The notes under the pieces: generated by a model
What the model was told of the DNA's origin: nothing
The model's input: only the letters and a program-made list of their open reading frames with translations
Databases searched by the model: none
Position numbers and translations under genes: made by a program
Shown here: piece by piece, positions 1-64,000 of the stretch
Position numbering within the stretch: position 1 is the stretch's first letter
How the letters are laid out: each line of letters begins with the position of its first letter
Assembly (NCBI RefSeq): GCF_017313105.1
Contig: NZ_JAFLND010000001.1
Location: 620,001-684,000 of the forward strand
Length of the DNA: 64,000 nt
Origin: [Muricauda] lutisoli (nom. illeg.)
GTDB taxonomy: Bacteria > Bacteroidota > Bacteroidia > Flavobacteriales > Flavobacteriaceae
Reading direction: 5' to 3'

Positions 1-958
1 TGGCAAGTCCTAATTTTTTTCCGTACCACCAACCATTTGCACCATAAGGTTCAAATTTAAGTCCCACTTCTACGGCCCAGAAGAACAGTTTCTTTTTTAT
101 GCCCGTGAGCGCAGCTCCTTTGGCAATGATGGCGTCGTATACTTTTTCCAATAAACGAGGCACCACGGTCATTACATTGGGCTTTACCTCCTTAATATTA
201 TCACTGATTTTGTCCAGACCTTCGGCAAAGTAAATTTGGATTCCGCAATATTGATAGAGATAAAGGATCATTCTCTCGAAAATATGGCAGACGGGCAAAA
301 AGCTTAATGCAACTCCTCCGGATTCAAAAGGGACCCTTTCTTCACTCGAAACCACATTGGATACAATATTATCGTGCGAAAGCATTACTCCCTTTGGTTT
401 ACCTGTTGTGCCAGAGGTGTATATCAACGTGGCCAAGTCTTCAGCCTTGACGTTAGCTTTCAATTTTTCAACTTCTTCTTGATTTGATGTGTCAGCTCCC
501 GATTCCAACAATTCTTTCCAATTTTTACAATTTTCAAGTTCATTGAAGGAATAAACTTCCTCAAGCTTTTTAATCTTGGAACTTACGGCAAGTACTTTTT
601 CCAGCACCTCTTCGCAGGAAACAAAGCAATATTTGGCCTCGGAATGGTTAAGGATATACTCATAATCCTCCTCTGAAATAGTAGGGTATATGGGAACTGT
701 TTGTGCGCCGATTTGAAGGACTCCGATATCCATGATGTTCCATTCAGTACGATTGGTCATGGAAATAATGGCAATCTTATCGTTTGGTTTAACACCCATG
801 GTTAACAAAGCCCTGCTTACCGCATTTGCTTGGTTAATGTACTCCTTTGTGGATGTGCCGATCCATTTGCCGTCACTTTTGGTGACCAATGATTTTTCTA
901 AGGGGTATTTTTCAAGCTGATAGTATGGGAAATCAAATAATCGGGTAACAGTTTGCAT
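1..958 (-). CDS. Long-chain acyl-CoA ligase (AMP-binding), 3' end beyond left edge
   Basis: Activates a fatty acid with ATP to acyl-AMP and then to acyl-CoA, feeding beta-oxidation or lipid synthesis. Reading leftward from the ATG at 958, 319 codons are visible and no stop occurs before the edge. The product starts MQTVTRLFDF and carries the AMP-binding P-loop-like motif YTSGTTGKPKGV near residue 180, followed by LSHDNIV and FLPVCHIFER. These are typical of the FAA1-like long-chain acyl-CoA synthetases of about 590 residues, so roughly the first half is present. The acid specificity cannot be read. The start is the first ATG after the intergenic stretch and fits the family N-terminus. The gene lies leftward of purL with 127 bp between them; a functional link is not evident. 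Confidence 0.9.
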   Translation of the reverse strand, partial: MQTVTRLFDFPYYQLEKYPLEKSLVTKSDGKWIGTSTKEYINQANAVSRALLTMGVKPNDKIAIISMTNRTEWNIMDIGVLQIGAQTVPIYPTISEEDYEYILNHSEAKYCFVSCEEVLEKVLAVSSKIKKLEEVYSFNELENCKNWKELLESGADTSNQEEVEKLKANVKAEDLATLIYTSGTTGKPKGVMLSHDNIVSNVVSSEERVPFESGGVALSFLPVCHIFERMILYLYQYCGIQIYFAEGLDKISDNIKEVKPNVMTVVPRLLEKVYDAIIAKGAALTGIKKKLFFWAVEVGLKFEPYGANGWWYGKKLGLA

Positions 959-1085
959 AGTAAGTTTTATGTAAAGCGGTTGCAAATTAGCAAATCAGAC
1001 CTTAACAATGAAACAGATTTAACAATTACATGGGGTAAATTTTACAAAATTCCCAATAAAATACCTCCGACTCTTTATGATTTTA

Positions 1086-4000
1086 TTAATCTTCGAGTTT
1101 TTCCAACCATTCCCTGGCATTTACAAAAGCTTGTAACCAAGGAGTTACCGTATCGGTTCTATCTTTTGGATAGTGGGCCCAGTTCCATGGGAAGGTGGAA
1201 CGCTCTATGTGCGGCATTGTCACCAAGTGTCTGCCTGTTTTATCGCAAAGCATGGCAGTGTTGTAATCACTTCCGTTTGGATTGGCCGGGTAGCCCTCGT
1301 ATCCATATTTTGCCACAATATGATATTGCTCCTCCGTATGTGGTAGACTGAATTTACCCTCACCATGACTGATCCAAACACCCAAGGTGGTCCCGGCCAT
1401 GCCGGAAAGCATCACTGAATTGTTTTCTTGGATCTTTACTGAGGTGAAGTTGCTCTCGTGCTTATGGGAATCGTTATAGGTCATTCTACCATGGGTTCCG
1501 TGTTCAGGGTTGATAAGGTCCAACTCCATGAACAATTGGCATCCGTTGCAAATCCCTACGGATAAGGTATCGGGCCTCGCAAAGAAATCCTTTAAAGCCT
1601 TATTGGCCTTTTCGTTGTACTTAAAAGCACCTGCCCAGCCTTTGGCGCTCCCCAATACATCGGAGTTGGAGAAGCCACCTACCGCACCGATGAACTGGAT
1701 ATCTTCCAAGGTCTCCCTACCTGTAATAAGGTCGGTCATGTGTACATCTTTCACATCAAAGCCGGCCAAGAACATCGCATTGGCCATTTCACGCTCGGAA
1801 TTACTTCCTTTTTCGCGAAGAATGGCTGCTTTGGGTCTTTTTGAGGTCGGAACTTCCGGTAGAGCACCATTAAATTCGGTTGGGAAACTATATTGCAAGG
1901 GCTGCTCCTTGTAGTTGTCATAGCGGTCCTTGGCCAAACCATTAGCGGTTTGCTTGCTGTCCAAAAGGTAAGATGTCTTGAACCAGGTATCACGCAAGGA
2001 GATAATGTTCAATCCTATTTCAACACCATTGTTTTTGATTTTCAAGGTGCTTTCTGATGTTGGAGTACCTATTTTGGAAAATTCAACCCCTGCAGCTTTC
2101 AATTTATTTTCTACTGAAGCATCTTTGGCTTGGAACACCACGCCAATATTTTCAGAGAACAATAGTTTGATGATGTCCTGTTCGTTCAAACTGGATAAAT
2201 CCAAGTTGGCGCCCAAATCGTTGTCTGCAAAGCAAAGTTCCAACAAGGTGGTGATCAAACCACCTGATGCCACATCGTGACCTGCCAATATCTGACCATC
2301 TTTGATGAGCTCTTGCAAGGTGTTGAAAGCAGTTTTAAAGTAGCCCGTATCCAAAACGGAAGGAGCTTCGTCCCCAATGCCGTTCAAAATCTGTGCAAAG
2401 GAAGAACCACCCAATTTGTGGTTATCTTTGGAAAGGTTGATGTAGTAAATATCACCGCCATCTTTCTGTAAAACAGGCTCCACCACTTGGTTGATGTTGT
2501 TGCAACTGGCTGCGGCGGAGATAATAACCGTCCCTGGAGACAGTACTTCACCATCCTTATATTTTTGTTTCATGGAAAGCGAATCCTTTCCAGTGGGCAC
2601 ATTGATGCCCAAATCTATCGCAAATTCCGACAAGGACTCCACAGCCGAATACAAACGGGCATCTTCACCTTCATTTCTGCAAGGCCACATCCAGTTAGCT
2701 GATAGGGATACGGATTTTAGACCATCTTTCAGCGGTGCCCAAACTATATTGGTCAGCGATTCCGCTACGCTGTTCCTACTACCCGCAACAGGGTCTATCA
2801 AAGCCGAGATGGGGGAGTGGCCAATACTGGTGGCAATGCCTTCCTTTCCTTTAAAATCGAGGGCCATTACGCCACAATTGTTCAAGGGCAATTGTAAGGG
2901 TCCTGCACATTGTTGCTTTGCAACGCGTCCGCCAACACATCGGTCCACTTTATTGGTCAACCAATCTTTGCAGGCAACCGCTTCCAATTGCAGTACTTGC
3001 TCTAAATAGTCGTGGAAATCTTCCAAGGAATAAGCAAGTGCTGGATACTTCTGTTGGGCGGTCTTATCCTCCATAATAGTTTTGGGAGAGCTTCCGAACA
3101 TATCGGAAAGTTCCAGGTTCATCGGGGTTTCACCCGTTTTGCCAGAAGTAAATTTGAAGGTGTGGTCGCCAGTAACTTCACCCACATTGTACATTGGGGA
3201 TCGTTCACGGGCCGAAACTCGATTCAATAGATCCAAATCTTTTTCTCCGATGACCAATCCCATTCGTTCTTGCGACTCGTTTCCGATCAACTCCTTCTTG
3301 GAAAGCGTAGGGTCTCCAACGGGCAACTTGTCCGTATCTATGGTACCCCCGGTTTCTTCCACCAATTCCGACAAACAGTTGAGGTGTCCACCAGCTCCAT
3401 GATCGTGAATGGAAACGATAGGATTGTCATGACTTTCAAACAATCCGCGAACGGCATTTGAAGCTCGTTTTTGCATTTCGGGGTTGGAGCGTTGTACCGC
3501 ATTCAACTCAATGGCAGAACTGAATTCACCCGTATCCGCACTGGATACGGCAGCTCCGCCCATTCCAATACGGTAGTTGTCACCACCTAGAACGACTATT
3601 CTGTCTCCTTTATGTGGAGTATCTTTTAGAGCTTGGTCCTTTTTTCCGTAACCAATACCTCCGGCCATCATAATTACTTTGTCAAAGCCCAATTTTCTTG
3701 CTTCTTCCTCATGCTCAAAGGTCAGAACTGAGCCAGCGATCAAGGGTTGACCGAATTTATTTCCAAAATCGGATGCACCGTTTGACGCTTTGATCAAGAT
3801 GTCCATCGGAGTCTGGTACAACCAATCCCTTTCTTTCATTCCTTTTTCCCATGGACGGTTTTCCTCCAAGCGAGAGTAGGAAGTCATGTAAACGGCTGTT
3901 CCCGCCAACGGCAAGGATCCTTTTCCTCCGGCCAAACGGTCCCTGATTTCACCCCCTGACCCTGTCGCAGCGCCGTTGAATGGCTCCACAGTGGTTGGGA

Positions 4001-4751
4001 AGTTATGGGTTTCCGCTTTTAACGAAAGCACCGAATCAAACTCTTTTTCTTCATAAAAGTCCGGCTTGTCCGCACTTTTAGGCGCAAACTGGACCGCTTT
4101 TGGTCCTTTAATAAAAGCAACATTGTCCTTATATGCCGAAACAATATCATTGGGGTTGGCTTCGGATGTCTTTTTGATCAGTTTGAATAGGGAAGAGGGT
4201 TTTTCTTCTCCATCGATCACAAAAATTCCATTGAAAATTTTATGTCTGCAATGCTCGGAATTCACTTGACTGAAACCAAATACTTCGGAATCCGTCAACT
4301 TACGGTCCAATTTTTTGGCCAATCCTTCTAAGTATTCCACTTCTTCAACGCTCAACGCCAATCCTTCCTTTTCGTTATAAGCAGCAATGTCATCAATCTC
4401 TTGGATGGCCTCTGGAACAATATCTATAGTGAATATATCCTGTCCCAAAGACCTGTATTTTTGCGAAAGCATTGGGTCAAAATCATTAAAATCCTCTTCA
4501 ACGGCATGGAATTCCTCGATTCGGATAATTCCTGTAATGCCCATATTTTGGGTGATTTCTGTGGCGTTGGTACTCCAAGGAGTCACCATGGCGGCACGGG
4601 GCCCAACAAAAAAGGCGTCGAGTGACGCCGCTTCAATCTTAGGCTGGTTGCCAAACAACCATGTCAGTTTGTTAGTGTCTTCCTGAGCGATTTCCTGAGC
4701 GGTTTGGACGGCAAAAACCTTGGTCGCCTTGTCCCCAAAAAAATGGATCAT
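1086..4751 (-). CDS. purL: Phosphoribosylformylglycinamidine synthase (single-chain PurL)
   Basis: Fourth step of de novo purine synthesis: converts FGAR, glutamine and ATP to FGAM. At 1221 residues it is the large single-chain form, with the synthetase and glutamine amidotransferase fused, slightly shorter than the proteobacterial enzyme of about 1295. The synthetase part carries the family's ATP and substrate motifs (VEPFNGAATGSGGEIRDR near residue 260, DHGAGGHLN). The C-terminal glutaminase has the nucleophile in GICNGCQ (first Cys about residue 1068) and the His/Glu pair in PHIER (about 1181 and 1183). All catalytic residues are present, so it should be active. No other purine gene is adjacent. 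A -7-like element lies 33 bp upstream of the start. Confidence 0.97.
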   Translation of the reverse strand: MIHFFGDKATKVFAVQTAQEIAQEDTNKLTWLFGNQPKIEAASLDAFFVGPRAAMVTPWSTNATEITQNMGITGIIRIEEFHAVEEDFNDFDPMLSQKYRSLGQDIFTIDIVPEAIQEIDDIAAYNEKEGLALSVEEVEYLEGLAKKLDRKLTDSEVFGFSQVNSEHCRHKIFNGIFVIDGEEKPSSLFKLIKKTSEANPNDIVSAYKDNVAFIKGPKAVQFAPKSADKPDFYEEKEFDSVLSLKAETHNFPTTVEPFNGAATGSGGEIRDRLAGGKGSLPLAGTAVYMTSYSRLEENRPWEKGMKERDWLYQTPMDILIKASNGASDFGNKFGQPLIAGSVLTFEHEEEARKLGFDKVIMMAGGIGYGKKDQALKDTPHKGDRIVVLGGDNYRIGMGGAAVSSADTGEFSSAIELNAVQRSNPEMQKRASNAVRGLFESHDNPIVSIHDHGAGGHLNCLSELVEETGGTIDTDKLPVGDPTLSKKELIGNESQERMGLVIGEKDLDLLNRVSARERSPMYNVGEVTGDHTFKFTSGKTGETPMNLELSDMFGSSPKTIMEDKTAQQKYPALAYSLEDFHDYLEQVLQLEAVACKDWLTNKVDRCVGGRVAKQQCAGPLQLPLNNCGVMALDFKGKEGIATSIGHSPISALIDPVAGSRNSVAESLTNIVWAPLKDGLKSVSLSANWMWPCRNEGEDARLYSAVESLSEFAIDLGINVPTGKDSLSMKQKYKDGEVLSPGTVIISAAASCNNINQVVEPVLQKDGGDIYYINLSKDNHKLGGSSFAQILNGIGDEAPSVLDTGYFKTAFNTLQELIKDGQILAGHDVASGGLITTLLELCFADNDLGANLDLSSLNEQDIIKLLFSENIGVVFQAKDASVENKLKAAGVEFSKIGTPTSESTLKIKNNGVEIGLNIISLRDTWFKTSYLLDSKQTANGLAKDRYDNYKEQPLQYSFPTEFNGALPEVPTSKRPKAAILREKGSNSEREMANAMFLAGFDVKDVHMTDLITGRETLEDIQFIGAVGGFSNSDVLGSAKGWAGAFKYNEKANKALKDFFARPDTLSVGICNGCQLFMELDLINPEHGTHGRMTYNDSHKHESNFTSVKIQENNSVMLSGMAGTTLGVWISHGEGKFSLPHTEEQYHIVAKYGYEGYPANPNGSDYNTAMLCDKTGRHLVTMPHIERSTFPWNWAHYPKDRTDTVTPWLQAFVNAREWLEKLED

Positions 4752-4783
4752 ACAATCTTTGCGTTGAACGGTTTAAGAAAGTG

Positions 4784-4791
4784 CAAATTTA
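4784..4791 (-). promoter_or_regulatory. -7 element (TAnnTTTG) upstream of purL
   Basis: On the minus strand this reads TAAATTTG, an exact match to the Bacteroidota -7 consensus, ending 32 nt before the purL ATG. No TTG sits at the expected 19-21 bp upstream, so the assignment rests on the -7 box alone. Confidence 0.4.
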
Positions 4792-4931
4792 CGATTTTGT
4801 AACGTAATCCATCCTACAGAAAAGGTGTTTTGTTAACGAAGTGCTGTTGATAGCGCATTCATCCATCCAAAAGAGGGATAGGTCAATTCTGTATCCTATA
4901 TAAAATTCTTCTTTCTTAGGTTTGAATCCAT

Positions 4932-5090
4932 ATGAAACCCATTAAAAAATCAAACCATCAGGGCCAATGGGTAAAAGCTATCCTGGTTGTCTTGGTCTAT
5001 ATCGTTATTGTACTTCTGTTGGACGATGAACAGGAGTGGCGTAATTTTCTGAAGCACTTTCTAAAAAATATGGTCAGGAGTATTTTTTAA
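4932..5090 (+). CDS. Possible small single-pass membrane protein (52 aa)
   Basis: A 52-codon ORF from ATG 4932 to TAA 5088-5090. The product begins MKPIKKSNHQGQWVK, has one hydrophobic segment at about residues 15-30 (AILVVLVYIVIVLLL), and ends in a charged tail with Lys and Arg. A basic N-terminus followed by one helix fits a small inner-membrane protein. A TAGGTTTG sequence at 4917-4924 matches the -7 box and ends only 7 nt before the ATG, so a transcript would be nearly leaderless; no -33 TTG is seen. I recognise no family. It sits alone in the 541-bp gap between purL and the M20 amidohydrolase. Chance ORF is possible, although the sequence composition looks coding. Confidence 0.4.
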   Translation: MKPIKKSNHQGQWVKAILVVLVYIVIVLLLDDEQEWRNFLKHFLKNMVRSIF

Positions 5091-5229
5091 CGATTGGACT
5101 CCGAATCGCACTTCGACCACACCTGGTAAGCCTTCGGAATGACAGCTTAGGGCGTACAGGATGATTTTTTTAACCAAAAAGACGGTTCTCTACTATTCTT
5201 TATGGTCAAACAATCCAACATACCAAAGT
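5091..5229. other. Non-coding remainder of the 4752-5292 gap
   Basis: The gap from purL to the M20 gene is 541 bp. Apart from the small ORF and the promoter-like sites I see no gene, RNA or terminator. The stretch 5100-5150 (including CTTCGGAATGACAGC) resembles the intergenic dispersed-repeat relics common in flavobacterial genomes, but no second copy was noticed in this window. Confidence 0.3.
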
Positions 5230-5262
5230 TTGGCACGAATTGAAGTTGTTTTCCTATCTTAG
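5230..5262 (+). promoter_or_regulatory. Weak promoter-like pair upstream of the M20 amidohydrolase
   Basis: TTG at 5230-5232, a 22-bp spacer, then TATCTTAG at 5255-5262, which is one base off TAnnTTTG. The ATG follows 31 nt later. The spacing is slightly long and the -7 box imperfect. Confidence 0.3.
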
Positions 5263-5292
5263 AAGATTCATAGCTAACTTAAAACCAACCTT

Positions 5293-6885
5293 ATGAAAAC
5301 AACTAAAATCCTGTTGTCCGGGATTATGCTGTTCGCCGGAGTAGCCACTTCAACAGCACAGAAAAAGTATTCCAAAAGCCAAGTCAAAAAACTTAAAGCC
5401 GAGGTAGAGGCCATTGTTGAAGCCAATAAAAAGCAGACACAGGTCATGGTGGACAAAATTTTCAGTTTTGCCGAACTGGGCTTTCAAGAAGAGGAAAGTT
5501 CCAAATACCTTACTGGCATCTTGGAAGAGAATGGGTTTACCATAGAGCATTCCATTTCCAATATCCCGACAGCATGGTTCGCAACTTGGAGCAATGGGGA
5601 AGGGCCTGTTATTGCATTGGGCAGTGATGTGGATTGTATTCCAAAAGCATCTCAATACCCTGGTGTGGCCTACCACAAACCTATTGTAGAGGGTGCGCCT
5701 GGTCATGGAGAAGGCCATAACTCCGGGATTCCATTGAATATCACATCCGCTTTGGCCGTTAAAGAGGTGATGGAAAAAGAGGGCATTGGGGGCACCTTGA
5801 TTCTTTGGCCTGGAATTGCCGAGGAATTGGTGGCTGCCAAAGCATGGTATGTGCGCGATGGTCTTTTTGATGATATTGATATGTGCATTTTTACCCATGT
5901 GAGCAGTAATTTGAGTGTTTCTTGGGGACCTACCCGAGGAACTGGACTGATTTCCGTGGAATATATGTTTGAAGGTGAAGCCGCGCATTCTGCTGGAGCT
6001 CCTTGGAGGGGCCGAAGTGCCTTGGATGCCGCAGAACTTATGAATGTGGGATGGAATTACAAGAGGGAGCACTTGCACCCATTAAAACGTTCCCATTCCA
6101 TTTTTACAGATGCAGGAGACCAACCCAATGTGGTACCCTCCAAAGCTGGAATTTGGTTCTACTTCAGGGATGTGACTTATGAGGGCATCATGGAAATGTA
6201 CGCAGAGGCCAACGATATTGCCAAGGGTGCGGCCATGATGACCGGAACTACAATGACATCCCGTGTGTTGGGGACGGCGTGGCCAAGACACTACAACAAA
6301 GTGATTGCCGAGACCATGTATGAAAATATTAAGGAAGTAGGACTCCCGGAATGGACCGAGGCGGACCAAAAGCTTGCTAAAGCGGTTCAAACTCAGGTTG
6401 AATCCAGAAAAATAGAAGGTTTGCCTACCGAATTGTCCGAAATAGGCATGCCAGTTTTGGAACCTGTTAGCGGTGGTTCTGATGATATCGGAGATATTTC
6501 TTGGAAAGTACCAACGGTTACGATGCGTTTTCCATCCAACATACCTGGCTTACCTGGTCACCACTGGGCGAACGCTATCGCCATGGCTACTCCAATAGCT
6601 CACAAAGGAGCAACCGCAGGGGCAAAAGCCGAGGCTATGACCATTATGGATTTCTTGTTGAAACCAGAACTATTGACCCAAGCTTGGGATTATTTCAACA
6701 ATGAGCAGACCAAGGAAACAAAATATGAACCAATGATTTCTGCAGATGACATGCCTCCAACCTTCTTGAACAAGGATAAGCAGGATATGTTCCGACCAGC
6801 TTTGGAAGCGTTCTACTATGATGAAACCAAGTATGATACCTATTTGGAACAACTAGGTGTAGAATATCCTACCATAAAGGAATAA
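5293..6885 (+). CDS. Exported M20-family amidohydrolase (AbgB-like)
   Basis: A zinc-dependent amidohydrolase of 530 residues, closest in motifs to the p-aminobenzoyl-glutamate hydrolase B subunit group. It should hydrolyse an amide of an N-acylated or conjugated amino acid; the true substrate is unknown. Residues 1-22 form a signal peptide (LLSGIMLFAGVATSTAQ), so it acts in the periplasm. Metal motifs are visible at GSDVDC and GHGEGHNSG (about residues 113-145), with the catalytic Glu pair in GIAEEL (about 178). The lid/dimerisation domain follows (EAAHSAGAPWRGRSALDA), and a C-terminal His motif is in LPGHHWANA. It is a single gene, ended by its own terminator. Length is normal for the exported flavobacterial version. 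Confidence 0.85.
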   Translation: MKTTKILLSGIMLFAGVATSTAQKKYSKSQVKKLKAEVEAIVEANKKQTQVMVDKIFSFAELGFQEEESSKYLTGILEENGFTIEHSISNIPTAWFATWSNGEGPVIALGSDVDCIPKASQYPGVAYHKPIVEGAPGHGEGHNSGIPLNITSALAVKEVMEKEGIGGTLILWPGIAEELVAAKAWYVRDGLFDDIDMCIFTHVSSNLSVSWGPTRGTGLISVEYMFEGEAAHSAGAPWRGRSALDAAELMNVGWNYKREHLHPLKRSHSIFTDAGDQPNVVPSKAGIWFYFRDVTYEGIMEMYAEANDIAKGAAMMTGTTMTSRVLGTAWPRHYNKVIAETMYENIKEVGLPEWTEADQKLAKAVQTQVESRKIEGLPTELSEIGMPVLEPVSGGSDDIGDISWKVPTVTMRFPSNIPGLPGHHWANAIAMATPIAHKGATAGAKAEAMTIMDFLLKPELLTQAWDYFNNEQTKETKYEPMISADDMPPTFLNKDKQDMFRPALEAFYYDETKYDTYLEQLGVEYPTIKE

Positions 6886-6909
6886 GGAGCATACTTTAAG
6901 ATAAGTTGG

Positions 6910-6943
6910 AACCCTGAAGGTCTAAAGATTTTCAGGGTTTTTT
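6910..6943 (+). terminator. Rho-independent terminator after the M20 gene
   Basis: AACCCTGAA (6910-6918) pairs with TTCAGGGTT (6931-6939) and is followed by a T run. It lies 25 bp after the M20 stop and overlaps the last codons of the convergent methyltransferase gene. Confidence 0.75.
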
Positions 6944-8149
6944 CTTCAATAATGCCATGTAAAACCCATCAAAACCTGTTTCCGAAGCAAATACGTTTCG
7001 CTCTCTAACAAATTCAAAATCCTTTCCACTTTCGGATTCCAAGAACTTTTTGACCTGTTCCGAATTTTCTTGAGGCAGAATGGAGCAGGTGGCATAGACC
7101 ATTTGCCCTCCTTTTTTCACCATTTTACTGTAGTTCTGAAGAATATCTTGCTGAACTACCATGATCCGGTCTACAAATTCGGGTTCCAGTTTCCATTTGG
7201 AGTCAGGGTTTCGTTTGATCACCCCCAAACCTGAACAGGGGGCATCGAGTAATACGCGATCGGCACTATTGTGAAGTTTTTTGATCACTTTGGTGGAATC
7301 GATCACTCTGGTCTCTACATTGTGTACACCATTTCTTCTGGCCCGTTTCTTTAGTTTTTTCAATTTACTTTCATAAATATCCAAAGCGATCAATTGTCCT
7401 TTGTTCTGCATTTGAGAAGCTAGGTGAAGGGTTTTTCCACCCGCACCCGCACAAGCATCTACCACACGTTGTCCCGGTTCCACTTCCAAAAATGGAGCAA
7501 CTAACTGGGAAGAGGCATCCTGGACTTCGAACAATCCATCTTTAAAGGCTTGGGTCACAAAAACATTTTTCCGTTCAACAAGCTTCAAAGCATCGGGATA
7601 ACCTTCAATAAATTCGGTGGCGATATCCTCTTTGGCCAAAAATGATTTTAGTTGTGGCTTAGGTACTTTGAGTGTATTGGTTCTTAAAATTACGTCTGCT
7701 TGTTGATTTTGGGCGGCAATTTCTTTGGTCCAAAGTTCGTTGCCCAACGATTTTTCCCCGAGTTCATCCATCCAATCGGGAATCGACTCCCTGAACTTTC
7801 GGATTTTGGATAACTCATCGAACCTACCTTTAATGCGACGTTCGGGGGTACCTTCCAACTGTTTCCAATCCGGAATTCGGATACCTCGCAATACGCACCA
7901 AACACCGAACAGTCGAAACAAATGGGGTTTGCTGTAAGGTTCGTGCACTTCAGCTATTTCGGAATACAGGCGTTTCCATCGAACAATATCATAGGTGGTC
8001 TCGGCTATAAACCCACGATCGCGAGAACCCCAGCGTTTATCGTAGCGCAATACCTTTTCAATCACCTTATCGGCATATTCACCCTCGTTAAAAATCATGT
8101 GAAGGGCATCAATTACGGCAAATACCAAGTTTCTGTGTAAACGCATCAT
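6932..8149 (-). CDS. RsmB/NOP2-family RNA 5-methylcytosine methyltransferase
   Basis: SAM-dependent methyltransferase that places C5-methyl on a cytosine of rRNA (or tRNA). With the chosen ATG at 8149 it has 405 residues, beginning MMRLHRNLVF. A frame extension to 8224 would run through the promoter region of the divergent gene and is unlikely. Motif I is VVDACAGAGGKT (about residues 229-240). The two cysteines of the mechanism are in DAPCSGLG (C305, nucleophile) and YATCS (C355, release). The N-terminal 140 residues resemble the NusB-like RNA-binding part of RsmB but are diverged. Whether the target is 16S C967 as in E. coli cannot be told, so I give no symbol. It converges on the M20 gene. 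Confidence 0.88.
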   Translation of the reverse strand: MMRLHRNLVFAVIDALHMIFNEGEYADKVIEKVLRYDKRWGSRDRGFIAETTYDIVRWKRLYSEIAEVHEPYSKPHLFRLFGVWCVLRGIRIPDWKQLEGTPERRIKGRFDELSKIRKFRESIPDWMDELGEKSLGNELWTKEIAAQNQQADVILRTNTLKVPKPQLKSFLAKEDIATEFIEGYPDALKLVERKNVFVTQAFKDGLFEVQDASSQLVAPFLEVEPGQRVVDACAGAGGKTLHLASQMQNKGQLIALDIYESKLKKLKKRARRNGVHNVETRVIDSTKVIKKLHNSADRVLLDAPCSGLGVIKRNPDSKWKLEPEFVDRIMVVQQDILQNYSKMVKKGGQMVYATCSILPQENSEQVKKFLESESGKDFEFVRERNVFASETGFDGFYMALLKKKP

Positions 8150-8160
8150 ATAAAATAAGG

Positions 8161-8190
8161 TTGCAAAGGTATGATTTCTCCTTACTTTTG
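8161..8190 (+). promoter_or_regulatory. Consensus promoter for the YCF48-like lipoprotein gene
   Basis: TTG (8161-8163), a 19-bp spacer, then TACTTTTG (8183-8190): a full match to TTG-N19-TAnnTTTG. The ATG of the lipoprotein is at 8206, 15 nt further on, implying a very short leader. Confidence 0.75.
8164..8171 (-). promoter_or_regulatory. -7 element for the RNA methyltransferase gene
   Basis: Minus-strand TACCTTTG, an exact TAnnTTTG, 15 bp upstream of the methyltransferase ATG at 8149. At the expected -33 position TTC replaces TTG. It lies inside the spacer of the rightward promoter, so the two divergent promoters overlap. Confidence 0.45.
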
Positions 8191-8205
8191 AAGAAAATAA
8201 ATACA

Positions 8206-9237
8206 ATGAGGTCAATCCTTTCACTTTTAGTTGTTCTTGTTTTGTTTTCTTGTGCCGAAGAACCTAAAAAACAACCCTTTCAATCTGTGGGAATAACCCC
8301 AGTTTTTGAGGACGCTGTAAGTATTAGGGCAATTACATTTTTAGATAGTAGAACATTGGCCTTTGCGGGTAGCAATGGGATTTATGGCACGGTGGATGTG
8401 AGCTCAAATCAGGTGAGGTCGAGTACACAATATTATGATTCCATTACCCCTAGTTTTAGGGCAGTCGGAGGAACTGCTGAGGATTTTTTCATGCTTTCCG
8501 TGGAAAGTCCTGCATTATTGTACAAAACCGGTGACCAAGGAAAAATGGAATTGGTATATACCGAAGCGGGTGAGGGCCTTTTTTATGATAGTCTTGCTTT
8601 TTGGAACAATACCGAGGGTATTGCTGTTGGCGATACTGTAGATGGATGTCTCTCGATTATAATTACTAGGGATGGCGGTAATTCCTGGACCAAACTTTCT
8701 TGTTCGGATTTGCCAGAAGGTATTGAAGGTGAAGGTGCTTTTGCAGCCAGTAATAGTAATATTGCCGTACAAGGGAATAAAGTTTGGATCGGTACCACGG
8801 AGGGAAGGATTTATTTTTCCAGTGATAAAGGGTTGACTTGGGAAATACAGCAAACCCCTATAATTTCGGATAAACCGACACAGGGAATCTATTCCATAGA
8901 TTTTTTTGATGAAAATCTTGGGTTTGCGATAGGAGGGGATTACACCGAACCTGAGTCCAACAAAGCCAATAAGATTAAAACGGTTGATGGGGGCAAAACT
9001 TGGGAGTTGATTGCCGATGGCCTTGAACCTGGTTATAAAAGTTGCGTACAGTTTGTTCCCAATTCCGACGGAGAAGCATTGGTAGCTATTGGATTTACAG
9101 GAATTTCCTATTCTTCGGATGGTGGTACGAACTGGAAACAGCTCAGTGAAGAACCTTTTTTTACGCTTCGCTTTTTGAACGATTCCACGGCTTTTGCTGC
9201 GGGAAGCAAGAGAATCGCAAAGTTGGATTTTAAATAA
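8206..9237 (+). CDS. YCF48/BNR-repeat lipoprotein
   Basis: A 343-residue lipoprotein (lipobox LVLFSC, Cys16) predicted to form a beta-propeller. At least four Asp-box-like turns are visible: DGGNSW, DKGLTW, DGGKTW and DGGTNW, spaced through residues 150-310. This pattern is shared by the photosystem II assembly factor YCF48 group and by sialidase/VPS10-type propellers. Flavobacterial homologues are often labelled oxidoreductase without evidence, and I would not repeat that. The catalytic residues of sialidases are not apparent, so a binding or assembly role at the cell surface is more likely than hydrolysis. The start at 8206 is chosen because it begins the lipoprotein signal and follows the consensus promoter; upstream in-frame codons run through that promoter. 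Confidence 0.75.
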   Translation: MRSILSLLVVLVLFSCAEEPKKQPFQSVGITPVFEDAVSIRAITFLDSRTLAFAGSNGIYGTVDVSSNQVRSSTQYYDSITPSFRAVGGTAEDFFMLSVESPALLYKTGDQGKMELVYTEAGEGLFYDSLAFWNNTEGIAVGDTVDGCLSIIITRDGGNSWTKLSCSDLPEGIEGEGAFAASNSNIAVQGNKVWIGTTEGRIYFSSDKGLTWEIQQTPIISDKPTQGIYSIDFFDENLGFAIGGDYTEPESNKANKIKTVDGGKTWELIADGLEPGYKSCVQFVPNSDGEALVAIGFTGISYSSDGGTNWKQLSEEPFFTLRFLNDSTAFAAGSKRIAKLDFK

Positions 9238-9266
9238 AAAAAGCGGTGATCTACTCACCGCTTTTT
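9238..9266 (+). terminator. Terminator after the YCF48-like gene
   Basis: A perfect 12-bp stem, AAAAAGCGGTGA (9238-9249) with TCACCGCTTTTT (9255-9266), and a 5-base loop. A and T flanks make it usable in both directions, so it can also end the leftward gene that stops at 9296. Confidence 0.9.
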
Positions 9267-9295
9267 GAACTAACTAAAAACTAATCAATCAAAAA

Positions 9296-9649
9296 CTAAA
9301 CGTTCACGACCACATAGTGCCTTCCTCTTCTTTTGTACCATATGCCACGGTATCGGTATAACCTTCTCCCATTTCTGTAAAATACTTTGCTGCCTTTGGG
9401 CAAGGTTCTTATTTTAACTCCCCTTGGTGCAGCCGTAACCACATATTTTTTCCCATGGGCTTTGTACCAAATGCCATCAGCTAAGTAATAGTTTGTTCTT
9501 TTGTGAACTATCACTCTGGGTTTGGATACTGTTCTTACCACGGTTCCATGTTTTGGATAAACCTTTACCACCGTTCTTGTTTGTGCTGATGCTCCAATTA
9601 TGGTTCCCAAAAATGCAGCGATGACCATAAACACTTTCATTCGTTTCAT
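9296..9649 (-). CDS. Small exported basic, Tyr-rich protein (DUF6515-like)
   Basis: 117 residues with a signal peptide ending near GASAQ (residue 23). The mature part is rich in Lys, Arg, Tyr and Val. It carries two copies of a short unit, ADGIWYKAHGKKYVV and YRGIWYKRRGRHYVV, separated by PRGVKIRTLPKGSKVFY. This layout is that of the DUF6515 family of Bacteroidota, a small periplasmic or surface protein of unknown function. The alternative start at MKV, three residues later, cannot be excluded. The gene stands alone, flanked on both sides by strong terminators. The very basic mature part (predicted high pI) suggests binding to a polyanion such as LPS or DNA, but that is inference. Confidence 0.65.
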   Translation of the reverse strand: MKRMKVFMVIAAFLGTIIGASAQTRTVVKVYPKHGTVVRTVSKPRVIVHKRTNYYLADGIWYKAHGKKYVVTAAPRGVKIRTLPKGSKVFYRNGRRLYRYRGIWYKRRGRHYVVVNV

Positions 9650-9712
9650 AACATTGGATTTTTATGGGTTTCTGATGGTAAGACTGTGGTTTTCAGGAAA
9701 GGTTTAATCAAA

Positions 9713-9736
9713 AAAAGAAGCCCGGAGGCTTCTTTT
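9713..9736 (-). terminator. Terminator of the ECF sigma operon
   Basis: AAAAGAAGCC (9713-9722), tetraloop CGGA, GGCTTCTTTT (9727-9736). It lies 25 bp past the stop of the last gene of the leftward sigma-factor operon; the A run becomes the T tract on the minus strand. Confidence 0.85.
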
Positions 9737-9760
9737 CATTTTTTGTTGATTCCACACGGG

Positions 9761-10201
9761 TTATCTTCCTCCACGCCGTTTACGGAACTGTTGGATCATC
9801 TGTCTTTTAAAATCCTCTTCGGCCTTGACCAATAACAGTACTTTTTTGGCAGGAATCACTGTTCGTAATCTGGTCAAAAATTCCCGATCTGCTTCTTGCT
9901 TGTCAGATTGGAGGGCAAGAAGGTGGTCCAATAACATTTCCGACTCGTTAGTAGAAAGCTCTTGCGCACGAACGATGTTGGCGTGCAGTTCCGCGCGTTC
10001 CTTTCTACGGATATCCTCCATGGTTTCCTCGTGTGCGTTGTATATGGGCCAAAATTGTTGGGCCTCTTCGCTGGTCAATCCTACTTGTTCGGTAATAAAG
10101 GCTACTTTAAGCGTTTTAATACGATTACGCCCAGGCCCTTGGCCATGCATCAAAAAGATACCGAACAACAGGGAACAAAGTATAAGTGCTCTCTTATTCA
10201 T
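9761..10201 (-). CDS. Spy/CpxP-like periplasmic 'sensor of ECF sigma factor'
   Basis: A 146-residue exported protein from ATG 10201 (MNKRALILCS; the frame also allows a start two codons earlier). A signal peptide ends near FLMHGQG. The mature part is almost all helical and charged, with a Spy/CpxP-like feature: TEQVGLTSEEAQQFWPIY matches the LTxxQ-type motif. Helices run through residues 50-140, and the tail is Arg/Gly-rich (FRKRRGGR). It is the third gene of an operon with an ECF sigma factor and a membrane anti-sigma protein and overlaps the latter by a few bases, so coupled translation is likely. In Bacteroidota such proteins are thought to report envelope stress to the anti-sigma factor; that role is inferred from context. 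Confidence 0.75.
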   Translation of the reverse strand: MNKRALILCSLLFGIFLMHGQGPGRNRIKTLKVAFITEQVGLTSEEAQQFWPIYNAHEETMEDIRRKERAELHANIVRAQELSTNESEMLLDHLLALQSDKQEADREFLTRLRTVIPAKKVLLLVKAEEDFKRQMIQQFRKRRGGR

Positions 10202-10727
10202 AATCAATGTCTTCTAAATTTAATTCTTCAATGTCATCGACATTCTCATCCAAATATTCCATGATGATGTCCTCTTCCAAATCATCACCGAGTATATCGT
10301 TCAACTCTATTTCCTCCAAAGAAACCACCTCTGCAATCTCATAAGAAGTCATTTCCAAATCGGTATTCTCAAAATAAGCCTCTATTTCCGCGTTTGCCAA
10401 ATCATCAAAAGTCAGGGGTTCCGGATTTGATTCCCTGGTAAGACTGAACATCACTATGAAAATTGCGGCTGTGGCAGCTATACTGTAGTAAAAACGTCTA
10501 TTGATCTTCAATGGAATAACCTTGGGTTCTTTTGTATTGATTTTGGATAGAACAGTTGGTGTTACTTCATCAAAATAGCCATTGGGAACCGCAAAGCCAT
10601 CGGTTTTGGGAATTATGGAGCCAGCTTCGTTCGTCTCTTCTTTTCGGATTCGGTCCATAAGCCGATCGTTAAAGCTCTCGAAGTAGCCTTCTGGTGTATT
10701 GAAACTATTTTCTTTGTCCTTTTCCAT
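10194..10727 (-). CDS. Membrane anti-sigma factor-like protein
   Basis: 177 residues with one membrane helix at about residues 80-97 (YYSIAATAAIFIVMFSL). The cytoplasmic N-terminal part carries two copies of a short motif, TPEGYFESF (11-19) and VPNGYFDEV (47-55), each followed by a helix. No zinc HxxxC motif of ZAS anti-sigma domains is present. The periplasmic C-terminal part is extremely acidic (runs such as GDDLEEDIIMEYLDE), ideal for contacting the basic Spy-like protein encoded next. Gene order (sigma, this protein, Spy-like sensor), 33-bp spacing to the sigma gene and overlap with the sensor support an anti-sigma role. Direct sigma binding is inferred. Confidence 0.7.
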   Translation of the reverse strand: MEKDKENSFNTPEGYFESFNDRLMDRIRKEETNEAGSIIPKTDGFAVPNGYFDEVTPTVLSKINTKEPKVIPLKINRRFYYSIAATAAIFIVMFSLTRESNPEPLTFDDLANAEIEAYFENTDLEMTSYEIAEVVSLEEIELNDILGDDLEEDIIMEYLDENVDDIEELNLEDIDYE

Positions 10728-10760
10728 CGTTTTGTTTTGACTGCTTAACTCATCAAAGGT

Positions 10761-11303
10761 TTAATTTTCTTTAAGATACGCTTCTATTTTTTTAACCGCC
10801 AAATGGTAGGATGTCTTTAATGCACCTACGGAAGTATCCAGTGCCTCGGAAATATCGTTGTATTTCATTTCCTGAAAATACTTCATGGTGAAAACCAGTT
10901 TCTGTTTGTCGGGCAAGGTTGCCAAGGCTTTTTGTAGTTTGAGTTGGATTTCATCTCCTTCAAAATACACATCAGCTTGAAGGTTTTCTACCATTTTATC
11001 CTTCAATTCTTGGTCGCTAATGCCCATTTTCCGTGATTTTTGCTTTAAAAATGTCAAGGATTCGTTGGTGGCAATACGGTACATCCAAGAATAAAGTTTA
11101 CTCTCCCCTTTAAACTTCTCAATGTTCCTATATATTTTGATAAATGTATTCTGAAGCACATCATCCGTATCGTCGTGGTCGAGGACAATCCTTCTGATAT
11201 GCCAATACAAACGTTCCTTGTAAGTGTTCACCAACACCTCAAAGGCTTTTGAGCGACTTTCTTCCCGTTGTAGTTCTTGGACTAAGGTTTCCTCGGCGAT
11301 CAA
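10761..11303 (-). CDS. ECF-family RNA polymerase sigma factor
   Basis: 180 residues, the usual length for sigma-70 group 4. Region 2 covers about residues 15-90 (VLDHDDTDDVLQNTFIKIYRNI, here split for length: helix DTDDVLQNTFIKIY, then SWMYRIATNES). Region 4 covers about 120-175, with the helix-turn-helix around YNDISEALDTSVGALKTSY. Region 3 is absent, as in ECF factors. It is the first gene of a leftward operon with an anti-sigma-like membrane protein and a Spy-like exported protein, so it probably drives an envelope-related regulon and its own operon. A TACCTTAG box at about 11331, one base off consensus, lies upstream without a clear -33. Confidence 0.9.
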   Translation of the reverse strand: MIAEETLVQELQREESRSKAFEVLVNTYKERLYWHIRRIVLDHDDTDDVLQNTFIKIYRNIEKFKGESKLYSWMYRIATNESLTFLKQKSRKMGISDQELKDKMVENLQADVYFEGDEIQLKLQKALATLPDKQKLVFTMKYFQEMKYNDISEALDTSVGALKTSYHLAVKKIEAYLKEN

Positions 11304-11359
11304 TGTTTCTGTTGTTTGATGCTTTGACTAAGGTACGGGGAAAAGGTTTAATTTTTATT

Positions 11360-11406
11360 GGTAAAGGGTAAAGGATAAAGGTTGAAGGGTGAAGGGTGAA
11401 GGGTTG
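11360..11406. repeat. Degenerate heptamer repeats upstream of the sigma gene
   Basis: Roughly six tandem 7-mers of the form GGGTAAA / GGGTGAA, the last ones perfect (GAAGGGTGAAGGGTGAAGGG). They sit in the 182-bp gap between the sigma gene start and the stop of the MsbA-like gene. Nothing else recognisable lies in that gap. Confidence 0.7.
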
Positions 11407-11485
11407 GTATGACCCGCAGCCGAGAAATCTTTTCCTCCGGATTCCGGGAGTCAGAAATCCAAATATCCATTGATCCAACAATCTA

Positions 11486-13309
11486 TCAAGTGAATGATTG
11501 CATCTCTACAAGCTTCTTATAATTTTTGGCGGATTTCATCAACTCTTCGTGGTTTCCCTGTTCCACGATTTCTCCTTTGCTCATCACCACAATGGTATCG
11601 GCGTTCTGGATAGTGGACAGTCGGTGTGCAATAACGATGGAGGTGCGATTTTGCATCATTTTCTCCAAGGCATCCTGAACCAATCGCTCACTTTCGGTGT
11701 CTAGAGCAGAGGTTGCCTCATCCAAAATCATAATGGGCGGGTTTTTAAGCACTGCCCGTGCGATTGATAAGCGTTGTTTTTGTCCTCCACTCAATTTATT
11801 TCCGCTATCACCAATATTGGTGTCGTAGCCATTGGGTAAATCCATGATAAAATCGTGTGCATTGGCGACTTTGGCAGCTTCCATAATTTCGTCCATTGTG
11901 GCATTTTCCTTACCTAAAGCTATATTACTCTTCACAGAATCGTTAAAGAGAATGGAGTCTTGCGTAACCAGCCCCATCAATCCACGGAGTGATTTTTTGG
12001 TAATGTTTTTGATGTTGGTCCCATCAATCAGGATCTCCCCTTTATTGACATCGTAGAACCGGGTTACCAAATTGGCCACGGTACTCTTACCACTACCTGA
12101 TTGACCGACCAGGGCCACTGTCTTGCCTTTGTCAACCTTTAGGTTGAAGTTTTTCAGTACGTAATCGTCTTCATACTTGAATCCTACTTCTTTGAGTTCT
12201 ATTCCCGATTTGAAATCTGTTTTTTCTTCGGCGCCTTCAATGTTTTTGATCGGGTTTTCGGATTCGAGTATCTCCAATACACGTTCGGCCGCAGCATTTC
12301 CTTTTTTAACTCCATAAGATGCTTTACTGATAGCCTTGGCTGGGGTTAAAATATTGAATGCCAATCCCATATAAGAAATAAAAGAGGCAGCATCAAGGGT
12401 TCCTTCCAATAATACCATTCGTCCTCCAAACCATAACAGCACACCAAAAACAACAATTCCAAGGAATTCACTGGTCGGGGATGATAGGTTTTGACGGTTC
12501 AGCAAGGAGTTGGAGAACTTAAAAAATCTTGATGTAGAACTTTTGAACGTATTGTAGAATTTGGATTCTGAATTAAACGCTTTGATGACCCGGAGTCCCC
12601 CCAACGTTTCTTCCACAATGGATAGAAATTCCCCTTGTTCTTTTTGTACCCTGTCAGATTTTTTCTTTAGGGATTTACCGATTCTAGAAATGATCATTCC
12701 GGCAATGGGAATAAAAATGAATACGAATATGGTCAGTTTTACACTGATCAAAAACATCACAATAATCGTAAAGAGTATGGTAAGCGGTTCTCGAACGATC
12801 AATTCCAAAATGGAAAGAAAAGAGTGTTGTATTTCCAATACATCCGACGTGATTCGAGCGATTACGTCACCTTTCTTTTTCTCGGAGAAGTAGGAGATGG
12901 GCAAATCCATGATTTTCTCGTACATCTTGTTTCGGATATCCTTCAGTACTCCATTCCTTAAAAAAGTAATGAAATACATGGCCAAATAGTTGAAGATATT
13001 CTTAAAAAGGAATAAAAACAAGATGAGTCCGACCGCTAATAGAAGCCCTTTCATGGGATCATCACCGGAATATTGGGTCACTTGATAATTCATGTAGTCC
13101 ATGAAATAATCCTTAAGCTTACCAATACTTTCCAATTTTGGCGGCTCGTTGACCTGCTTGGTCTTATCGAACAGGACATTGAGCATTGGAATAAGTGCAG
13201 CATAGGACAATGCACTAAACAATGCATAGAGAATATTGAAAAAAATATTCAGAAAACCGTATTTACGGTATGGAACCGCAAATCGGAGAATCTTTTTAAA
13301 GTAGTTCAT
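11486..13309 (-). CDS. MsbA-like ABC exporter (fused membrane and ATPase domains)
   Basis: 607 residues: a six-helix membrane domain (about 18-330) followed by a nucleotide-binding domain. Walker A is GQSGSGKST (402-410), the signature is LSGGQKQRL, Walker B is IMILDEATSAL, and the H-loop is AHRLST. This is the MsbA/multidrug half-transporter type that works as a homodimer and flips lipid A core or other lipid-linked glycans outward across the inner membrane, or exports drugs. It is the last gene of an operon with a DUF4199 protein, a glycosyltransferase with a membrane anchor and a phosphosugar mutase. That favours a lipid or glycan cargo. Only 3 bp separate it from the mutase gene. All ATPase motifs are intact. 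Confidence 0.88.
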   Translation of the reverse strand: MNYFKKILRFAVPYRKYGFLNIFFNILYALFSALSYAALIPMLNVLFDKTKQVNEPPKLESIGKLKDYFMDYMNYQVTQYSGDDPMKGLLLAVGLILFLFLFKNIFNYLAMYFITFLRNGVLKDIRNKMYEKIMDLPISYFSEKKKGDVIARITSDVLEIQHSFLSILELIVREPLTILFTIIVMFLISVKLTIFVFIFIPIAGMIISRIGKSLKKKSDRVQKEQGEFLSIVEETLGGLRVIKAFNSESKFYNTFKSSTSRFFKFSNSLLNRQNLSSPTSEFLGIVVFGVLLWFGGRMVLLEGTLDAASFISYMGLAFNILTPAKAISKASYGVKKGNAAAERVLEILESENPIKNIEGAEEKTDFKSGIELKEVGFKYEDDYVLKNFNLKVDKGKTVALVGQSGSGKSTVANLVTRFYDVNKGEILIDGTNIKNITKKSLRGLMGLVTQDSILFNDSVKSNIALGKENATMDEIMEAAKVANAHDFIMDLPNGYDTNIGDSGNKLSGGQKQRLSIARAVLKNPPIMILDEATSALDTESERLVQDALEKMMQNRTSIVIAHRLSTIQNADTIVVMSKGEIVEQGNHEELMKSAKNYKKLVEMQSFT

Positions 13310-13312
13310 TCA

Positions 13313-15019
13313 CTATAAATTCAGCTCGGAAAGGATACCTTCAATTTTGGTTTCCAACTGCGAATTTACGGATTTATAATCGGCGGCCTTGTCCAATTTT
13401 GTATTTGTACTGATGTAGAACTTTACTTTTGGTTCTGTTCCACTGGGGCGAGCGGCAATTCGGGTGCCATCCTCTGTTTCATAAATCAATACATTGGACT
13501 TGGGCAAATGGAGGGTAAACTCTTCATTTGTCTGTACATTTTTAACGATGGATGTGTTGTAATCTTCAATGTACAACAGTTTTGAGCCTTGCACGGTATC
13601 TACGGGATTTTCTTTGAAATCCTTTAGCATTTGCTTGATTTCCTCTGCACCGCTCATTCCTTTTTTGGTGATGGAGATCAATTTTTCCTTGTAAAAACCG
13701 AACTCCACGTAGGCATCTATCAAATCTTTATAAAAAGAGCTTCCATTGGCCTTGGCATTGGCTGCAATCTCACAGGCCAATAGGGTGGAGGTGACCGCGT
13801 CTTTGTCCCTTACAAAATCACCGACCATATATCCAAAGCTCTCTTCACCGCCACCTATGAATTGGGAGCTTGGAAAGTCCTTTATCATTTTACCGATCCA
13901 TTTAAATCCTGTCAAAGCTGTTTTGAACTCCACACCGTATGATTTGGCCATTTGTTGCATCATTGGGGTGGAAACTATGGTCGTGGCAATAAACTCGTTG
14001 CCCTTAAATCCTTTTTTCTTGTATTGGTCCAAAAGGAACTTGGTCATGAGCACCATGGTTTGGTTCCCGTTCAACAGTTCCATTTTGCCCTCGAGGTTGC
14101 GAACGGCAATACCCAAACGGTCGCTGTCCGGGTCGGTGCCCACCACCATATCCGCACCTATTTCCTCTGCCTTGGCGATTGCCATGGACAGTGCTTCGGG
14201 CTCTTCCGGATTTGGTGATTCCACTGTTGGAAAATCGCCATTGGGCTCGGCCTGTTCCTCGATTATGGTAACGTTTTTATAACCTGCTCGTTTCAATACC
14301 TCTGGAATAGCGGTAATTGAGGTTCCGTGCAAGGAAGTGAAAACGATTTTAAAATCATCTTTTCCCTTTGCATCAAAACTACCGTTACTTACGGAAGCTT
14401 CAAAAAAGGCCTCGTCAACTTCTTTATCAATCAGGTGAATCAAGCTTTCATTCTTGTCGAACTTGATGTCCTCGAAAGAAAGGGCATTGATTTCGGCAAT
14501 AATTTCGCCATCCTGAGGAGGTACAATCTGTCCGCCATCGGCCCAATATACTTTGTATCCGTTGTATTCTGGTGGGTTATGGGAGGCCGTAAGCACGATT
14601 CCTGCATGGCACCCCAAATACCTTACTGCAAAAGACAGCTCAGGTGTAGTTCTTAAATCTGAAAATAAATGAACCCTAATTCCATTGGCCGAGAATACCT
14701 CTGCTACGGTCTTTGCCAAGGATTGTGAGTTATGTCTGCAATCGTAAGCGATTACGACTTTTAGGTCGTCGTCAGTGTACGATTTTTTAAGATAATTACT
14801 GAGTCCTTGGGTGTTTTTCCCCAAAGTGTATTTATTGATTCTATTGGTGCCAACACCCATTACACCACGCATTCCTCCCGTACCAAACTCTAAATCCTTA
14901 TAAAAACGTTCCTTAAGTTCTTCGGTATCGTTGTCTATCAGGTGTTTGACTTCCTTTTTTGTGTCATCATCAAAAAAATCGGTTAACCAAGATTGTGCTG
15001 TCTCTGTAATGGGATCCAT
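13313..15019 (-). CDS. Phosphoglucomutase / phosphomannomutase (alpha-D-phosphohexomutase)
   Basis: 568 residues, the PgcA-type length. It interconverts hexose 1- and 6-phosphates, supplying sugar-1-phosphate for nucleotide sugars or feeding glycogen and central metabolism. The phosphoserine motif is LTASHNPPEYNGYK (Ser146). The Mg loop is GTDPDSDRLG, the sugar-specificity loop GGEESFGY (the GEES form is usual for glucose/mannose), and the phosphate-binding loop RPSGTEPKVK near the C-terminus. All four domains are complete. It is cotranscribed with a GT2 glycosyltransferase upstream and an MsbA-like exporter 3 bp downstream, which points to envelope glycan precursor supply. Confidence 0.92.
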   Translation of the reverse strand: MDPITETAQSWLTDFFDDDTKKEVKHLIDNDTEELKERFYKDLEFGTGGMRGVMGVGTNRINKYTLGKNTQGLSNYLKKSYTDDDLKVVIAYDCRHNSQSLAKTVAEVFSANGIRVHLFSDLRTTPELSFAVRYLGCHAGIVLTASHNPPEYNGYKVYWADGGQIVPPQDGEIIAEINALSFEDIKFDKNESLIHLIDKEVDEAFFEASVSNGSFDAKGKDDFKIVFTSLHGTSITAIPEVLKRAGYKNVTIIEEQAEPNGDFPTVESPNPEEPEALSMAIAKAEEIGADMVVGTDPDSDRLGIAVRNLEGKMELLNGNQTMVLMTKFLLDQYKKKGFKGNEFIATTIVSTPMMQQMAKSYGVEFKTALTGFKWIGKMIKDFPSSQFIGGGEESFGYMVGDFVRDKDAVTSTLLACEIAANAKANGSSFYKDLIDAYVEFGFYKEKLISITKKGMSGAEEIKQMLKDFKENPVDTVQGSKLLYIEDYNTSIVKNVQTNEEFTLHLPKSNVLIYETEDGTRIAARPSGTEPKVKFYISTNTKLDKAADYKSVNSQLETKIEGILSELNL

Positions 15020-15078
15020 AGTGTCTGTCGTTTGTTTAGAGATTTAAAAATACAAAGTTTGTAGGGTTTAAGAATGGC

Positions 15079-16026
15079 CTAGAGGTTAATTTTGTCGGAG
15101 ATATTGTATCGTGTGTCGTTTTTTCTAGATCGTACCATAATCTCTCCAATAAAGCCTGCCAAAAACAATTGCGTTCCTATAATCATGGCAGTCAGTGCTA
15201 TATAAAATTGAGGTCGCTGTGTAATCAGTCTCCCGGTTGGGTTTAAAAATAGTTTGTCGATTCCTAAATAAAGCGAAAACCCAAAGCCAACAAAGAACAT
15301 GAGTACGCCCCACGCTCCAAACAAATGCATGGGCCTGCGTCCAAATTTGGAGACAAACCAAATGGTGATCAAATCCAAGAATCCATTGATAAAGCGTTCT
15401 GCGCCGAATTTGGTGGAACCATATTTCCGGGCCTGGTGCTGGACCACTTTTTCTGTAATATCTGAAAACCCGGCATTTTTGGCCAAAACAGGGATATATC
15501 GGTGCATTTCCCCAGAAACTTCAATGGTTTTTACCACTTTTTGATTGAAGGCCTTGAGGCCACAGTTAAAGTCGTGGAGTTTTACCCCGGAGGTTTTACG
15601 TGCTGCCCAATTGAATAGTTTGGAAGGTATGTTTTTGGTGATGACAGAGTCGTACCGCTTCTTTTTCCAGCCCGATACCACATGATGTCCCTCTTGGGTA
15701 ATCATCCGGTACATTTCTGGGATTTCTTCGGGATTGTCCTGTAAGTCGGCGTCCATGGTAATGACCACCTCGCCTTCTGCAGCCTTAAAACCTGCATGAA
15801 GAGCCTGCGATTTGCCAAAATTCTTAAGGAATCGGATCGCTTTTACGTTTTCATCAGCTTTGGAAAGTTCTGAAATAATCTCCCAAGACCCATCGGTGCT
15901 ACCATCATCGATAAAGATGACTTCATAAGAAAAATGATTGGATTGCATTACTTGTACAATCCAATCATGTAGTTCTTTTAGAGACTCACGCTCGTTAAGT
16001 AAAGGAATTACAATGGAAATCTGCAT
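15079..16026 (-). CDS. Membrane-anchored family 2 glycosyltransferase (polyprenyl-phosphate type)
   Basis: 315 residues. The N-terminal 225 form a GT-A fold: VIPLLNERESL at the start, DDGSTDGS at 41-48 for nucleotide binding, and the metal-binding MDADLQD at 91-97. Two C-terminal membrane helices follow (about 234-256 and 275-300), as in the dolichol-phosphate-mannose-like / ArnC-like transferases that load a sugar onto undecaprenyl phosphate. The product would be a lipid-linked sugar used for LPS modification or protein glycosylation. It sits in an operon with a phosphosugar mutase and an MsbA-like exporter. The sugar donor cannot be predicted. Confidence 0.9.
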   Translation of the reverse strand: MQISIVIPLLNERESLKELHDWIVQVMQSNHFSYEVIFIDDGSTDGSWEIISELSKADENVKAIRFLKNFGKSQALHAGFKAAEGEVVITMDADLQDNPEEIPEMYRMITQEGHHVVSGWKKKRYDSVITKNIPSKLFNWAARKTSGVKLHDFNCGLKAFNQKVVKTIEVSGEMHRYIPVLAKNAGFSDITEKVVQHQARKYGSTKFGAERFINGFLDLITIWFVSKFGRRPMHLFGAWGVLMFFVGFGFSLYLGIDKLFLNPTGRLITQRPQFYIALTAMIIGTQLFLAGFIGEIMVRSRKNDTRYNISDKINL

Positions 16027-16048
16027 TGTTCGATTCTGGAATTCCCTT

Positions 16049-16056
16049 CAAAAGTA
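16049..16056 (-). promoter_or_regulatory. Possible internal -7 element before the GT2 gene
   Basis: Minus-strand TACTTTTG, an exact TAnnTTTG, 22 bp upstream of the glycosyltransferase ATG, between it and the DUF4199 gene. There is no TTG at the right distance. Confidence 0.3.
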
Positions 16057-16068
16057 GCATTTTTTGTT

Positions 16069-16590
16069 TTAGTAATCCGCTTTGGACTTTTTCAAGATCA
16101 AGCCTGTGATCAGACCTATGATCAGACCCAGCACGGAGTTCATGATCAAGAGAACGGGATACTGGATCCAAGCAAAGCTTTTCTGCATTTCAACGCCTTG
16201 TTCCCATTGTTCTTCCGTCATGTTGGGGTTTTGGGCCATTGCTTTTGGTTTGGCAAGTTCCATGGCCTTGTCCATAAAGTCGGGTTCAATAAAATTGGTC
16301 AGTATAAACTGATAGATTAAAGAAATTATGGCACCTACCAAGGCAACCCCCACAGCGACTTTTAAAGCTTCGGAAATGGATAAATAACCACCATTGGCTT
16401 TTTTAAAGGCCTTGACCGCCAAAAAAATGATTGCCGCCAAGATTACAATAGAAATTACGATTACGGCAGTGCTTGTCTCGTAGTGCATTTTCTGGGTGTA
16501 GAGCATAACTCCGAACACTACAGCAATAAGACCTGATAACAGCCCGTAGTTGAGTGCGAATTTTCCAGTTTTTGGTTTTTGTTCTTCCAT
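16069..16590 (-). CDS. DUF4199-family membrane protein
   Basis: 173 residues with four predicted membrane helices (about 13-32, 41-61, 76-97 and 145-167) and a short hydrophilic loop between the third and fourth. This layout, with a conserved small-residue third helix (KVAVGVALVGAIIS), is that of DUF4199, very common in Bacteroidota and of unknown function. In flavobacteria it is commonly found just ahead of a GT2 glycosyltransferase, as here (42 bp apart), so it may assist lipid-linked sugar synthesis or flipping. That is inference from neighbourhood only. Confidence 0.8.
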   Translation of the reverse strand: MEEQKPKTGKFALNYGLLSGLIAVVFGVMLYTQKMHYETSTAVIVISIVILAAIIFLAVKAFKKANGGYLSISEALKVAVGVALVGAIISLIYQFILTNFIEPDFMDKAMELAKPKAMAQNPNMTEEQWEQGVEMQKSFAWIQYPVLLIMNSVLGLIIGLITGLILKKSKADY

Positions 16591-16684
16591 GATTTTTAAA
16601 TTAGTGTTGCTTATAGAAGGTTAGTTATTGAATGCTTAAATTTGTTACATATAAATTTAACTTTATTTTTTTAGTAATTTTAAG

Positions 16685-16714
16685 TTGGAGGTGTCAAAGA
16701 AATCATTAAATTTG
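16685..16714 (+). promoter_or_regulatory. Consensus promoter for rpmE
   Basis: TTG (16685-16687), 19-bp spacer, TAAATTTG (16707-16714): a perfect Bacteroidota promoter. The rpmE ATG is at 16750. Confidence 0.8.
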
Positions 16715-16749
16715 CACCCTGAAAATTCTGAGATTAAGCATTTAAGACG

Positions 16750-17022
16750 ATGAGAAAAGGTATACACCCAGAAAACTATAGATTGGTTGCTTTTAAAGAC
16801 ATGTCCAACGATGACGTGTTCATTACAAAGTCCACTGCTGAAGCGAAAGAGACCATCACTGTTGATGGTGTTGAATACCCTTTGGTAAAATTGGAAATTT
16901 CAAGAACTTCTCACCCCTACTATACTGGTAAGACCAAATTGGTGGATACCGCTGGTAGAATCGACAAGTTCAAGAACAAATACAAGAAATTTAAAAAGGA
17001 AGATAAGAAGGAGGCCGAGTAG
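16750..17022 (+). CDS. rpmE2: 50S ribosomal protein L31, type B
   Basis: 90 residues starting MRKGIHPENYR, with the L31 core SRTSHPYYTGKTKLVDTAGR. There is no cysteine, so it is the zinc-free type B form. The C-terminal tail is strongly basic and Lys-rich (FKNKYKKFKKEDKK), an extension usual in Bacteroidota. It joins the large subunit and bridges to the small subunit. It has its own consensus promoter and terminator and is monocistronic. In organisms with two L31 paralogues the type B form is a zinc-starvation copy; whether a C+ copy exists elsewhere in this genome cannot be seen here. Confidence 0.95.
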   Translation: MRKGIHPENYRLVAFKDMSNDDVFITKSTAEAKETITVDGVEYPLVKLEISRTSHPYYTGKTKLVDTAGRIDKFKNKYKKFKKEDKKEAE

Positions 17023-17047
17023 GTCGTACTTTTTAACGAAATATAGG

Positions 17048-17080
17048 AACGCTCTCGATACTTTTCGAGGGCGTTTTTTT
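17048..17080 (+). terminator. Terminator after rpmE
   Basis: AACGCTCTCGA (17048-17058) pairs with TCGAGGGCGTT (17065-17075, one G-T pair), followed by seven T. Confidence 0.9.
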
Positions 17081-17106
17081 ATTTTTACCGTATGCAAAGC
17101 TGAGCT

Positions 17107-18285
17107 ATGAACTATATCCTTTCCGACGGTAACCACCGAGAAGATTTGTTTCCCTTTACTTTCACAAGACCCGTATCCGAGATTCGGGTGGGTATTATGA
17201 CCATTGGCGAAAAATGGGAAAAATGGTTGAATGCTTCTGTGAGCTATCAAACAGAGGAATACCTTTCCGAAAAATTTCCATTGAAGGTTGCGAACGAAAA
17301 CACCGTGATCAATGGTAGTTATTTGCCCAATGAAAAGTTGGTGGATGCCATCAATAATTTAAAGATGGGTGAAGCTTTGATAGGGAACGATAGTTATATC
17401 GCTTACGTTACAGAAAACCTGGAAACGGGCTTTGAAGAATCAGCATATACCGCTATTCCTTTTGATGATGAGGTTTTGACCATCAAAAACACTTGGGATA
17501 TCTTCTCCAATAACGCAGCTGCCCTTCAAGCTGATTTTGATGTTCTGACCGAAGGCCGAACAAGCCAGCCCATACCCGATACCAATCAGGTGAAGAATCC
17601 CGAAAATATTTTTATCGAGGAAGGTGCCACAGTGGAGTTTTGCATTTTAAATGCTTCTACCGGCCCTATTTATATTGGTAAAAATGCCTTGATGATGGAA
17701 GGTTGTATGGTTCGTGGAGGACTTGCTCTTTGCGAAAATGCCATTTTAAAAATGGGCGCTAAAATATATGGTGCGGTAACCGCTGGACCAGGTTGCAAAT
17801 TGGGTGGTGAGGTCAACAATGCGGTACTTTTTGCCAACTCCAATAAAGGCCATGATGGTTTCCTCGGGAACTCGGTACTTGGGGAATGGTGCAATATCGG
17901 TGCGGACACCAACACCTCCAATTTGAAAAACAACTATGCGCCCGTACGCTTGTGGAACTACAAAACCGAAGGTTTTGCCAAAACAGGTCTGCAGTTTTGT
18001 GGGCTGATGATGGGCGATCATAGCAAGTGTGGTATCAACGTCATGTTCAACACAGGGACCGTTGTTGGTGTGAGTGCCAATATTTTTGGTAGCGGATTTC
18101 CACGAAATTTTATTCCCAGTTTTAGTTGGGGCGGCGCTACGGCAGGTTATACCATATTTAGGACCAACAAGGCTTTTGAAGTGGCCGAAGCCATGATGAA
18201 ACGCCGTAATATGGATTTCAACGATATGGAAGCCAAAATTTTGGAGCACGTGTTCGAGTTCACACAAAAGTGGCGTAACTACTAA
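17107..18285 (+). CDS. GlmU-family protein (alternative bacterial UDP-GlcNAc pathway enzyme)
   Basis: 392 residues. An N-terminal nucleotidyltransferase-like part (about 1-175) starts MNYILSDGNHREDLFPFTFTR. The C-terminal part is a left-handed beta helix built of hexapeptide repeats (about 180-340; IYIGKNALMMEGCMVRGG). This is the architecture of the Bacteroidota alternative GlmU group, thought to couple acetylation of glucosamine-1-phosphate with UDP-GlcNAc formation. The usual N-terminal GxGxGTRM signature of classical GlmU is not present, so activity is inferred from the family. It would supply UDP-GlcNAc for peptidoglycan and LPS. It follows rpmE after a terminator and ends 193 bp before an unrelated operon. 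Confidence 0.8.
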   Translation: MNYILSDGNHREDLFPFTFTRPVSEIRVGIMTIGEKWEKWLNASVSYQTEEYLSEKFPLKVANENTVINGSYLPNEKLVDAINNLKMGEALIGNDSYIAYVTENLETGFEESAYTAIPFDDEVLTIKNTWDIFSNNAAALQADFDVLTEGRTSQPIPDTNQVKNPENIFIEEGATVEFCILNASTGPIYIGKNALMMEGCMVRGGLALCENAILKMGAKIYGAVTAGPGCKLGGEVNNAVLFANSNKGHDGFLGNSVLGEWCNIGADTNTSNLKNNYAPVRLWNYKTEGFAKTGLQFCGLMMGDHSKCGINVMFNTGTVVGVSANIFGSGFPRNFIPSFSWGGATAGYTIFRTNKAFEVAEAMMKRRNMDFNDMEAKILEHVFEFTQKWRNY

Positions 18286-18478
18286 CGGTTTTGTAGTTTG
18301 GCCCATTTCTGCATCAATACGTATTTTTAAAGTACATCCCCTCTATTTTTTTACGCCCAACTCGGGTTTTGTGCGTTCATGTACTTTCTCTTCCCCATAT
18401 TGGATGTTTTTCATTGCTTTGTACGAGTTGTTCATACAGGATATGAACATATTATTCATCAATCAAAAAACAACAGCA

Positions 18479-19060
18479 ATGACAAAACAAGTACTATTTT
18501 ACCTTATACTACCACTGATCTTCAGTAATTGTGCACTAACAAAAACCCAACAACCAACGTTAAATGATTACAGCATTGGAGAAAAATGGATTTGGAAATG
18601 GGAACGTGCAGTGGACGGAGAGGTTCGTGCACAAGGTGAAGACATCCAGGAGGTAGTGTACTACAATGGAACTTTAGGGCTTTGGAACGGTGTTGATACC
18701 GTTCAAATTTCGAAAACCAGAAATCAAAACCAGAGCAGCACCCCGTTTCGTAATTGGCCTTTGCAGGTAGGAAAAAAATGGAAATACGAGTCAGAATGGG
18801 AAAATAATGAAGGTACCACTGGAAAAACCAGTCAAGATGCTGAAATTGTTTCATTTGAAGATTTAAATGTGGAAGCCGGAACATTCAAGGCGTATAAAAT
18901 AGAATACAAAGGAATTGTAACCAATTCTAGAGGTTTTAAAGGGGAAATGACGGATATTTGGTGGTATTCCCCGGAGTTAAAGACATATATCAAGCATGTA
19001 AACAAAGATGGTTATGGGGTGTATGTAAATGAGTTGACCAATTATTCAAAATCAGAGTAA
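18479..19060 (+). CDS. Uncharacterised lipoprotein heading the LytS/LytTR operon
   Basis: From ATG 18479 the product has 193 residues, with a lipoprotein signal (MTKQVLFYLILPLIFSNC, Cys18). A start at 18371 in the same frame would place 36 residues before the signal and is rejected. The mature part is rich in Trp and Tyr, with repeated beta-like stretches (IGEKWIWKWERAV, WPLQVGKKWKYESEW, TDIWWYSPELKTYIKH). It recalls small ligand-binding beta-barrel lipoproteins, but I recognise no family. The histidine kinase gene begins 31 bp downstream, and regulator and hydrolase genes follow. Its place suggests an envelope ligand sensor or a target of the two-component system; either is inference. Confidence 0.65.
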   Translation: MTKQVLFYLILPLIFSNCALTKTQQPTLNDYSIGEKWIWKWERAVDGEVRAQGEDIQEVVYYNGTLGLWNGVDTVQISKTRNQNQSSTPFRNWPLQVGKKWKYESEWENNEGTTGKTSQDAEIVSFEDLNVEAGTFKAYKIEYKGIVTNSRGFKGEMTDIWWYSPELKTYIKHVNKDGYGVYVNELTNYSKSE

Positions 19061-19091
19061 CAACAACCATACACGATAAGAGACCCGAAAA

Positions 19092-20165
19092 ATGAATGGT
19101 TCAATGCCCAACAAAAAGACAAATACAGGACTATCTCTCTATTGGAAATGCCAATTTATTGGCTGGGGTGTTGTTTCCCTTTTGTGGCTATATATTGCGC
19201 TGGTACGGGATCAATTTACCATTACTCAAGCTTTAATCAATTATATTTTGGATGTTGCCATTTGTATTGGCCTCACCCATGCTTACAGGAGCATAGCTTT
19301 AAAAGCTGATTGGAACCAGTTGGGGATAAAGGGATTGATCAAGAAGGTTGTTCCCTCTATTTTGGTGTTGGCCGTATTGTTCATGTTGATAATGAATTTA
19401 AAGACGTCCGCATACATTTATTTGGTCAGTGATACCGATACCTTTCTGGAGAATTTGTCGGTTTGGAACCCAGTCCTGATTACGGGCCTGAGGCATATGG
19501 CCATTTGGGTGCTTGCTTATCATGCTTACCATTTTTATATGAGGGAAGTAAATACGGCGAAGGCAAATGCCCAACTTTCGGTAGTTGCAAAGCAATCGCA
19601 GTTGGACAACCTTTCCGCGCAGTTAAATCCTCACTTTTTGTTCAATTCGCTCAATTCCATTAAATCTTTGGTCATTGAAAGCCCCAAAAGTGCTCGACGG
19701 GCCATTGATTTATTGTCCGATCTGCTACGTTCATCTCTTTACGAAAAGGAGCACGTGTCCATTTCCATTGCAGAAGAACTGTCATTGGTGAAAGATTATG
19801 TGGAACTGGAACAATTGCGATTTGAGGAACGGTTGTATGTAAATTTTGATATTGACCAGAACCTGGAAAATTTCAAAATCCCCCCATTGAGCATTCAACT
19901 TTTGGTAGAGAACGCCATTAAGCATGGAGTGGATAAACAACTTGAAGGGGGCACGGTCGATATTGTAATCAAAAAGCAGGATGATTTTGTGGAAATCACC
20001 ATTAAAAACCCGGGAACACTCTCCAATAATGGTCAAAAAGGCTTGGGCCTGAAAAATCTTAAAGAACGCCTTTTGTTGCAATATGAAAGTATGGCAAATT
20101 TCAGTATCGAATCACCAATGGCGAATAGTGTGGTGGCAACCTTGAAGATTCCAATAGAAAAATGA
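19092..20165 (+). CDS. LytS-type sensor histidine kinase
   Basis: 357 residues with four predicted N-terminal membrane helices (about 20-38, 45-65, 85-103 and 125-150). A His_kinase domain follows, with phosphoacceptor His181 in LNPHFLFNSLNSIK, the N box LLVENAIKHG, and a G box GLGLKNLKERL. There is no extracellular sensor domain, so a signal would be sensed in or near the membrane. The stop overlaps the start of the LytTR regulator gene by four bases (ATGA), a clear translational coupling and proof of partnership. Downstream lies a CocE-type hydrolase; upstream a lipoprotein. Confidence 0.93.
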   Translation: MNGSMPNKKTNTGLSLYWKCQFIGWGVVSLLWLYIALVRDQFTITQALINYILDVAICIGLTHAYRSIALKADWNQLGIKGLIKKVVPSILVLAVLFMLIMNLKTSAYIYLVSDTDTFLENLSVWNPVLITGLRHMAIWVLAYHAYHFYMREVNTAKANAQLSVVAKQSQLDNLSAQLNPHFLFNSLNSIKSLVIESPKSARRAIDLLSDLLRSSLYEKEHVSISIAEELSLVKDYVELEQLRFEERLYVNFDIDQNLENFKIPPLSIQLLVENAIKHGVDKQLEGGTVDIVIKKQDDFVEITIKNPGTLSNNGQKGLGLKNLKERLLLQYESMANFSIESPMANSVVATLKIPIEK

Positions 20166-20887
20166 TGAACATGTATACAACTTTGATCATAGATGATGAG
20201 CGTTTGGCCCGTGAAGAGGTTCGGAGAGCCCTTGAAAGTTATCCCGAATTTAAAATTGTGGGTGAAGCGAACAATGCAGCAATAGCTGTTGACCTCATTG
20301 AACAAGAACATCCAGACATCATTTTTTTGGATATCCATATGCCGGAGAAATCAGGTTTTGACATGTTGGAGGAGCTGGGAACCGTTCCCGAGGTGGTTTT
20401 TACCACAGCCTATGATCAATATGCAGTCCAAGCCTTTGAAGTAAACGCCCTGGATTACTTGGTAAAACCTCTTAGGGAGGAGCGCTTTGCCAAAACCATC
20501 GAAAAGGTAAAGCAAGAATTGCAAAAGAAGGAAGCAGAGAAAAAAGCACCCTTGGGAAGCCATCAGAAAATCTTTATCAAGGATGGAGAAAAGGTATATT
20601 TCATTCCGTTGGCAGAAATCAGATCAATTGAATCCATGGATAATTATGTACGCTTATATTTTGGGAATGAAAAGGCCATGGTAAAACGTTCCCTGAACCA
20701 ATTGGAGGAAAAACTGGACCCGAATACTTTTTTTAGGGCCAACAGGAGCCAAATCATCAATACGGAATACATCAAGGAAATTCATCCGTATTTCAATAAC
20801 AAATTACAGTTGGTATTGACAACGGGAGAAAAGGTGGGTCTCTCGAGCAGGCAATCCGTAAAGTTTAAAAAACGGAACAGTTTGTAA
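20162..20887 (+). CDS. LytTR-family response regulator
   Basis: 241 residues. The receiver domain (about 5-120) has Asp11/Asp12 and phosphoacceptor Asp57 (IIFLDIHMPEKSGF), Thr in FTTAYD and Lys in LVKPL. A linker rich in Lys/Glu (about 118-135) joins it to the LytTR DNA-binding domain (about 140-240; DGEKVYFIPLAEIRSIESMDNY). These regulators bind paired short direct repeats. It overlaps the kinase gene by 4 bp. Likely targets are its own operon and the hydrolase gene 88 bp downstream. Three ATG codons lie at the start (MMNM); the first is used here because of the overlap with the kinase stop. Confidence 0.93.
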   Translation: MMNMYTTLIIDDERLAREEVRRALESYPEFKIVGEANNAAIAVDLIEQEHPDIIFLDIHMPEKSGFDMLEELGTVPEVVFTTAYDQYAVQAFEVNALDYLVKPLREERFAKTIEKVKQELQKKEAEKKAPLGSHQKIFIKDGEKVYFIPLAEIRSIESMDNYVRLYFGNEKAMVKRSLNQLEEKLDPNTFFRANRSQIINTEYIKEIHPYFNNKLQLVLTTGEKVGLSSRQSVKFKKRNSL

Positions 20888-20975
20888 AATCCATACATCG
20901 ATTAAATCAAAACAACGAATAGTAAAAGTATAAAGCTTAATGGGCGGGTTATGCCCGAAATCAAAGTCAATCAAA

Positions 20976-22790
20976 ATGAAAAATTCAATCACTAAATCAC
21001 TTTTTATCGCAATCATTATTCTTGGTTTTTTGACCTCGTGTGAGCAGAAAGGGACGGTTCAGGCTCCAAGGTGTGTTGAAGAAAACGGTACCACATATCT
21101 AATTCAGGATAGTATTTTGATTTCAACAGCTGACGGCGCAAAAATCCATGCGATCGTAGTTAGAAACGCCGAAACTTCGGAACCTCTTCCCACAGTACTC
21201 TTCCACACCATATATGCACGTAAAAATGATTTAAAAAGAGCCAAAATGGCTGTGGACCACGGGTATGTAGGAGTGGTTTCGTACACTCGAGGCAAGGGAT
21301 TGAGCCCTGATTCCATTATACCCTACAAATATGAGTCGAACGACACCTATGAGGTAATCGATTGGATCAGTAAACAAGATTGGAGCAACAAGAAAGTGGG
21401 TATGTACGGAGGCAGTTATGTAGGGTTTACTCAATGGGCCGCTGTAAAACACAAGGTACATCCTGCATTGAAAACAATTGTGCCCTCCGTTTCGGCCGCC
21501 CCGGGTATTGCTGAACCTATGGAAAATGGGGTTTACTTTAATTTTCATTACCCTTGGCACCACTATGTCTCCAATAACAAGTATTTGGACACCACTTTAT
21601 ATTTCAACGGAAAACGCTGGCGAGACCTGAATATGGAATGGTATGAAAAAGGAGTGGCCTATAATAGGATGGACAGTTTGGACGGATTGCCGAATCCGCA
21701 GTTCCGTGAGCGATTATTGCACCCTACATATGATGCTTATTGGCAAAACATGATGCCCTACAAAGATGAGTTTGTCCATATTGATATTCCCGTGTTGGCA
21801 ACGACCGGCTATTTTGATGGAGGACAAGTTGGAACGCAGTATTATTTAAAGGAACATACCAAATACAATAAAAACGCTGAGCATTATTTGGTTATCGGGC
21901 CATACACCCATTTTGGCGCCCAAGAAAAGCCCGATACTCACATTTTCGGTTACGATATTGACCCTGTGGCACAAATAGATATCACGGAGTTGATCTTTGA
22001 TTGGTTTGATTATGTATTGAAAGGAAGGGCTAAACCAGCATTATTAAAGAACAAGGTCAATTACCAAGTGATGGGAGCTAACAAATGGGAGCACGCCTCA
22101 TCATTGGGGGAAATGGCGAATGACACACTCATATATTATTTGAGCAACAAGCGTTCTGGAGTGGCTTTTGCCTCTTTGTTTAGTACGGGAAACAATGGAG
22201 AGGATATTCATTATACCCTTACCGAACAGTCCGTAGATTCCAATAGTTATTTGGAGCAGACCATCGATTTTTTGGACCGAAGCAACCTCGCGTGGAATTC
22301 AAGTGGTTGGAGAAACATTATTGCTGATAGCCTCATGGTTGGACAAGGTTTTTCCTTTGTAACTGAACCTTTTGATTCCGAATTTGAATTGAATGGTTCA
22401 TTTGGTGGAGAAATCTCGGTATCCATCAATAAAAAGGATTTTGATTATAAAGTAATGTTGTTTGAGCAGACACTTGATGGCCAATTTTTTGCTTTGACAC
22501 TGCCTTATGTGGGCAGGGCAAGTTATGTGCGGGACAGTGAGCACCGACAATTGTTAACACCCAATGAAAAGGTCAAAATTCCATTTGGCATTGTTCGGAT
22601 GACCAGTAAAAAGATAAATAAAGGAAGTCGACTGGTAATAGTGATCAATGGAATTAAAGACCCATTTTCTGAAGTTAATCATGGTACAGGTAAAAATGTC
22701 AGTGAGGAAACCATCAAAGATGCCCAAGAGCCCTTGGTTATTAAATGGTTTGGGGACAGCTATTTGAAGATTCCAGTAAAACGAAATTAA
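20976..22790 (+). CDS. CocE/NonD-family (S15-like) hydrolase lipoprotein
   Basis: 604 residues from ATG 20976, with a lipoprotein signal (lipobox FLTSC, Cys22). An alpha/beta-hydrolase core carries the nucleophile Ser147 in MYGGSYVGF, the GxSYxG form of X-Pro dipeptidyl-peptidases and cocaine esterase. The acidic residue is in TGYFDGGQ and the His in IGPYTHFG. A C-terminal jelly-roll domain (about 450-600) completes the family layout. It hydrolyses esters or amides of unknown identity in the periplasm or at the outer membrane. It follows the LytS/LytTR pair on the same strand and is probably their operon partner or target. A frame extension to 20940 would add 12 residues before the signal and is rejected. 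Confidence 0.88.
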   Translation: MKNSITKSLFIAIIILGFLTSCEQKGTVQAPRCVEENGTTYLIQDSILISTADGAKIHAIVVRNAETSEPLPTVLFHTIYARKNDLKRAKMAVDHGYVGVVSYTRGKGLSPDSIIPYKYESNDTYEVIDWISKQDWSNKKVGMYGGSYVGFTQWAAVKHKVHPALKTIVPSVSAAPGIAEPMENGVYFNFHYPWHHYVSNNKYLDTTLYFNGKRWRDLNMEWYEKGVAYNRMDSLDGLPNPQFRERLLHPTYDAYWQNMMPYKDEFVHIDIPVLATTGYFDGGQVGTQYYLKEHTKYNKNAEHYLVIGPYTHFGAQEKPDTHIFGYDIDPVAQIDITELIFDWFDYVLKGRAKPALLKNKVNYQVMGANKWEHASSLGEMANDTLIYYLSNKRSGVAFASLFSTGNNGEDIHYTLTEQSVDSNSYLEQTIDFLDRSNLAWNSSGWRNIIADSLMVGQGFSFVTEPFDSEFELNGSFGGEISVSINKKDFDYKVMLFEQTLDGQFFALTLPYVGRASYVRDSEHRQLLTPNEKVKIPFGIVRMTSKKINKGSRLVIVINGIKDPFSEVNHGTGKNVSEETIKDAQEPLVIKWFGDSYLKIPVKRN

Positions 22791-22817
22791 AATTTTGATA
22801 GGCATTTTAGTGTTACC

Positions 22818-23672
22818 CTAAACCTTTTCCGCAGTAAGGGTGATATCCGGTTCTGTGAGGGTCAAAGATTTTACACGTCCTTTTTGTATGTTGAATGAGA
22901 TGGTCACCGAAGGTGTGCCATTATAAGTGAAAAGATTATCCCCAATTTTGTACAAAGCACCTCCAAATCCACCAATAGGACCTAGTGACAACAGTTTTCT
23001 CATATTTACATCTATGGTGAATCCTTCTTTGTCCCCGTTCCCATATTTGTAGTCCCCTAGGTACTTTTTCTGTTCTTCTGGGCTTACATCTATATAATCT
23101 GTGCCACTGGCGTTGCCCAAACCGGATAAGTAATCGACGGTCTGCTCCAGAGATTCAATTTCCTGCTTGGTCATGTTGTCCTTTGTACGCTCGCCGGCAT
23201 AGGCATGGTCCAACAAACTAATTCCATGGGGTCCTGTGGTTTCCTGTATTCCGGGTGTTGCTTCAATGACTGATTTTACCGCATTAAAATGGCCCAACAT
23301 CGCAAAAGTGAAAAGGGTAGGGCGAGCGCCTTTGCTCATCAAATACAGGGCGATATCTCTTCTACCTACATGGGATGCAGCTCCAATGGCCGATTCAAAA
23401 TCACCAAAACGCCACTCCCATACCGACCTTGACAGTTCAGGTCTTTTATCGACCAAGGATTTTACCCCATCCAGATCAAAATGGGATTTCCCTACGACAT
23501 CCTCAATGATTTCAGGAGGTATATTGGGGAAGTGTTTGGGCACATTAACGGTATCAGGGTCATTGGTATTACCCGCGGCCCATGTTACAGTCGGAATTGA
23601 CAATCCCAGCATGGTCAATGCAGATTTTTTCAAAACTGTTCTCCGATTGACTCTATTTGTTATGGTACCCAT
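22818..23672 (-). CDS. Tat-exported ankyrin-repeat protein
   Basis: 284 residues. The N-terminus is a twin-arginine signal: NRRTVLKKSALTMLG with Arg9-Arg10, hydrophobic segment, and cleavage near TWAAG. The middle (about 55-150) holds ankyrin-like helix pairs (DIALYLMSKGARPTLFTFAMLGHFNAV). The last 90 residues (after DVSPEEQKKYLGDY) form a beta-rich domain resembling the DUF3471-type tail seen on secreted serine hydrolases. Tat export implies folding before secretion, perhaps with a cofactor. It converges on the CocE gene and lies next to the DsrE/DoxX operon, separated from it by a terminator. No enzyme motif is seen, so a binding or scaffold role is the safest reading. Confidence 0.7.
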   Translation of the reverse strand: MGTITNRVNRRTVLKKSALTMLGLSIPTVTWAAGNTNDPDTVNVPKHFPNIPPEIIEDVVGKSHFDLDGVKSLVDKRPELSRSVWEWRFGDFESAIGAASHVGRRDIALYLMSKGARPTLFTFAMLGHFNAVKSVIEATPGIQETTGPHGISLLDHAYAGERTKDNMTKQEIESLEQTVDYLSGLGNASGTDYIDVSPEEQKKYLGDYKYGNGDKEGFTIDVNMRKLLSLGPIGGFGGALYKIGDNLFTYNGTPSVTISFNIQKGRVKSLTLTEPDITLTAEKV

Positions 23673-23690
23673 TTCCTTAAAAGTACCAAA

Positions 23691-23725
23691 AAAGAAAAAG
23701 GGACGATGTTTCCATCGCCCCTTTT
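23691..23725 (-). terminator. Terminator of the DsrE/DoxX/metallophosphoesterase operon
   Basis: Stem AAAAGGGACGATG (23696-23708) with CATCGCCCCTTTT (23713-23725), one A-C mismatch, tetraloop TTTC. The A-rich flank gives a T tract on the minus strand, 20 bp beyond the DsrE stop. Confidence 0.75.
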
Positions 23726-23744
23726 AACAACAAAACCTGGTTTT

Positions 23745-24170
23745 TTACAACGTAATGCTCAAAAAACCATCTTTTTGAAGGTTAAAATTATACAGAATGC
23801 CATTGTCCACTACCCCCATTTCCTTGGGTAGTTTTGTAGCATCCACTCCAAATTTTTTAAGGGAAAAACCACACCCCAACAGTTTTATCTTTTCACTTTT
23901 TGCCATATCCAAAAACGGTTGCATTTGTTCTATGTCCGTAAGACCTTTTACGGTCTCTCCGCAGATGACTACGTGAAACTCCCCGAACTTGGCACCATCA
24001 CTGGCGGCTAGTTCATCAGCGGCTGATAAAATCGCCTTTAATTGCGGGATTTTTCGTGTAAGCACAATATAGTTGTTCTGTTCTTTGTTGTATGTTGTTT
24101 GTGCACTGACTGCCGTAAGCCCTCCAAACAGGATGATGGCCATTACGGCCAGAGTGATTAATTGTTTCAT
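23745..24170 (-). CDS. Exported DsrE/F-family protein
   Basis: 141 residues with a signal peptide (cleavage near VSAQ, residue 24) and a DsrE-like fold. The domain shows alternating strands and helices with the family's conserved Cys in KIKLLGCGFSLKKFG (Cys100); a second Cys is in VVICGETVKG (Cys70). DsrE-like proteins carry persulfide sulfur on that cysteine in sulfur oxidation or transfer; periplasmic versions are common in Bacteroidota. It is the last gene of a tight operon: 1 bp separates it from doxX, and 9 bp lie between doxX and the metallophosphoesterase gene. That context supports a periplasmic sulfur-handling role, which remains inference. Confidence 0.8.
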   Translation of the reverse strand: MKQLITLAVMAIILFGGLTAVSAQTTYNKEQNNYIVLTRKIPQLKAILSAADELAASDGAKFGEFHVVICGETVKGLTDIEQMQPFLDMAKSEKIKLLGCGFSLKKFGVDATKLPKEMGVVDNGILYNFNLQKDGFLSITL

Positions 24171-24171
24171 T

Positions 24172-24570
24172 TTATTGCTTTTTAAGTTTTGGATTCAGTA
24201 CAAAAAATAGGAGTCCGCCCAAAATGGCGATGTTCTTGAACAAGGGTCCTACAGTGGACATTTGTCCCACTTGAATGGTCAAGGTGATGGGAATCAGCAT
24301 AATGATCAATAAAATGGCCGCCCATTTGGTGCGAAAGCCTACAGCCAAGGCAATACCGGCTAACAGCATCACCACTCCAGAGACAATTACTGAGATTTGC
24401 GGTGAACCCAACAAGTTTCCAAGAACGCCAAACTTGGCATTTTCGATTCTAGCCACTGCTTTATCTGTATTGATCAAATGGTTTAAACTGGCTACAATGA
24501 AAATCAAACTTACCAAAACCCGTAGCACCGAAATTGAGCTGCGACTGACTTCAATAGTATTGTTTTGCAT
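24172..24570 (-). CDS. DoxX-family inner-membrane protein
   Basis: 132 residues with four membrane helices (about 15-33, 55-75, 82-100 and 110-126), the DoxX fold. The family is related to DoxD, the membrane subunit of thiosulfate:quinone oxidoreductase, but most members have no proven activity. Motifs SLNHLINTD and VGFRTKWAAILL are typical. Its place between a periplasmic DsrE protein and a SoxB-leaning metallophosphoesterase makes quinone-linked sulfur oxidation an attractive possibility. General redox or detoxification roles, as for other DoxX proteins, are the alternative. Spacing to both neighbours is under 10 bp, so all three are surely cotranscribed. Confidence 0.85.
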   Translation of the reverse strand: MQNNTIEVSRSSISVLRVLVSLIFIVASLNHLINTDKAVARIENAKFGVLGNLLGSPQISVIVSGVVMLLAGIALAVGFRTKWAAILLIIMLIPITLTIQVGQMSTVGPLFKNIAILGGLLFFVLNPKLKKQ

Positions 24571-24579
24571 GACCCTGTT

Positions 24580-26208
24580 TTAATGGAATTGATAATCGGT
24601 TCCCGGTAATTGGGACAATACATTTGGACCTAAATCCAACGCTTTGGCCCTTCCATCCAAACTTGGTGCAATGGTGCCTTTTTCTTTGAGGTATTCCTCA
24701 ATGACATCATGGATCGTATAGTCCATCACCTCGGTTTCAACTGTATTGGGCATACGGCAGAGCGTAGGTAAGGGTTCACCTTCTCTACGACATGCGGACA
24801 TGGTGTACAGTTTATCGTCCTGAATGGGCTCTCCTCCAATTTTTATGGAGGCTACGCGCTCTCCTTTGGGCTTATTGGCATAAAAGGTAAGTTCCATGCC
24901 CGAAAAACGTACCAACCAGCCACCAAAGCGTTCTGTGGGGTTTTGAGCGAATACATTGTGCAGTTCTTTTTCCAACCAATCTTTGATTTGTTGACCGCTG
25001 GCCTTTCCGATTTTCACTTTTTCATTTACGGGGAGCATGCTCCATAGGTCTGCCTTGGTAATGGGAGATTTCCCGCCTTCTTCAACCGAAATTGGCGTAC
25101 TGAACCGGAATCCGTTGGAAATGGAAACATCTACGCCTGTTTTCCATCGGGCAGCATCTGTGATAAAATTGTCCATGGGATTTTCCACCACAAAATAGCG
25201 GTAGAGCGGAACACTCGTATATCCTAAAACCTCATTGGCTTCCTCTTGGTACGGAGCGGTGGCTGTTTCAATGATTTGGGCCACTTTTTCGTCTGCAGCG
25301 TATTTTTTGGGGTCCACTTCCAAAAGATCATAAGCTTCACTGACTACTTCACCATCTTTTACCGTTAAGGTAAGCTTGCCCACAAAAGAGGCAAAAGCCC
25401 CTGGCTCGGTAACCTTGGTGTATTTGGCCTGTAAAGGTTTACGAATGCGTTCATGGGTGTCGTTCCCGAGCAGGTAGTCTACCCGCTCCAAAGCGGGGTT
25501 GTTGGCCAAATCGTATTGTTTACTGATGCCGATATGTGTCACCAAAAACAACACATCCACATTTTGATTATCCTTGAGTTCGGTAATCAGGGCTTCCAAA
25601 TTTGCATCGATAGGGTCAAAACGGATGCCTTCGCTGAAGGATGGGTTCTGACGCACCGGAATTTCGGGGTCGTTATAAGAAATAAACCCGAGTTTTACAC
25701 CTTTCAGTTCTTTTACAAAATACTGGGGAAATAAGGATTCTCCCGTGGTCTCGTGGTACATATTGGCGGAAATCACAGGGGTGTCGTACTGAGTAAGCAC
25801 GTCCATCATGGTTTGTTTGCCATAGACCACCTCCCAGTTACCGGGAATTAGAAAGTCGTAACCCATTTGTTGAATAATGGGGGAAAAGACTTTCCCTTCT
25901 GATAGGGCGGCATACGCGCTTCCTTGGATGAGGTCGCCACCATCCAAAATTAGAGTGCCTTCGGGATTTTTACTACGCTCGTCCTCAAAAAGGGTTTTTA
26001 CATGGGCCAATCCGCCCAATTTCCTAAAGGTGATCTGTTCGTCTTCCCAAAACAGTTCGTCGTGGGGGAACAGTTGACCGTGAATATCAGCGGTCTGTAA
26101 TATGGTTATAGTTTGTTCGGAGTCTTGTACAGGAGTTTTACCATCCTTGCAAGCGGATAGGGTTCCAATGAGCAGGGCGATAAGGCCCCAATGTTTTACT
26201 GATTGCAT
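24580..26208 (-). CDS. SoxB/5'-nucleotidase-superfamily metallophosphoesterase lipoprotein
   Basis: 542 residues with a lipoprotein signal (GTLSAC, Cys20). The N-terminal metallophosphoesterase domain shows D41xH43 in TADIHGQL, GGDLIQGS (Asp92), GNWEVVYG (124-127 region), VTHIG (His225) and NDTHER (His252). In ordinary 5'-nucleotidases the third motif is GNHE; the Trp here is as in SoxB thiosulfohydrolases (GHWEFTYG), although the Asn is kept. The C-terminal domain (about 330-542) carries YFVVENPMDNFITDAARW and a two-Cys segment SACRREGEPLPTLCR. In SoxB such an enzyme releases sulfate from protein-bound thiosulfate. No SoxXAYZ is nearby, so nucleotidase activity cannot be excluded. It is first in the operon with doxX and dsrE. 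Confidence 0.75.
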   Translation of the reverse strand: MQSVKHWGLIALLIGTLSACKDGKTPVQDSEQTITILQTADIHGQLFPHDELFWEDEQITFRKLGGLAHVKTLFEDERSKNPEGTLILDGGDLIQGSAYAALSEGKVFSPIIQQMGYDFLIPGNWEVVYGKQTMMDVLTQYDTPVISANMYHETTGESLFPQYFVKELKGVKLGFISYNDPEIPVRQNPSFSEGIRFDPIDANLEALITELKDNQNVDVLFLVTHIGISKQYDLANNPALERVDYLLGNDTHERIRKPLQAKYTKVTEPGAFASFVGKLTLTVKDGEVVSEAYDLLEVDPKKYAADEKVAQIIETATAPYQEEANEVLGYTSVPLYRYFVVENPMDNFITDAARWKTGVDVSISNGFRFSTPISVEEGGKSPITKADLWSMLPVNEKVKIGKASGQQIKDWLEKELHNVFAQNPTERFGGWLVRFSGMELTFYANKPKGERVASIKIGGEPIQDDKLYTMSACRREGEPLPTLCRMPNTVETEVMDYTIHDVIEEYLKEKGTIAPSLDGRAKALDLGPNVLSQLPGTDYQFH

Positions 26209-26275
26209 GTGTTGTTTTTTATAATTCTACTTAAGATGAGGGGGTAGGCAATGCCTAATGCGAAAAAATTACTAT

Positions 26276-26653
26276 TTATGAATAGACCTTGAACTGCCTA
26301 TATAAAATATAAAGGGGAACTACCGAAGCTACTTTATGCTGTTGGGTAGCAAAAAAGTTGTTTTCGCTGTTTAATGTAGTATCAAATGGATCTATGGATA
26401 CGCCACGTAAAAGTACTGTGACCAGGCCTTGTGCATCTGTAGGTGAGCCCTCGGTGAGTTGAATGGCCTCGTAGGAAGCACAGGACTCGACCGACACGGT
26501 GGTTTTGAGTTTGTTGGATACCTCTGATTTTTCCAAACCTAGCGAGCGTTCCAAGGAATTACGAACTTTGCAGGGCGCCACCAATAACAGACCTGCCAAC
26601 AAAGCGATGGACAGGATGCGAATCTCAAATGTGGTGTTGTGGACGGGCTGCAT
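26276..26653 (-). CDS. Small membrane/exported protein, unknown (PCKVRN type)
   Basis: 125 residues. After a hydrophobic segment (about 12-27, LSIALLAGLLLVAPC) comes PCKVRN, then a Ser/Glu/Lys-rich stretch with one Cys (VSVESCASYEA). The tail is hydrophobic (VPLYILYRQFKVYS). I recall similar flavobacterial proteins with the same APCKVRN start and PLYILY end but no assigned function; that is memory, not a search. The only Met is at residue 1, so the start is secure if the frame is real. A perfect 16-nt palindrome lies 33 bp upstream, suggesting regulated expression. It is 67 bp upstream of the metallophosphoesterase gene on the same strand, so cotranscription with that operon is possible. Confidence 0.6.
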   Translation of the reverse strand: MQPVHNTTFEIRILSIALLAGLLLVAPCKVRNSLERSLGLEKSEVSNKLKTTVSVESCASYEAIQLTEGSPTDAQGLVTVLLRGVSIDPFDTTLNSENNFFATQQHKVASVVPLYILYRQFKVYS

Positions 26654-26686
26654 ACTTCAAAATAAACATTAATCAAGCAAAAAAGG

Positions 26687-26702
26687 TGTAACTAAAGTTA
26701 CA
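26687..26702. promoter_or_regulatory. Perfect 16-nt palindrome, candidate operator
   Basis: TGTAACTAAAGTTACA, fully self-complementary, 33 bp upstream of the small PCKVRN protein gene. It contains a minus-strand TAACTTTA, one base off the -7 box, so a repressor bound here would cover the promoter. There is no T tract, so it is not a terminator. Confidence 0.5.
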
Positions 26703-26763
26703 TAAACAGTAAATGGGTTGTATAGTTGGCCCTGTGCTATCGCCACTATTTTGTTTGAATCAC

Positions 26764-27495
26764 TTAATTTAAGTTGTCTATTTCCAATTTTAATTCTTTT
26801 GATAATCGGTTAACACGCTCCATAAAATAGACAAAGCCTCTCCAATGAATTGTCATTCTCGAAAACGTATTTATAAAAACGTTGTCCTCACACAAATCGC
26901 TAAATTGATAGTTAAAGGTGATGTCTAAAGTTTCAGGGTTTGTATGTGCTCTAATTTTGGTATTGTATACTCCAAATTGGCTTTCAATATCTTGACTTAA
27001 TTTATCATAGATAGACTCAACTTGTCTAAGGTAATTGTAATATTCGGCCAATTTGTTTCTTACTTCAATATCATCAATAAGATATAGATCCCCACTTGCT
27101 TTCATTTCTTCGTAAGTGAGCATCGTTGGAAGTTGATACGTTGTTCTTGGAAACCATAAAAAAGCATAATCCACTGTTTCTTTTTCCTCTGCACTCAATT
27201 CAGTTCCTCGTTCTAAGAGTTTTTGAGTATCTGTTACGGATTTCAAAATGGATTTATTGAGCTTAACTAGATTCTCGCTTGTTTTTACGGACCTTTCTAA
27301 ATCTTCAGAAATCCTATCAATATAGTTAGAGGCTCTAACGACATCTTTTCTTTTTTCATTCCAATTGTTTATCTGTAATGCTATAAGAATGCCAATAACC
27401 ACTAGAATAATCTCCCCAATGGCATAAAGCAGGTATTTATTGAATTTGTTTTCAGAAAGTAAACGTTGCCTAATGGTGCGGAAGAATTTTAACAC
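26764..27495 (-). CDS. DUF6090-family membrane protein (copy 1)
   Basis: 243 residues. A strongly conserved N-terminus MLKFFRTIRQRLLSENK is followed by one membrane helix (about 25-43, YAIGEIILVVIGILIALQ) and NNWNEKRK. The remainder (45-243) is a helical periplasmic domain with many charged residues (DRISEDLERSVKTSENLVKL). This is the DUF6090 layout, expanded in flavobacteria and of unknown function. A second copy with nearly the same first 50 residues lies at 43953-44708, while the periplasmic domains differ. It is monocistronic with no recognisable partner. Confidence 0.8.
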   Translation of the reverse strand: MLKFFRTIRQRLLSENKFNKYLLYAIGEIILVVIGILIALQINNWNEKRKDVVRASNYIDRISEDLERSVKTSENLVKLNKSILKSVTDTQKLLERGTELSAEEKETVDYAFLWFPRTTYQLPTMLTYEEMKASGDLYLIDDIEVRNKLAEYYNYLRQVESIYDKLSQDIESQFGVYNTKIRAHTNPETLDITFNYQFSDLCEDNVFINTFSRMTIHWRGFVYFMERVNRLSKELKLEIDNLN

Positions 27496-27588
27496 GGGTG
27501 GTTGGTTTCCCTAAAGATATGATTTTAATGTATTTAGATGTGGTAAATTGTATAAATGGTTCTTTAATTTATTCGGAATGCCAGTGGA

Positions 27589-28452
27589 TTATTTTAAAAT
27601 ATTTCTTATCGCTCCCCAGGTTACCAGTTGAATTTGCTGTTTTTCAAGGATTTCCATCGTTTTTTCACTGGTAAAAAAATCAAAGTCCTGCTGCCGCCAT
27701 GCGGCCCCAAAATTGGGATGGTTGATGGTTACGCCCTGCATTTCGTGCTCATCAAAAGCGGGATGGATCAAAATGAGGTTTGCACCAGGGGTCAAGTTTT
27801 CCAAGATGGATTGATAGTAGGTCGCCAAGCCCTCCTTTTCAAAATAAGGGAACTCGCCAACGTAGGTACGGTCGATTACAAAATCCCCTTCTTTGATGTG
27901 GGCTTTTGGGTCCAGACCAACCATTTGCATCAATTGCTCGTTCACCAAAATGGGAAGTTGGTATTGCTTGCCCAATTTTTGATAAATTTTAAAGAACTCG
28001 GGGTGCGACCCTACGCTGTACATGTGCGAGTCCATGTGGGTAGGGGCAAGGCCATAACCAAGGGCTTTTTCTATTTGTGCCCGGAGTTCCTTTTCCACAT
28101 CTTCGGGAGTTGCATTTTTGCACAGTTGCTCCCTTTTTTTAAAGAAATGTCCATGTTCATCCACCAAACTGGGTACTTCGGAAATGGGCAAAACGGGTCC
28201 AAAACGGTAATTTTCCCATTCGCAGGTCAGGGTCAAATGAATCCCAAGATCGTATTGTGGATTGTTTTTAGCGATCACCGCCATTTCGTGAAACCACGGA
28301 CAGGGCAACATAATGCTGTAGGAATTCACGATGCCTTTTTCCAGTGCCTGAATTGTGGCCATATTCTCGGAGTGGGAAAGTCCTGCATCGTCCGCATGGA
28401 TGATCAATAATTTGGTGTTTTTGTCAAATCCCAATCGTTGCGCTGTGTTCAT
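27589..28452 (-). CDS. ChbG/YdjC-family carbohydrate deacetylase
   Basis: 287 residues. Removes N-acetyl groups from small chitooligosaccharides or similar acetylated sugars. The metal site is visible: [12 protein letters not shown] (about 20-31) supplies Asp residues, THMDSHMY (about 139-146) supplies two His, and [11 protein letters not shown] lies near residue 230. No signal peptide is present, so it is cytoplasmic. The gene lies between a DUF6090 gene and a terminator, alone. The substrate could be chitobiose or another N-acetylated saccharide; the neighbouring amidohydrolase does not settle this. All metal ligands seem intact. Confidence 0.85.
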
Positions 28453-28526
28453 TCGCTATCCTGTTTTAGGGTTGAATCGTGGTTACGGTGATGGAAAATA
28501 CCGAATTCTTTCGGAATCGGCCATAA

Positions 28527-28557
28527 AAAAGCCAGTAACCCAATGTTACTGGCTTTT
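28527..28557 (-). terminator. Terminator of the amidohydrolase gene
   Basis: A perfect 13-bp stem, AAAAGCCAGTAAC (28527-28539) with GTTACTGGCTTTT (28545-28557), and a 5-base loop. The A tract at 28525-28530 gives the minus-strand T tract. Confidence 0.9.
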
Positions 28558-28579
28558 CAAGTTTATCTGATGAACTTGT

Positions 28580-30625
28580 TTATTCTATCACTTCCGGTTT
28601 GTCCGTAAAAGGGGTTATGCCAAAGGCTGGATATACTTCGGTCGGGAAGTAAAAAGTTCCCCCGCGCGATACCATTCCAATGGTCTTAATGGCCTTGATA
28701 TCCTCCACTGGATTGCCGGGTACCAAGAAGAAATCGGCCAGTTTTCCAGTTTCAATACTTCCCAAGCTCTCGTGACCTAAATATTCCGCCATGTCGTAGC
28801 TGGCCAATTTCAAGACTTCGGCAGGGGTGTAGCCCAATTGTTCAGTATAAAGTTCTAGTTCACGGTGCAGGTTAAAGGCGCCGCCCAAATCTGTTCCGGC
28901 CACAATTAAAATGCCTTTGTCCTTCATGAGTTTCAGGGTCTCCACAATTTTATCGTAGGCTTCGCGGTAGGCTTTGTCCTCTTCTTCATCCGCAATCTGT
29001 GCCAAGGCCACTTTAAGGCTACGTTGTTCGTTAGGGGGCATGTGGTCTACATAATCCATGGCACCTGGGGTAACTTCCCCGTTGCGGGAAAGCATTAAGC
29101 GCTCGTGTATGGCCAATGTGGGGTCCATCGCGGTCTCGTTGGCAACGAACATGTCAAGTGTTTCCTGTACCCTATCGCTGTTCAAATCTAGTCCTGGAAA
29201 GCGTTTCATAGCGGTCAAGCGCAATAGGGTGCGGGTGTCCTCATCGGGTTCCAATACCCAGCCCAACATGGTCTGGTTGATATGAGTCATCTCATCAAAA
29301 CCAGCACGCAACATCGCATTGGCATTGGAGAAAGCGGGTACGTGACCTGCCACGAACAAACCTTGATCGTGTGCTTTTTTTACGATGGCAGGGGCCCAAT
29401 CGCCGTTCATGCTGTTGTATAATTTCACTCCGTAGAACCCAAGGCTATCGTAAGTGTCCACTGCAGCCAATGCTTCTTCTTGGCTTTCCACCAAAATACC
29501 GTTGTTACTGCTGTACGGGCTTTTTCCTTCAATAAAGCCAAGTCGGGTAACTCGTGGTCCGGCCAACACCCCAGAGTTGATTTTTTGGATCAAGTTGCTG
29601 AGTACTTCGGTGTTGTTTCCCATATCGCGGAAAGAGGTCACACCTGCCAAAATGTTCAGCAGGGCCCCGTTATCGCCGGTGTGGGCGTGCATTTCGTACA
29701 AACCGGGAACCAAGGTCCCACCATTGCCCTCTATAGTTATTTCGTTATCACCGGAGGCATCGGCGGCTTCGATGGCCGTAATTTTTTCTCCTTCCACTAC
29801 CACGGAAACGGGGTCTGTCAAGGATAGGGTCTTAGGGTCAAAAATCTTCACATTTTTGATGCGTACCTTTCTATCGTAATTGTGGGCATATTCTTTTTGT
29901 AGTTTTTCGAATCGCTCCGCAGAATAGTTTTCGGCCAATTCTCGCAAGCCTTTTTCTTCGGCTTCGTATCCATCCCGAATCACTATATATCTTGGGGATA
30001 TTGCCGCAAAGAACTCCTCGTTTTCATCCATGATAAAGTAGGAGGGATTCATCTCTGCACCGGAAAGCGCATAGGTCGTCAGGGCCAGTTCGCCCTCACC
30101 TGATGCTTTTGGAACCGTCAAATCCTCCATTTTCGTCAGGGTCAGGTTTCCTGCAGGTAGAACGGGCAAGGTGTTTTCGGGGGCATCCAAAAGTAAACGT
30201 GCAGCCAAAACCGCGGTATATGGACTACCAAATTGGTTGACGTAGATTTTTGGAGTATCTACAGAGGCGCTTCCCGAACCAGTGGCATCGGTCCAAGAAG
30301 CCTCGGTGCCCTCGAGGGAAAATTGCTCATCCACCGCATTACCGAAAGTAGTGTTACCCGTGACTTCCCATGTTACGGGATAGCCCCCGGCGTTTAGCAC
30401 AATGGTCTCTTTCATGGTAGGGCCACGACCGTTGTTTTTGTAGTCGTAATCAATGTTGATAGTGTCTCCAGAAGTATTGGCTTTAAGAAAGCCTACCTTG
30501 GTTTCACTAACGATTACGGAATAGGTTTCCTCCCCTTGGTGGTTGGCCAAGGAAGAAGTAGGTTCGGTTTTGCAGGAATAACCGGCAAGGAGTACCAAGC
30601 CGATAAGGAATAATCGAAGTTTCAT
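28580..30625 (-). CDS. Lipoprotein amidohydrolase with N-terminal beta-rich domain
   Basis: 681 residues from ATG 30625, lipobox LAGYSC (Cys18). A frame extension upstream would place 26 residues before the signal and is rejected. Residues about 30-230 form a beta-rich domain without a clear family (YSVIVSETKVGFLKANTSG). The amidohydrolase TIM barrel follows: YEMHAH (His313, His315), the likely Lys in GVKLYNS, His motifs in VAGHVPAF and MTHIN, and the Asp in AGTDLGGAF. The metal ligands seem complete. Related enzymes cleave cyclic imides, dipeptides or prolyl peptides, but the substrate is not readable here. It is monocistronic with its own terminator. Confidence 0.8.
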   Translation of the reverse strand: MKLRLFLIGLVLLAGYSCKTEPTSSLANHQGEETYSVIVSETKVGFLKANTSGDTINIDYDYKNNGRGPTMKETIVLNAGGYPVTWEVTGNTTFGNAVDEQFSLEGTEASWTDATGSGSASVDTPKIYVNQFGSPYTAVLAARLLLDAPENTLPVLPAGNLTLTKMEDLTVPKASGEGELALTTYALSGAEMNPSYFIMDENEEFFAAISPRYIVIRDGYEAEEKGLRELAENYSAERFEKLQKEYAHNYDRKVRIKNVKIFDPKTLSLTDPVSVVVEGEKITAIEAADASGDNEITIEGNGGTLVPGLYEMHAHTGDNGALLNILAGVTSFRDMGNNTEVLSNLIQKINSGVLAGPRVTRLGFIEGKSPYSSNNGILVESQEEALAAVDTYDSLGFYGVKLYNSMNGDWAPAIVKKAHDQGLFVAGHVPAFSNANAMLRAGFDEMTHINQTMLGWVLEPDEDTRTLLRLTAMKRFPGLDLNSDRVQETLDMFVANETAMDPTLAIHERLMLSRNGEVTPGAMDYVDHMPPNEQRSLKVALAQIADEEEDKAYREAYDKIVETLKLMKDKGILIVAGTDLGGAFNLHRELELYTEQLGYTPAEVLKLASYDMAEYLGHESLGSIETGKLADFFLVPGNPVEDIKAIKTIGMVSRGGTFYFPTEVYPAFGITPFTDKPEVIE

Positions 30626-30701
30626 ACAAGTTAGTTTATTTAAGAGCTTCAAGGTAGGGAATTTTAGTGGTTTAAAATCATATGGGTTGACTGCTGAAAA
30701 C

Positions 30702-30741
30702 AAAAAACCCCAGCACCACTGGTACGTTGGTAACTGGGGTT
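30702..30741 (-). terminator. Terminator of the DODA-SDR operon
   Basis: AACCCCAG (30706-30713) pairs with CTGGGGTT (30734-30741) around a 20-base loop. The A tract at 30702-30707 gives T on the minus strand. It lies 37 bp past the SDR stop. Confidence 0.7.
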
Positions 30742-30777
30742 CCCATCATCAATCAAAGTAAAGAGGCAATATACTTT

Positions 30778-31560
30778 TTAGGAGTTTCCGTATATGTTGG
30801 ATTCTCCTCCGTCTATGGCGATGGTTTGGCCACTTACATAGCCATTTTCTTCACTCAATAAGAACGAAACTACAGTGGCTACCTCTTTGGGCACCCCGAG
30901 TCTTCTAGTGGGGTTACGTTTGGCGTATTCTGTTTCCGCCGCTTTTGGGTCGTCGGGATTTACTTGCTTAAAGGCTTCTTCCACCATTGGGGTTAGAATG
31001 GCCCCTGGAGCAATGGCGTTGGTTAAAATGCCATCCTGTCCATATTCCAGGCCTGCGTTTTTCGTCATACCGGAAACCGCATGTTTGGATGCTACGTAGG
31101 CCGTTTGGTTCTGTACCCCTCGAATTCCTCCTACGGATGCTACGTTTACAATTTTTCCGTATTGCTGTTTTTGCATCACGGGAATTACATAACGCATTCC
31201 ATAATAAACACCCATCAAATTGATATCTATTACTTTTTTGAATACCGCTAAATCGTACTCGGTCATGGGAGCCTGTTTTCCTTCGATACCGGCGTTGTTG
31301 TAGAATCCATCGATACGACCAAAGGTCTCCACGGTTTTTTCTACGTAGTTTTTTACGGCTTCTTCGTTGGATACATCTGCTTCAATGGTCAATAGTTCCA
31401 CATCGGCATTGATGTCTTTCAGTTTTTTGACAGCATCTTGCAAAGCTTCACCATTGTAGTCCACTAGTGATAATTTGGCGCCTTTGGCGGCGAGGTATTC
31501 GGCTGTGGCAAGACCCAGTCCCATGGCTGCTCCCGTTATTATGATGACTTTATTTTTCAT
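30778..31560 (-). CDS. Short-chain dehydrogenase/reductase (SDR)
   Basis: 260 residues from ATG 31560 (MKNKVIIITGAAMGLG). It has the classical SDR layout: the cofactor loop TGAAMGLG (about 9-16), NNAG near residue 90, Ser in VASVGG, and the catalytic YVASK. Asp in SLVDYNGE after the second strand favours NAD(H) over NADP(H). The C-terminal IDGGESNIYG is typical. It interconverts a hydroxyl and a carbonyl on an unknown substrate. The DODA-type dioxygenase gene lies 32 bp upstream in the same operon and an AraC regulator just beyond, so a small aromatic or catabolic substrate is plausible. A nine-residue longer start exists but does not fit the family. Confidence 0.87.
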   Translation of the reverse strand: MKNKVIIITGAAMGLGLATAEYLAAKGAKLSLVDYNGEALQDAVKKLKDINADVELLTIEADVSNEEAVKNYVEKTVETFGRIDGFYNNAGIEGKQAPMTEYDLAVFKKVIDINLMGVYYGMRYVIPVMQKQQYGKIVNVASVGGIRGVQNQTAYVASKHAVSGMTKNAGLEYGQDGILTNAIAPGAILTPMVEEAFKQVNPDDPKAAETEYAKRNPTRRLGVPKEVATVVSFLLSEENGYVSGQTIAIDGGESNIYGNS

Positions 31561-31592
31561 TGTGTAAAATTTATATGTGTTTCCCATTTGGG

Positions 31593-32420
31593 TTAATCTA
31601 TCTTAAGTGACAACATGCCTATGGAACCGCCAACCATTTTATCGTTGAACAGTGCTACGGATTCGTTTTTCTCCTTGAGCCCCAAAACATAAAGAAGGGG
31701 CAAATAATGTTCGGGAGTTGGTATGGACAGGGCAAAACTGCTACCCTGTTTCCCATAGTCGACCAAGGCTTGGTAATTGCCGTCCAAAATGAAGGATTTC
31801 ATTTTTTCATTGGCCTCTTCGGCCCAATCCCAAGCATAGGTTTCGTTCAATTTGTTCCATTTTACCTTTCGTAGATTGTGCACCACATTCCCGCTGCCCA
31901 CGATCAACACACCCTTGTGTCGTAGCTTTTCCAGTTCTTGCCCCAGTTCAAAGTGGTATTTTGGTGATTTCGTATAATCCAAGCTCAATTGAATCACAGG
32001 AACATCGGCATCTGGGTAAATGTGCTTTATCACACTCCAGGCTCCATGGTCCAGTCCCCAGTGATGGTCCAATGCTACATCGGTCTTTGTGATGAGTTCC
32101 TTGGTCACTTGAGCCAGCTCGGGACTTCCAGGTGCGGGATATTGCACATCGAACAATGCTTGCGGGAAACCACCGAAATCGTGAATGGTGGTGGGATGCT
32201 GCATGGCAGTTACCTTGGTTCCTTTGGTTTCCCAGTGCGCGGATATGCAAAGAATTACCTTTGGCCTTGCCACTTCCTTGCCCAAACGTCTAAAATTGGA
32301 AACAAATTCATTTTCCTCAATGGCATTCATAGGACTCCCGTGCCCCAGAAATAATACAGGCATTTTCTGTGTAAAAGGAAGGCTCTCGTTGAGCGAGCGT
32401 AATGTTTTTAAATCTGACAT
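31593..32420 (-). CDS. ygiD: DODA-type extradiol dioxygenase (YgiD-like)
   Basis: 275 residues, close to the usual 260-270 of YgiD/4,5-DOPA dioxygenases. Zinc or iron ligands are expected in FLGHGSPMNA (about 24-33), CISAHWETKG, HHWGLDHGAW and GSGNVVHNL, and all these segments are present. YgiD opens the ring of L-DOPA in vitro; the physiological substrate in bacteria is unclear. The protein is cytoplasmic, without a signal. It is the first gene of a two-gene operon with an SDR, and an AraC-type regulator is encoded upstream on the same strand after 102 bp without a terminator. Together they suggest regulated turnover of a catechol-like compound. Confidence 0.85.
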   Translation of the reverse strand: MSDLKTLRSLNESLPFTQKMPVLFLGHGSPMNAIEENEFVSNFRRLGKEVARPKVILCISAHWETKGTKVTAMQHPTTIHDFGGFPQALFDVQYPAPGSPELAQVTKELITKTDVALDHHWGLDHGAWSVIKHIYPDADVPVIQLSLDYTKSPKYHFELGQELEKLRHKGVLIVGSGNVVHNLRKVKWNKLNETYAWDWAEEANEKMKSFILDGNYQALVDYGKQGSSFALSIPTPEHYLPLLYVLGLKEKNESVALFNDKMVGGSIGMLSLKID

Positions 32421-32522
32421 AGGATAAATTACATCGTCTTGATTGATGATTTAATTGTGTTTTCAAAGGTTGAAAGAATTGAAAGGCGAGCGGTAATACC
32501 TTTGGGAATAAGTGTTGTACTT

Positions 32523-33347
32523 TTAAGAAATGAGCTGTTTCATTTCCTTTCTAAAAGCAGTAGGGGTATGCCCTGTTTTGCGCTTGAATACCTTAGAGAA
32601 GTAAGCTTTTTCATTATACCCCAACTCAAAACCAATTTCTGCAATGGTCTTATTGCTGTTAATGAGCAGATTTTTGGCTTCCGTAAGTTTGCGGGTCTCA
32701 ATGATCTCGCCCGCACTTTGCTGCATTACCTCGTGGCAAACGATGTTAAGATTTCTTTCGCTCATGAAAAGCTTTTCAGCGTAGAATGAAATTTTAACGT
32801 TCCGCCTAAAGTTTTCCTCCAAAATATGCAAGAAATGTGTGTAGGTCTCCGAGGCTGAATTGGCGGAGTCCGATTGGATATTGGTCGGTCTTTCGTGGTT
32901 GATGATGGTGAGCAGCGTCATAAACAATTGCTTGATCACAACTAGGCCAGGGGAAGGGCGCTGGGTTTCGTCGTACATCATCTGGCAAAGTGTGGTAAGC
33001 CTAGCGAAGATTTCGTCCGTGGGAAGGGTAACGTTGGCCCTATTATGAAAATAGCCGTACATTTTAAAAATAACTTCGGACATGAATTCGCTACGAAAAC
33101 GAATCACCCACAGGTCGCATTCATCGTCATGGGTCTGTGGCCTTAACAAATGTGGTTTTCCGCGGGTTACAAAACTTACAAAGGGAGCATATACGGTTTC
33201 ATCTTCAAAATCGATAAAGTGTGAAATTTTACCCTTGGAACCAATGATCAATTCTTCAAAATCATGCACATGGGGTTCAATGCTTTTGCCTTCCAAGGCT
33301 TTGGCATCTTCTGTTGTGAACCGAAATATGTTGAAGAGTTGCTCCAA
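32523..33347 (-). CDS. AraC-family transcriptional regulator with TTG start
   Basis: 274 residues. The N-terminal cupin-like part (about 20-150) contains HVHDFEELIIGSKG, and the C-terminal AraC helix-turn-helix pair is at about 180-270 (ETRKLTEAKNLLINSNKTIAEI, cut here; FELGYNEKAYFSKVFKRKTG). The start at 33347 is TTG; no in-frame ATG exists from there to the middle of the cupin domain. A minus-strand TAACTTTG box at 33389-33396 supports a transcript beginning just upstream. It probably regulates the downstream dioxygenase-SDR pair on the same strand, or the hydrolase and fucosidase genes upstream; the sequence does not decide. Confidence 0.82.
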   Translation of the reverse strand: MEQLFNIFRFTTEDAKALEGKSIEPHVHDFEELIIGSKGKISHFIDFEDETVYAPFVSFVTRGKPHLLRPQTHDDECDLWVIRFRSEFMSEVIFKMYGYFHNRANVTLPTDEIFARLTTLCQMMYDETQRPSPGLVVIKQLFMTLLTIINHERPTNIQSDSANSASETYTHFLHILEENFRRNVKISFYAEKLFMSERNLNIVCHEVMQQSAGEIIETRKLTEAKNLLINSNKTIAEIGFELGYNEKAYFSKVFKRKTGHTPTAFRKEMKQLIS

Positions 33348-33388
33348 GGTTGCATCAATTTGTCTTTGATCAAGAAAATAGCATTCCG

Positions 33389-33396
33389 CAAAGTTA
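33389..33396 (-). promoter_or_regulatory. -7 element upstream of the AraC gene
   Basis: Minus-strand TAACTTTG, an exact TAnnTTTG, 41 bp before the TTG start codon. No -33 TTG is found at 19-21 bp. Confidence 0.35.
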
Positions 33397-33440
33397 CGCC
33401 AAAAGCTAAAAAGTTGATTCCTATACTGAAGAAGAACCCT

Positions 33441-35024
33441 CTATTTAATGGTGATGATTACCCGTTGGTACCGAGTTAAACTTGGTGAACCTGAATCCGT
33501 TGCCTCTAGAACAATATGGATGGTCTGTCCGTGGTTCACATCTTCCGGAATTACAATTTCGGCATTCGTGGTTTCCGAATTTTTGATTTCTACCTTGTTG
33601 GGATATGTGCCCACTTGAAACTGCCACCATTTTACGGTCACCCTATCACCATCGGGGTCTATTATTTCTCCGAACAAAGGCACTTTTTGACCCGCGGAAG
33701 CCAAAACATGCAAAGGCCCTTGAATGGTTACTTTGGGCTCATGGTTGGCCTTATTGTACTTTTTGGTCACGGACCATTGTAAACGTGCAGCAAAATCGCG
33801 CTGCGCCTGTGGAAAGAAATTCGGATATTCTGGAGTTCCGCCATCGTTCTGAGAACTCAACATTTCCGCTATTTCTTCTGCACCGCCTTCCGTGGAAAAA
33901 TTAAAAATGCTGCTATCTCCTTCATTGGAGCGTCCTCCCCAACCACCATAGGTCCCATGTTCATAAGCTCGGAGTCCATTGCCTAGCATGTTCATAAAGG
34001 TATGGTTGTCGCCTTCGCCCAACCAAGAGCCTTTTTCCTGAACGAGCAACCAAACCATATACCCCATTTCCCGCAATTCCTCATTGGTGTAGCCACTGAA
34101 CCCGAAATAGTCCACTTTATCCCCTTCCACCATTTGCTTGCCATCCCCCCATACACGATATAGTTCTCCAAATGGTCCTTGGTCGGATACGTTCTTCTTC
34201 ATCCAGTCAGAAGTTAAGTAAGGCGCATTTTCTGGACTTGCATTTATTTGTGCACCATAGGCATAATGTGGTCCATTTTCAAATTGGCGGTATTCAATAT
34301 CGGGCCAGTTGGGTTTAATGTATTTGGCATAGGTGTCATCTTGATCTCCGGAAGGTAGCAGTACCACCTTGTCCGATATCTTTTTTTGAACGGCTTCCCA
34401 TTCCAGGGTGTTTTCATATTCTTCCTCAATGGATTTTAACGCCCTGGCAATGGTGCTTTGTCCGCCCCATGCGGTTATGAACAGAGGGCCGGGTTCATTA
34501 TCCATAATTACGGATTTAATGCGTTCCGAACCTGGTGTATCCTTGGAGAAGTCACCATCGAACTCCACATTGCCCATTCGTATTTTTGATTTTAGATAGT
34601 CGGGAGAAGGGTAGTCGGGGTTGTGCACCGTTAGGTTGGAGTACACTTTAGCGTAAGCTTCCACCACATCGTGTATAAAGCGTTCGTCCTCGTTCCAGCG
34701 CCAAGATTCACAGGGGCAAATATCCATGTTAAAACGGTCGTACTCCCTTCCTGGTACAAACCATTTGGTGCCTTTGCCATCTCCTTTCCAATGGTAGCCA
34801 CTACTGGCATAGACCAATCCTTCAATTTCCATATCCGTACTGTAGAGCAAAAAGCGTATCAAGGAATTGTTGTCGTCCAATTCTGGATCCGCGGTAACAA
34901 TTATTCTTGGTTTCACTGGGTCGTTAGGGGATTGCGCTACGGCAAATGAAGTGAAGACGAGGCTAAAAAGAGCAAAAAGGAACAGTATTTTACTGCCTTT
35001 CACAAATGTTTGGTCGGTGGTCAT
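33441..35024 (-). CDS. Exported DUF1593 (nucleoside hydrolase-like) protein
   Basis: 527 residues with a signal peptide (FLFALFSLVFTSFAVAQ). The DUF1593 core begins KPRIIVTADPELDDNNS (about 37-53), an Asp cluster placed like the calcium site of inosine-uridine nucleoside hydrolases. Later come WGGQSTIARAL and the Glu/His segment DNHTFMNML. The C-terminal 90 residues (GPLHVLASAGQKVPLFGEI) form an Ig-like domain. The family is found in plant-biomass and glycan-degrading bacteria, where it is sometimes called cellulose-binding; hydrolysis of an N- or O-glycosidic ribose-like bond is a reasonable guess. It lies next to an alpha-L-fucosidase on the same strand (155 bp apart), suggesting joint glycan use. 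Confidence 0.82.
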   Translation of the reverse strand: MTTDQTFVKGSKILFLFALFSLVFTSFAVAQSPNDPVKPRIIVTADPELDDNNSLIRFLLYSTDMEIEGLVYASSGYHWKGDGKGTKWFVPGREYDRFNMDICPCESWRWNEDERFIHDVVEAYAKVYSNLTVHNPDYPSPDYLKSKIRMGNVEFDGDFSKDTPGSERIKSVIMDNEPGPLFITAWGGQSTIARALKSIEEEYENTLEWEAVQKKISDKVVLLPSGDQDDTYAKYIKPNWPDIEYRQFENGPHYAYGAQINASPENAPYLTSDWMKKNVSDQGPFGELYRVWGDGKQMVEGDKVDYFGFSGYTNEELREMGYMVWLLVQEKGSWLGEGDNHTFMNMLGNGLRAYEHGTYGGWGGRSNEGDSSIFNFSTEGGAEEIAEMLSSQNDGGTPEYPNFFPQAQRDFAARLQWSVTKKYNKANHEPKVTIQGPLHVLASAGQKVPLFGEIIDPDGDRVTVKWWQFQVGTYPNKVEIKNSETTNAEIVIPEDVNHGQTIHIVLEATDSGSPSLTRYQRVIITIK

Positions 35025-35179
35025 TTGTTAGTTTTTTAAGTGCTAAATGCTATGGTGATTTCTTGTGCTACCAGATTTCTAATATACTAAATCAATACAC
35101 ATCGGAAAGGTTACTATACTCCGTTTATTGGTATCAACCCGATTATGGCATCTACTTTCTTCCTTAAACAAAATAATTT

Positions 35180-36481
35180 TTATTTAATAATGACCTCCAA
35201 AACAAAATCAGCTGTGTCGTAATCGCGATTTTTCGGAAGTTCCACCAGCGTACCGTAGGAATTGGTACTGTGCTTCAACTTTTTGTTTGACTGGAAATCA
35301 ACAACGTTTTTTATAGACTTTTTAATGGTCGGGAAAAAGAAGTTGTCGGTTTTCCAATCCATGATATGGATATAGATTCTATCCTCTTTTTGGGTGGATA
35401 CGCCCCAGCTTTGTGGTGGAATGGGGCCACCTCTTGTTCCATAAATGGTTTGGCCATAGGTACTGGTCCAATCCCCAATGACTTTTAGTGTTTCAACAAA
35501 TTCTGGTTGAATCTTTCCGTTGGGCATTGGGCCCACATTAAGGAGGAAATTGGAATTGTAGCCTGCTGCTTTTACCAAATATTGAATCAGCTCCTTAGAG
35601 GATTTATAAGCTTTGTCCTGCAACGAAAAACCCCAACGCTGCGCCATGGTTTCGGCAGTTTCAAGAGGTAGACTGCCTACCTCGGAGTCGCCACTAAAGC
35701 CACCTTTGTTCTCTCCGGGCAGGTCTTTTTCGAACATTTGAAAATCCTCACCCTCATTCGGGGCTTGGTGATGATTACTGCCTATCATGGCTTGGGGCTG
35801 TAGCTCGTGGATGAGGTCGTAGGTTTTTCTGAGTTGCCAATCGGCTTCTTTTTTGTCCCACCAGCCATCAAACCAAATACCTCCGATTTCTCCATAATTG
35901 GTCAATAGTTCCGTAAGCTGTCCGTTCATAAAATCGAGATAGTTTTCCCAATTGCCGTTATCGGGCCTTTCGGCTTTTTTTCCTGTATCTCCTCGCGGAT
36001 AATAATCGTTATGGTACCAATCCAATTGTGAGTAATACAGGTAAAGTTTCAGGCCATGTTTTTTACAGGCTTCCGCCATTTGTTTGATGACATCTTTTTT
36101 GTAGACCGTTCTATCCATAATGTCCCAATCCGTCAATTTACTGTCGAACATAGCAAAGCCATCGTGGTGTTTCGTGGTGATGGTGATGTATTTCATACCT
36201 GCCGATTTGGCCAATAGCACCCATTCTTCGGCGTCAAATTCGGTCGGATTGAAAAATGCGGGGATTTTTTCATAGGTTTTTTTGTCGATGGATTGGGTTT
36301 CCATAACCCATTCATGTACTCCCAAAACGGAATACACACCCCAGTGAATGAACATTCCAAATTTAGCATCTTGGAACCATTCCCGGTTTTCGAGGTTCTC
36401 TTGAGCGGGCTTGTATTCTTGCGCTATTGATGGGGTGCCGACTATCAGAACAATAAAGATCAGGAAAGAGAACTTTTTCAT
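35180..36481 (-). CDS. Exported alpha-L-fucosidase (GH29)
   Basis: 433 residues with a signal peptide (LIFIVLIVGTPSIAQ). The catalytic TIM barrel shows FGMFIHWGVYS (about 41-51), KHHDGFAMFDS (104-114) and the nucleophile Asp205 in GIWFDGWWD. The acid/base is less certain, as usual in GH29. A short beta domain ends the protein (about 360-433). It releases terminal alpha-L-fucose from oligosaccharides in the periplasm. Length is that of the compact GH29 members. It is followed by the DUF1593 hydrolase on the same strand. No SusC/SusD pair or fucose catabolic genes are adjacent, so this is not a full polysaccharide utilisation locus within the window. Confidence 0.92.
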   Translation of the reverse strand: MKKFSFLIFIVLIVGTPSIAQEYKPAQENLENREWFQDAKFGMFIHWGVYSVLGVHEWVMETQSIDKKTYEKIPAFFNPTEFDAEEWVLLAKSAGMKYITITTKHHDGFAMFDSKLTDWDIMDRTVYKKDVIKQMAEACKKHGLKLYLYYSQLDWYHNDYYPRGDTGKKAERPDNGNWENYLDFMNGQLTELLTNYGEIGGIWFDGWWDKKEADWQLRKTYDLIHELQPQAMIGSNHHQAPNEGEDFQMFEKDLPGENKGGFSGDSEVGSLPLETAETMAQRWGFSLQDKAYKSSKELIQYLVKAAGYNSNFLLNVGPMPNGKIQPEFVETLKVIGDWTSTYGQTIYGTRGGPIPPQSWGVSTQKEDRIYIHIMDWKTDNFFFPTIKKSIKNVVDFQSNKKLKHSTNSYGTLVELPKNRDYDTADFVLEVIIK

Positions 36482-36618
36482 AAAGTTGTAATATGGTTGG
36501 TATGTGCGAACAAGTTACTCAAAAGTTGCCGGAAAGGAAATTGGCCAATGGTTTAAATTTTGGATTTCTCGACTGTGCTCCAAATGACATTTTGATTGAA
36601 CCACTAACCCTGAATCCT

Positions 36619-36650
36619 TTGCGATAACTCCCAACAAATCACTATCTTTG
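36619..36650 (+). promoter_or_regulatory. Promoter for mtaB
   Basis: TTG (36619-36621), 21-bp spacer, TATCTTTG (36643-36650). The mtaB ATG lies at 36676. The spacer is at the long end of the accepted range. Confidence 0.65.
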
Positions 36651-36675
36651 CGCCCCTAAAACGCACGGCAGGTAT

Positions 36676-38004
36676 ATGAGCAAGAAAGTCGCATTTTACA
36701 CCTTGGGTTGTAAACTCAATTTCTCCGAAACTTCTACGATTGCGAGAGGTTTTGAAAAGGAGGAGTTTGAGCGTGTGGACTTTTCCGAAGAAGCTGATGT
36801 GTATGTGATCAACACTTGCTCGGTGACGGAAAATGCCGATAAGCGTTTTAAAACTATCGTAAAACAAGCTCAAAAGTCTAATCCAGATGCCTTTGTGGCC
36901 GCAGTGGGATGCTATGCACAGCTAAAGCCTGAAGAATTGGCAGAGGTTGATGGCGTAGATTTGGTGCTCGGTGCTACGGAGAAGTTCAAAATTACGGATT
37001 ACTTGAACGATCTAACCAAAAACGATAGGGGTGAGGTACATTCCTGTGAAATCGAGGACGCTGATTTTTATGTGGGCAGTTATGCCATTGGCGACCGCAC
37101 CCGCGCTTTTTTAAAGGTTCAAGATGGTTGCGATTACAAATGCACGTATTGTACCATTCCCTTGGCTCGCGGTATTTCAAGGAGCGATACGCTGGACAAT
37201 GTGTTGAACAACGCCAGGGAAATTGCATCTCAGGATATTAAAGAGATTGTACTGACAGGTGTTAATATCGGTGATTACGGAAAAGGAGAGTTTGGGAACA
37301 AAAAGCACGAACATACGTTTTTGGATTTGGTAAAAGCTTTGGATACTATTGATGGTATTCATCGTCTCCGCATCTCTTCCATTGAGCCCAACCTTCTCAA
37401 GAACGAGACCATCGATTTTGTGGCCCAGAGCAATTCCTTTGTGCCCCATTTTCACGTACCCTTACAAAGTGGTAGCGATGAGATTTTGAAAAAGATGCGT
37501 CGCCGTTATTTGTCCAATCTCTATGTTGATCGGGTAAAGCGCATCAAGGAAGCTATGCCAAACGCCTGTATCGGGGTCGATGTAATCGTGGGCTTTCCGG
37601 GAGAGACCGACGAGCATTTCTTGGAGACCTATCATTTCTTGAACGAATTGGATATTTCCTATCTGCACGTATTTACATATTCCGAAAGGGATAACACGGT
37701 GGCTGCTGAGATGGATGAGGTAGTACCCAAAAAAGTACGTAGCAAACGAAGCAAAATGCTTCGTGGATTGTCTGCTAAAAAGCGAAGGGCATTTTACGAG
37801 AGTCAATTGGGCTCTGTTCGAACAGTTTTGTTCGAAGGGGAGAACAAAAAAGGCTATATCCATGGATTCACCGAAAACTATGTTAAGGTAAAGGCGCCAT
37901 GGGACCCATCTTTGGTGAACACCTTGCACCAAGTGGAACTAAAGGACATTGATGCTGATGGTCTGGTACGGTTCGAATTTGTTTCCAGCAAAATCATGGC
38001 ATAA
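36676..38004 (+). CDS. mtaB: tRNA t6A37 C2-methylthiotransferase
   Basis: 442 residues. Converts N6-threonylcarbamoyl-adenosine-37 to ms2t6A in ANN-decoding tRNAs. The N-terminal UPF0004 domain has its three cluster cysteines (Cys12, Cys48, Cys79). The radical SAM domain has CDYKCTYC (Cys152, 156, 159), and a TRAM-like RNA-binding segment ends the protein. The start YTLGCKLNFSET and the overall length match MtaB better than MiaB or RimO. All iron-sulfur ligands are present. It is monocistronic with a good promoter and diverges from the fucosidase. Confidence 0.92.
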   Translation: MSKKVAFYTLGCKLNFSETSTIARGFEKEEFERVDFSEEADVYVINTCSVTENADKRFKTIVKQAQKSNPDAFVAAVGCYAQLKPEELAEVDGVDLVLGATEKFKITDYLNDLTKNDRGEVHSCEIEDADFYVGSYAIGDRTRAFLKVQDGCDYKCTYCTIPLARGISRSDTLDNVLNNAREIASQDIKEIVLTGVNIGDYGKGEFGNKKHEHTFLDLVKALDTIDGIHRLRISSIEPNLLKNETIDFVAQSNSFVPHFHVPLQSGSDEILKKMRRRYLSNLYVDRVKRIKEAMPNACIGVDVIVGFPGETDEHFLETYHFLNELDISYLHVFTYSERDNTVAAEMDEVVPKKVRSKRSKMLRGLSAKKRRAFYESQLGSVRTVLFEGENKKGYIHGFTENYVKVKAPWDPSLVNTLHQVELKDIDADGLVRFEFVSSKIMA

Positions 38005-38026
38005 AAAAACCTCCTGGTCTAGGAGG
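38003..38026 (-). terminator. Terminator of the NATD1-like gene
   Basis: CCTCCT (38010-38015) pairs with AGGAGG (38021-38026). The A7 run at 38003-38009 becomes a T tract on the minus strand, 31 bp after the leftward gene's stop. It overlaps the end of mtaB. Confidence 0.65.
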
Positions 38027-38056
38027 CTTACATGCTTTTACCGATAATCGATTAGA

Positions 38057-38350
38057 TCAGATACGGATACCAACTGGTAACATTTCCTTGTATTGCCTAT
38101 TTTTTCTCAAAAAACCTGCAATTTGTGGACTTGTCGGTACAACTCTAAGGTTGTTCTCTTGGATTTCATTTAAAACAGCTTTAATAAAATCCTCTTTAAA
38201 GCCCTCTTCTGTGATTTCTTCCGGAATAACCAGTTTGGTCAAAAATACTTTACGCTCTTGTGAAGAGTACTCAATTTTGGCTAAATGCCCATTGACCTTA
38301 GTTTCAAATTGACGTAAGAAACTATTGTCAGTGATTTCAATTGTTGTCAT
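38057..38350 (-). CDS. NATD1-type small GNAT-like acetyltransferase
   Basis: 97 residues. The family is a minimal GNAT fold of about 90-100 residues with an acetyl-CoA site. Here VNGHLAKIEYSS opens the sheet, LVIPEEITEEGFKEDF takes the place of the VP..~.G.G...~L core, and VPTSPQIAGFLRKNRQY is the C-terminal helix signature. The usual small-residue GxG loop is replaced by Glu-rich sequence, so acetyl-CoA binding may be weak or lost. No partner is adjacent. It diverges from an alpha/beta hydrolase gene and converges on mtaB. Confidence 0.65.
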   Translation of the reverse strand: MTTIEITDNSFLRQFETKVNGHLAKIEYSSQERKVFLTKLVIPEEITEEGFKEDFIKAVLNEIQENNLRVVPTSPQIAGFLRKNRQYKEMLPVGIRI

Positions 38351-38461
38351 ACAGTACTTGTTTTTTTAATGACTCGCAGAAACACCTTGAAAAAAGGCAT
38401 ATCTAAATCCCCTATTTATAAAAAATGTATCCATTAGGCGGGGTTGGCTGCAAAAGGGATA

Positions 38462-38469
38462 CAAAATTA
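38462..38469 (-). promoter_or_regulatory. -7 element upstream of the NATD1-like gene
   Basis: Minus-strand TAATTTTG, an exact TAnnTTTG, but 111 bp from the start codon and without a -33 TTG. The box overlaps an AAATTAG/CTAATTT inverted repeat (38464-38470 and 38482-38488). Confidence 0.25.
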
Positions 38470-38478
38470 GTCAAAATA

Positions 38479-38509
38479 TTGCTAATTTCCTAGTCCTTAT
38501 CGATATTTG
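38479..38509 (+). promoter_or_regulatory. Promoter-like pair for the alpha/beta hydrolase gene
   Basis: TTG (38479-38481), 20-bp spacer, GATATTTG (38502-38509, one base off). The ATG at 38517 follows after 7 nt, so the mRNA may be almost leaderless. Confidence 0.45.
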
Positions 38510-38516
38510 GTACAAT

Positions 38517-39179
38517 ATGACCGATAATAAAACCCATGTGTACCTGATGCCAGGAATGGCTGCCAACTCTTCAATTTTTGAAGGGATTAAACTTCCATCT
38601 AGTCAGTTTGTTGCTCACACCTTGGACTGGTTTGTGCCAGAAAAAGGAATGAGTATTTCCGATTATGCCGAGAAAATGTGCGAAAAGATTGAAGAACCCA
38701 ATCCTGTTTTGTTGGGCGTTTCTTTTGGAGGCATGTTGGTGCAAGAGATGGCCAAAATTATACCTACCCGCAAGGTCATTGTGGTATCATCTGTAAAAAG
38801 CAAGCATGAGCTGCCCAAAAGAATGATTTTTGCCAAGTATACCAAAGTCCATAAATTATTGCCCACAGGCTTGGTGAACAATGTGGAACTGTTGGCCAAA
38901 TACGCCTTTGGCGAAACGGTTACCAAGCGCTTGCACTTGTATGAAAAATATTTATCCATTCGTGATAAATATTATATTGATTGGTCCATAGACCAGATTG
39001 TGAATTGGGACCAGGAAGTTCCAGAAGAGCATATCGTGCACATTCAAGGAGAACGTGACGCTGTTTTCCCGATAGCTAACATTAAAGATTGCATCCCTGT
39101 AAAAAATGGGACCCATACCATGATCATTCATCGCGCCCGATGGTTCAATGAGCACCTGCCCACAATTATTTTGAAATAA
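38517..39179 (+). CDS. Alpha/beta hydrolase, cytoplasmic
   Basis: 220 residues with no signal peptide. An alpha/beta-hydrolase fold is indicated by HVYLMPGMAANSSIF at the oxyanion strand, the nucleophile elbow LLGVSFGGMLVQE (Ser near residue 69), and a late Asp in IQGERDAVFP with His in GTHTMIIHR. The catalytic triad is thus complete. The first residues (MTDNKTHVYLMPG) start the fold at once, supporting the chosen ATG. The substrate is unknown. The lytic transglycosylase gene starts 49 bp downstream on the same strand, so cotranscription is possible, though the functional relation is unclear. Confidence 0.75.
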   Translation: MTDNKTHVYLMPGMAANSSIFEGIKLPSSQFVAHTLDWFVPEKGMSISDYAEKMCEKIEEPNPVLLGVSFGGMLVQEMAKIIPTRKVIVVSSVKSKHELPKRMIFAKYTKVHKLLPTGLVNNVELLAKYAFGETVTKRLHLYEKYLSIRDKYYIDWSIDQIVNWDQEVPEEHIVHIQGERDAVFPIANIKDCIPVKNGTHTMIIHRARWFNEHLPTIILK

Positions 39180-39228
39180 TTTCGTCTATATAATAGTATC
39201 TTTACATTAGAATATTAATTGGGAAGAC

Positions 39229-40194
39229 ATGAAACACTTAAAAAACATATTGGCTTTCATTGGATTGATAGCCGTAGTGAGCACGTTAATTTTTGCCGTG
39301 CAGTCGAATGAAGAGGAACAACCTACTGTAAATGGGTCTGAATCTGAAACAACGGACAAGAATGTAGCGGATACCTATCAGATTAGTGCTATAGAGATAC
39401 CAGAGGACCTGAATTTTGCTGAGGAAGCTGTTCCGCAAGAAGACCCAGAGATCATGGAGCGTGTAGACCGTGAGTTTTTGGTGAACACCTATTGGCAGTC
39501 CAATGCCCTTTTGTTAATGAAGAGGGCCAACAAATACTTCCCGATCATTGAACCCATTCTTAAAAAGAACGGTATTCCGGATGATTTTAAATACTTGGCC
39601 GTTGCAGAGAGTGGTCTTCAAAATGTGGTGTCGCCAGCTGGTGCCACTGGTTTTTGGCAGATTATGCGAGGAACAGGAAGGGAATATGGCCTTGAAGTGA
39701 ACGACAACGTGGATGAACGTTACCACGTGGAAAAAGCCACCCAAGTAGCCTGCGATTACCTGAACAAGTGGAAAGAACGTTTTGGTAGCTGGACATTGAC
39801 CGCTGCCGCTTACAATGCAGGTCCGGCGGGAATTCAAAAATACATGGACATTCAGCAAGTGGATGATTATTACGATTTGCTTTTGGGGCAGGAGACAGGG
39901 CGCTATGTGTTCCGTATTCTGGCGATAAAAGAAATTCTATCCAACCGCGACAAATATGGTTTCCAGTTGGAAGAGGATGACATGTACAAAAAAGTGCCCA
40001 CCTTTACCGTTGAAGTGGATACCGCCGTTACCAATTGGGCCGATTTTGCAGCGCTCTATGAAATCAACTACAAAGTTTTGAAGCGCCATAACCCTTGGTT
40101 GCGCGAACCACATTTGAACAATGCTTCCCGTAAAAAATACACCATCGAAATCCCGAACAAAGGATATTATCGGGTAGGTAGTACGGGGAAGTAG
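39229..40194 (+). CDS. Membrane-anchored lytic transglycosylase (SLT domain)
   Basis: 321 residues. An N-terminal hydrophobic segment (about 7-25) serves as signal or anchor. The SLT lysozyme-like domain (about 105-235) contains the catalytic Glu127 in VAESGLQN, then SPAGATGFWQIM, AAAYNAGPAG, and the ILAIKEIL helix. It cleaves the MurNAc-GlcNAc bond with formation of 1,6-anhydro ends during wall growth or recycling. The C-terminal 70 residues (WADFAALYEINYKVLKRHN) look like a diverged LysM. The layout is MltD-like but with at most one LysM. It follows an alpha/beta hydrolase gene. Confidence 0.88.
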   Translation: MKHLKNILAFIGLIAVVSTLIFAVQSNEEEQPTVNGSESETTDKNVADTYQISAIEIPEDLNFAEEAVPQEDPEIMERVDREFLVNTYWQSNALLLMKRANKYFPIIEPILKKNGIPDDFKYLAVAESGLQNVVSPAGATGFWQIMRGTGREYGLEVNDNVDERYHVEKATQVACDYLNKWKERFGSWTLTAAAYNAGPAGIQKYMDIQQVDDYYDLLLGQETGRYVFRILAIKEILSNRDKYGFQLEEDDMYKKVPTFTVEVDTAVTNWADFAALYEINYKVLKRHNPWLREPHLNNASRKKYTIEIPNKGYYRVGSTGK

Positions 40195-40360
40195 GTAGGT
40201 TTCTGTAAATTGGGGAGGTAACATATCTGCTTCAATGTGGTGTTGCCTCGATATTGGAAGCTTCTTCCTGTTGAAGCCAGCTCAGCTACACTGTTTTAAC
40301 CTTGAAGATTTGTATTATAAACAATGGGTCGTGTAAGGTATGGTCTATTTTTACATCGTT

Positions 40361-41254
40361 TTATCTAGTTTTGGCATTAGCCATAATTTTTTCTACATAA
40401 TCTCTGTTGACACCTAGTTTTCCCCTCCATGCAGAAATCGGAAATTCCACTTCTGCTCTTGACGGAGAGTTTTTGTGAATATCCAACTCCCATTCCAACT
40501 TTTGTTCATAATGGATAAATGGATTCATAATACTATAATTGGCATCGTATCGATTTTTGAGTATGCCTAATTCGGCGAGGCATTTCACAATCCAAACACG
40601 GGAAGTATTGTTGCTTCCCGGCAGACATTTTTCTTTAGCTAAACGCTTTATCAATTTGGAAGGTGTTTCATCATTCGGAGCGTTTTCAATAATTTCAATA
40701 ACTTTTAAAAAAACACTTTTTTCGTTATCGGTAGCTGTAATATTTTTAAAAGTCAATACTTCTTTCAGGTCTAAAAGCATCTCGGCATAACCACCAAACC
40801 TACAATATCCGATATATAGATCATATAGATTTTCACTGTCATTATGCCACATCTTTTTATTTATACCACAGATCTTGCAGGTATTTTCGGTTCGATATCC
40901 TTTTCTGGTCAATAGATCAAAATCATGAAGAGGCATGTTTTGGGCAAAATAATAACTGAAAATAGATTGTATGCCCCTGTTAAAACCTGACCCTATAGCT
41001 TTGATGAACATATTGGAAACAATATATTCCAGATGGGCATTCTCTACAATGCCTTTTAGTTCTTTTATAACGTTATCATGATTATGCTCTCTTACTCGGT
41101 TGAGTTCAAAATTACTGGCTTTCAGGAGTTCTTTTTGTTCATTTGATAGGCTGTCGGGGATTTGATATACGTCAACTTTTTTATCAAAATCATACTCGGA
41201 ATTCTCATACCTGTAGACCTTGGATAGAACTTTCACTAAATTTCTGTTTAGCAT
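40361..41254 (-). CDS. Unrecognised 297-aa protein
   Basis: I do not recognise a family. The product is soluble, without signal or membrane helices, and mostly helical. It has one short CKIC motif (ENTCKICGINKKMWHN, about 130-145) that could bind metal or be redox active, plus conserved-looking aromatic segments (SIFSYYFAQNMPLHDFDLL and YDLYIGYCRFGGYAEM). The C-terminal 60 residues contain HYEQKLEWELDIHK and PISAWRGKLGVN. The coding sequence is AT-rich compared with its neighbours and codon use looks different. Flanking intergenic stretches of 166 and 203 bp are longer than usual. These signs suggest acquisition by transfer. No transposase or repeat is visible beside it. Confidence 0.65.
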   Translation of the reverse strand: MLNRNLVKVLSKVYRYENSEYDFDKKVDVYQIPDSLSNEQKELLKASNFELNRVREHNHDNVIKELKGIVENAHLEYIVSNMFIKAIGSGFNRGIQSIFSYYFAQNMPLHDFDLLTRKGYRTENTCKICGINKKMWHNDSENLYDLYIGYCRFGGYAEMLLDLKEVLTFKNITATDNEKSVFLKVIEIIENAPNDETPSKLIKRLAKEKCLPGSNNTSRVWIVKCLAELGILKNRYDANYSIMNPFIHYEQKLEWELDIHKNSPSRAEVEFPISAWRGKLGVNRDYVEKIMANAKTR

Positions 41255-41457
41255 GATTGAATTAAATTTGGATAACAGTGAAGCTAATGGGTTTGGCCAT
41301 AGAGCGGCATAATGAATTGACGAATGACCTATATCAATTGACGGAATTATACTTTGTATGAATTTATACCACTAAATGGTTGCGCCCCAGTTATCAAAAC
41401 ATAGGGTGTTATCCGATAGGGCCAGTACGGGGAAATAGGATCTTAGGTAACCTTCTT

Positions 41458-42117
41458 TTAGTATTTGAACAGAAAGTAAGGCGAAGGAAAATATGTTTCC
41501 ACCTTTGGCAGTAATGCCGGAGAAATGTATCCCCAGTCGACATAACCTTCATCAATAGCTTGTTGGGTGAGAATTTGTAAATGCACGTGACAAAACCAAC
41601 CACCGCTATCACTTTCTTGTCCGATGTGCGCAAACTTTTGGCCAGCCTTGATCTTGTCACCGGAATTTACCTGAAGGGGCGTTTTCAGGTGTCCGTATAA
41701 AGAAAAGAAGACCACTCCGTTGACACTATGTTTTAGGATAATGTATCCGCCGTAATTGCCGACCATAGTTTCTTTGCCCGTTTTATAGACTTCGGCGTCC
41801 AAAGGTGAAAACATGGGAGTATCGTACGGTACTATAATATCCAGGCCGAGGTGATAATACCGTTGTTCTTCAATAATGTTGGGGTAGGCCCTTAGGAGGC
41901 TTTTGCGTTCTTCCAAGTATCTGCCAATGCCCCATTGATGGGATGAGTCATCCAACTCATCAAAAACCATATCGTTGAACTCTGCAAAATCGAAAAGGTT
42001 GTATTCCAGTGTTTTTGGGTTATTGGATGAAAAGTCAAAGATATAAGGTGCTCCTTTTAGGAAATTACCAAATAGGGGGTGGATGTTGACGCCATTAAGG
42101 CATAGCGGATAGTACAT
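41458..42117 (-). CDS. M23-family peptidase
   Basis: 219 residues from the ATG at 42117; a longer frame back to 42186 has a Cys/Tyr-rich start that does not look coding. The LytM-type zinc site is present: HLGLDIIVPYDTP (first His and Asp about residue 90), then YGHLKTP and the HVHLQI motif (third ligand and catalytic His). M23 enzymes cut peptide cross-links of peptidoglycan. There is no clear signal peptide; the first residues MYYPLCLNGVNIHPLFG are not a signal. A related group of short flavobacterial M23 proteins has the same N-terminus, and their location is unproven. The motif PLDAEVYKTGKETMVGNYGG is typical of the fold. Confidence 0.8.
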   Translation of the reverse strand: MYYPLCLNGVNIHPLFGNFLKGAPYIFDFSSNNPKTLEYNLFDFAEFNDMVFDELDDSSHQWGIGRYLEERKSLLRAYPNIIEEQRYYHLGLDIIVPYDTPMFSPLDAEVYKTGKETMVGNYGGYIILKHSVNGVVFFSLYGHLKTPLQVNSGDKIKAGQKFAHIGQESDSGGWFCHVHLQILTQQAIDEGYVDWGYISPALLPKVETYFPSPYFLFKY

Positions 42118-42369
42118 AAATATGTTGCATAAGATATAATAGTCCACAAATGTAGTTATACAACGATAAGCTAAACATGAATTCAATGATTTTTAGTGAA
42201 TGAGACAGAGCAATGGTTATTGCCCTATTAAGAATTCAGGGGAATAGACGTAAAAAATTTATCATAATCGCATAAAAGTTCTTTGAGTTAAAACTGCCGT
42301 GAGTGATTTTATGATTTTTTTAAGAAAATTAGTATACTTAGGCACTTGAAATTTTAGGGAACAAAAATT

Positions 42370-43854
42370 ATGAAGAAAAGAATTATTGCCATTTGTCTTG
42401 TTGCAGGGCTGCTTTTGGTTGGTTTTCAGGTAGTAAATAACCAGTTGCACTTGCTACAATCCCCCGGAGTGGTGATTTCGGATTATGTAGAACCGGATTA
42501 TGAACTAGGTCCAAGTCATGTTGATTCACTATTGCCATTTCCTGATGTAAAAAAAGGAGAGCGTACCCCATTTGATCTTTGGCGGTACGGAGGAAAGGGA
42601 AAAACATCGTTCACAACTCCTGATTTGCGCATGTCGTGGGAAGAATGGTTGGCCTTTAACAAAAAGCAGAAGCCGGAACTTATGGCAGATGTGAGGGAAT
42701 ACATGGACTCACGTTACGATTTCAACGGTAAGGTACATGAAGGTAAATTCATGTCGGGTGGAAGAAATCCGATCATGAAAGGGCCAATTACCAGATTACC
42801 TAAGGGAGTCAAGTCCTTTGAAGAATTGTCCGAACTTACGGCATATGAGATCAGGGAGAGGGATTTGTTCCCTTTTAAACCTTTGGCTCATCCATTGGCA
42901 TCAACCGCCCACATGGTGTTTCCGGACAATTGGAACGAGGCGCATCCAGAGCATGTAAGAATCGATATGGATCATGACTTCCCAGTGGAATACCTTCCTG
43001 AGTTTCCGCCCCCTATGTTTTTGACAACACACCGGGAGTTGGGCGATGTTACCAAAGGCAGGGAGATAACCATAGCCAATTATTATGAGATTTTCAATGG
43101 TCTTCTCACTCCAGAACAAATGGAGGGATTAAAGGAATTGTTGCGTCCATCTCCAACCACATGGTTCAACCATACAACACATAGGGTAACTGAGGCTCCC
43201 AGTGCCGGAGTATCCTGTTTCTCGTGTCACGTGAACGGACATACCAATGGTGCTTTCGAACTAGGTCCGGACAGTCGTCCGAACTTGGCAAGGTTACGAG
43301 TGGGGACCCCGACCATGCGCGGAAATTACAATTTAATGCAGTTGTCGTCTAAACGATCTATTCGCAGTATGGATCACTTTGCAGAGGTTGAGGAATATTT
43401 TGATGGTGATCCAGGTATGCAACAGCATATTGGTCCACGCAGTCAAAAGCGAGAAGTTACCAATCGTATGGGGGATTTTAATTCTATCCTCGATTTTCCG
43501 CCAGCTCCTAAACTAGATGGTATGGGGAACTTGATTCCTGAAAAATCCACCAAACAGGAACTATTGGGGCAAGAATTGTTCCGTGGAAAGGCTAAATGTG
43601 TCCAATGCCATTATGGTCCCGCTTTTGTTGATGATTATATGCATGATTTGAAGGTTGAGCGTTTTTATAAAGGTCGGCCAGAAGGACCGATTAAAACTTT
43701 TCCTTTGAGAGGTATTAAAGATTCGCCACCTTATCTTCATGACGATAGATTGCCAACTTTGGACGATGCCACCGAGTTTTTCAACATCGTCCTCGAGTTG
43801 GGTTTGACCAAAGAGGAAAAAGATGCCATTACGGCTTATATGATGTGTTTATAG
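42370..43854 (+). CDS. Dihaem cytochrome c / peroxidase-like protein
   Basis: 494 residues with an N-terminal signal (LVAGLLLVGFQVV, about 8-24). Two haem c sites are visible: CFSCH (Cys283, Cys286, His287) and CVQCH (Cys410, Cys413, His414). The C-terminal half resembles the di-haem cytochrome c peroxidase/MauG fold (LGQELFRGKAKC, GPIKTFPLRGIKDSPPYLHD). The N-terminal 270 residues are specific to this subgroup, which databases often call 'cytochrome B6' without biochemical support. It would accept or deliver electrons in the periplasm. No cytochrome maturation genes are adjacent. It stands alone. Confidence 0.8.
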   Translation: MKKRIIAICLVAGLLLVGFQVVNNQLHLLQSPGVVISDYVEPDYELGPSHVDSLLPFPDVKKGERTPFDLWRYGGKGKTSFTTPDLRMSWEEWLAFNKKQKPELMADVREYMDSRYDFNGKVHEGKFMSGGRNPIMKGPITRLPKGVKSFEELSELTAYEIRERDLFPFKPLAHPLASTAHMVFPDNWNEAHPEHVRIDMDHDFPVEYLPEFPPPMFLTTHRELGDVTKGREITIANYYEIFNGLLTPEQMEGLKELLRPSPTTWFNHTTHRVTEAPSAGVSCFSCHVNGHTNGAFELGPDSRPNLARLRVGTPTMRGNYNLMQLSSKRSIRSMDHFAEVEEYFDGDPGMQQHIGPRSQKREVTNRMGDFNSILDFPPAPKLDGMGNLIPEKSTKQELLGQELFRGKAKCVQCHYGPAFVDDYMHDLKVERFYKGRPEGPIKTFPLRGIKDSPPYLHDDRLPTLDDATEFFNIVLELGLTKEEKDAITAYMMCL

Positions 43855-43952
43855 GACCTATTGGGGGTATATAATATTCTTAATGAAAAAATAAAGAAGC
43901 TTTTTTGTTTTTCACAAGCTATTTGGGATAATCAAAGTGTCAATCGCATTGA

Positions 43953-44708
43953 CTATTTTTCTAATTCTTCATGTAACGCTGTCTTAAGAGCTTGTATATC
44001 TTGAATCAGTTCTTTGTTTCGGTCCATACCGTTTTTAAGGAGCTGTGATTGCTCATAGAGCAATGCTTCCAATTCAAGTAAACTTTTGAGCGCAATCTTG
44101 TCATCACTAAAATATGCGACGATTTTAGGCTGATTACCAATACGAGTAGGCATGTCGGAGCCTCCGTAAAGTTTTTGGGTAATCATGCTAGCATTCGAAA
44201 TGATAATGTTCTGTGATTTGGTATAATCAATTAATCCAGACTGCTTGTATTTAAAATCAAGGATTTTATTTCTTATTTCTGTTGGAATTAATTTTATGTC
44301 ACCTGTATTTATCAAAGTCGTAATGGTGTTGGTGTTGGTCTCAAAATTCCAACCATGTGCATTTTCCGTGGAAAACACCTTGCCGATTTCTGTTGCTGCG
44401 TCCCAAAAGGAAAGTTGATTTTCCCTAAAGTTTTTCTGATAAGCTGCCAAGCGGACAAAAAATGAATCGATCAAAACATTTCCTTGGTTCATTAAAATCT
44501 CGTCTTTCTCAAGATCTTGTAATATTTGAACATAATAGGATTTTTTAATCTCTTCGTTTTTTCTCTCAGTATTCCAATTGTTGATTTGCAGTGCAATCAA
44601 AATTCCAATCACCACAAGGATTATTTCACCTACGGCATATAGCAAATATTTCCTGATTTTGTTTTCAGAAAGTAATTGACGCCTGATTTTTCGAAAGAAT
44701 TTTATCAT
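43953..44708 (-). CDS. DUF6090-family membrane protein (copy 2)
   Basis: 251 residues from ATG 44708 (MIKFFRKIRRQLLSENK); the frame extends upstream to 44855 without family support. The first 50 residues are almost the same as in copy 1 (26764-27495): one membrane helix AVGEIILVVIGILIALQ, then NNWNTERK. The rest (about 55-251) is a helical periplasmic domain of different sequence (NQGNVLIDSFFVRLAAYQ). It is monocistronic. The shared anchor and variable outer domain suggest related proteins adapted to different periplasmic partners. Function unknown. Confidence 0.8.
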   Translation of the reverse strand: MIKFFRKIRRQLLSENKIRKYLLYAVGEIILVVIGILIALQINNWNTERKNEEIKKSYYVQILQDLEKDEILMNQGNVLIDSFFVRLAAYQKNFRENQLSFWDAATEIGKVFSTENAHGWNFETNTNTITTLINTGDIKLIPTEIRNKILDFKYKQSGLIDYTKSQNIIISNASMITQKLYGGSDMPTRIGNQPKIVAYFSDDKIALKSLLELEALLYEQSQLLKNGMDRNKELIQDIQALKTALHEELEK

Positions 44709-44907
44709 GACACTTAGATTGGTCATAGTGTAACATAACTTTTTGGAATAGAATGCTCTTATAGTCAATGATCTATAAGTGAAGTTCGATAAATATTTTG
44801 GTAAAATCAAGCACAAAATGGAGCAGACCAATATTGTTCCAACCCGTGGCAACAATCATTTTGCCCAATTACTTAATGTAAGAATGGTTTAAAGTGGAAG
44901 CAGGTTC

Positions 44908-45423
44908 CTAAATCTTCTTCATCTGCTGCTGCATCATCTTGATCTGATCGGTAAGCATGTTGTTTTTGTCCAGCTTCTTGGCCTCCTTCAACAATTGGGT
45001 CGCCTCACGTTTTCTGCGCTTTTGCATGGCGATGCCCGCTAAACTCAATTTGGCCATGGCCACATCATAATCCATGGTCAAACCAAATTTCAAGGCCTTT
45101 TTAAAGTATTTTTCCGCCTGGGTGAGGTTTTTTTGTGAGTAGATGATACCGTGTAAGTAGTTGTAGTATCCCACTTGTTTTTTGATCAAAGCGGACTCAG
45201 GGTTCTTTATTTTATCAAGCCAAGCCTGCACCCCTTCCAAATCCTGCTTTCTCATTTTAAGAAAGGCCAAAAGGATAAACTCATTCCTAAAGTAAAGAAA
45301 AATGAAAACAAGGGAGAGCAAGATCAATGCGATCCCGTTACCAATGTTGCCTTCCACAAATTGGTACACAGCATAAGCAATGATAAGAACGGCAATGACG
45401 AGCTTGATATTTTTATTGAACAT
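44908..45423 (-). CDS. DUF2892/TPR membrane protein
   Basis: 171 residues. Two membrane helices at the N-terminus (about 7-24 and 29-46; IKLVIAVLIIAYAVYQF and GIALILLSLVFIFLYF) are followed by a soluble domain with two to three tetratricopeptide-like helix pairs (about 65-165; NYLHGIIYSQKNLTQAEKYF). The tail is Lys/Met-rich. The two-helix front matches DUF2892. TPR domains mediate protein contacts; the partner is unknown. The gene diverges from rpmH. A minus-strand TACTTTTG -7 box is 37 bp upstream. Confidence 0.7.
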   Translation of the reverse strand: MFNKNIKLVIAVLIIAYAVYQFVEGNIGNGIALILLSLVFIFLYFRNEFILLAFLKMRKQDLEGVQAWLDKIKNPESALIKKQVGYYNYLHGIIYSQKNLTQAEKYFKKALKFGLTMDYDVAMAKLSLAGIAMQKRRKREATQLLKEAKKLDKNNMLTDQIKMMQQQMKKI

Positions 45424-45459
45424 ATTGTTTAGTGATTTTTACCTTATGTTAAGCGCTGG

Positions 45460-45467
45460 CAAAAGTA
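45460..45467 (-). promoter_or_regulatory. -7 element upstream of the DUF2892/TPR gene
   Basis: Minus-strand TACTTTTG, an exact TAnnTTTG, 36 bp before the ATG. No -33 TTG. Confidence 0.35.
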
Positions 45468-45500
45468 CTAAAAAGTTAATTAAATATTTTAAGTTTGGGC

Positions 45501-45530
45501 TTGCCAAAGTAAAAAGTCTTCGTATATTTG
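45501..45530 (+). promoter_or_regulatory. Consensus promoter for rpmH
   Basis: TTG (45501-45503), 19-bp spacer, TATATTTG (45523-45530): a perfect match. The rpmH ATG is at 45593, giving a leader of about 55 nt. Confidence 0.8.
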
Positions 45531-45592
45531 CGCCCAGAATTTTTTAGGGAAGATTAATTTCCCATCAACAAAATCCATAAAACAGTTCGGAA

Positions 45593-45751
45593 ATGAAAAG
45601 AACGTATCAACCATCCAAAAGGAAGAGAAGAAACAAGCATGGTTTTAGGGAGCGCATGGCGACTGCCAATGGTAGAAAAGTTCTTGCGAGAAGAAGAGCC
45701 AAAGGAAGAAAAAGATTAACTGTTTCCTCTGAGCCAAGACATAAAAAATAA
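45593..45751 (+). CDS. rpmH: 50S ribosomal protein L34
   Basis: 52 residues: [18 protein letters not shown] and [19 protein letters not shown] are hallmarks of L34, a very basic protein of the large subunit near the exit region. The C-terminal [11 protein letters not shown] extension is usual in Flavobacteriia. Stop TAA at 45749-45751. In most bacteria rpmH neighbours rnpA and dnaA; here it does not, since carB follows after a terminator. It has its own consensus promoter and terminator. Confidence 0.95.
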
Positions 45752-45774
45752 TGATAGTATTTATTATTTAAATT

Positions 45775-45808
45775 AAAGGTGTTACTTTTCCAGTAACACC
45801 TTTTTTTT
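45775..45808 (+). terminator. Terminator after rpmH
   Basis: AAAGGTGTTAC (45775-45785) pairs with GTAACACCTTT (45793-45803), ending in eight T. It stands between rpmH and carB. Confidence 0.92.
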
Positions 45809-45845
45809 GACATATAAGGAGATAACCGAGAAACCCCTATAGAAA

Positions 45846-48698
45846 ATGCCCAAAAGAAAAGATTTAAATTCCATTTTGATTATTGGTTCTGGTCCGATCA
45901 TCATCGGTCAGGCATGTGAGTTCGATTATTCTGGTTCCCAAGCGCTTCGCTCCCTCCGGGAAGATGGTATCGAAACCGTTTTGATAAACAGTAACCCCGC
46001 TACTATTATGACGGACCCTGCCATGGCAGACCATGTTTATCTAAAACCTTTGACAACTAAGTCGATCATCGAAATACTACAAAAACACCCAAATATTGAT
46101 GCAGTATTGCCAACCATGGGCGGACAAACAGCATTGAACCTTTGTATCGAAGCCGATGACAAGGGTATCTGGGAAGATTTTGGAGTGGAGATCATAGGGG
46201 TGGACATCGATGCCATCAACATTACCGAAGACCGTGAGAAGTTCAGGGAATTGATGCTCAAAATCGGAATAGGAATGCCGCCACAGGCTTCTGCGACATC
46301 TTTCTTAAAAGGAAAGGAAATTGCCCAGGAGTTTGGGTTTCCATTGGTGATCAGGGCTTCCTTTACACTCGGTGGGGCAGGAGCGGCCATTGTACATGAC
46401 CCTTCAGAGTTCGATGATATGTTGAGCCACGGTTTGGAGGTTTCTCCCATCCACGAGGTAATGATCGACAAGGCCTTGATGGGCTGGAAGGAGTATGAGC
46501 TGGAGCTGCTACGTGACAAGAACGATAATGTGGTGATTATTTGTACCATAGAGAATATGGATCCAATGGGAATCCACACAGGGGATTCCATCACCGTTGC
46601 ACCGGCAATGACCTTGTCCGACAGGACGTTCCAAAGAATGAGGGATATGGCCATCCATATGATGCGCAGTATAGGGGACTTCGCAGGAGGATGTAATGTA
46701 CAGTTTGCCGTAAGTCCGGACGAAAAAGAGGATATTATCGCTATCGAGATCAACCCAAGGGTTTCCCGATCCTCTGCTTTGGCTTCCAAAGCTACTGGAT
46801 ATCCGATTGCAAAAATAGCGGCCAAATTGGCGATTGGTTATACCTTGGACGAGTTGGACAACCAGATTACCAAGTCCACATCAGCCTTGTTTGAGCCTAC
46901 TTTGGATTACGTCATCGTAAAAATACCACGTTGGAACTTTGATAAATTCGAAGGTTCCGACAGAACCCTTGGTCTTCAAATGAAGTCCGTTGGAGAAGTA
47001 ATGGGTATCGGAAGATCGTTCCAAGAGGCCTTGCACAAAGCCACACAATCCCTCGAGATCAAACGAAATGGACTGGGTGCCGATGGTAAGGGGTACAAGG
47101 AATATGAGACCATTATAGAGAAATTAAAAGTACCAAGTTGGGATCGGGTATTCGTCATCTACGATGCCATTCAGCTTGGAATTCCATTAAAACGTATCCA
47201 CGAAATCACCAAGATAGATATGTGGTTCCTAAAACAATACGAGGAATTGCACTTCTTGGAGATGGAAATATCAAAATACACCATAGAAAGTTTGCCAAAA
47301 GCATTGTTGTTGGAAGCCAAACAAAAAGGTTTTGCCGACAGACAGATCGCCCACATGTTGGATTGTTGGGAGAGCGAGGTACATAGCAAGCGTATGGATT
47401 TGAACATCAACCGAGTGTACAAGTTGGTTGATACGTGTGCCGCCGAATTTAAAGCGGTGACTCCCTACTACTATTCCACTTTTGAAGAAGAAATAGAGAC
47501 GCCAGATGGTGAACGCTATGTCGCCAACGATAGTGTGGTTACGGATAAGAAAAAAGTTGTGGTATTGGGCTCTGGTCCTAACAGAATAGGGCAGGGAATC
47601 GAGTTTGATTACTGCTGTGTACACGGAGTTTTGGCTGCGGCCGAGTGCGGTTACGAAACCATTATGATCAACTGTAACCCGGAAACCGTTTCCACGGATT
47701 TTGATACAGCGGACAAACTTTATTTTGAGCCCGTATTCTGGGAGCATATTTACGACATTATCCTTCACGAAAAACCAGAGGGAGTTATAGTCCAGTTGGG
47801 AGGACAGACTGCATTAAAGTTGGCCGAAAAACTGGATAAATACGGAATAAATATTATTGGAACTAGCTTTCAATCACTTGATTTGGCCGAGGATAGGGGT
47901 AGTTTCTCCACTTTGTTGAAAGACAATAATATACCTTATCCAAAATTTGGAGTGGCAGAAACTGCTGATGAAGCTTTGGATTTGGCGGAAGAACTGAAAT
48001 TTCCATTGTTGGTAAGACCATCTTATGTATTGGGTGGACAAGGAATGAAAATTGTGATCAACAAAGAAGAGTTGGAAGCCCATGTCGTGGATTTGCTCCG
48101 TAAGATTCCGAACAACAAGTTGCTTTTGGATCACTACTTGGATGGAGCCATTGAAGCTGAGGCGGATGCCATTTGCGATGGTGAGGATGTGTACATTATC
48201 GGGATCATGGAGCATATCGAGCCTTGTGGAATCCACTCCGGTGACTCCAATGCGACCCTGCCACCATTTAACTTAGGTGAATTTGTATTGCAGCAGATAA
48301 AGGATCACACCAAAAAGATTGCCTTGGCACTAAATACCGTAGGTTTGATCAACATTCAGTTTGCGGTCAAGGATGACATCGTTTACATTATCGAGGCCAA
48401 TCCTAGGGCGTCTCGTACGGTTCCATTTATTGCTAAAGCATACAAAGAACCTTATGTAAACTACGCCACCAAAGTAATGTTGGGCGATAAAAAAATCAAG
48501 GATTTTGATTTTAATCCACATTTGGATGGATACGCCATCAAACAGCCAGTGTTCTCTTTCAACAAGTTCCCTAACGTAAACAAAAACCTGGGACCAGAAA
48601 TGAAGAGTACTGGCGAGAGCATTCTGTTCATTGATAGCTTAAAAGATGATGAGTTCTACAACTTGTACGCCAGAAGAAAGATGTACTTGAGCAAGTAG
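45846..48698 (+). CDS. carB: Carbamoyl-phosphate synthase large subunit, short form
   Basis: 950 residues. Makes carbamoyl phosphate from bicarbonate, ATP and ammonia delivered by CarA, for pyrimidines and arginine. It has two ATP-grasp halves: the first from LIIGSGPIIIGQACEFDYSG, the second from VVLGSGPNRIGQGIEFDYCC (about 572). Metal-binding Glu/Asn motifs occur in EINPRVSRSSALASK and EANPRASRTVPF. The protein ends just after MKSTGES..LYARRKMYLSK. So the C-terminal MGS-like allosteric domain of about 120 residues, present in the 1073-residue E. coli enzyme, is absent. That domain binds UMP, IMP and ornithine, so allosteric control should be different. The reading frame ends cleanly, and this short form is what I expect in Flavobacteriia. 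carA is not adjacent. Confidence 0.95.
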   Translation: MPKRKDLNSILIIGSGPIIIGQACEFDYSGSQALRSLREDGIETVLINSNPATIMTDPAMADHVYLKPLTTKSIIEILQKHPNIDAVLPTMGGQTALNLCIEADDKGIWEDFGVEIIGVDIDAINITEDREKFRELMLKIGIGMPPQASATSFLKGKEIAQEFGFPLVIRASFTLGGAGAAIVHDPSEFDDMLSHGLEVSPIHEVMIDKALMGWKEYELELLRDKNDNVVIICTIENMDPMGIHTGDSITVAPAMTLSDRTFQRMRDMAIHMMRSIGDFAGGCNVQFAVSPDEKEDIIAIEINPRVSRSSALASKATGYPIAKIAAKLAIGYTLDELDNQITKSTSALFEPTLDYVIVKIPRWNFDKFEGSDRTLGLQMKSVGEVMGIGRSFQEALHKATQSLEIKRNGLGADGKGYKEYETIIEKLKVPSWDRVFVIYDAIQLGIPLKRIHEITKIDMWFLKQYEELHFLEMEISKYTIESLPKALLLEAKQKGFADRQIAHMLDCWESEVHSKRMDLNINRVYKLVDTCAAEFKAVTPYYYSTFEEEIETPDGERYVANDSVVTDKKKVVVLGSGPNRIGQGIEFDYCCVHGVLAAAECGYETIMINCNPETVSTDFDTADKLYFEPVFWEHIYDIILHEKPEGVIVQLGGQTALKLAEKLDKYGINIIGTSFQSLDLAEDRGSFSTLLKDNNIPYPKFGVAETADEALDLAEELKFPLLVRPSYVLGGQGMKIVINKEELEAHVVDLLRKIPNNKLLLDHYLDGAIEAEADAICDGEDVYIIGIMEHIEPCGIHSGDSNATLPPFNLGEFVLQQIKDHTKKIALALNTVGLINIQFAVKDDIVYIIEANPRASRTVPFIAKAYKEPYVNYATKVMLGDKKIKDFDFNPHLDGYAIKQPVFSFNKFPNVNKNLGPEMKSTGESILFIDSLKDDEFYNLYARRKMYLSK

Positions 48699-48735
48699 GC
48701 TGCATCAATAGCATACAGACCTTTAAAGCGATTTT

Positions 48736-49317
48736 CTAATCAATCAATTGAAAAGATTCGGCAATCGTTTTAAAGGTTTTTTTATGTTCTGTTTTTTTGT
48801 TTTTCAAGGTCCAGCCCATCACCATATATACCCTGTCACCCCCTTCTATAAAGGTCAGAAAATAAGAGATTTCGTTGGGTACGCCATCAATATAGGCATC
48901 CAATTCCATGGTTTCAGCATCCAAACCGTTTATTGTTAAAGTTTCTGGTTGGGATTTAGTATTGATTGTGGCACCACGGGATAGTAATTGTAGTCTTGCG
49001 ACCCTGTAGTTCTGAATTATGGACAGTTCATCATCATACTGTCCCAAGTCGCGATATACTTCTTCAAAACCAGCTTTGGGCTCATCAATTACCAAGAGGT
49101 AGGCTTCTTTGATCAGACTTTGGAACTGTAAAGAGGCTTCTTCGTTCAAACCTGTAGTCCCTGTCATGAATCTTGGTACATCAATCATGTAATACCCGTC
49201 AATGGACACGGTTTGGAAGGTATTCATTCCCAAGGCGGTATCTTCCTTTTTATTCTCTTTACATCCTGTTATGGAAACAAGGCATGCCAAAAAAATAATG
49301 AAAAAACGAATTTTCAT
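48736..49317 (-). CDS. Uncharacterised lipoprotein, PsbP-like
   Basis: 193 residues, lipobox VSITGC (Cys19), then a Lys/Glu linker. The mature domain (about 32-190) reads like the small alpha-beta PsbP/DUF1795-like fold: an N-terminal VSIDGYYMIDVPRFM strand pair, helices with LLVIDEPKAGFEEVY, and a last strand RVYMVMGWTLKNKK followed by a helix FKTIAESFQLID. The 'ID' ending helix is typical of these proteins, which bind nothing known. It sits behind convergent carB, alone. I cannot assign a process. Confidence 0.65.
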   Translation of the reverse strand: MKIRFFIIFLACLVSITGCKENKKEDTALGMNTFQTVSIDGYYMIDVPRFMTGTTGLNEEASLQFQSLIKEAYLLVIDEPKAGFEEVYRDLGQYDDELSIIQNYRVARLQLLSRGATINTKSQPETLTINGLDAETMELDAYIDGVPNEISYFLTFIEGGDRVYMVMGWTLKNKKTEHKKTFKTIAESFQLID

Positions 49318-49538
49318 AGCGAAATTATTGTTTTTCAGGTATCACGAAGATAAAATTTAAACGGGTTCAGGTGTATCTGACGATTCAATTTTCTATTTGA
49401 TGTTACTTTTCCAAGGTAAAATCCATCATTTCATGATTTTTCAATTTATGGTAAATCAAATTTTTCGTCGTGTTTACAAAATTTTCGTCAAGAAAAATAG
49501 CCGATAAATAAAATTTAACCATAATTAACAACTTCGAT

Positions 49539-49569
49539 TTGTTGGAGAAATTTGGGTGATATAGTTTTG
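49539..49569 (+). promoter_or_regulatory. Promoter for the RND efflux region
   Basis: TTG (49539-49541), 20-bp spacer, TAGTTTTG (49562-49569). The small exported protein's ATG is at 49579, nine bases on. A second TTG at 49542-49544 would give 17 bp. Confidence 0.65.
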
Positions 49570-49578
49570 TTCCCCGAA

Positions 49579-49980
49579 ATGAAGAAGGCTTTTTCAAAAT
49601 ATCTGTTTCCTTTCCTGATCTTATTGTTGGGAGGATTCATCAATTTGTATGCAGATTCGCAAGAAACTTCTGTTGCGAACGATGCCTGCTATCTTCAAAA
49701 TTTAGATGATCAACATTCTTCAGCGATTTTCAACACGCTCCAATCGGGATTGGAGAAAAGGCACTGTGCCGAAATTGATGTTGAAGAGCAGGAAGAACGT
49801 GAGGAAGAATTGGCTTCACACAGTTTTTCAATAGAACATGGCTGCACTTTTACCGCCGGTTTATGTACTGCCTCTTGGAGGCAACTCTTTTTGGAATCTA
49901 ACTCAAATTTTGGGCTTTCCCATCCAAAATTGTCTTCTCCCATAAAGAAGCATGTTAGGTTTCAGGTATTCCGAATTTAG
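49579..49980 (+). CDS. Small exported protein ahead of the RND efflux genes
   Basis: 133 residues from ATG 49579 (MKKAFSKYLFPFLILLLGG), with a signal peptide cleaved near LYADS. The mature part has an acidic run (EIDVEEQEEREEELASH), four cysteines including HGCTFTAGLC, and a basic tail (SPIKKHVRFQVFRI). I recognise no family. It lies 143 bp before the efflux adaptor gene on the same strand, downstream of the only good promoter of the region and without a terminator, so it probably heads the operon. A role as periplasmic sensor or substrate binder for the pump is inference. A frame extension to 49552 lies across the promoter and is rejected. Confidence 0.6.
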   Translation: MKKAFSKYLFPFLILLLGGFINLYADSQETSVANDACYLQNLDDQHSSAIFNTLQSGLEKRHCAEIDVEEQEEREEELASHSFSIEHGCTFTAGLCTASWRQLFLESNSNFGLSHPKLSSPIKKHVRFQVFRI

Positions 49981-50123
49981 AATTTTCCTTTTTGCGAAGA
50001 GGCAATAGTCCCTTTGCAACTATCTGCAACCCTTTGGGTAAAAATCAATAACCAAGGGCAGGTCCCTTTATGTGGATTCGGACTTCCCTTGATCAATTCA
50101 AACCATTTTTAAAAAGTAAAACT

Positions 50124-51206
50124 ATGAGGAGATTTTCCATCTTCATCGGCTTGCTTGTAGTATTATGCTATGCAAGTTGCGAATCCAAGGAACACGAAAA
50201 CAAGGAAGAAACCAAATACCTCGTGTCAAGTCCAATTCAAAAGGATACTTCAATTACCAAGGACTATGTATGTCAAATCCATTCCATTAGACACATTGAG
50301 CTAAGAGCCCTGGAAAAAGGGTACTTGCAACATATTTATGTGGATGAGGGGCAACATGTAAACAAGGGGCAGCAGATGTTCCATATTATGCCCAATGTTT
50401 ACCAGGCCGACCTTCAAAAAGCAAAAGCGGAAGCCGAAGTGGCCGAAATAGAATATAAAAACACAAAACTGTTGGCTGATGGCAATGTAGTGTCTGCCAA
50501 TGAACTTGCCATGGCCAAAGCTGAGTACGATAGGGCCAAAGCGGAAGTTAGTTTGGCAGAGACCCATTTAGGGTTTACGGATATCCGTGCTCCATTTGAT
50601 GGGATAATGGACCATTTGGAAGCAAGGGAAGGAAGCCTTTTGGATGAAGGAGAACTGTTGACCACACTTTCCGACAACTCCAAAATGTGGGTCTATTTTA
50701 ATGTGCCGGAGGCCGAATACCTCGATTATATTACCAGCTCCAAAAAGAATGAAAAGCAAGAAGTGGAGCTTTTAATGGCCAATAATAAAAAGTTCGATCA
50801 ACCCGGTATTGTTGAAACCATTGAAGGTGAATTCAACCACGAAACTGGGAATATAGCCTTTAGGGCGACCTTCTCCAATCCTGATGGCATTTTAAGACAT
50901 GGGGAAACAGGAAGCATTTTAATGAAAGTTCCGTTGGACAAGGCCATGCTTATACCGCAAAAGGCAACTTTTGAGGTGTTGGACAAAAAATACGTGTTTG
51001 TTATTGATGAGAACGATACGGTACAGCAGCGCGAAATTGAAGTAGGTGCTGAATTGCCACATCTGTTTGTGGTAGAAAAAGGACTCTCGTTAAACGACAA
51101 GGTGCTTTTGGAGGGTATCCGTATGGTTAAAAACGGTGAAAAAATCCATTACGATTTTGAGAACCCGGAATCTATACTGTCCAATCTTGAGTTGTACACT
51201 GAGTAA
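50124..51206 (+). CDS. RND efflux periplasmic adaptor (MFP) lipoprotein
   Basis: 360 residues from ATG 50124, lipobox LCYASC (Cys19); the frame extends upstream without a signal, so this start is preferred. The membrane-fusion layout is clear. A lipoyl half-motif LRALEKGYLQHIYVDEG (about 70-86) is followed by an alpha-hairpin rich in Ala/Lys/Glu (about 105-145) and the second lipoyl half THLGFTDIRAPFDG. Beta-barrel and membrane-proximal domains end with GIRMVKNGEKI. It links the inner-membrane pump and the outer-membrane channel encoded next (23 bp, then overlapping). It is AcrA-like rather than CusB-like, since no metal-binding Met cluster is seen. Confidence 0.93.
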   Translation: MRRFSIFIGLLVVLCYASCESKEHENKEETKYLVSSPIQKDTSITKDYVCQIHSIRHIELRALEKGYLQHIYVDEGQHVNKGQQMFHIMPNVYQADLQKAKAEAEVAEIEYKNTKLLADGNVVSANELAMAKAEYDRAKAEVSLAETHLGFTDIRAPFDGIMDHLEAREGSLLDEGELLTTLSDNSKMWVYFNVPEAEYLDYITSSKKNEKQEVELLMANNKKFDQPGIVETIEGEFNHETGNIAFRATFSNPDGILRHGETGSILMKVPLDKAMLIPQKATFEVLDKKYVFVIDENDTVQQREIEVGAELPHLFVVEKGLSLNDKVLLEGIRMVKNGEKIHYDFENPESILSNLELYTE

Positions 51207-51229
51207 CAACCCCATAATTCTTAGTTATT

Positions 51230-54200
51230 ATGTTTAAAAAATTTATACACAGACCTGTATTGGCCATTGTGATTTCGGTCATAATAGTTTTTACGGGAAT
51301 GTTGGCCATAAAACAACTGCCCATTTCGCAGTTCCCTCAGATCGCACCTACCACGGTAAATATTTTTATCGCCTACCCAGGGGCAAGTGCCGATGTGTTG
51401 GTGAACTCAACTTTAATTCCATTGGAGACCTCCATTAATGGGGTACAGGGGATGCGGTATATAGCTTCCGATGCAACCAGTGCTGGTGAAGGCACTTTAC
51501 GTGTAATTTTTGAACCGGGTACCGATCCCAACCAGGCCGTGGTACGGGTAAAGACACGGGTGGATCAGGTAATGCCCTTATTGCCCGAGCTGGTGCAGCG
51601 GGAAGGGGTTGTCATAACCCCGGTACAGCCCAGTATGTTGATGTATGTAAACCTGTACAGTGATGCCAAGAACAATGACGAAAAGTTCCTGTACAATTAC
51701 GCATACACCAAAATGATTCCCGAAATTCAGCGGATAAACGGTATCGCCAGTGCCAAAATTCTGGGTAGCCGGAAGTTTGCCATGCGGGTTTGGCTCAAGC
51801 CGGACAGAATGCGTGCTTATAACGTTTCTGCTGAAGACGTATTGGAGGCCATGGACGAACAGAGCATCTTGGCCAGGCCCGGGCGTTTGGGAAGAAGCTC
51901 CGGTAAAAAGGCACAATCATTGGAATATGTTCTGGTGTATCAGAACAGGTACAACGAACCTCAGCAGTACAAAGACATTATCATTAAAGCCAATGAAGAC
52001 GGGGAAATCCTGAAACTTGGCGATGTGGCCGATGTGGAACTCGGAAGTGAATTTTTTGATATCTATTCCAATTTGGATGGAAAACCATCGGCATCCATAG
52101 TATTAAAACAGACCTTTGGTAGTAACGGGAGTGATGTCATCAAATCGGTAAAAGAAAAATTGACCGAACTGGAAGCAGAAATGCCTCCTGGAATAGATTA
52201 CAAGATCAGTTATGATGTATCCAACTTCTTGGATGCATCAATAGACCAAGTACTGCATACCCTGCGAGATGCTTTTATCTTGGTGGCCATTGTGGTATTC
52301 CTTTTCTTGGGGGATTGGCGATCGACCTTAATCCCCATCATTGCGGTTCCCGTTTCGCTGATCGGTGCATTCTTTGTAATGCAACTTTTCGGACTCTCCA
52401 TCAATTTGATTACACTTTTTGCCTTGGTATTGGCCATTGGTATTGTGGTGGACAACGCTATTGTAGTGGTAGAGGCGGTCCACGTAAAAATGGAAGAGGA
52501 AAACCTTACCCCTTATAAGGCATCTTATGAAGTATTGGGTGAAATAGGTGGGGCAATTATTGCGATTACGTTGGTGATGACCTCAGTGTTCATACCTATT
52601 TCGTTCATGACCGGACCTGTTGGGGTATTTTACCGACAGTTTTCCATAACCATGGCCGGGTCCATCGTTATTTCCGCTATAGTGGCTCTTACTTTGACCC
52701 CGGTGCTATGCGCCATGATGTTGAAGAACACACATGGAAAACCACGAAGAAAGTCACCGGTAAATCGATTTATCGATTGGTTTAACGGTAGGTTCGAGAA
52801 ACTTACCGGAAGATATGTAGGTGTATTGAACAAGATCGTTAACCGAAGAGTGGTAACATTTGGATTATTGTTGGCATTTTGTGCAGGTATTTTCTTTACC
52901 AACCAAGTGCTGCCGGCAGGATTTATTCCCAATGAGGACCAAGGGATGATTTATGCCATCATCCAGACGCCTCCAGGAGCAACTTTGGAACGAACTAACG
53001 AGGTGGCCAGAAAACTTCAGGCCATTTGTGAGGAGACCGAAGGTGTGGAGTCCGTTTCTTCTTTGGCTGGATACGAGATCATGACCGAAGGCCGTGGTTC
53101 CAACGCAGGTACCTGTCTCATCAACTTAAAACCCTGGTCGCAACGGGAACATTCCGTTCATGAGATTATGGAAGAACTGGAAGAGGAGACCAAGGACCTA
53201 GGAGCCATCATCGAGTACTTCGAACCGCCAGCGGTTCCCGGTTTTGGTTCATCGGGTGGTTTTGCCATGCGCTTATTGGATAAGACCAATAGTACGGATT
53301 ACCATGAATTTGAAAGAATCAATAACGATTTCATGGATGCCTTGCGTGAACGTAAGGAGTTGGCCGGCCTATTTACCTTTTACGCCGCAAATTACCCTCA
53401 GTACGAGTTGAAAATCAATAATAAAGCGGCCATGCAGAAAGGTGTTTCCATAGGAAAAGCCATGGAAAACCTCAATATTTTAATAGGTAGTACGTACGAA
53501 CAGGGTTTTATCCGTTTTGGACGATTCTTTAAAGTATATACCCAAGCTGCACCGGAGTATCGTGGTATGCCATCCGACCTGGAAAAACTCTTTGTGAAAA
53601 ATGAAGAAGGGGAGATGGTTCCTTATTCTGCGTTCATGTCCATGGAAAAAAGGCTTGGTCCAAACGAGGTCACTCGATACAACCTTTACAACTCTGCGGC
53701 CATAAGGGGATTACCTGCCAAAGGATATACCAGTGGTGATGCCATTGACGCCATAAAAGAAGTGGCTGAACAGACGTTGCCCAGAGGGTACGATATTGCT
53801 TGGGAAGGCCTTTCTTTTGATGAAGCCCAGCGCGGAAATGAATCTATATACATTTTTATTGTGGTATTGATTTTCGTCTATTTGGTGTTGGCTGCCCAAT
53901 ATGAGAGCTTCTTGCTGCCTTTGGCGGTGATCCTGTCTCTTCCGGTGGGGGTTTTCGGGTCCTTCTTTTTATTAAAGCTCATGGGACTTTCCAATGATGT
54001 ATATGCTCAAATCGGTATGATCATGTTGGTGGGTCTTTTGGGTAAGAATGCGGTATTGATCGTTGAGTTCGCCGTTCAAAAACACCGACAGGGCTCAACC
54101 ATTCTCGAAGCTGCCATCGAAGGTTCCAAGCAACGTTTTAGACCTATTTTAATGACTTCGTTTGCCTTTATAGCTGGTCTGATCCCATTGGTTGTGGCCA

Positions 54201-54502
54201 CTGGGGCAGGTGCGATAGGTAACCGTACCATTGGAGGTTCTGCCTTGGGCGGTATGCTTATAGGTACCATATTCGGAGTATTGTTGATACCGGGCCTTTA
54301 TTATGTGTTCGCCAAAATGGCCGATGGCAAGAGCCTTATCAAGGATGAGCATGATGAACCGATTTCGGAAGAGTTTTTTAGACAAAACGACACCGTGTTC
54401 AAGTTGCGCGCCCGTCTTCGTTTGATGAATAAACGTTTGAAAAAAATAACGACCCCAAAAAATGGAAAGAAGAATAAAAAAGGCAACCAAGATGAAGCAT
54501 AG
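51230..54502 (+). CDS. RND efflux pump permease (AcrB/HAE1 type)
   Basis: 1090 residues. A proton-driven homotrimeric pump with 12 membrane helices and two large periplasmic loops. The start FIHRPVLAIVISVIIVF is helix 1. Conserved proton-relay Asp residues lie in helix 4 (ALVLAIGIVVDNAIVVVE, about residue 407), and VLAAQYESFLLPLAVILSLPVG marks the second half. The C-terminal GLLGKNAVLIVEFA motif is typical of HAE1. The Asp pair and lack of heavy-metal-pump motifs indicate drugs, bile salts or lipophilic substrates rather than metals. The tail after residue 1040 is long and very basic (KKITTPKNGKKNKKGN). It overlaps the outer-membrane factor gene by 11 bp. Confidence 0.95.
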   Translation: MFKKFIHRPVLAIVISVIIVFTGMLAIKQLPISQFPQIAPTTVNIFIAYPGASADVLVNSTLIPLETSINGVQGMRYIASDATSAGEGTLRVIFEPGTDPNQAVVRVKTRVDQVMPLLPELVQREGVVITPVQPSMLMYVNLYSDAKNNDEKFLYNYAYTKMIPEIQRINGIASAKILGSRKFAMRVWLKPDRMRAYNVSAEDVLEAMDEQSILARPGRLGRSSGKKAQSLEYVLVYQNRYNEPQQYKDIIIKANEDGEILKLGDVADVELGSEFFDIYSNLDGKPSASIVLKQTFGSNGSDVIKSVKEKLTELEAEMPPGIDYKISYDVSNFLDASIDQVLHTLRDAFILVAIVVFLFLGDWRSTLIPIIAVPVSLIGAFFVMQLFGLSINLITLFALVLAIGIVVDNAIVVVEAVHVKMEEENLTPYKASYEVLGEIGGAIIAITLVMTSVFIPISFMTGPVGVFYRQFSITMAGSIVISAIVALTLTPVLCAMMLKNTHGKPRRKSPVNRFIDWFNGRFEKLTGRYVGVLNKIVNRRVVTFGLLLAFCAGIFFTNQVLPAGFIPNEDQGMIYAIIQTPPGATLERTNEVARKLQAICEETEGVESVSSLAGYEIMTEGRGSNAGTCLINLKPWSQREHSVHEIMEELEEETKDLGAIIEYFEPPAVPGFGSSGGFAMRLLDKTNSTDYHEFERINNDFMDALRERKELAGLFTFYAANYPQYELKINNKAAMQKGVSIGKAMENLNILIGSTYEQGFIRFGRFFKVYTQAAPEYRGMPSDLEKLFVKNEEGEMVPYSAFMSMEKRLGPNEVTRYNLYNSAAIRGLPAKGYTSGDAIDAIKEVAEQTLPRGYDIAWEGLSFDEAQRGNESIYIFIVVLIFVYLVLAAQYESFLLPLAVILSLPVGVFGSFFLLKLMGLSNDVYAQIGMIMLVGLLGKNAVLIVEFAVQKHRQGSTILEAAIEGSKQRFRPILMTSFAFIAGLIPLVVATGAGAIGNRTIGGSALGGMLIGTIFGVLLIPGLYYVFAKMADGKSLIKDEHDEPISEEFFRQNDTVFKLRARLRLMNKRLKKITTPKNGKKNKKGNQDEA

Positions 54503-55919
54503 AAAATCACTATTAATCGGAATGATTGCGATGGTGGCCCTTTATTCCTGTGTGCCCACCCGTGAGATAAGGGACGAGAACGTTTCTGTCCCCGAGAATT
54601 ATCAAAACCAATCCACCGACACCATTAATACGGGACTTGTGGAATGGAGAGAATTCTTTAAGGATCCTAATTTAATTGCATTGATCGATTCGGCCCTAGT
54701 GAAAAACCAGGAGCTCAACATTATGTTGCAGCAAGTGGATATGGCCAAAAATAGAATCCAGGCCAAAAAAGGGGAATATTTGCCCTTTGTTAACCTACAA
54801 GCAGGCGCTGAGGTCGAAAAAGTAGGTGAGTATACCCGAAATGGATCCGTGGAAAAAAACCTTGAGGTGAAGGAAGGTGAAGAGTTCCCCGAGCCCCTGA
54901 CCAATTATATGGTCGGGGCCTTCGCCACTTGGGAGCTCGATGTCTGGAAAAAGTTGCGTAACGAGAAAAAAGCAGCTGTTTATGAATATTTGTCCAGCGT
55001 TGAGGGCAAGAACTTTATGGTGACCAATCTTGTAGCGGAAATCGCTGATTCATATTACGAACTGATGGCCTTGGATAACCAAATGGCCATTATTGATCAA
55101 AACCTGGAGATTCAGCAGAACGCCTTACGGATGGTAAAACTCCAAAAGCAAGCTGCTCGTGCCACGGAGTTGGCCGTTAAACGTTTTCAGGCAGAGGTAA
55201 TGAAAAACCAGAGCCATAAATATGAGATCCAACAGCAAATTGTAGAGATGGAAAACCGATTGAATTTTTTGATCGGTCGCTCACCGCAGCATATCCAAAG
55301 GGCATCCGATAATTTTATCGACAGGTCCATTGATGCGATATATGCAGGAATACCTTCGCAGTTGTTGCAAAACCGCCCCGATGTGCGTAGTGCGGAGTTT
55401 GAATTGGCAGCGGCAAAATTGGACACTAAGGCAGCTAAGGCCAGTTTTTATCCGCAGTTTACCATTAAAGCAGGTTTGGGGCTTGAAGCATTCGATACCA
55501 AATACCTTACCACTACACCGGAATCCGTTTTGTATTCGGCCATTGGTGATATGGTAGCTCCCTTGATTAACAGAAATGCTATCAAGGCTCAGTACAAGAA
55601 TGCTACCGACAGACAATTGCAAGCGGTTTATGAATATGAAAAGGCTATTTTGAATGCATATATCGAGGTGGCCAACCAGTTGTCCAACATCGATAACCTG
55701 AAAAAGAGCTATGAATTGAAAGATGGTCAGGTCCAGGCCTTAACGGAATCCATAGACCTGTCCACCCGTTTGTTCCAATCCGCAAGGGTGGAATATATTG
55801 AGGTGCTTTTGGCGCAGCGAGAGGCATTGGAATCCCGAATGGAATTGGTAGAGACCAAAAAAGACCAGCTGTTGGCCCAAGTAAATATGTACCGCGCCTT
55901 GGGTGGTGGCTGGAATTAA
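54492..55919 (+). CDS. Outer-membrane efflux channel (TolC/NodT family) lipoprotein
   Basis: 475 residues from ATG 54492, lipobox VALYSC (Cys20). The upstream frame start at 54462 lies further inside the pump gene and adds ten residues before the signal. Two OEP repeats are recognisable: a first coiled-coil half (about 60-230; NQELNIMLQQVDMAKNRIQ) and a second half after RPDVRSAEFELAAAKLD (about 310-460). The NodT-type signature is IGRSPQHIQR followed by GIPSQLLQNRPDVR. The trimer forms the outer-membrane channel of the adaptor-pump complex encoded just upstream. Translation is probably coupled to the pump gene. Confidence 0.93.
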   Translation: MKHRKSLLIGMIAMVALYSCVPTREIRDENVSVPENYQNQSTDTINTGLVEWREFFKDPNLIALIDSALVKNQELNIMLQQVDMAKNRIQAKKGEYLPFVNLQAGAEVEKVGEYTRNGSVEKNLEVKEGEEFPEPLTNYMVGAFATWELDVWKKLRNEKKAAVYEYLSSVEGKNFMVTNLVAEIADSYYELMALDNQMAIIDQNLEIQQNALRMVKLQKQAARATELAVKRFQAEVMKNQSHKYEIQQQIVEMENRLNFLIGRSPQHIQRASDNFIDRSIDAIYAGIPSQLLQNRPDVRSAEFELAAAKLDTKAAKASFYPQFTIKAGLGLEAFDTKYLTTTPESVLYSAIGDMVAPLINRNAIKAQYKNATDRQLQAVYEYEKAILNAYIEVANQLSNIDNLKKSYELKDGQVQALTESIDLSTRLFQSARVEYIEVLLAQREALESRMELVETKKDQLLAQVNMYRALGGGWN

Positions 55920-55976
55920 GTCCCAGATCAATAGTTTTACCTACTGTCTTGGCTATTGATTTACCCAAAATGAAAG

Positions 55977-56006
55977 CCCATTTTACAACTGTAAAATGGG
56001 TTTTCT
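55977..56006 (+). terminator. Terminator of the RND efflux operon
   Basis: A perfect 10-bp stem, CCCATTTTAC (55977-55986) with GTAAAATGGG (55991-56000), tetraloop AACT, then TTTTCTGATTTTT. It may also serve the convergent gene ending at 56083. Confidence 0.8.
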
Positions 56007-56082
56007 GATTTTTAATGCAGATACTCCTAAATTATTTCAAATGGCAGAGAAAAAAGAATGCTTAGCTCTAAACCATCTTTTC

Positions 56083-56457
56083 CTATGAAAAAAGTAGTTT
56101 CAGATTTTGGCACATATCATCTAAAAATTCAATTATTTCCTCAATGAACTCATTATCTTTCTCTGTACGATTGATGGTCAAATGAACGACAATGGATTCA
56201 GGGTCGGGGGGATATCCCGTGGTAATGGTCCAACATAGTGCATTGGGGCATTCCAGTAGGGCAAAACGGCACCCTCCTTTTATTTTGTTGCGAATCAAAG
56301 TGAATTCTCCCCAAATCCCGCCAATTTGCGCCTCATTTTCATGTGGGTCCTCCAAGTTGAAGATTTCAGAACTGAATTTATCCAAGTTGCTCAAGGTTAA
56401 ATACTCATGTATTTTTTGTTCTGTTGTTGATATGTCAATAGTTCTAAAATATTCCAT
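56083..56457 (-). CDS. Uncharacterised 124-aa soluble protein
   Basis: No signal or membrane helix. The sequence begins MEYFRTIDISTTEQKIHEYL and carries strands such as GGIWGEFTLIRNKIKGGCRFALLE, cut here to the pattern W-G-E-F and G-G-C-R-F-A-L. A C-terminal helix (EEIIEFLDDMCQNLKLLF) follows. The alternation of strands with a long last helix recalls the SRPBCC fold, but no motif confirms it. Reading is on the minus strand behind the convergent efflux operon. It is separated by only 29 bp from the DUF4440 lipoprotein gene upstream on the same strand, so the two may be cotranscribed. Confidence 0.6.
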   Translation of the reverse strand: MEYFRTIDISTTEQKIHEYLTLSNLDKFSSEIFNLEDPHENEAQIGGIWGEFTLIRNKIKGGCRFALLECPNALCWTITTGYPPDPESIVVHLTINRTEKDNEFIEEIIEFLDDMCQNLKLLFS

Positions 56458-56486
56458 CGGAGGTTTTTGTTTGTATCCCCATAATT

Positions 56487-57017
56487 TTATTCCACCCTTG
56501 TTGAATCAGGAGTTTGCGCTGGTAATGGTAGCTCTGTGACAGGTGCGTCCCAGACAATTTTCCAGTCCCCATCCAGTTTTTCCCAGAGCACCAAATAGTT
56601 TCCTTTATCTTCCATCGGGGGGATTGGAGAGCTCTCGTTTGGCGTAAATGTCATGGTGTATTTTCCGTATTCAGTAGCCAAATCTCCACTGGCCTTCACT
56701 TCCTGGGTGTTGAGGTCGAACTGCCATTTACCAAACAGGATGTTTTGTTTCCACGCAGCTTTATAGTTCTCAATTCCAACAACGGCCGGTTGGTTGGGCA
56801 TAAACTGAATGCAATCATCAGCAAAATGCACGGCAGCGGAGTCGATCATGCCCGAAGCATAAAATCCTTGGATTTTTTCGTTTTTCTCTTCAATGATCTT
56901 TTGTATTTGTGCGGAATACTCTTCTCCCGACATTGGCTCGGGGTCGGATTGCTCACAACTTGCCGCAAATACAATGGTCAGTAATGCTGAAATACTGGTC
57001 ACGAATTGATGTTTCAT
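56487..57017 (-). CDS. DUF4440 (NTF2-like) lipoprotein, copy A
   Basis: 176 residues, lipobox FAASC (Cys21). The NTF2/SnoaL-like DUF4440 domain (about 35-160) shows the usual opening helix EEYSAQIQKIIEEKNEKI, then GFYASGMIDSAAVHFADDCIQ (split: first helix, then strand), and the closing strands GDWKIVWDAP. Such domains form a small cone-shaped pocket for ligands or a dimer interface; most are uncharacterised. A second, diverged DUF4440 lipoprotein is encoded immediately upstream (57078-57566, 60 bp away), so the pair probably arose by duplication. They precede an S9 peptidase gene in the leftward series. Confidence 0.75.
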   Translation of the reverse strand: MKHQFVTSISALLTIVFAASCEQSDPEPMSGEEYSAQIQKIIEEKNEKIQGFYASGMIDSAAVHFADDCIQFMPNQPAVVGIENYKAAWKQNILFGKWQFDLNTQEVKASGDLATEYGKYTMTFTPNESSPIPPMEDKGNYLVLWEKLDGDWKIVWDAPVTELPLPAQTPDSTRVE

Positions 57018-57077
57018 AATGATATAGTTAATGGGTTGTTTACATGTACTTATTTGTGCGGGGGAACTATATCTGAT

Positions 57078-57566
57078 TTACTCAACAACCAAGGACGATG
57101 CAAGTTCCCTGTGTAACTTCCATTCGCCATCTTCGGTTTTTTTCATGATTACCAAAAAGGTGTCCTCCATTTCGTGGACCGTTCCGTTCTCATCGGTATA
57201 GTACATGGAGCTAACACCAAAATCATAGGCCATGGTATCGGATAATATGACGGTTTCCTTGGGATTCATTTTAATACTGTCGTATCGAAATTTGTTTCCG
57301 TGTTGTTCTCTCAACTTTCTATAGGCAATCCAGTCTTCGCTTCCCGGACCTATCGAAATCATATCCTCGGTTGTGAATTTGCCCAAGTCACCATAACGTT
57401 TTTCCTTGACCGTTTGCTCAAAGGATTTTCGAACCTGTTCAATTTTGGCCAGCTCGGCTTCCATATTAATTTCATGGATCTGGACAGGCTCCACAACGAC
57501 CTTATCCTGTTTCTCCATACAGGAAAAAAAGGTCAATAGTATTATCAGACATATAGTATTTTTCAT
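57078..57566 (-). CDS. DUF4440-like lipoprotein, copy B
   Basis: 162 residues, lipobox LTFFSC (Cys16). The mature domain opens with a long helix (AKIEQVRKSFEQTVKEK) and GDLGKFTTEDMISIGPG, and closes with strands TFLVIMKKTEDGEWKLHREL. It is the NTF2-like layout of DUF4440, similar to copy A downstream but with low identity by eye. The S9 peptidase gene ends 11 bp upstream on the same strand, so copy B is surely cotranscribed with the peptidase. A role as an accessory or inhibitor of the peptidase is possible but not shown. Confidence 0.7.
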   Translation of the reverse strand: MKNTICLIILLTFFSCMEKQDKVVVEPVQIHEINMEAELAKIEQVRKSFEQTVKEKRYGDLGKFTTEDMISIGPGSEDWIAYRKLREQHGNKFRYDSIKMNPKETVILSDTMAYDFGVSSMYYTDENGTVHEMEDTFLVIMKKTEDGEWKLHRELASSLVVE

Positions 57567-57577
57567 CTCGGTCTGAT

Positions 57578-59608
57578 TTATTTGTCTCCTTTATACTTAT
57601 CAAACCATGCCAACACACTTGCAATTTTGGCAATTAAATTGCTGGGTTTATTGGCAATGCCATGCGAAGCTCCTGGAATCCTGACCATGGCTGTTTCCAC
57701 ATTTTCCAATTTTAGCGCAGCGTAAAACTGTTCAGATTCCGCAATAGGGGTACGGTAATCTTCTTCCCCTGTCAAAAGCATGGTTGGAGTGGTCACATTC
57801 CCCACATAGGTGAGGGGAGAGCGTCTCCTGTAATTTTCTGGATCCTCCCAAGGCTTTTTACCGAACCAGTATTTGGAGAAAAATTGCACGCCATCGGCAT
57901 AGAGCACAAAACTGGTCCAGTTGATGACGGGCTTGGCGACCACTGCGGCCTTAAAACGGTCTGTTTTGCCCACAATCCAAGCGGTGAGCACGCCACCACC
58001 CGAACCTCCGGTAACAAACAAGTTCTCTTTATCCACATAGCCTTTTTCCAAAAGGGCATCCACACCGGACATCAAATCTTCATAATCATGGTTGGGATAG
58101 TCGTGGTGGATAAGGTTTCCAAATTCCTCACCATAGCTAGTACTTCCACGAGGATTGGTGTAGAGCACCACATAACCCTCGGCGGCATAGGCCTGGATTT
58201 CGGCGGAATATACTTCACCATAACTGGTAAACGGTCCTCCGTGAATCTCTAGAATCATTGGATATTTTTTGGATGGGTCAAAATCGGGAGGGGTTACGAC
58301 CCATCCTTGTATTTTTCGTTGATCATAGGAAGACTCCCACCACATTTCTTCGACTTTGCCCAATTTTTTGAAGGAGAACAGGTCATCGTTCACGGCGGTC
58401 AAACGTTTGCTACTTCTCGTATCTGCTGCACCTAAATCGGATGGATGACTCGTATCTCCCTGAGTGTAGGCAAATTTGTTGTTGTTTGAGGCTGAAAAAC
58501 TAGCTGCGTTGTAGGGTCTGCCCAAAGATAATCCACCCAATCCGTCAGTGATATCGTCAACTTTACCCGATAAGCTCATGGAAGCTAATTTTCCCACTCC
58601 TTTGTCGGTATAGCTAAAATAGAACCCATTGCCTTTGCTGTTCCAGACCATATCCTCCACATCGCGATCAAAATCATCAGAAATTAATTCTGAACCGGAA
58701 CCATCGGTGTTCATCACATACAATTGTGTGAGCTGATAGCCTTGTAAACGGTCGTCGTAGCCCAAGTAGGCAATTTTAGAACCATCTGGAGACAAAACAG
58801 GGTGGGTATCGGGCCCATAGCGGTCGGTCAATGGGGTGATTTCACCATCATTGACATTGATGGCGTAGATTTCGCTGTCGGCGGGCTCCATTTCCTCATC
58901 TTTATGAAAATTGGCGCTAAAATATAGATGCTTGTTGTCTTTGGCCCAAACGGGACCCCCATGATCAAACTCGGAAAAAGTCAACTGTTTAGGTGTTCCT
59001 CCAGTGATAGGTAGGGTGAACAATTGTGAGTTACCTCCTTTGTAATATCCTGCACCATCGCCACGGTAGTTCATTTTGTCAATGTATTTGGGTGGTTTGT
59101 TCCATTTTGCTCCTTCGGGCTTGCCTGGCATTTTTATGATGGATTTATTGGCTTCGGGCACAAACATGTTAAAGGCCACATATCTGTCATCATAAGACCA
59201 CGAAACAGCACCTGGCGATTGTGGTGTGTTGGTCAGGGCCATGGTTTCCTTGGTGTCCAACCACATCAGATATAGCTTCATCTTATCATCTGCCATATTG
59301 GATTTAAAAACGATTTTTGTGCCATCGTGTGACCATTTTGGAGCAAAATCGTTATGGTTTCCCGTGGTCAATGGACGGTTGTTGGAACCATCAAAATTGA
59401 TGATCCATAGATTGGAAAGATTTCTGTCCGTCATTACATCTTTAAAATTTCGAACATAAATAATCTTGGAACCATCAGGTGAAATCTGAGGGTCCGAAAC
59501 ATATTCCATGTTAAATATGTCCAACAACTCCAGATTGGACTGTACTTGGCCAAATAGTAAAGGACTTGTTGCTACAAATAGTAGCATGGTGGCGAGTATT
59601 TTTTTCAT
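57578..59608 (-). CDS. Exported S9-family (prolyl oligopeptidase) serine peptidase
   Basis: 676 residues with a signal peptide (ATMLLFVATSPLLFGQ). The N-terminal part is a beta-propeller with repeated TolB/WD-like units (ISPDGSKIIYV, WSHDGTKIVF, LSPDGSKIAYL; about 35-390). The C-terminal alpha/beta-hydrolase domain carries the nucleophile in TGGSGGGVLT (Ser about residue 539), Asp in GEEDYRTP and His in GASHGI. This is the acylaminoacyl/dipeptidyl-peptidase type that clips short peptides in the periplasm. It is the first gene of a leftward operon with the DUF4440 lipoproteins. Confidence 0.92.
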   Translation of the reverse strand: MKKILATMLLFVATSPLLFGQVQSNLELLDIFNMEYVSDPQISPDGSKIIYVRNFKDVMTDRNLSNLWIINFDGSNNRPLTTGNHNDFAPKWSHDGTKIVFKSNMADDKMKLYLMWLDTKETMALTNTPQSPGAVSWSYDDRYVAFNMFVPEANKSIIKMPGKPEGAKWNKPPKYIDKMNYRGDGAGYYKGGNSQLFTLPITGGTPKQLTFSEFDHGGPVWAKDNKHLYFSANFHKDEEMEPADSEIYAINVNDGEITPLTDRYGPDTHPVLSPDGSKIAYLGYDDRLQGYQLTQLYVMNTDGSGSELISDDFDRDVEDMVWNSKGNGFYFSYTDKGVGKLASMSLSGKVDDITDGLGGLSLGRPYNAASFSASNNNKFAYTQGDTSHPSDLGAADTRSSKRLTAVNDDLFSFKKLGKVEEMWWESSYDQRKIQGWVVTPPDFDPSKKYPMILEIHGGPFTSYGEVYSAEIQAYAAEGYVVLYTNPRGSTSYGEEFGNLIHHDYPNHDYEDLMSGVDALLEKGYVDKENLFVTGGSGGGVLTAWIVGKTDRFKAAVVAKPVINWTSFVLYADGVQFFSKYWFGKKPWEDPENYRRRSPLTYVGNVTTPTMLLTGEEDYRTPIAESEQFYAALKLENVETAMVRIPGASHGIANKPSNLIAKIASVLAWFDKYKGDK

Positions 59609-59658
59609 AAGGTTGGTATTTAAGGTTATGTTTTTAAAAGAGGTTGTCTTTTTCTATA

Positions 59659-60585
59659 TCATTTTGATTTATCTGTATTTCTTGTCTCATCGATATGGAC
59701 CGTGGGTATATTGACAATTTCAAAAGTGGCCGAGGCCAAAATGACCTTATCGTTCGTTTCTTGGATTCTCTTGCCAATTTCTTCATTAAGAAGATGTTTG
59801 GTAACCCTTCTTTTTTTATAATCTACAATATACCTTAAATTAAACTGAACCCAATTGTCGGTCATTGTGATGGCAAGTGTTGGGTTGACTTGGGCATCTT
59901 CGATATAATATTTGTTCACTACATCTTTCCACTCTGCTATGGAGCTTTGCACATATTCAGATAACATTTCCTGTGCAACCGAAATGACGATTTTTTTGGC
60001 CAATTCCAAATCGGAACCATACCTGATGGGCAAATTGAATTCATCCCAAACAAAAGGGAAATCCGAGGAATAATTATAAACCGGTCCTTTAAAAACAAAG
60101 GAATTGCTTAGCTTAACGATACGCCCGCTGTAATTGTCGCTGGAAACCCATTCCCCTATTTCCATCATGGTAGTATACATGCTATCAATATCGATAACAT
60201 CACCTTTAATGCCGTTCAATTCTATTCGGTCGCCAGGTTTGTAGACTCGCACAAAAAAGATATAGAAGGAGCCTGCAATACTTAGAATCAACTCTTGGAG
60301 GGTAATTGTAATTCCTGCGGTGAGCAGTCCCATGGCAAGTCCAAAATCCCTAATGCTGCCCGTAAAATACGAGATGGTGATTAAAACAATGAACAGGTAG
60401 CCTACTACTTGAATTGCTTTTTGCGCTTTGTATTTAACGGAATTGTCATGAAGATTTTTCTTCATCCACCGTCGTGTGAATGCAATAAGTATGAATATCA
60501 GAACAACCCAAGCCAGGTATTTAAGTATGCTCGAGGTGAGGCTTTCATCAGAAAACCAATCCTTTAAATTTTCAAATAGTTCCAT
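59659..60585 (-). CDS. MscS-type mechanosensitive channel
   Basis: 308 residues. Three membrane helices (about 18-38, 55-75 and 85-110) are followed by the MscS beta and C-terminal domains. The pore helix region GLAMGLLTAGITITLQELI is diverged from the classical Gly/Ala pattern but in the right place. After it come GSFYIFFVRVYKPGDRIEL and the domain EWVSSDNYSGRIVKLSNS. It releases osmolytes when membrane tension rises, or passes ions more selectively as in larger flavobacterial homologues. Monocistronic. The 162-bp gap to the next gene holds no terminator or other feature I can see. Confidence 0.85.
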   Translation of the reverse strand: MELFENLKDWFSDESLTSSILKYLAWVVLIFILIAFTRRWMKKNLHDNSVKYKAQKAIQVVGYLFIVLITISYFTGSIRDFGLAMGLLTAGITITLQELILSIAGSFYIFFVRVYKPGDRIELNGIKGDVIDIDSMYTTMMEIGEWVSSDNYSGRIVKLSNSFVFKGPVYNYSSDFPFVWDEFNLPIRYGSDLELAKKIVISVAQEMLSEYVQSSIAEWKDVVNKYYIEDAQVNPTLAITMTDNWVQFNLRYIVDYKKRRVTKHLLNEEIGKRIQETNDKVILASATFEIVNIPTVHIDETRNTDKSK

Positions 60586-60747
60586 TTGGACACATTACGC
60601 TTGAAACTCCAAAAAAAAACTGACCTATTGAAGGGGGTGTTCGGCCGTGTTTTGCTTGAAACACTTAAAAATAATGAATTTATATTCTTCCCAATTGATT
60701 TTCAGATAATCTAGAGTGAAAAATACTAAAGGAGTGAAAAAGATAGG

Positions 60748-61599
60748 TTAATAGGTGGTGGTCATGTTTTGATCTACACAGATGATAAAATCGGCCATGT
60801 TACGATTTTCTTCTTCCAGTTCATGTACATTTTCTTGTGTAACCGTGGATATGGTGCCGTATTCTAAATCGGGTCGTTCCATTTGAAGGTACCAAAGAAT
60901 GCCTTCATAATCATTGGAATGGTAGGCTCCGTTGTAATGCAAAAACAATGAGCCCTCCTTATAATTTTGAAGTATAAAATGGGCCATGGTCGCATCTTTG
61001 ATGGCTTGTGCCATCACCAAAGTGGGGCTACCGTGGTCCCCCATCATTTTTAGAATATTCTGATAACCTGGCAATTCCGGGTCAAAAGCGATCGGTAGGG
61101 GAGCAATCCATTCCTTTTCTTGGACGGGTAGGGAGTCCAAGGCCTCAAACCCGCCTTTGTACACCATACTGGCATACCGTCTGGGTACATTGGAGGCCAC
61201 AAAAACCAGATTGCTGTCCTTCGCAAAGTCCACCAAGGGGGCATAATCGGTTTTGTGATTGTTCCAGAGACGTGCCGTGGAATCCAATGCCTTGTAGTCT
61301 ATCTTACCCGATAAATAATCATTGAGTTCATCTTGATTATCGGTTTCTATCATTTCGGCACCGAGGATAAGTTGTCTTTTGGCATACAAATCTGCCGTGA
61401 GCTCGTATTGCAGCCAGTGGGCGATAGGGTTGTTGTGCAGCTCCCCGAAAAGTACCATATCCTTTTTCTCAAGGATCTTGAGCATTTTTTTGTACGATAC
61501 CTTTTTCCCTTTGGCGTTGTAAATGACATAGGCCTGTTTTTGTCCCGATGCAGTTAAAAGAGTGAGGGCGAAAGCAAACAGTAATAAGACTTTTTTCAT
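60748..61599 (-). CDS. ChaN-family exported haem/iron-related protein
   Basis: 283 residues from ATG 61599 (MKKVLLLFAFALTLLTASG); the frame extends to 61623 but the signal starts here. A signal peptide is cleaved near ASGQ. The ChaN/DUF399 domain shows DMVLFGELHNNPIAHW (about 53-68), the family hallmark GE-H-N, then AEMIETDNQDELNDY, and GSLFLHYNGAYHSND near the C-terminus. ChaN of Campylobacter binds haem; other members carry a TIKI/EreA-like metal site. It is the second gene of an operon, 11 bp after gnd, an unexpected pairing. A lipobox Cys is absent, so this is a soluble or weakly anchored form. Confidence 0.8.
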   Translation of the reverse strand: MKKVLLLFAFALTLLTASGQKQAYVIYNAKGKKVSYKKMLKILEKKDMVLFGELHNNPIAHWLQYELTADLYAKRQLILGAEMIETDNQDELNDYLSGKIDYKALDSTARLWNNHKTDYAPLVDFAKDSNLVFVASNVPRRYASMVYKGGFEALDSLPVQEKEWIAPLPIAFDPELPGYQNILKMMGDHGSPTLVMAQAIKDATMAHFILQNYKEGSLFLHYNGAYHSNDYEGILWYLQMERPDLEYGTISTVTQENVHELEEENRNMADFIICVDQNMTTTY

Positions 61600-61610
61600 T
61601 CGGACTGATT

Positions 61611-63020
61611 TTACCTTTCCCACTCTGTGTGGAAAATACCTTCGCGATCCAAACGCTCATAGGTGTGCGAACCAAAGTAATCGCGTTGTGCCTGAATCAA
61701 GTTCAAGGGTAAACGGCTACTGGTATAGGCATCAAAATATGTTAGTGCGTTGGACAATCCTGGCAATGGAATGCCGTTGGATGCTCCATAACTTACCAAT
61801 TCCCTTGCTGCATCGACCGTACTCTGGACTTTTTCCACAAAAGAGGGCGAGAGCAGAAGGTTCTGTAAATCCTTATCCGTTTGATAGGCTTTGGTGATAT
61901 CGGCCAACAACGCGGCGCGGATAATACATCCTGCGCGCCATATTTTGGCAATTTCTCCCAATTCCAGTTCATAACCGTATTCTTTGGAAGCATCGGCCAA
62001 TTGGTGCATGCCCTGTGCATACGTAACAATGAAGGCAAAATACAGTGCTTGCTCGGCTTTCACCGTAAAATCATCTTTGTCCACCGCTTTTGGGGTAGGG
62101 CGGTCGTACAACTCGTCGGCTTTGATGCGTTCTGCTTTTAGGGCAGATATTTCTCGCATACTCACCGCAATATCGATGGTGGGTACTGGAATGCCCAAGT
62201 CCATGGCGTTTTGCGAAGTCCATTTTCCAGTCCCCTTTTGTTTCGCCTTGTCCAGAATCATATCAACAAGGTCATTGTCCGTCAAATCATCTTTTTGATC
62301 AAATATTTCGGAAGTGATTTCCACTAAAAAGGATTGTAAACGCCCTTCATTCCACTCCGAATATGTTTTATGGAGCTCATCGTTGGTAAGTCCCCCCGCT
62401 TTTTTTAGGAGGTCATATATCTCGGAGGTCAACTGCATTAAACCGTATTCGATACCATTATGCACCATTTTCACGTAGTTTCCCGCTGATTTTGGTCCCA
62501 GATAGGCTACGCAGGGCTCACCTTTGTATTTGGCAGAAACAGCCTCAAAAATGGGCTTTACATGTTGGTAGGCTTCCTTGGAACCTCCAGGCATAATACT
62601 GGGCCCCTTTCTGGCACCTTCGGCCCCACCGGAAACACCGGCACCAAAAAAATTGATGCCTTTTTCTTTTAAATAGGCCTCGCGACGGTCGGTATCGGTG
62701 TAAAAGGAGTTACCCCCATCAATAATAATATCGCCCTCGTCCAAATGGGGCAGCAACCCGTCGATTACGCTGTCCACGATTTTCCCGGCAGGTACCAACA
62801 ACATGATTTTTCGGGGAGTTGTCAACGATTCCACAAAGGTTTTTACATCAGAAGTGGCGTTCACTTTATCGGGATCACCACCTTCTTTGATCAATGCACT
62901 TACCTTTTCTTCATCCAAATCATTTCCGAATGCGGTAAATCCGTTGTCGGCCACATTCAAAATAAAATTACGTCCCATTACCCCAAGGCCCACAAGGCCA
63001 AAATCATACGTATCCGCCAT
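61611..63020 (-). CDS. gnd: 6-phosphogluconate dehydrogenase, decarboxylating
   Basis: 469 residues. Oxidises 6-phosphogluconate to ribulose 5-phosphate with NADP, in the oxidative pentose phosphate pathway. The cofactor loop is VGLGVMGRNFILNVAD (about 11-26). The substrate motif is IIDGGNSFYTDTDRR (98-112) and the catalytic Lys is in KMVHNGIEYG (about 183-192). The tail YERLDREGIFHTEWER closes the protein, as in the 468-residue E. coli form. It diverges from zwf with 164 bp between them, and chaN follows on the same strand. Confidence 0.97.
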   Translation of the reverse strand: MADTYDFGLVGLGVMGRNFILNVADNGFTAFGNDLDEEKVSALIKEGGDPDKVNATSDVKTFVESLTTPRKIMLLVPAGKIVDSVIDGLLPHLDEGDIIIDGGNSFYTDTDRREAYLKEKGINFFGAGVSGGAEGARKGPSIMPGGSKEAYQHVKPIFEAVSAKYKGEPCVAYLGPKSAGNYVKMVHNGIEYGLMQLTSEIYDLLKKAGGLTNDELHKTYSEWNEGRLQSFLVEITSEIFDQKDDLTDNDLVDMILDKAKQKGTGKWTSQNAMDLGIPVPTIDIAVSMREISALKAERIKADELYDRPTPKAVDKDDFTVKAEQALYFAFIVTYAQGMHQLADASKEYGYELELGEIAKIWRAGCIIRAALLADITKAYQTDKDLQNLLLSPSFVEKVQSTVDAARELVSYGASNGIPLPGLSNALTYFDAYTSSRLPLNLIQAQRDYFGSHTYERLDREGIFHTEWER

Positions 63021-63119
63021 TATATATTTTTCTTCTTCTTTTGTTGTTAAGACAACCCTAAGGTTGTGATTTATTGAAATACGAACCTAAAATAAACCTT
63101 ATATTCGTCATGCTCAAAA

Positions 63120-63154
63120 ATATTGACATCATATTGGAATGAATCTGTCAATAT
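63120..63154. promoter_or_regulatory. Inverted repeat between gnd and zwf, candidate operator
   Basis: ATATTGACA (63120-63128) and TGTCAATAT (63146-63154) form a perfect 9-bp inverted repeat with a 17-bp spacer. It is 30 bp before the zwf ATG and about 100 bp from the divergent gnd ATG. No T tract follows, so it is more likely a protein site or a cruciform than a terminator. Confidence 0.45.
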
Positions 63155-63184
63155 GTGTATAACTCGCCAGAAACCTGAAATACT

Positions 63185-64000
63185 ATGAAAAAGACTGAGA
63201 ATCAGATGCTCGTTATTTTTGGAGCATCGGGTGATTTGACAGCAAGAAAGCTGATACCATCCTTGTTTAACTTATACTTGGCCAAACAATTGCCCGAAAA
63301 CTTTGTAGTACTTGGTGTGAGTAGGAGCGACCTTTCCGATCAGGCGTTTCGTGACCGCGTCGTGTATAAAAGTGATTATTTGAAAGAAAAGACCAAGGAT
63401 CTTAAGGAAGGTGAAATCAAGAATTTTGCGGACAAATTATTCTATGAGGATTTAGGGGACAGTTACGATACTGATTACGGGGTTTTAAGAAAGCGTGTGG
63501 AACAACTTAAAGAAAAACACAACACCTCTGGAAATATTATTTATTACCTGTCCACGCCACCCACTTTGTACGAAACTATAGCCCATAATCTATCCGATGC
63601 CGGGATGAATACCCAAAATAATGGATGGAAACGGTTGGTGGTGGAGAAGCCCTTTGGATATAGTTTGGAGACCGCTAAAAAGTTGAACAAGGGGGTTCAT
63701 CAATACTTTAAAGAACGTCAGATATATAGAATCGACCATTATTTGGGGAAAGAGACCGTCCAAAACTTACTGGTGACCCGTTTTTCCAACAGTATTTTTG
63801 AACCATTATGGAACCGTAACTATATTCAGCATGTAGAGATTACCAATGCAGAAAGTGTAGGTGTGGAAAAGCGCGGCGGCTATTACGACAAGTCCGGTGC
63901 GCTACGGGATATGTTTCAGAACCACCTGTTACAGATTGTTTCGTTGGTGGTAATGGAACCGCCCATAGGTTCGGATGCTGAAGAAATCAGGAACGAAAAA
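63185..64000 (+). CDS. zwf: Glucose-6-phosphate 1-dehydrogenase, 3' end beyond right edge
   Basis: Catalyses the first step of the oxidative pentose phosphate pathway: glucose 6-phosphate plus NADP to 6-phosphogluconolactone. From ATG 63185, 272 codons are visible and open at the edge. The nucleotide fold begins VIFGASGDLTARKLIPSL (about 10-27). VVEKPFGYS and the substrate motif RIDHYLGKETVQNLL (about 181-195) are intact, including the catalytic His region. A full enzyme has about 500 residues, so roughly half is present. The gene is divergent from gnd, with a 9-bp inverted repeat between them. A phosphogluconolactonase gene would be expected further right. Confidence 0.95.
   Translation, partial: MKKTENQMLVIFGASGDLTARKLIPSLFNLYLAKQLPENFVVLGVSRSDLSDQAFRDRVVYKSDYLKEKTKDLKEGEIKNFADKLFYEDLGDSYDTDYGVLRKRVEQLKEKHNTSGNIIYYLSTPPTLYETIAHNLSDAGMNTQNNGWKRLVVEKPFGYSLETAKKLNKGVHQYFKERQIYRIDHYLGKETVQNLLVTRFSNSIFEPLWNRNYIQHVEITNAESVGVEKRGGYYDKSGALRDMFQNHLLQIVSLVVMEPPIGSDAEEIRNEK

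Follow-up and report, generated by a model that had tools for sequence, protein, structure and literature searches.

What is the function of a compact gene unit that combines an exported DsrE-fold protein, a DoxX membrane protein and a lipoprotein metallophosphoesterase in a marine member of the Bacteroidota, a relative of Allomuricauda? In the window, by which we mean the whole 64,000-nucleotide stretch analysed here, these genes all lie on the minus strand in the order MPE1 (a lipoprotein SoxB-like metallohydrolase of 542 aa; 24580..26208), DoxX (132 aa, about four TM helices; 24172..24570) and DsrE-like (141 aa; 23745..24170), separated by 9 and 1 bp. The open reading frame coordinates agree with the spacing given in a first-pass annotation of this DNA. 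On the 3′ side of the DsrE gene, a strong terminator-like hairpin with a 13-pair stem and a T-run (23696..23725, minus strand) probably marks the end of the transcription unit. At the other end, a gene at 26653..26276 (minus strand), separated from MPE1 by 67 bp, encodes a small exported protein of 125 aa with two Cys residues and an N-terminal hydrophobic segment, for which the Pfam search returned no family. Because most related loci have a similar small two-Cys exported protein ahead of MPE1 or DoxX, we consider that the unit probably consists of four genes and starts with this one; the first-pass annotation had recognised the trio correctly, while its count of three overlooked the probable fourth gene. 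Such small proteins mark operon starts in related loci, and one form of them ends in PPPR-like motifs. The Bacteroidota −33/−7 promoter pattern was not found near the operon and was not clearly above chance across the window, and the Rfam search gave zero matches in the window. Downstream of the hairpin, the gene at 22818-23672 (minus strand) encodes a TAT-type exported protein that appears ankyrin-like by eye and has no Pfam match. In several Allomuricauda/Flagellimonas loci a gene of about this size also comes after the trio, and at locus L034 a Pfam ankyrin protein is encoded after MPE2, a relative of MPE1 described below.

We examined the motifs of MPE1, all of which are encoded on the minus strand. 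The protein carries the lipobox TLSAC and the Pfam domains Metallophos and 5_nucleotid_C, and the D-x-H (D41, H43; 26080..26088), GGD and GNWE motifs are present, in line with the lipoprotein metallophosphoesterase that had been described earlier; D-x-H is invariant among MPE1 proteins. The five-clade alignment confirmed GNWE at residues 123-126 (25831..25842), with Trp in place of the His of GNHE, as had been claimed. Nucleotidases and MPE3 have GNH(E/D) at this position, SoxB and most MPE2 proteins have xHW(E/D), and MPE1 keeps the Trp of SoxB xHWE as GNWE, without the one-residue deletion. At residues 248-252 (25453..25467), the usual metal-ligand His of GHxH/GHSQ is replaced by Asp to give GNDTH, which in the form G(N/A)DTHE is conserved in MPE1 only. 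The S-x-G-x-R-aromatic and GGxxxR motifs are common to MPE1, MPE2 and SoxB. The nucleotide-base loop, GGDG[FY] in UshA-type nucleotidases, is replaced by the C473 to C484 loop (24757..24792), where MPE1 carries CRREGEPLPTLC and an invariant, MPE1-specific Cys pair. The top NCBIfam model was SoxB (TIGR04486; 244 bits, E 2.5e-72), although the cut-off of 550 bits was not reached, and the nucleotidase models scored about half of the SoxB score or less. SoxB also came first in the PDB searches by sequence and by fold (structure model pLDDT 78). However, the margin over the nucleotidases in the fold search was small, indicating that fold alone is indecisive.

We then placed MPE1 in a tree of 49 proteins from five groups (MPE1, MPE2, true SoxB, MPE3 and nucleotidases), which leaves out two out-of-frame "SoxB" sequences (L153, L154) and two long branches (Halorussus, L215). 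MPE1 formed its own clade, sister to MPE2 (99/97), and MPE1 and MPE2 together grouped with true SoxB (100/98), with the nucleotidases outside, so the SoxB-type reading of the first-pass annotation withstood the tree that it had proposed. The AU test rejected a grouping of MPE1 with the nucleotidases (p = 0.0013), and did not reject a grouping of MPE1 and SoxB apart from MPE2 (p = 0.088). These results place MPE1 on the SoxB side of the family and not among the nucleotidases, yet the score of 244 against 550 bits, the separate clade, GNWE and the His-to-Asp change at the metal ligand set it apart from SoxB as curated. MPE1 resembles SoxB (TIGR04486; PDB 2WDC-2WDF) in its closest sequence model and structure, the Trp of the catalytic motif, the Arg motifs and its export; it differs in its Cys pair and lipoprotein anchor in addition to the clade, motif, metal ligand and score just named, and its locus is without SoxYZ and without a Sox operon. 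With the 5′-nucleotidases UshA, CD73 and CpdB it shares the two-domain fold, D-x-H, GGD and the dimetal frame, but the His that serves catalysis in GNHE is missing, as is the nucleotide loop, and it falls outside their clades. A nucleotide salvage role was considered and dropped.

The Pfam score of the window DsrE protein stayed below the cut-off (16.6 bits against a gathering threshold of 22.7; E 0.0094), while its counterparts at the same position in relatives passed, and a profile of its family reached DsrE structures. Its AlphaFold model (pLDDT 89) matched MTH1491, ST0148 and other DsrE-family structures, and C100 (codon 23871..23873, minus strand), the sole invariant Cys, aligned with the Cys of ST0148. 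Judged by this predicted fold and the conserved Cys, the protein is a member of the DsrE family, and its signal peptide bears out the exported DsrE-type protein of the first-pass annotation. Like DsrE, DsrF and TusD sulfurtransferases it has the fold and the conserved Cys; unlike them it is exported, it has no adjoining DsrFH or TusBC, and it is fused to DoxX in some relatives. The assignment of DoxX likewise stood (PF07681; 43.1 bits against a gathering threshold of 23.6; E 6.6e-11). However, the earlier description of DoxX/DoxD as quinone-linked was dropped, because DoxX differs from the DoxD of thiosulfate:quinone oxidoreductase: zero DoxD matches were found among the Pfam matches of the window up to E 1, and no DoxA partner was seen.

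We further studied whether the trio is conserved. Among 201 genomes of the family scored against the SoxB model, none reached the SoxB cut-off; 14 encoded a full-length SoxB-like protein (239-331 bits), 12 of these being of the window type, and nearly all remaining matches were short UshA-like proteins of about 90 bits. The trio is linked in most of the 12 window-type genomes, and the same linkage occurs in 80 named loci of Flavobacteriia, Cytophagia and Prolixibacteraceae-type bacteria. Across 91 Bacteroidota loci from many genera, DoxX was found within 8 kb of MPE1 in 82 and DsrE in 83 (about 90%), so the synteny check proposed in the first-pass annotation came out in its favour. The order within the trio differs between clades: small protein, DoxX, DsrE, MPE1 and TlpA-type thioredoxin is frequent in relatives, while the window has MPE1, DoxX, DsrE, as does the 99%-identical relative Allomuricauda profundi. 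In 13 of the 91 loci, mostly from Pontibacter and its kin, DoxX and DsrE are fused, with a hydrophobic segment ahead of the DsrE domain. Taken together, the linkage is beyond chance, and the altered gene order and the fusions indicate a functional linkage rather than just recent common descent; chance neighbourhood was considered and dropped.

In many relatives the trio lies in islands with one or more genes for an MBL-rhodanese persulfide dioxygenase, a rhodanese, TauE/SafE or YeeE with DUF6691, and further island partners are a Crp regulator, cytochrome bd, a fatty-acid-hydroxylase-like protein, TlpA and a TsdA-type cytochrome. The profile-based counts of persulfide dioxygenase neighbours may include single-domain rhodaneses, since the profile has rhodanese domains, and the BLAST-based neighbour labels are stricter. 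Plasmid Paks1 of Pontibacter akesuensis carries about 20 such genes in a single island, including MPE1, MPE2 and MPE3, and the Pontibacter cytochrome adjoining MPE1 has a SoxA/TsdA domain. On plasmid pRUNSL04 of Runella slithyformis the order is cytochrome c, DsrE, MPE1, porin, YeeE and DUF6691, with an MBL-rhodanese protein in addition. Since MPE1 sulfur islands are present on these two plasmids, and Paks1 is predicted to be mobilizable, the pathway may spread horizontally.

In a phylum-wide set of 396 genomes, 14 of the 20 with MPE1 encoded a TsdA-type cytochrome, against 30 of the 376 others (Fisher 1.3e-10; 1.4e-6 at genus level, with shared ancestry not fully corrected), and in nine genomes the cytochrome gene starts at most 4.4 kb from MPE1. 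The persulfide dioxygenase type was found in 7 of the 20 MPE1 genomes and 20 of the 376 others. SoxY over the cut-off was found in none of 13 MPE1 or MPE2 genomes and SoxZ in none of 17 MPE1 genomes, by the same searches that recovered both in Chlorobi-type genomes; a sub-threshold SoxY match in G074 (6e-4), which contains an internal stop, was disregarded. On pOB3b_01 of Methylosinus trichosporium the order soxZ-soxB-DsrE-DsrE was seen, so DsrE proteins also stand beside true SoxB.

The host genome carries a single MPE1, and its other sulfur genes lie elsewhere. Persulfide dioxygenase homologues were identified at C1:1469242 and C3:92347, and a region of contig C3 combines genes for Crp, a sulfate permease, a persulfide dioxygenase, two rhodaneses, an SQR-like protein and paired YeeE proteins. 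The diheme cytochrome encoded at C3:392040 matches TsdA structures in the PDB (1.5e-51), and its gene is followed by those of a TAT-type protein of 229 aa and another exported DsrE (C3, about 392-394 kb), a row that looks like a second sulfur cassette. Profile searches found neither SoxY nor SoxZ in the host genome. Parts of a SoxYZ-free route, namely TsdA, a SoxB-type enzyme and persulfide dioxygenase, are therefore present in the host at separate places. The core idea of the first-pass annotation, a SoxB-type sulfur system without SoxYZ, is well supported, MPE1 lying outside the nucleotidase clades and the trio being conserved. The pathway is not reduced, however, as that annotation had it, given the larger sulfur islands of many relatives and the TsdA, persulfide dioxygenases, SQR-like protein and YeeE encoded elsewhere in the host.

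A related route has been described in Erythrobacter flavus 21-3, where, according to PMC7608252, TsdA turns thiosulfate to tetrathionate, SoxB is proposed to hydrolyse tetrathionate to sulfate and zero-valent sulfur, and dioxygenases then oxidise the sulfur. That paper also counts Bacteroidetes among the genomes that encode homologues of tsdA as well as soxB. The likeness extends to a SoxB-type enzyme annotated as a 5′-nucleotidase, TsdA, a persulfide/sulfur dioxygenase, a scheme without SoxYZ, and three SoxB-like genes in a single cluster, as in the Pontibacter islands; the comparison is one of gene content. By contrast, PMC7608252 mentions neither DsrE nor DoxX, and the host parts are scattered. 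A SoxB-type enzyme acting without SoxYZ is already known from E. flavus, so the system is not wholly undescribed, the TsdA/SoxB/sulfur dioxygenase route there being close to it. For the DsrE-DoxX-MPE1 unit, the MPE1 clade and residues and the Bacteroidota islands, no description was found in the literature searched, which included few subscription journals, and a search linking DoxX, DsrE and thiosulfate gave nothing relevant. SoxAX and TsdA are noted to be relatives, and trithionate to be a small analogue on which SoxB is active (PMC5336275); short YeeE-type proteins are cited as importers of zero-valent sulfur (PMC11582611); and flavobacteria of marine sediments and vents are reported to oxidise thiosulfate (statement in PMC12345210).

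Based on this literature and the gene linkage, we infer that MPE1 would release sulfate from a sulfur chain that ends in a sulfonate and is either free, as tetrathionate, or attached to C100 of DsrE. The operon most probably specifies a group of exported enzymes that free sulfate from compounds derived from thiosulfate, in a variant of bacterial sulfur oxidation without the usual SoxYZ carrier. We think it more likely than not that it provides the hydrolytic step, outside the cytoplasm, of an oxidation of thiosulfate or tetrathionate that works without SoxYZ, DsrE being the probable carrier of the sulfur. A cytochrome of the TsdA type, encoded at another place in the genome, would oxidise thiosulfate, the product being tetrathionate or an S-thiosulfonate bound to a protein. 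MPE1, a membrane-anchored, metal-dependent hydrolase on the SoxB side of the 5′-nucleotidase superfamily, would cut the terminal sulfonate off as sulfate. The exported DsrE may accept or carry the leftover sulfane sulfur on C100, in the place of SoxYZ, and DoxX may hold DsrE at the membrane. The sulfane sulfur would then pass through YeeE/DUF6691 and rhodaneses to the cytoplasmic persulfide dioxygenase, which would yield sulfite. If so, there would be a route for oxidising thiosulfate or tetrathionate that can be tested in a large group of heterotrophs, and DsrE would act as a carrier outside the cytoplasm, besides the relay of sulfur inside it for which it is known. Because SoxYZ is missing and the key enzyme is labelled a 5′-nucleotidase, these genomes would escape surveys based on SoxB models or names.

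The tree with its AU test, the motifs common with SoxB, the missing GGDG[FY], the TsdA co-occurrence, the sulfur islands, the host partner genes, the missing SoxY and SoxZ and the E. flavus precedent argue for this reading. Against it stand the window trio, which adjoins no recognised sulfur-pathway gene, its partners being distant or on other contigs, the six of 20 MPE1 genomes in which TsdA was not found, the restriction of the closest persulfide dioxygenase type to 7 of 20, the loss of the metal-ligand His to Asp and the missed curated SoxB cut-off. Moreover, SoxB likeness does not prove the role, since two further SoxB-like proteins of E. flavus could be deleted without a phenotype, according to PMC7608252. 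A bolder form, in which this is a second carrier-bound thiosulfate oxidation on Bacteroidota chromosomes and plasmids, with exported DsrE as the SoxYZ substitute, loading by TsdA/SoxA-type cytochromes, hydrolysis by MPE1 and docking by DoxX, is possible but tentative.

A clearly less probable alternative to the main reading is that, as in E. flavus 21-3, MPE1 hydrolyses free, TsdA-made tetrathionate to sulfate and zero-valent sulfur, the part of DsrE and DoxX being limited to detoxifying or relocating the released sulfane sulfur, with no covalent carrier. The published genetics of TsdA, SoxB and Sdo without SoxYZ in E. flavus 21-3, the TsdA and persulfide dioxygenase of the host genome and the frequent adjacency of MPE1 and TsdA are all consistent with it. 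However, no partner is tied more tightly to MPE1 than DsrE and DoxX, also in genomes where TsdA lies far off or was not found, and these ties and the exported DsrE beside the host TsdA fit better with a direct role. Since DsrE and DoxX track MPE1 more closely than TsdA does, and an exported DsrE adjoins the host TsdA, we tentatively favour a DsrE-bound substrate.

It is unlikely that the unit, instead of yielding energy, serves in defence or repair against reactive sulfur or against sulfonates bound to thiols (protein S-sulfonates, S-thiosulfonates), with MPE1 cleaving them, DsrE taking the persulfide, and DoxX and the small Cys protein recycling thiols. The heterotrophic hosts, the compact unit, the TlpA-type thioredoxin and TauE sulfite exporter linked in relatives and the fact that DoxX family members work in oxidative-stress complexes would agree with such a role, but the links to a TsdA-type cytochrome and, in some genera, to cytochrome bd suggest that electrons go to respiration. 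Least probable is an ordinary 5′-nucleotidase or other phosphoesterase lipoprotein with incidental neighbours, for which the fold and domains common to UshA and CD73 and the public annotation of relatives as bifunctional metallophosphatase/5′-nucleotidase would speak, and which the tree, the AU test, the lost GNHE and GGDG[FY] and the conserved sulfur context oppose.

Proteins of the MPE2 clade were also seen in Alphaproteobacteria and Bacillota, at plasmid pSA3 of Novosphingobium resinovorum and at loci L175 and L210, near genes for TlpA, CcdA, MBL, YeeE or cytochrome bd, pointing to a wider, unnamed SoxB-like clade beyond the Bacteroidota. On a plasmid of Halorussus halophilus, an archaeal 5′-nucleotidase-like protein lies between TauE and an MBL-fold gene, and may be distantly related to the system.
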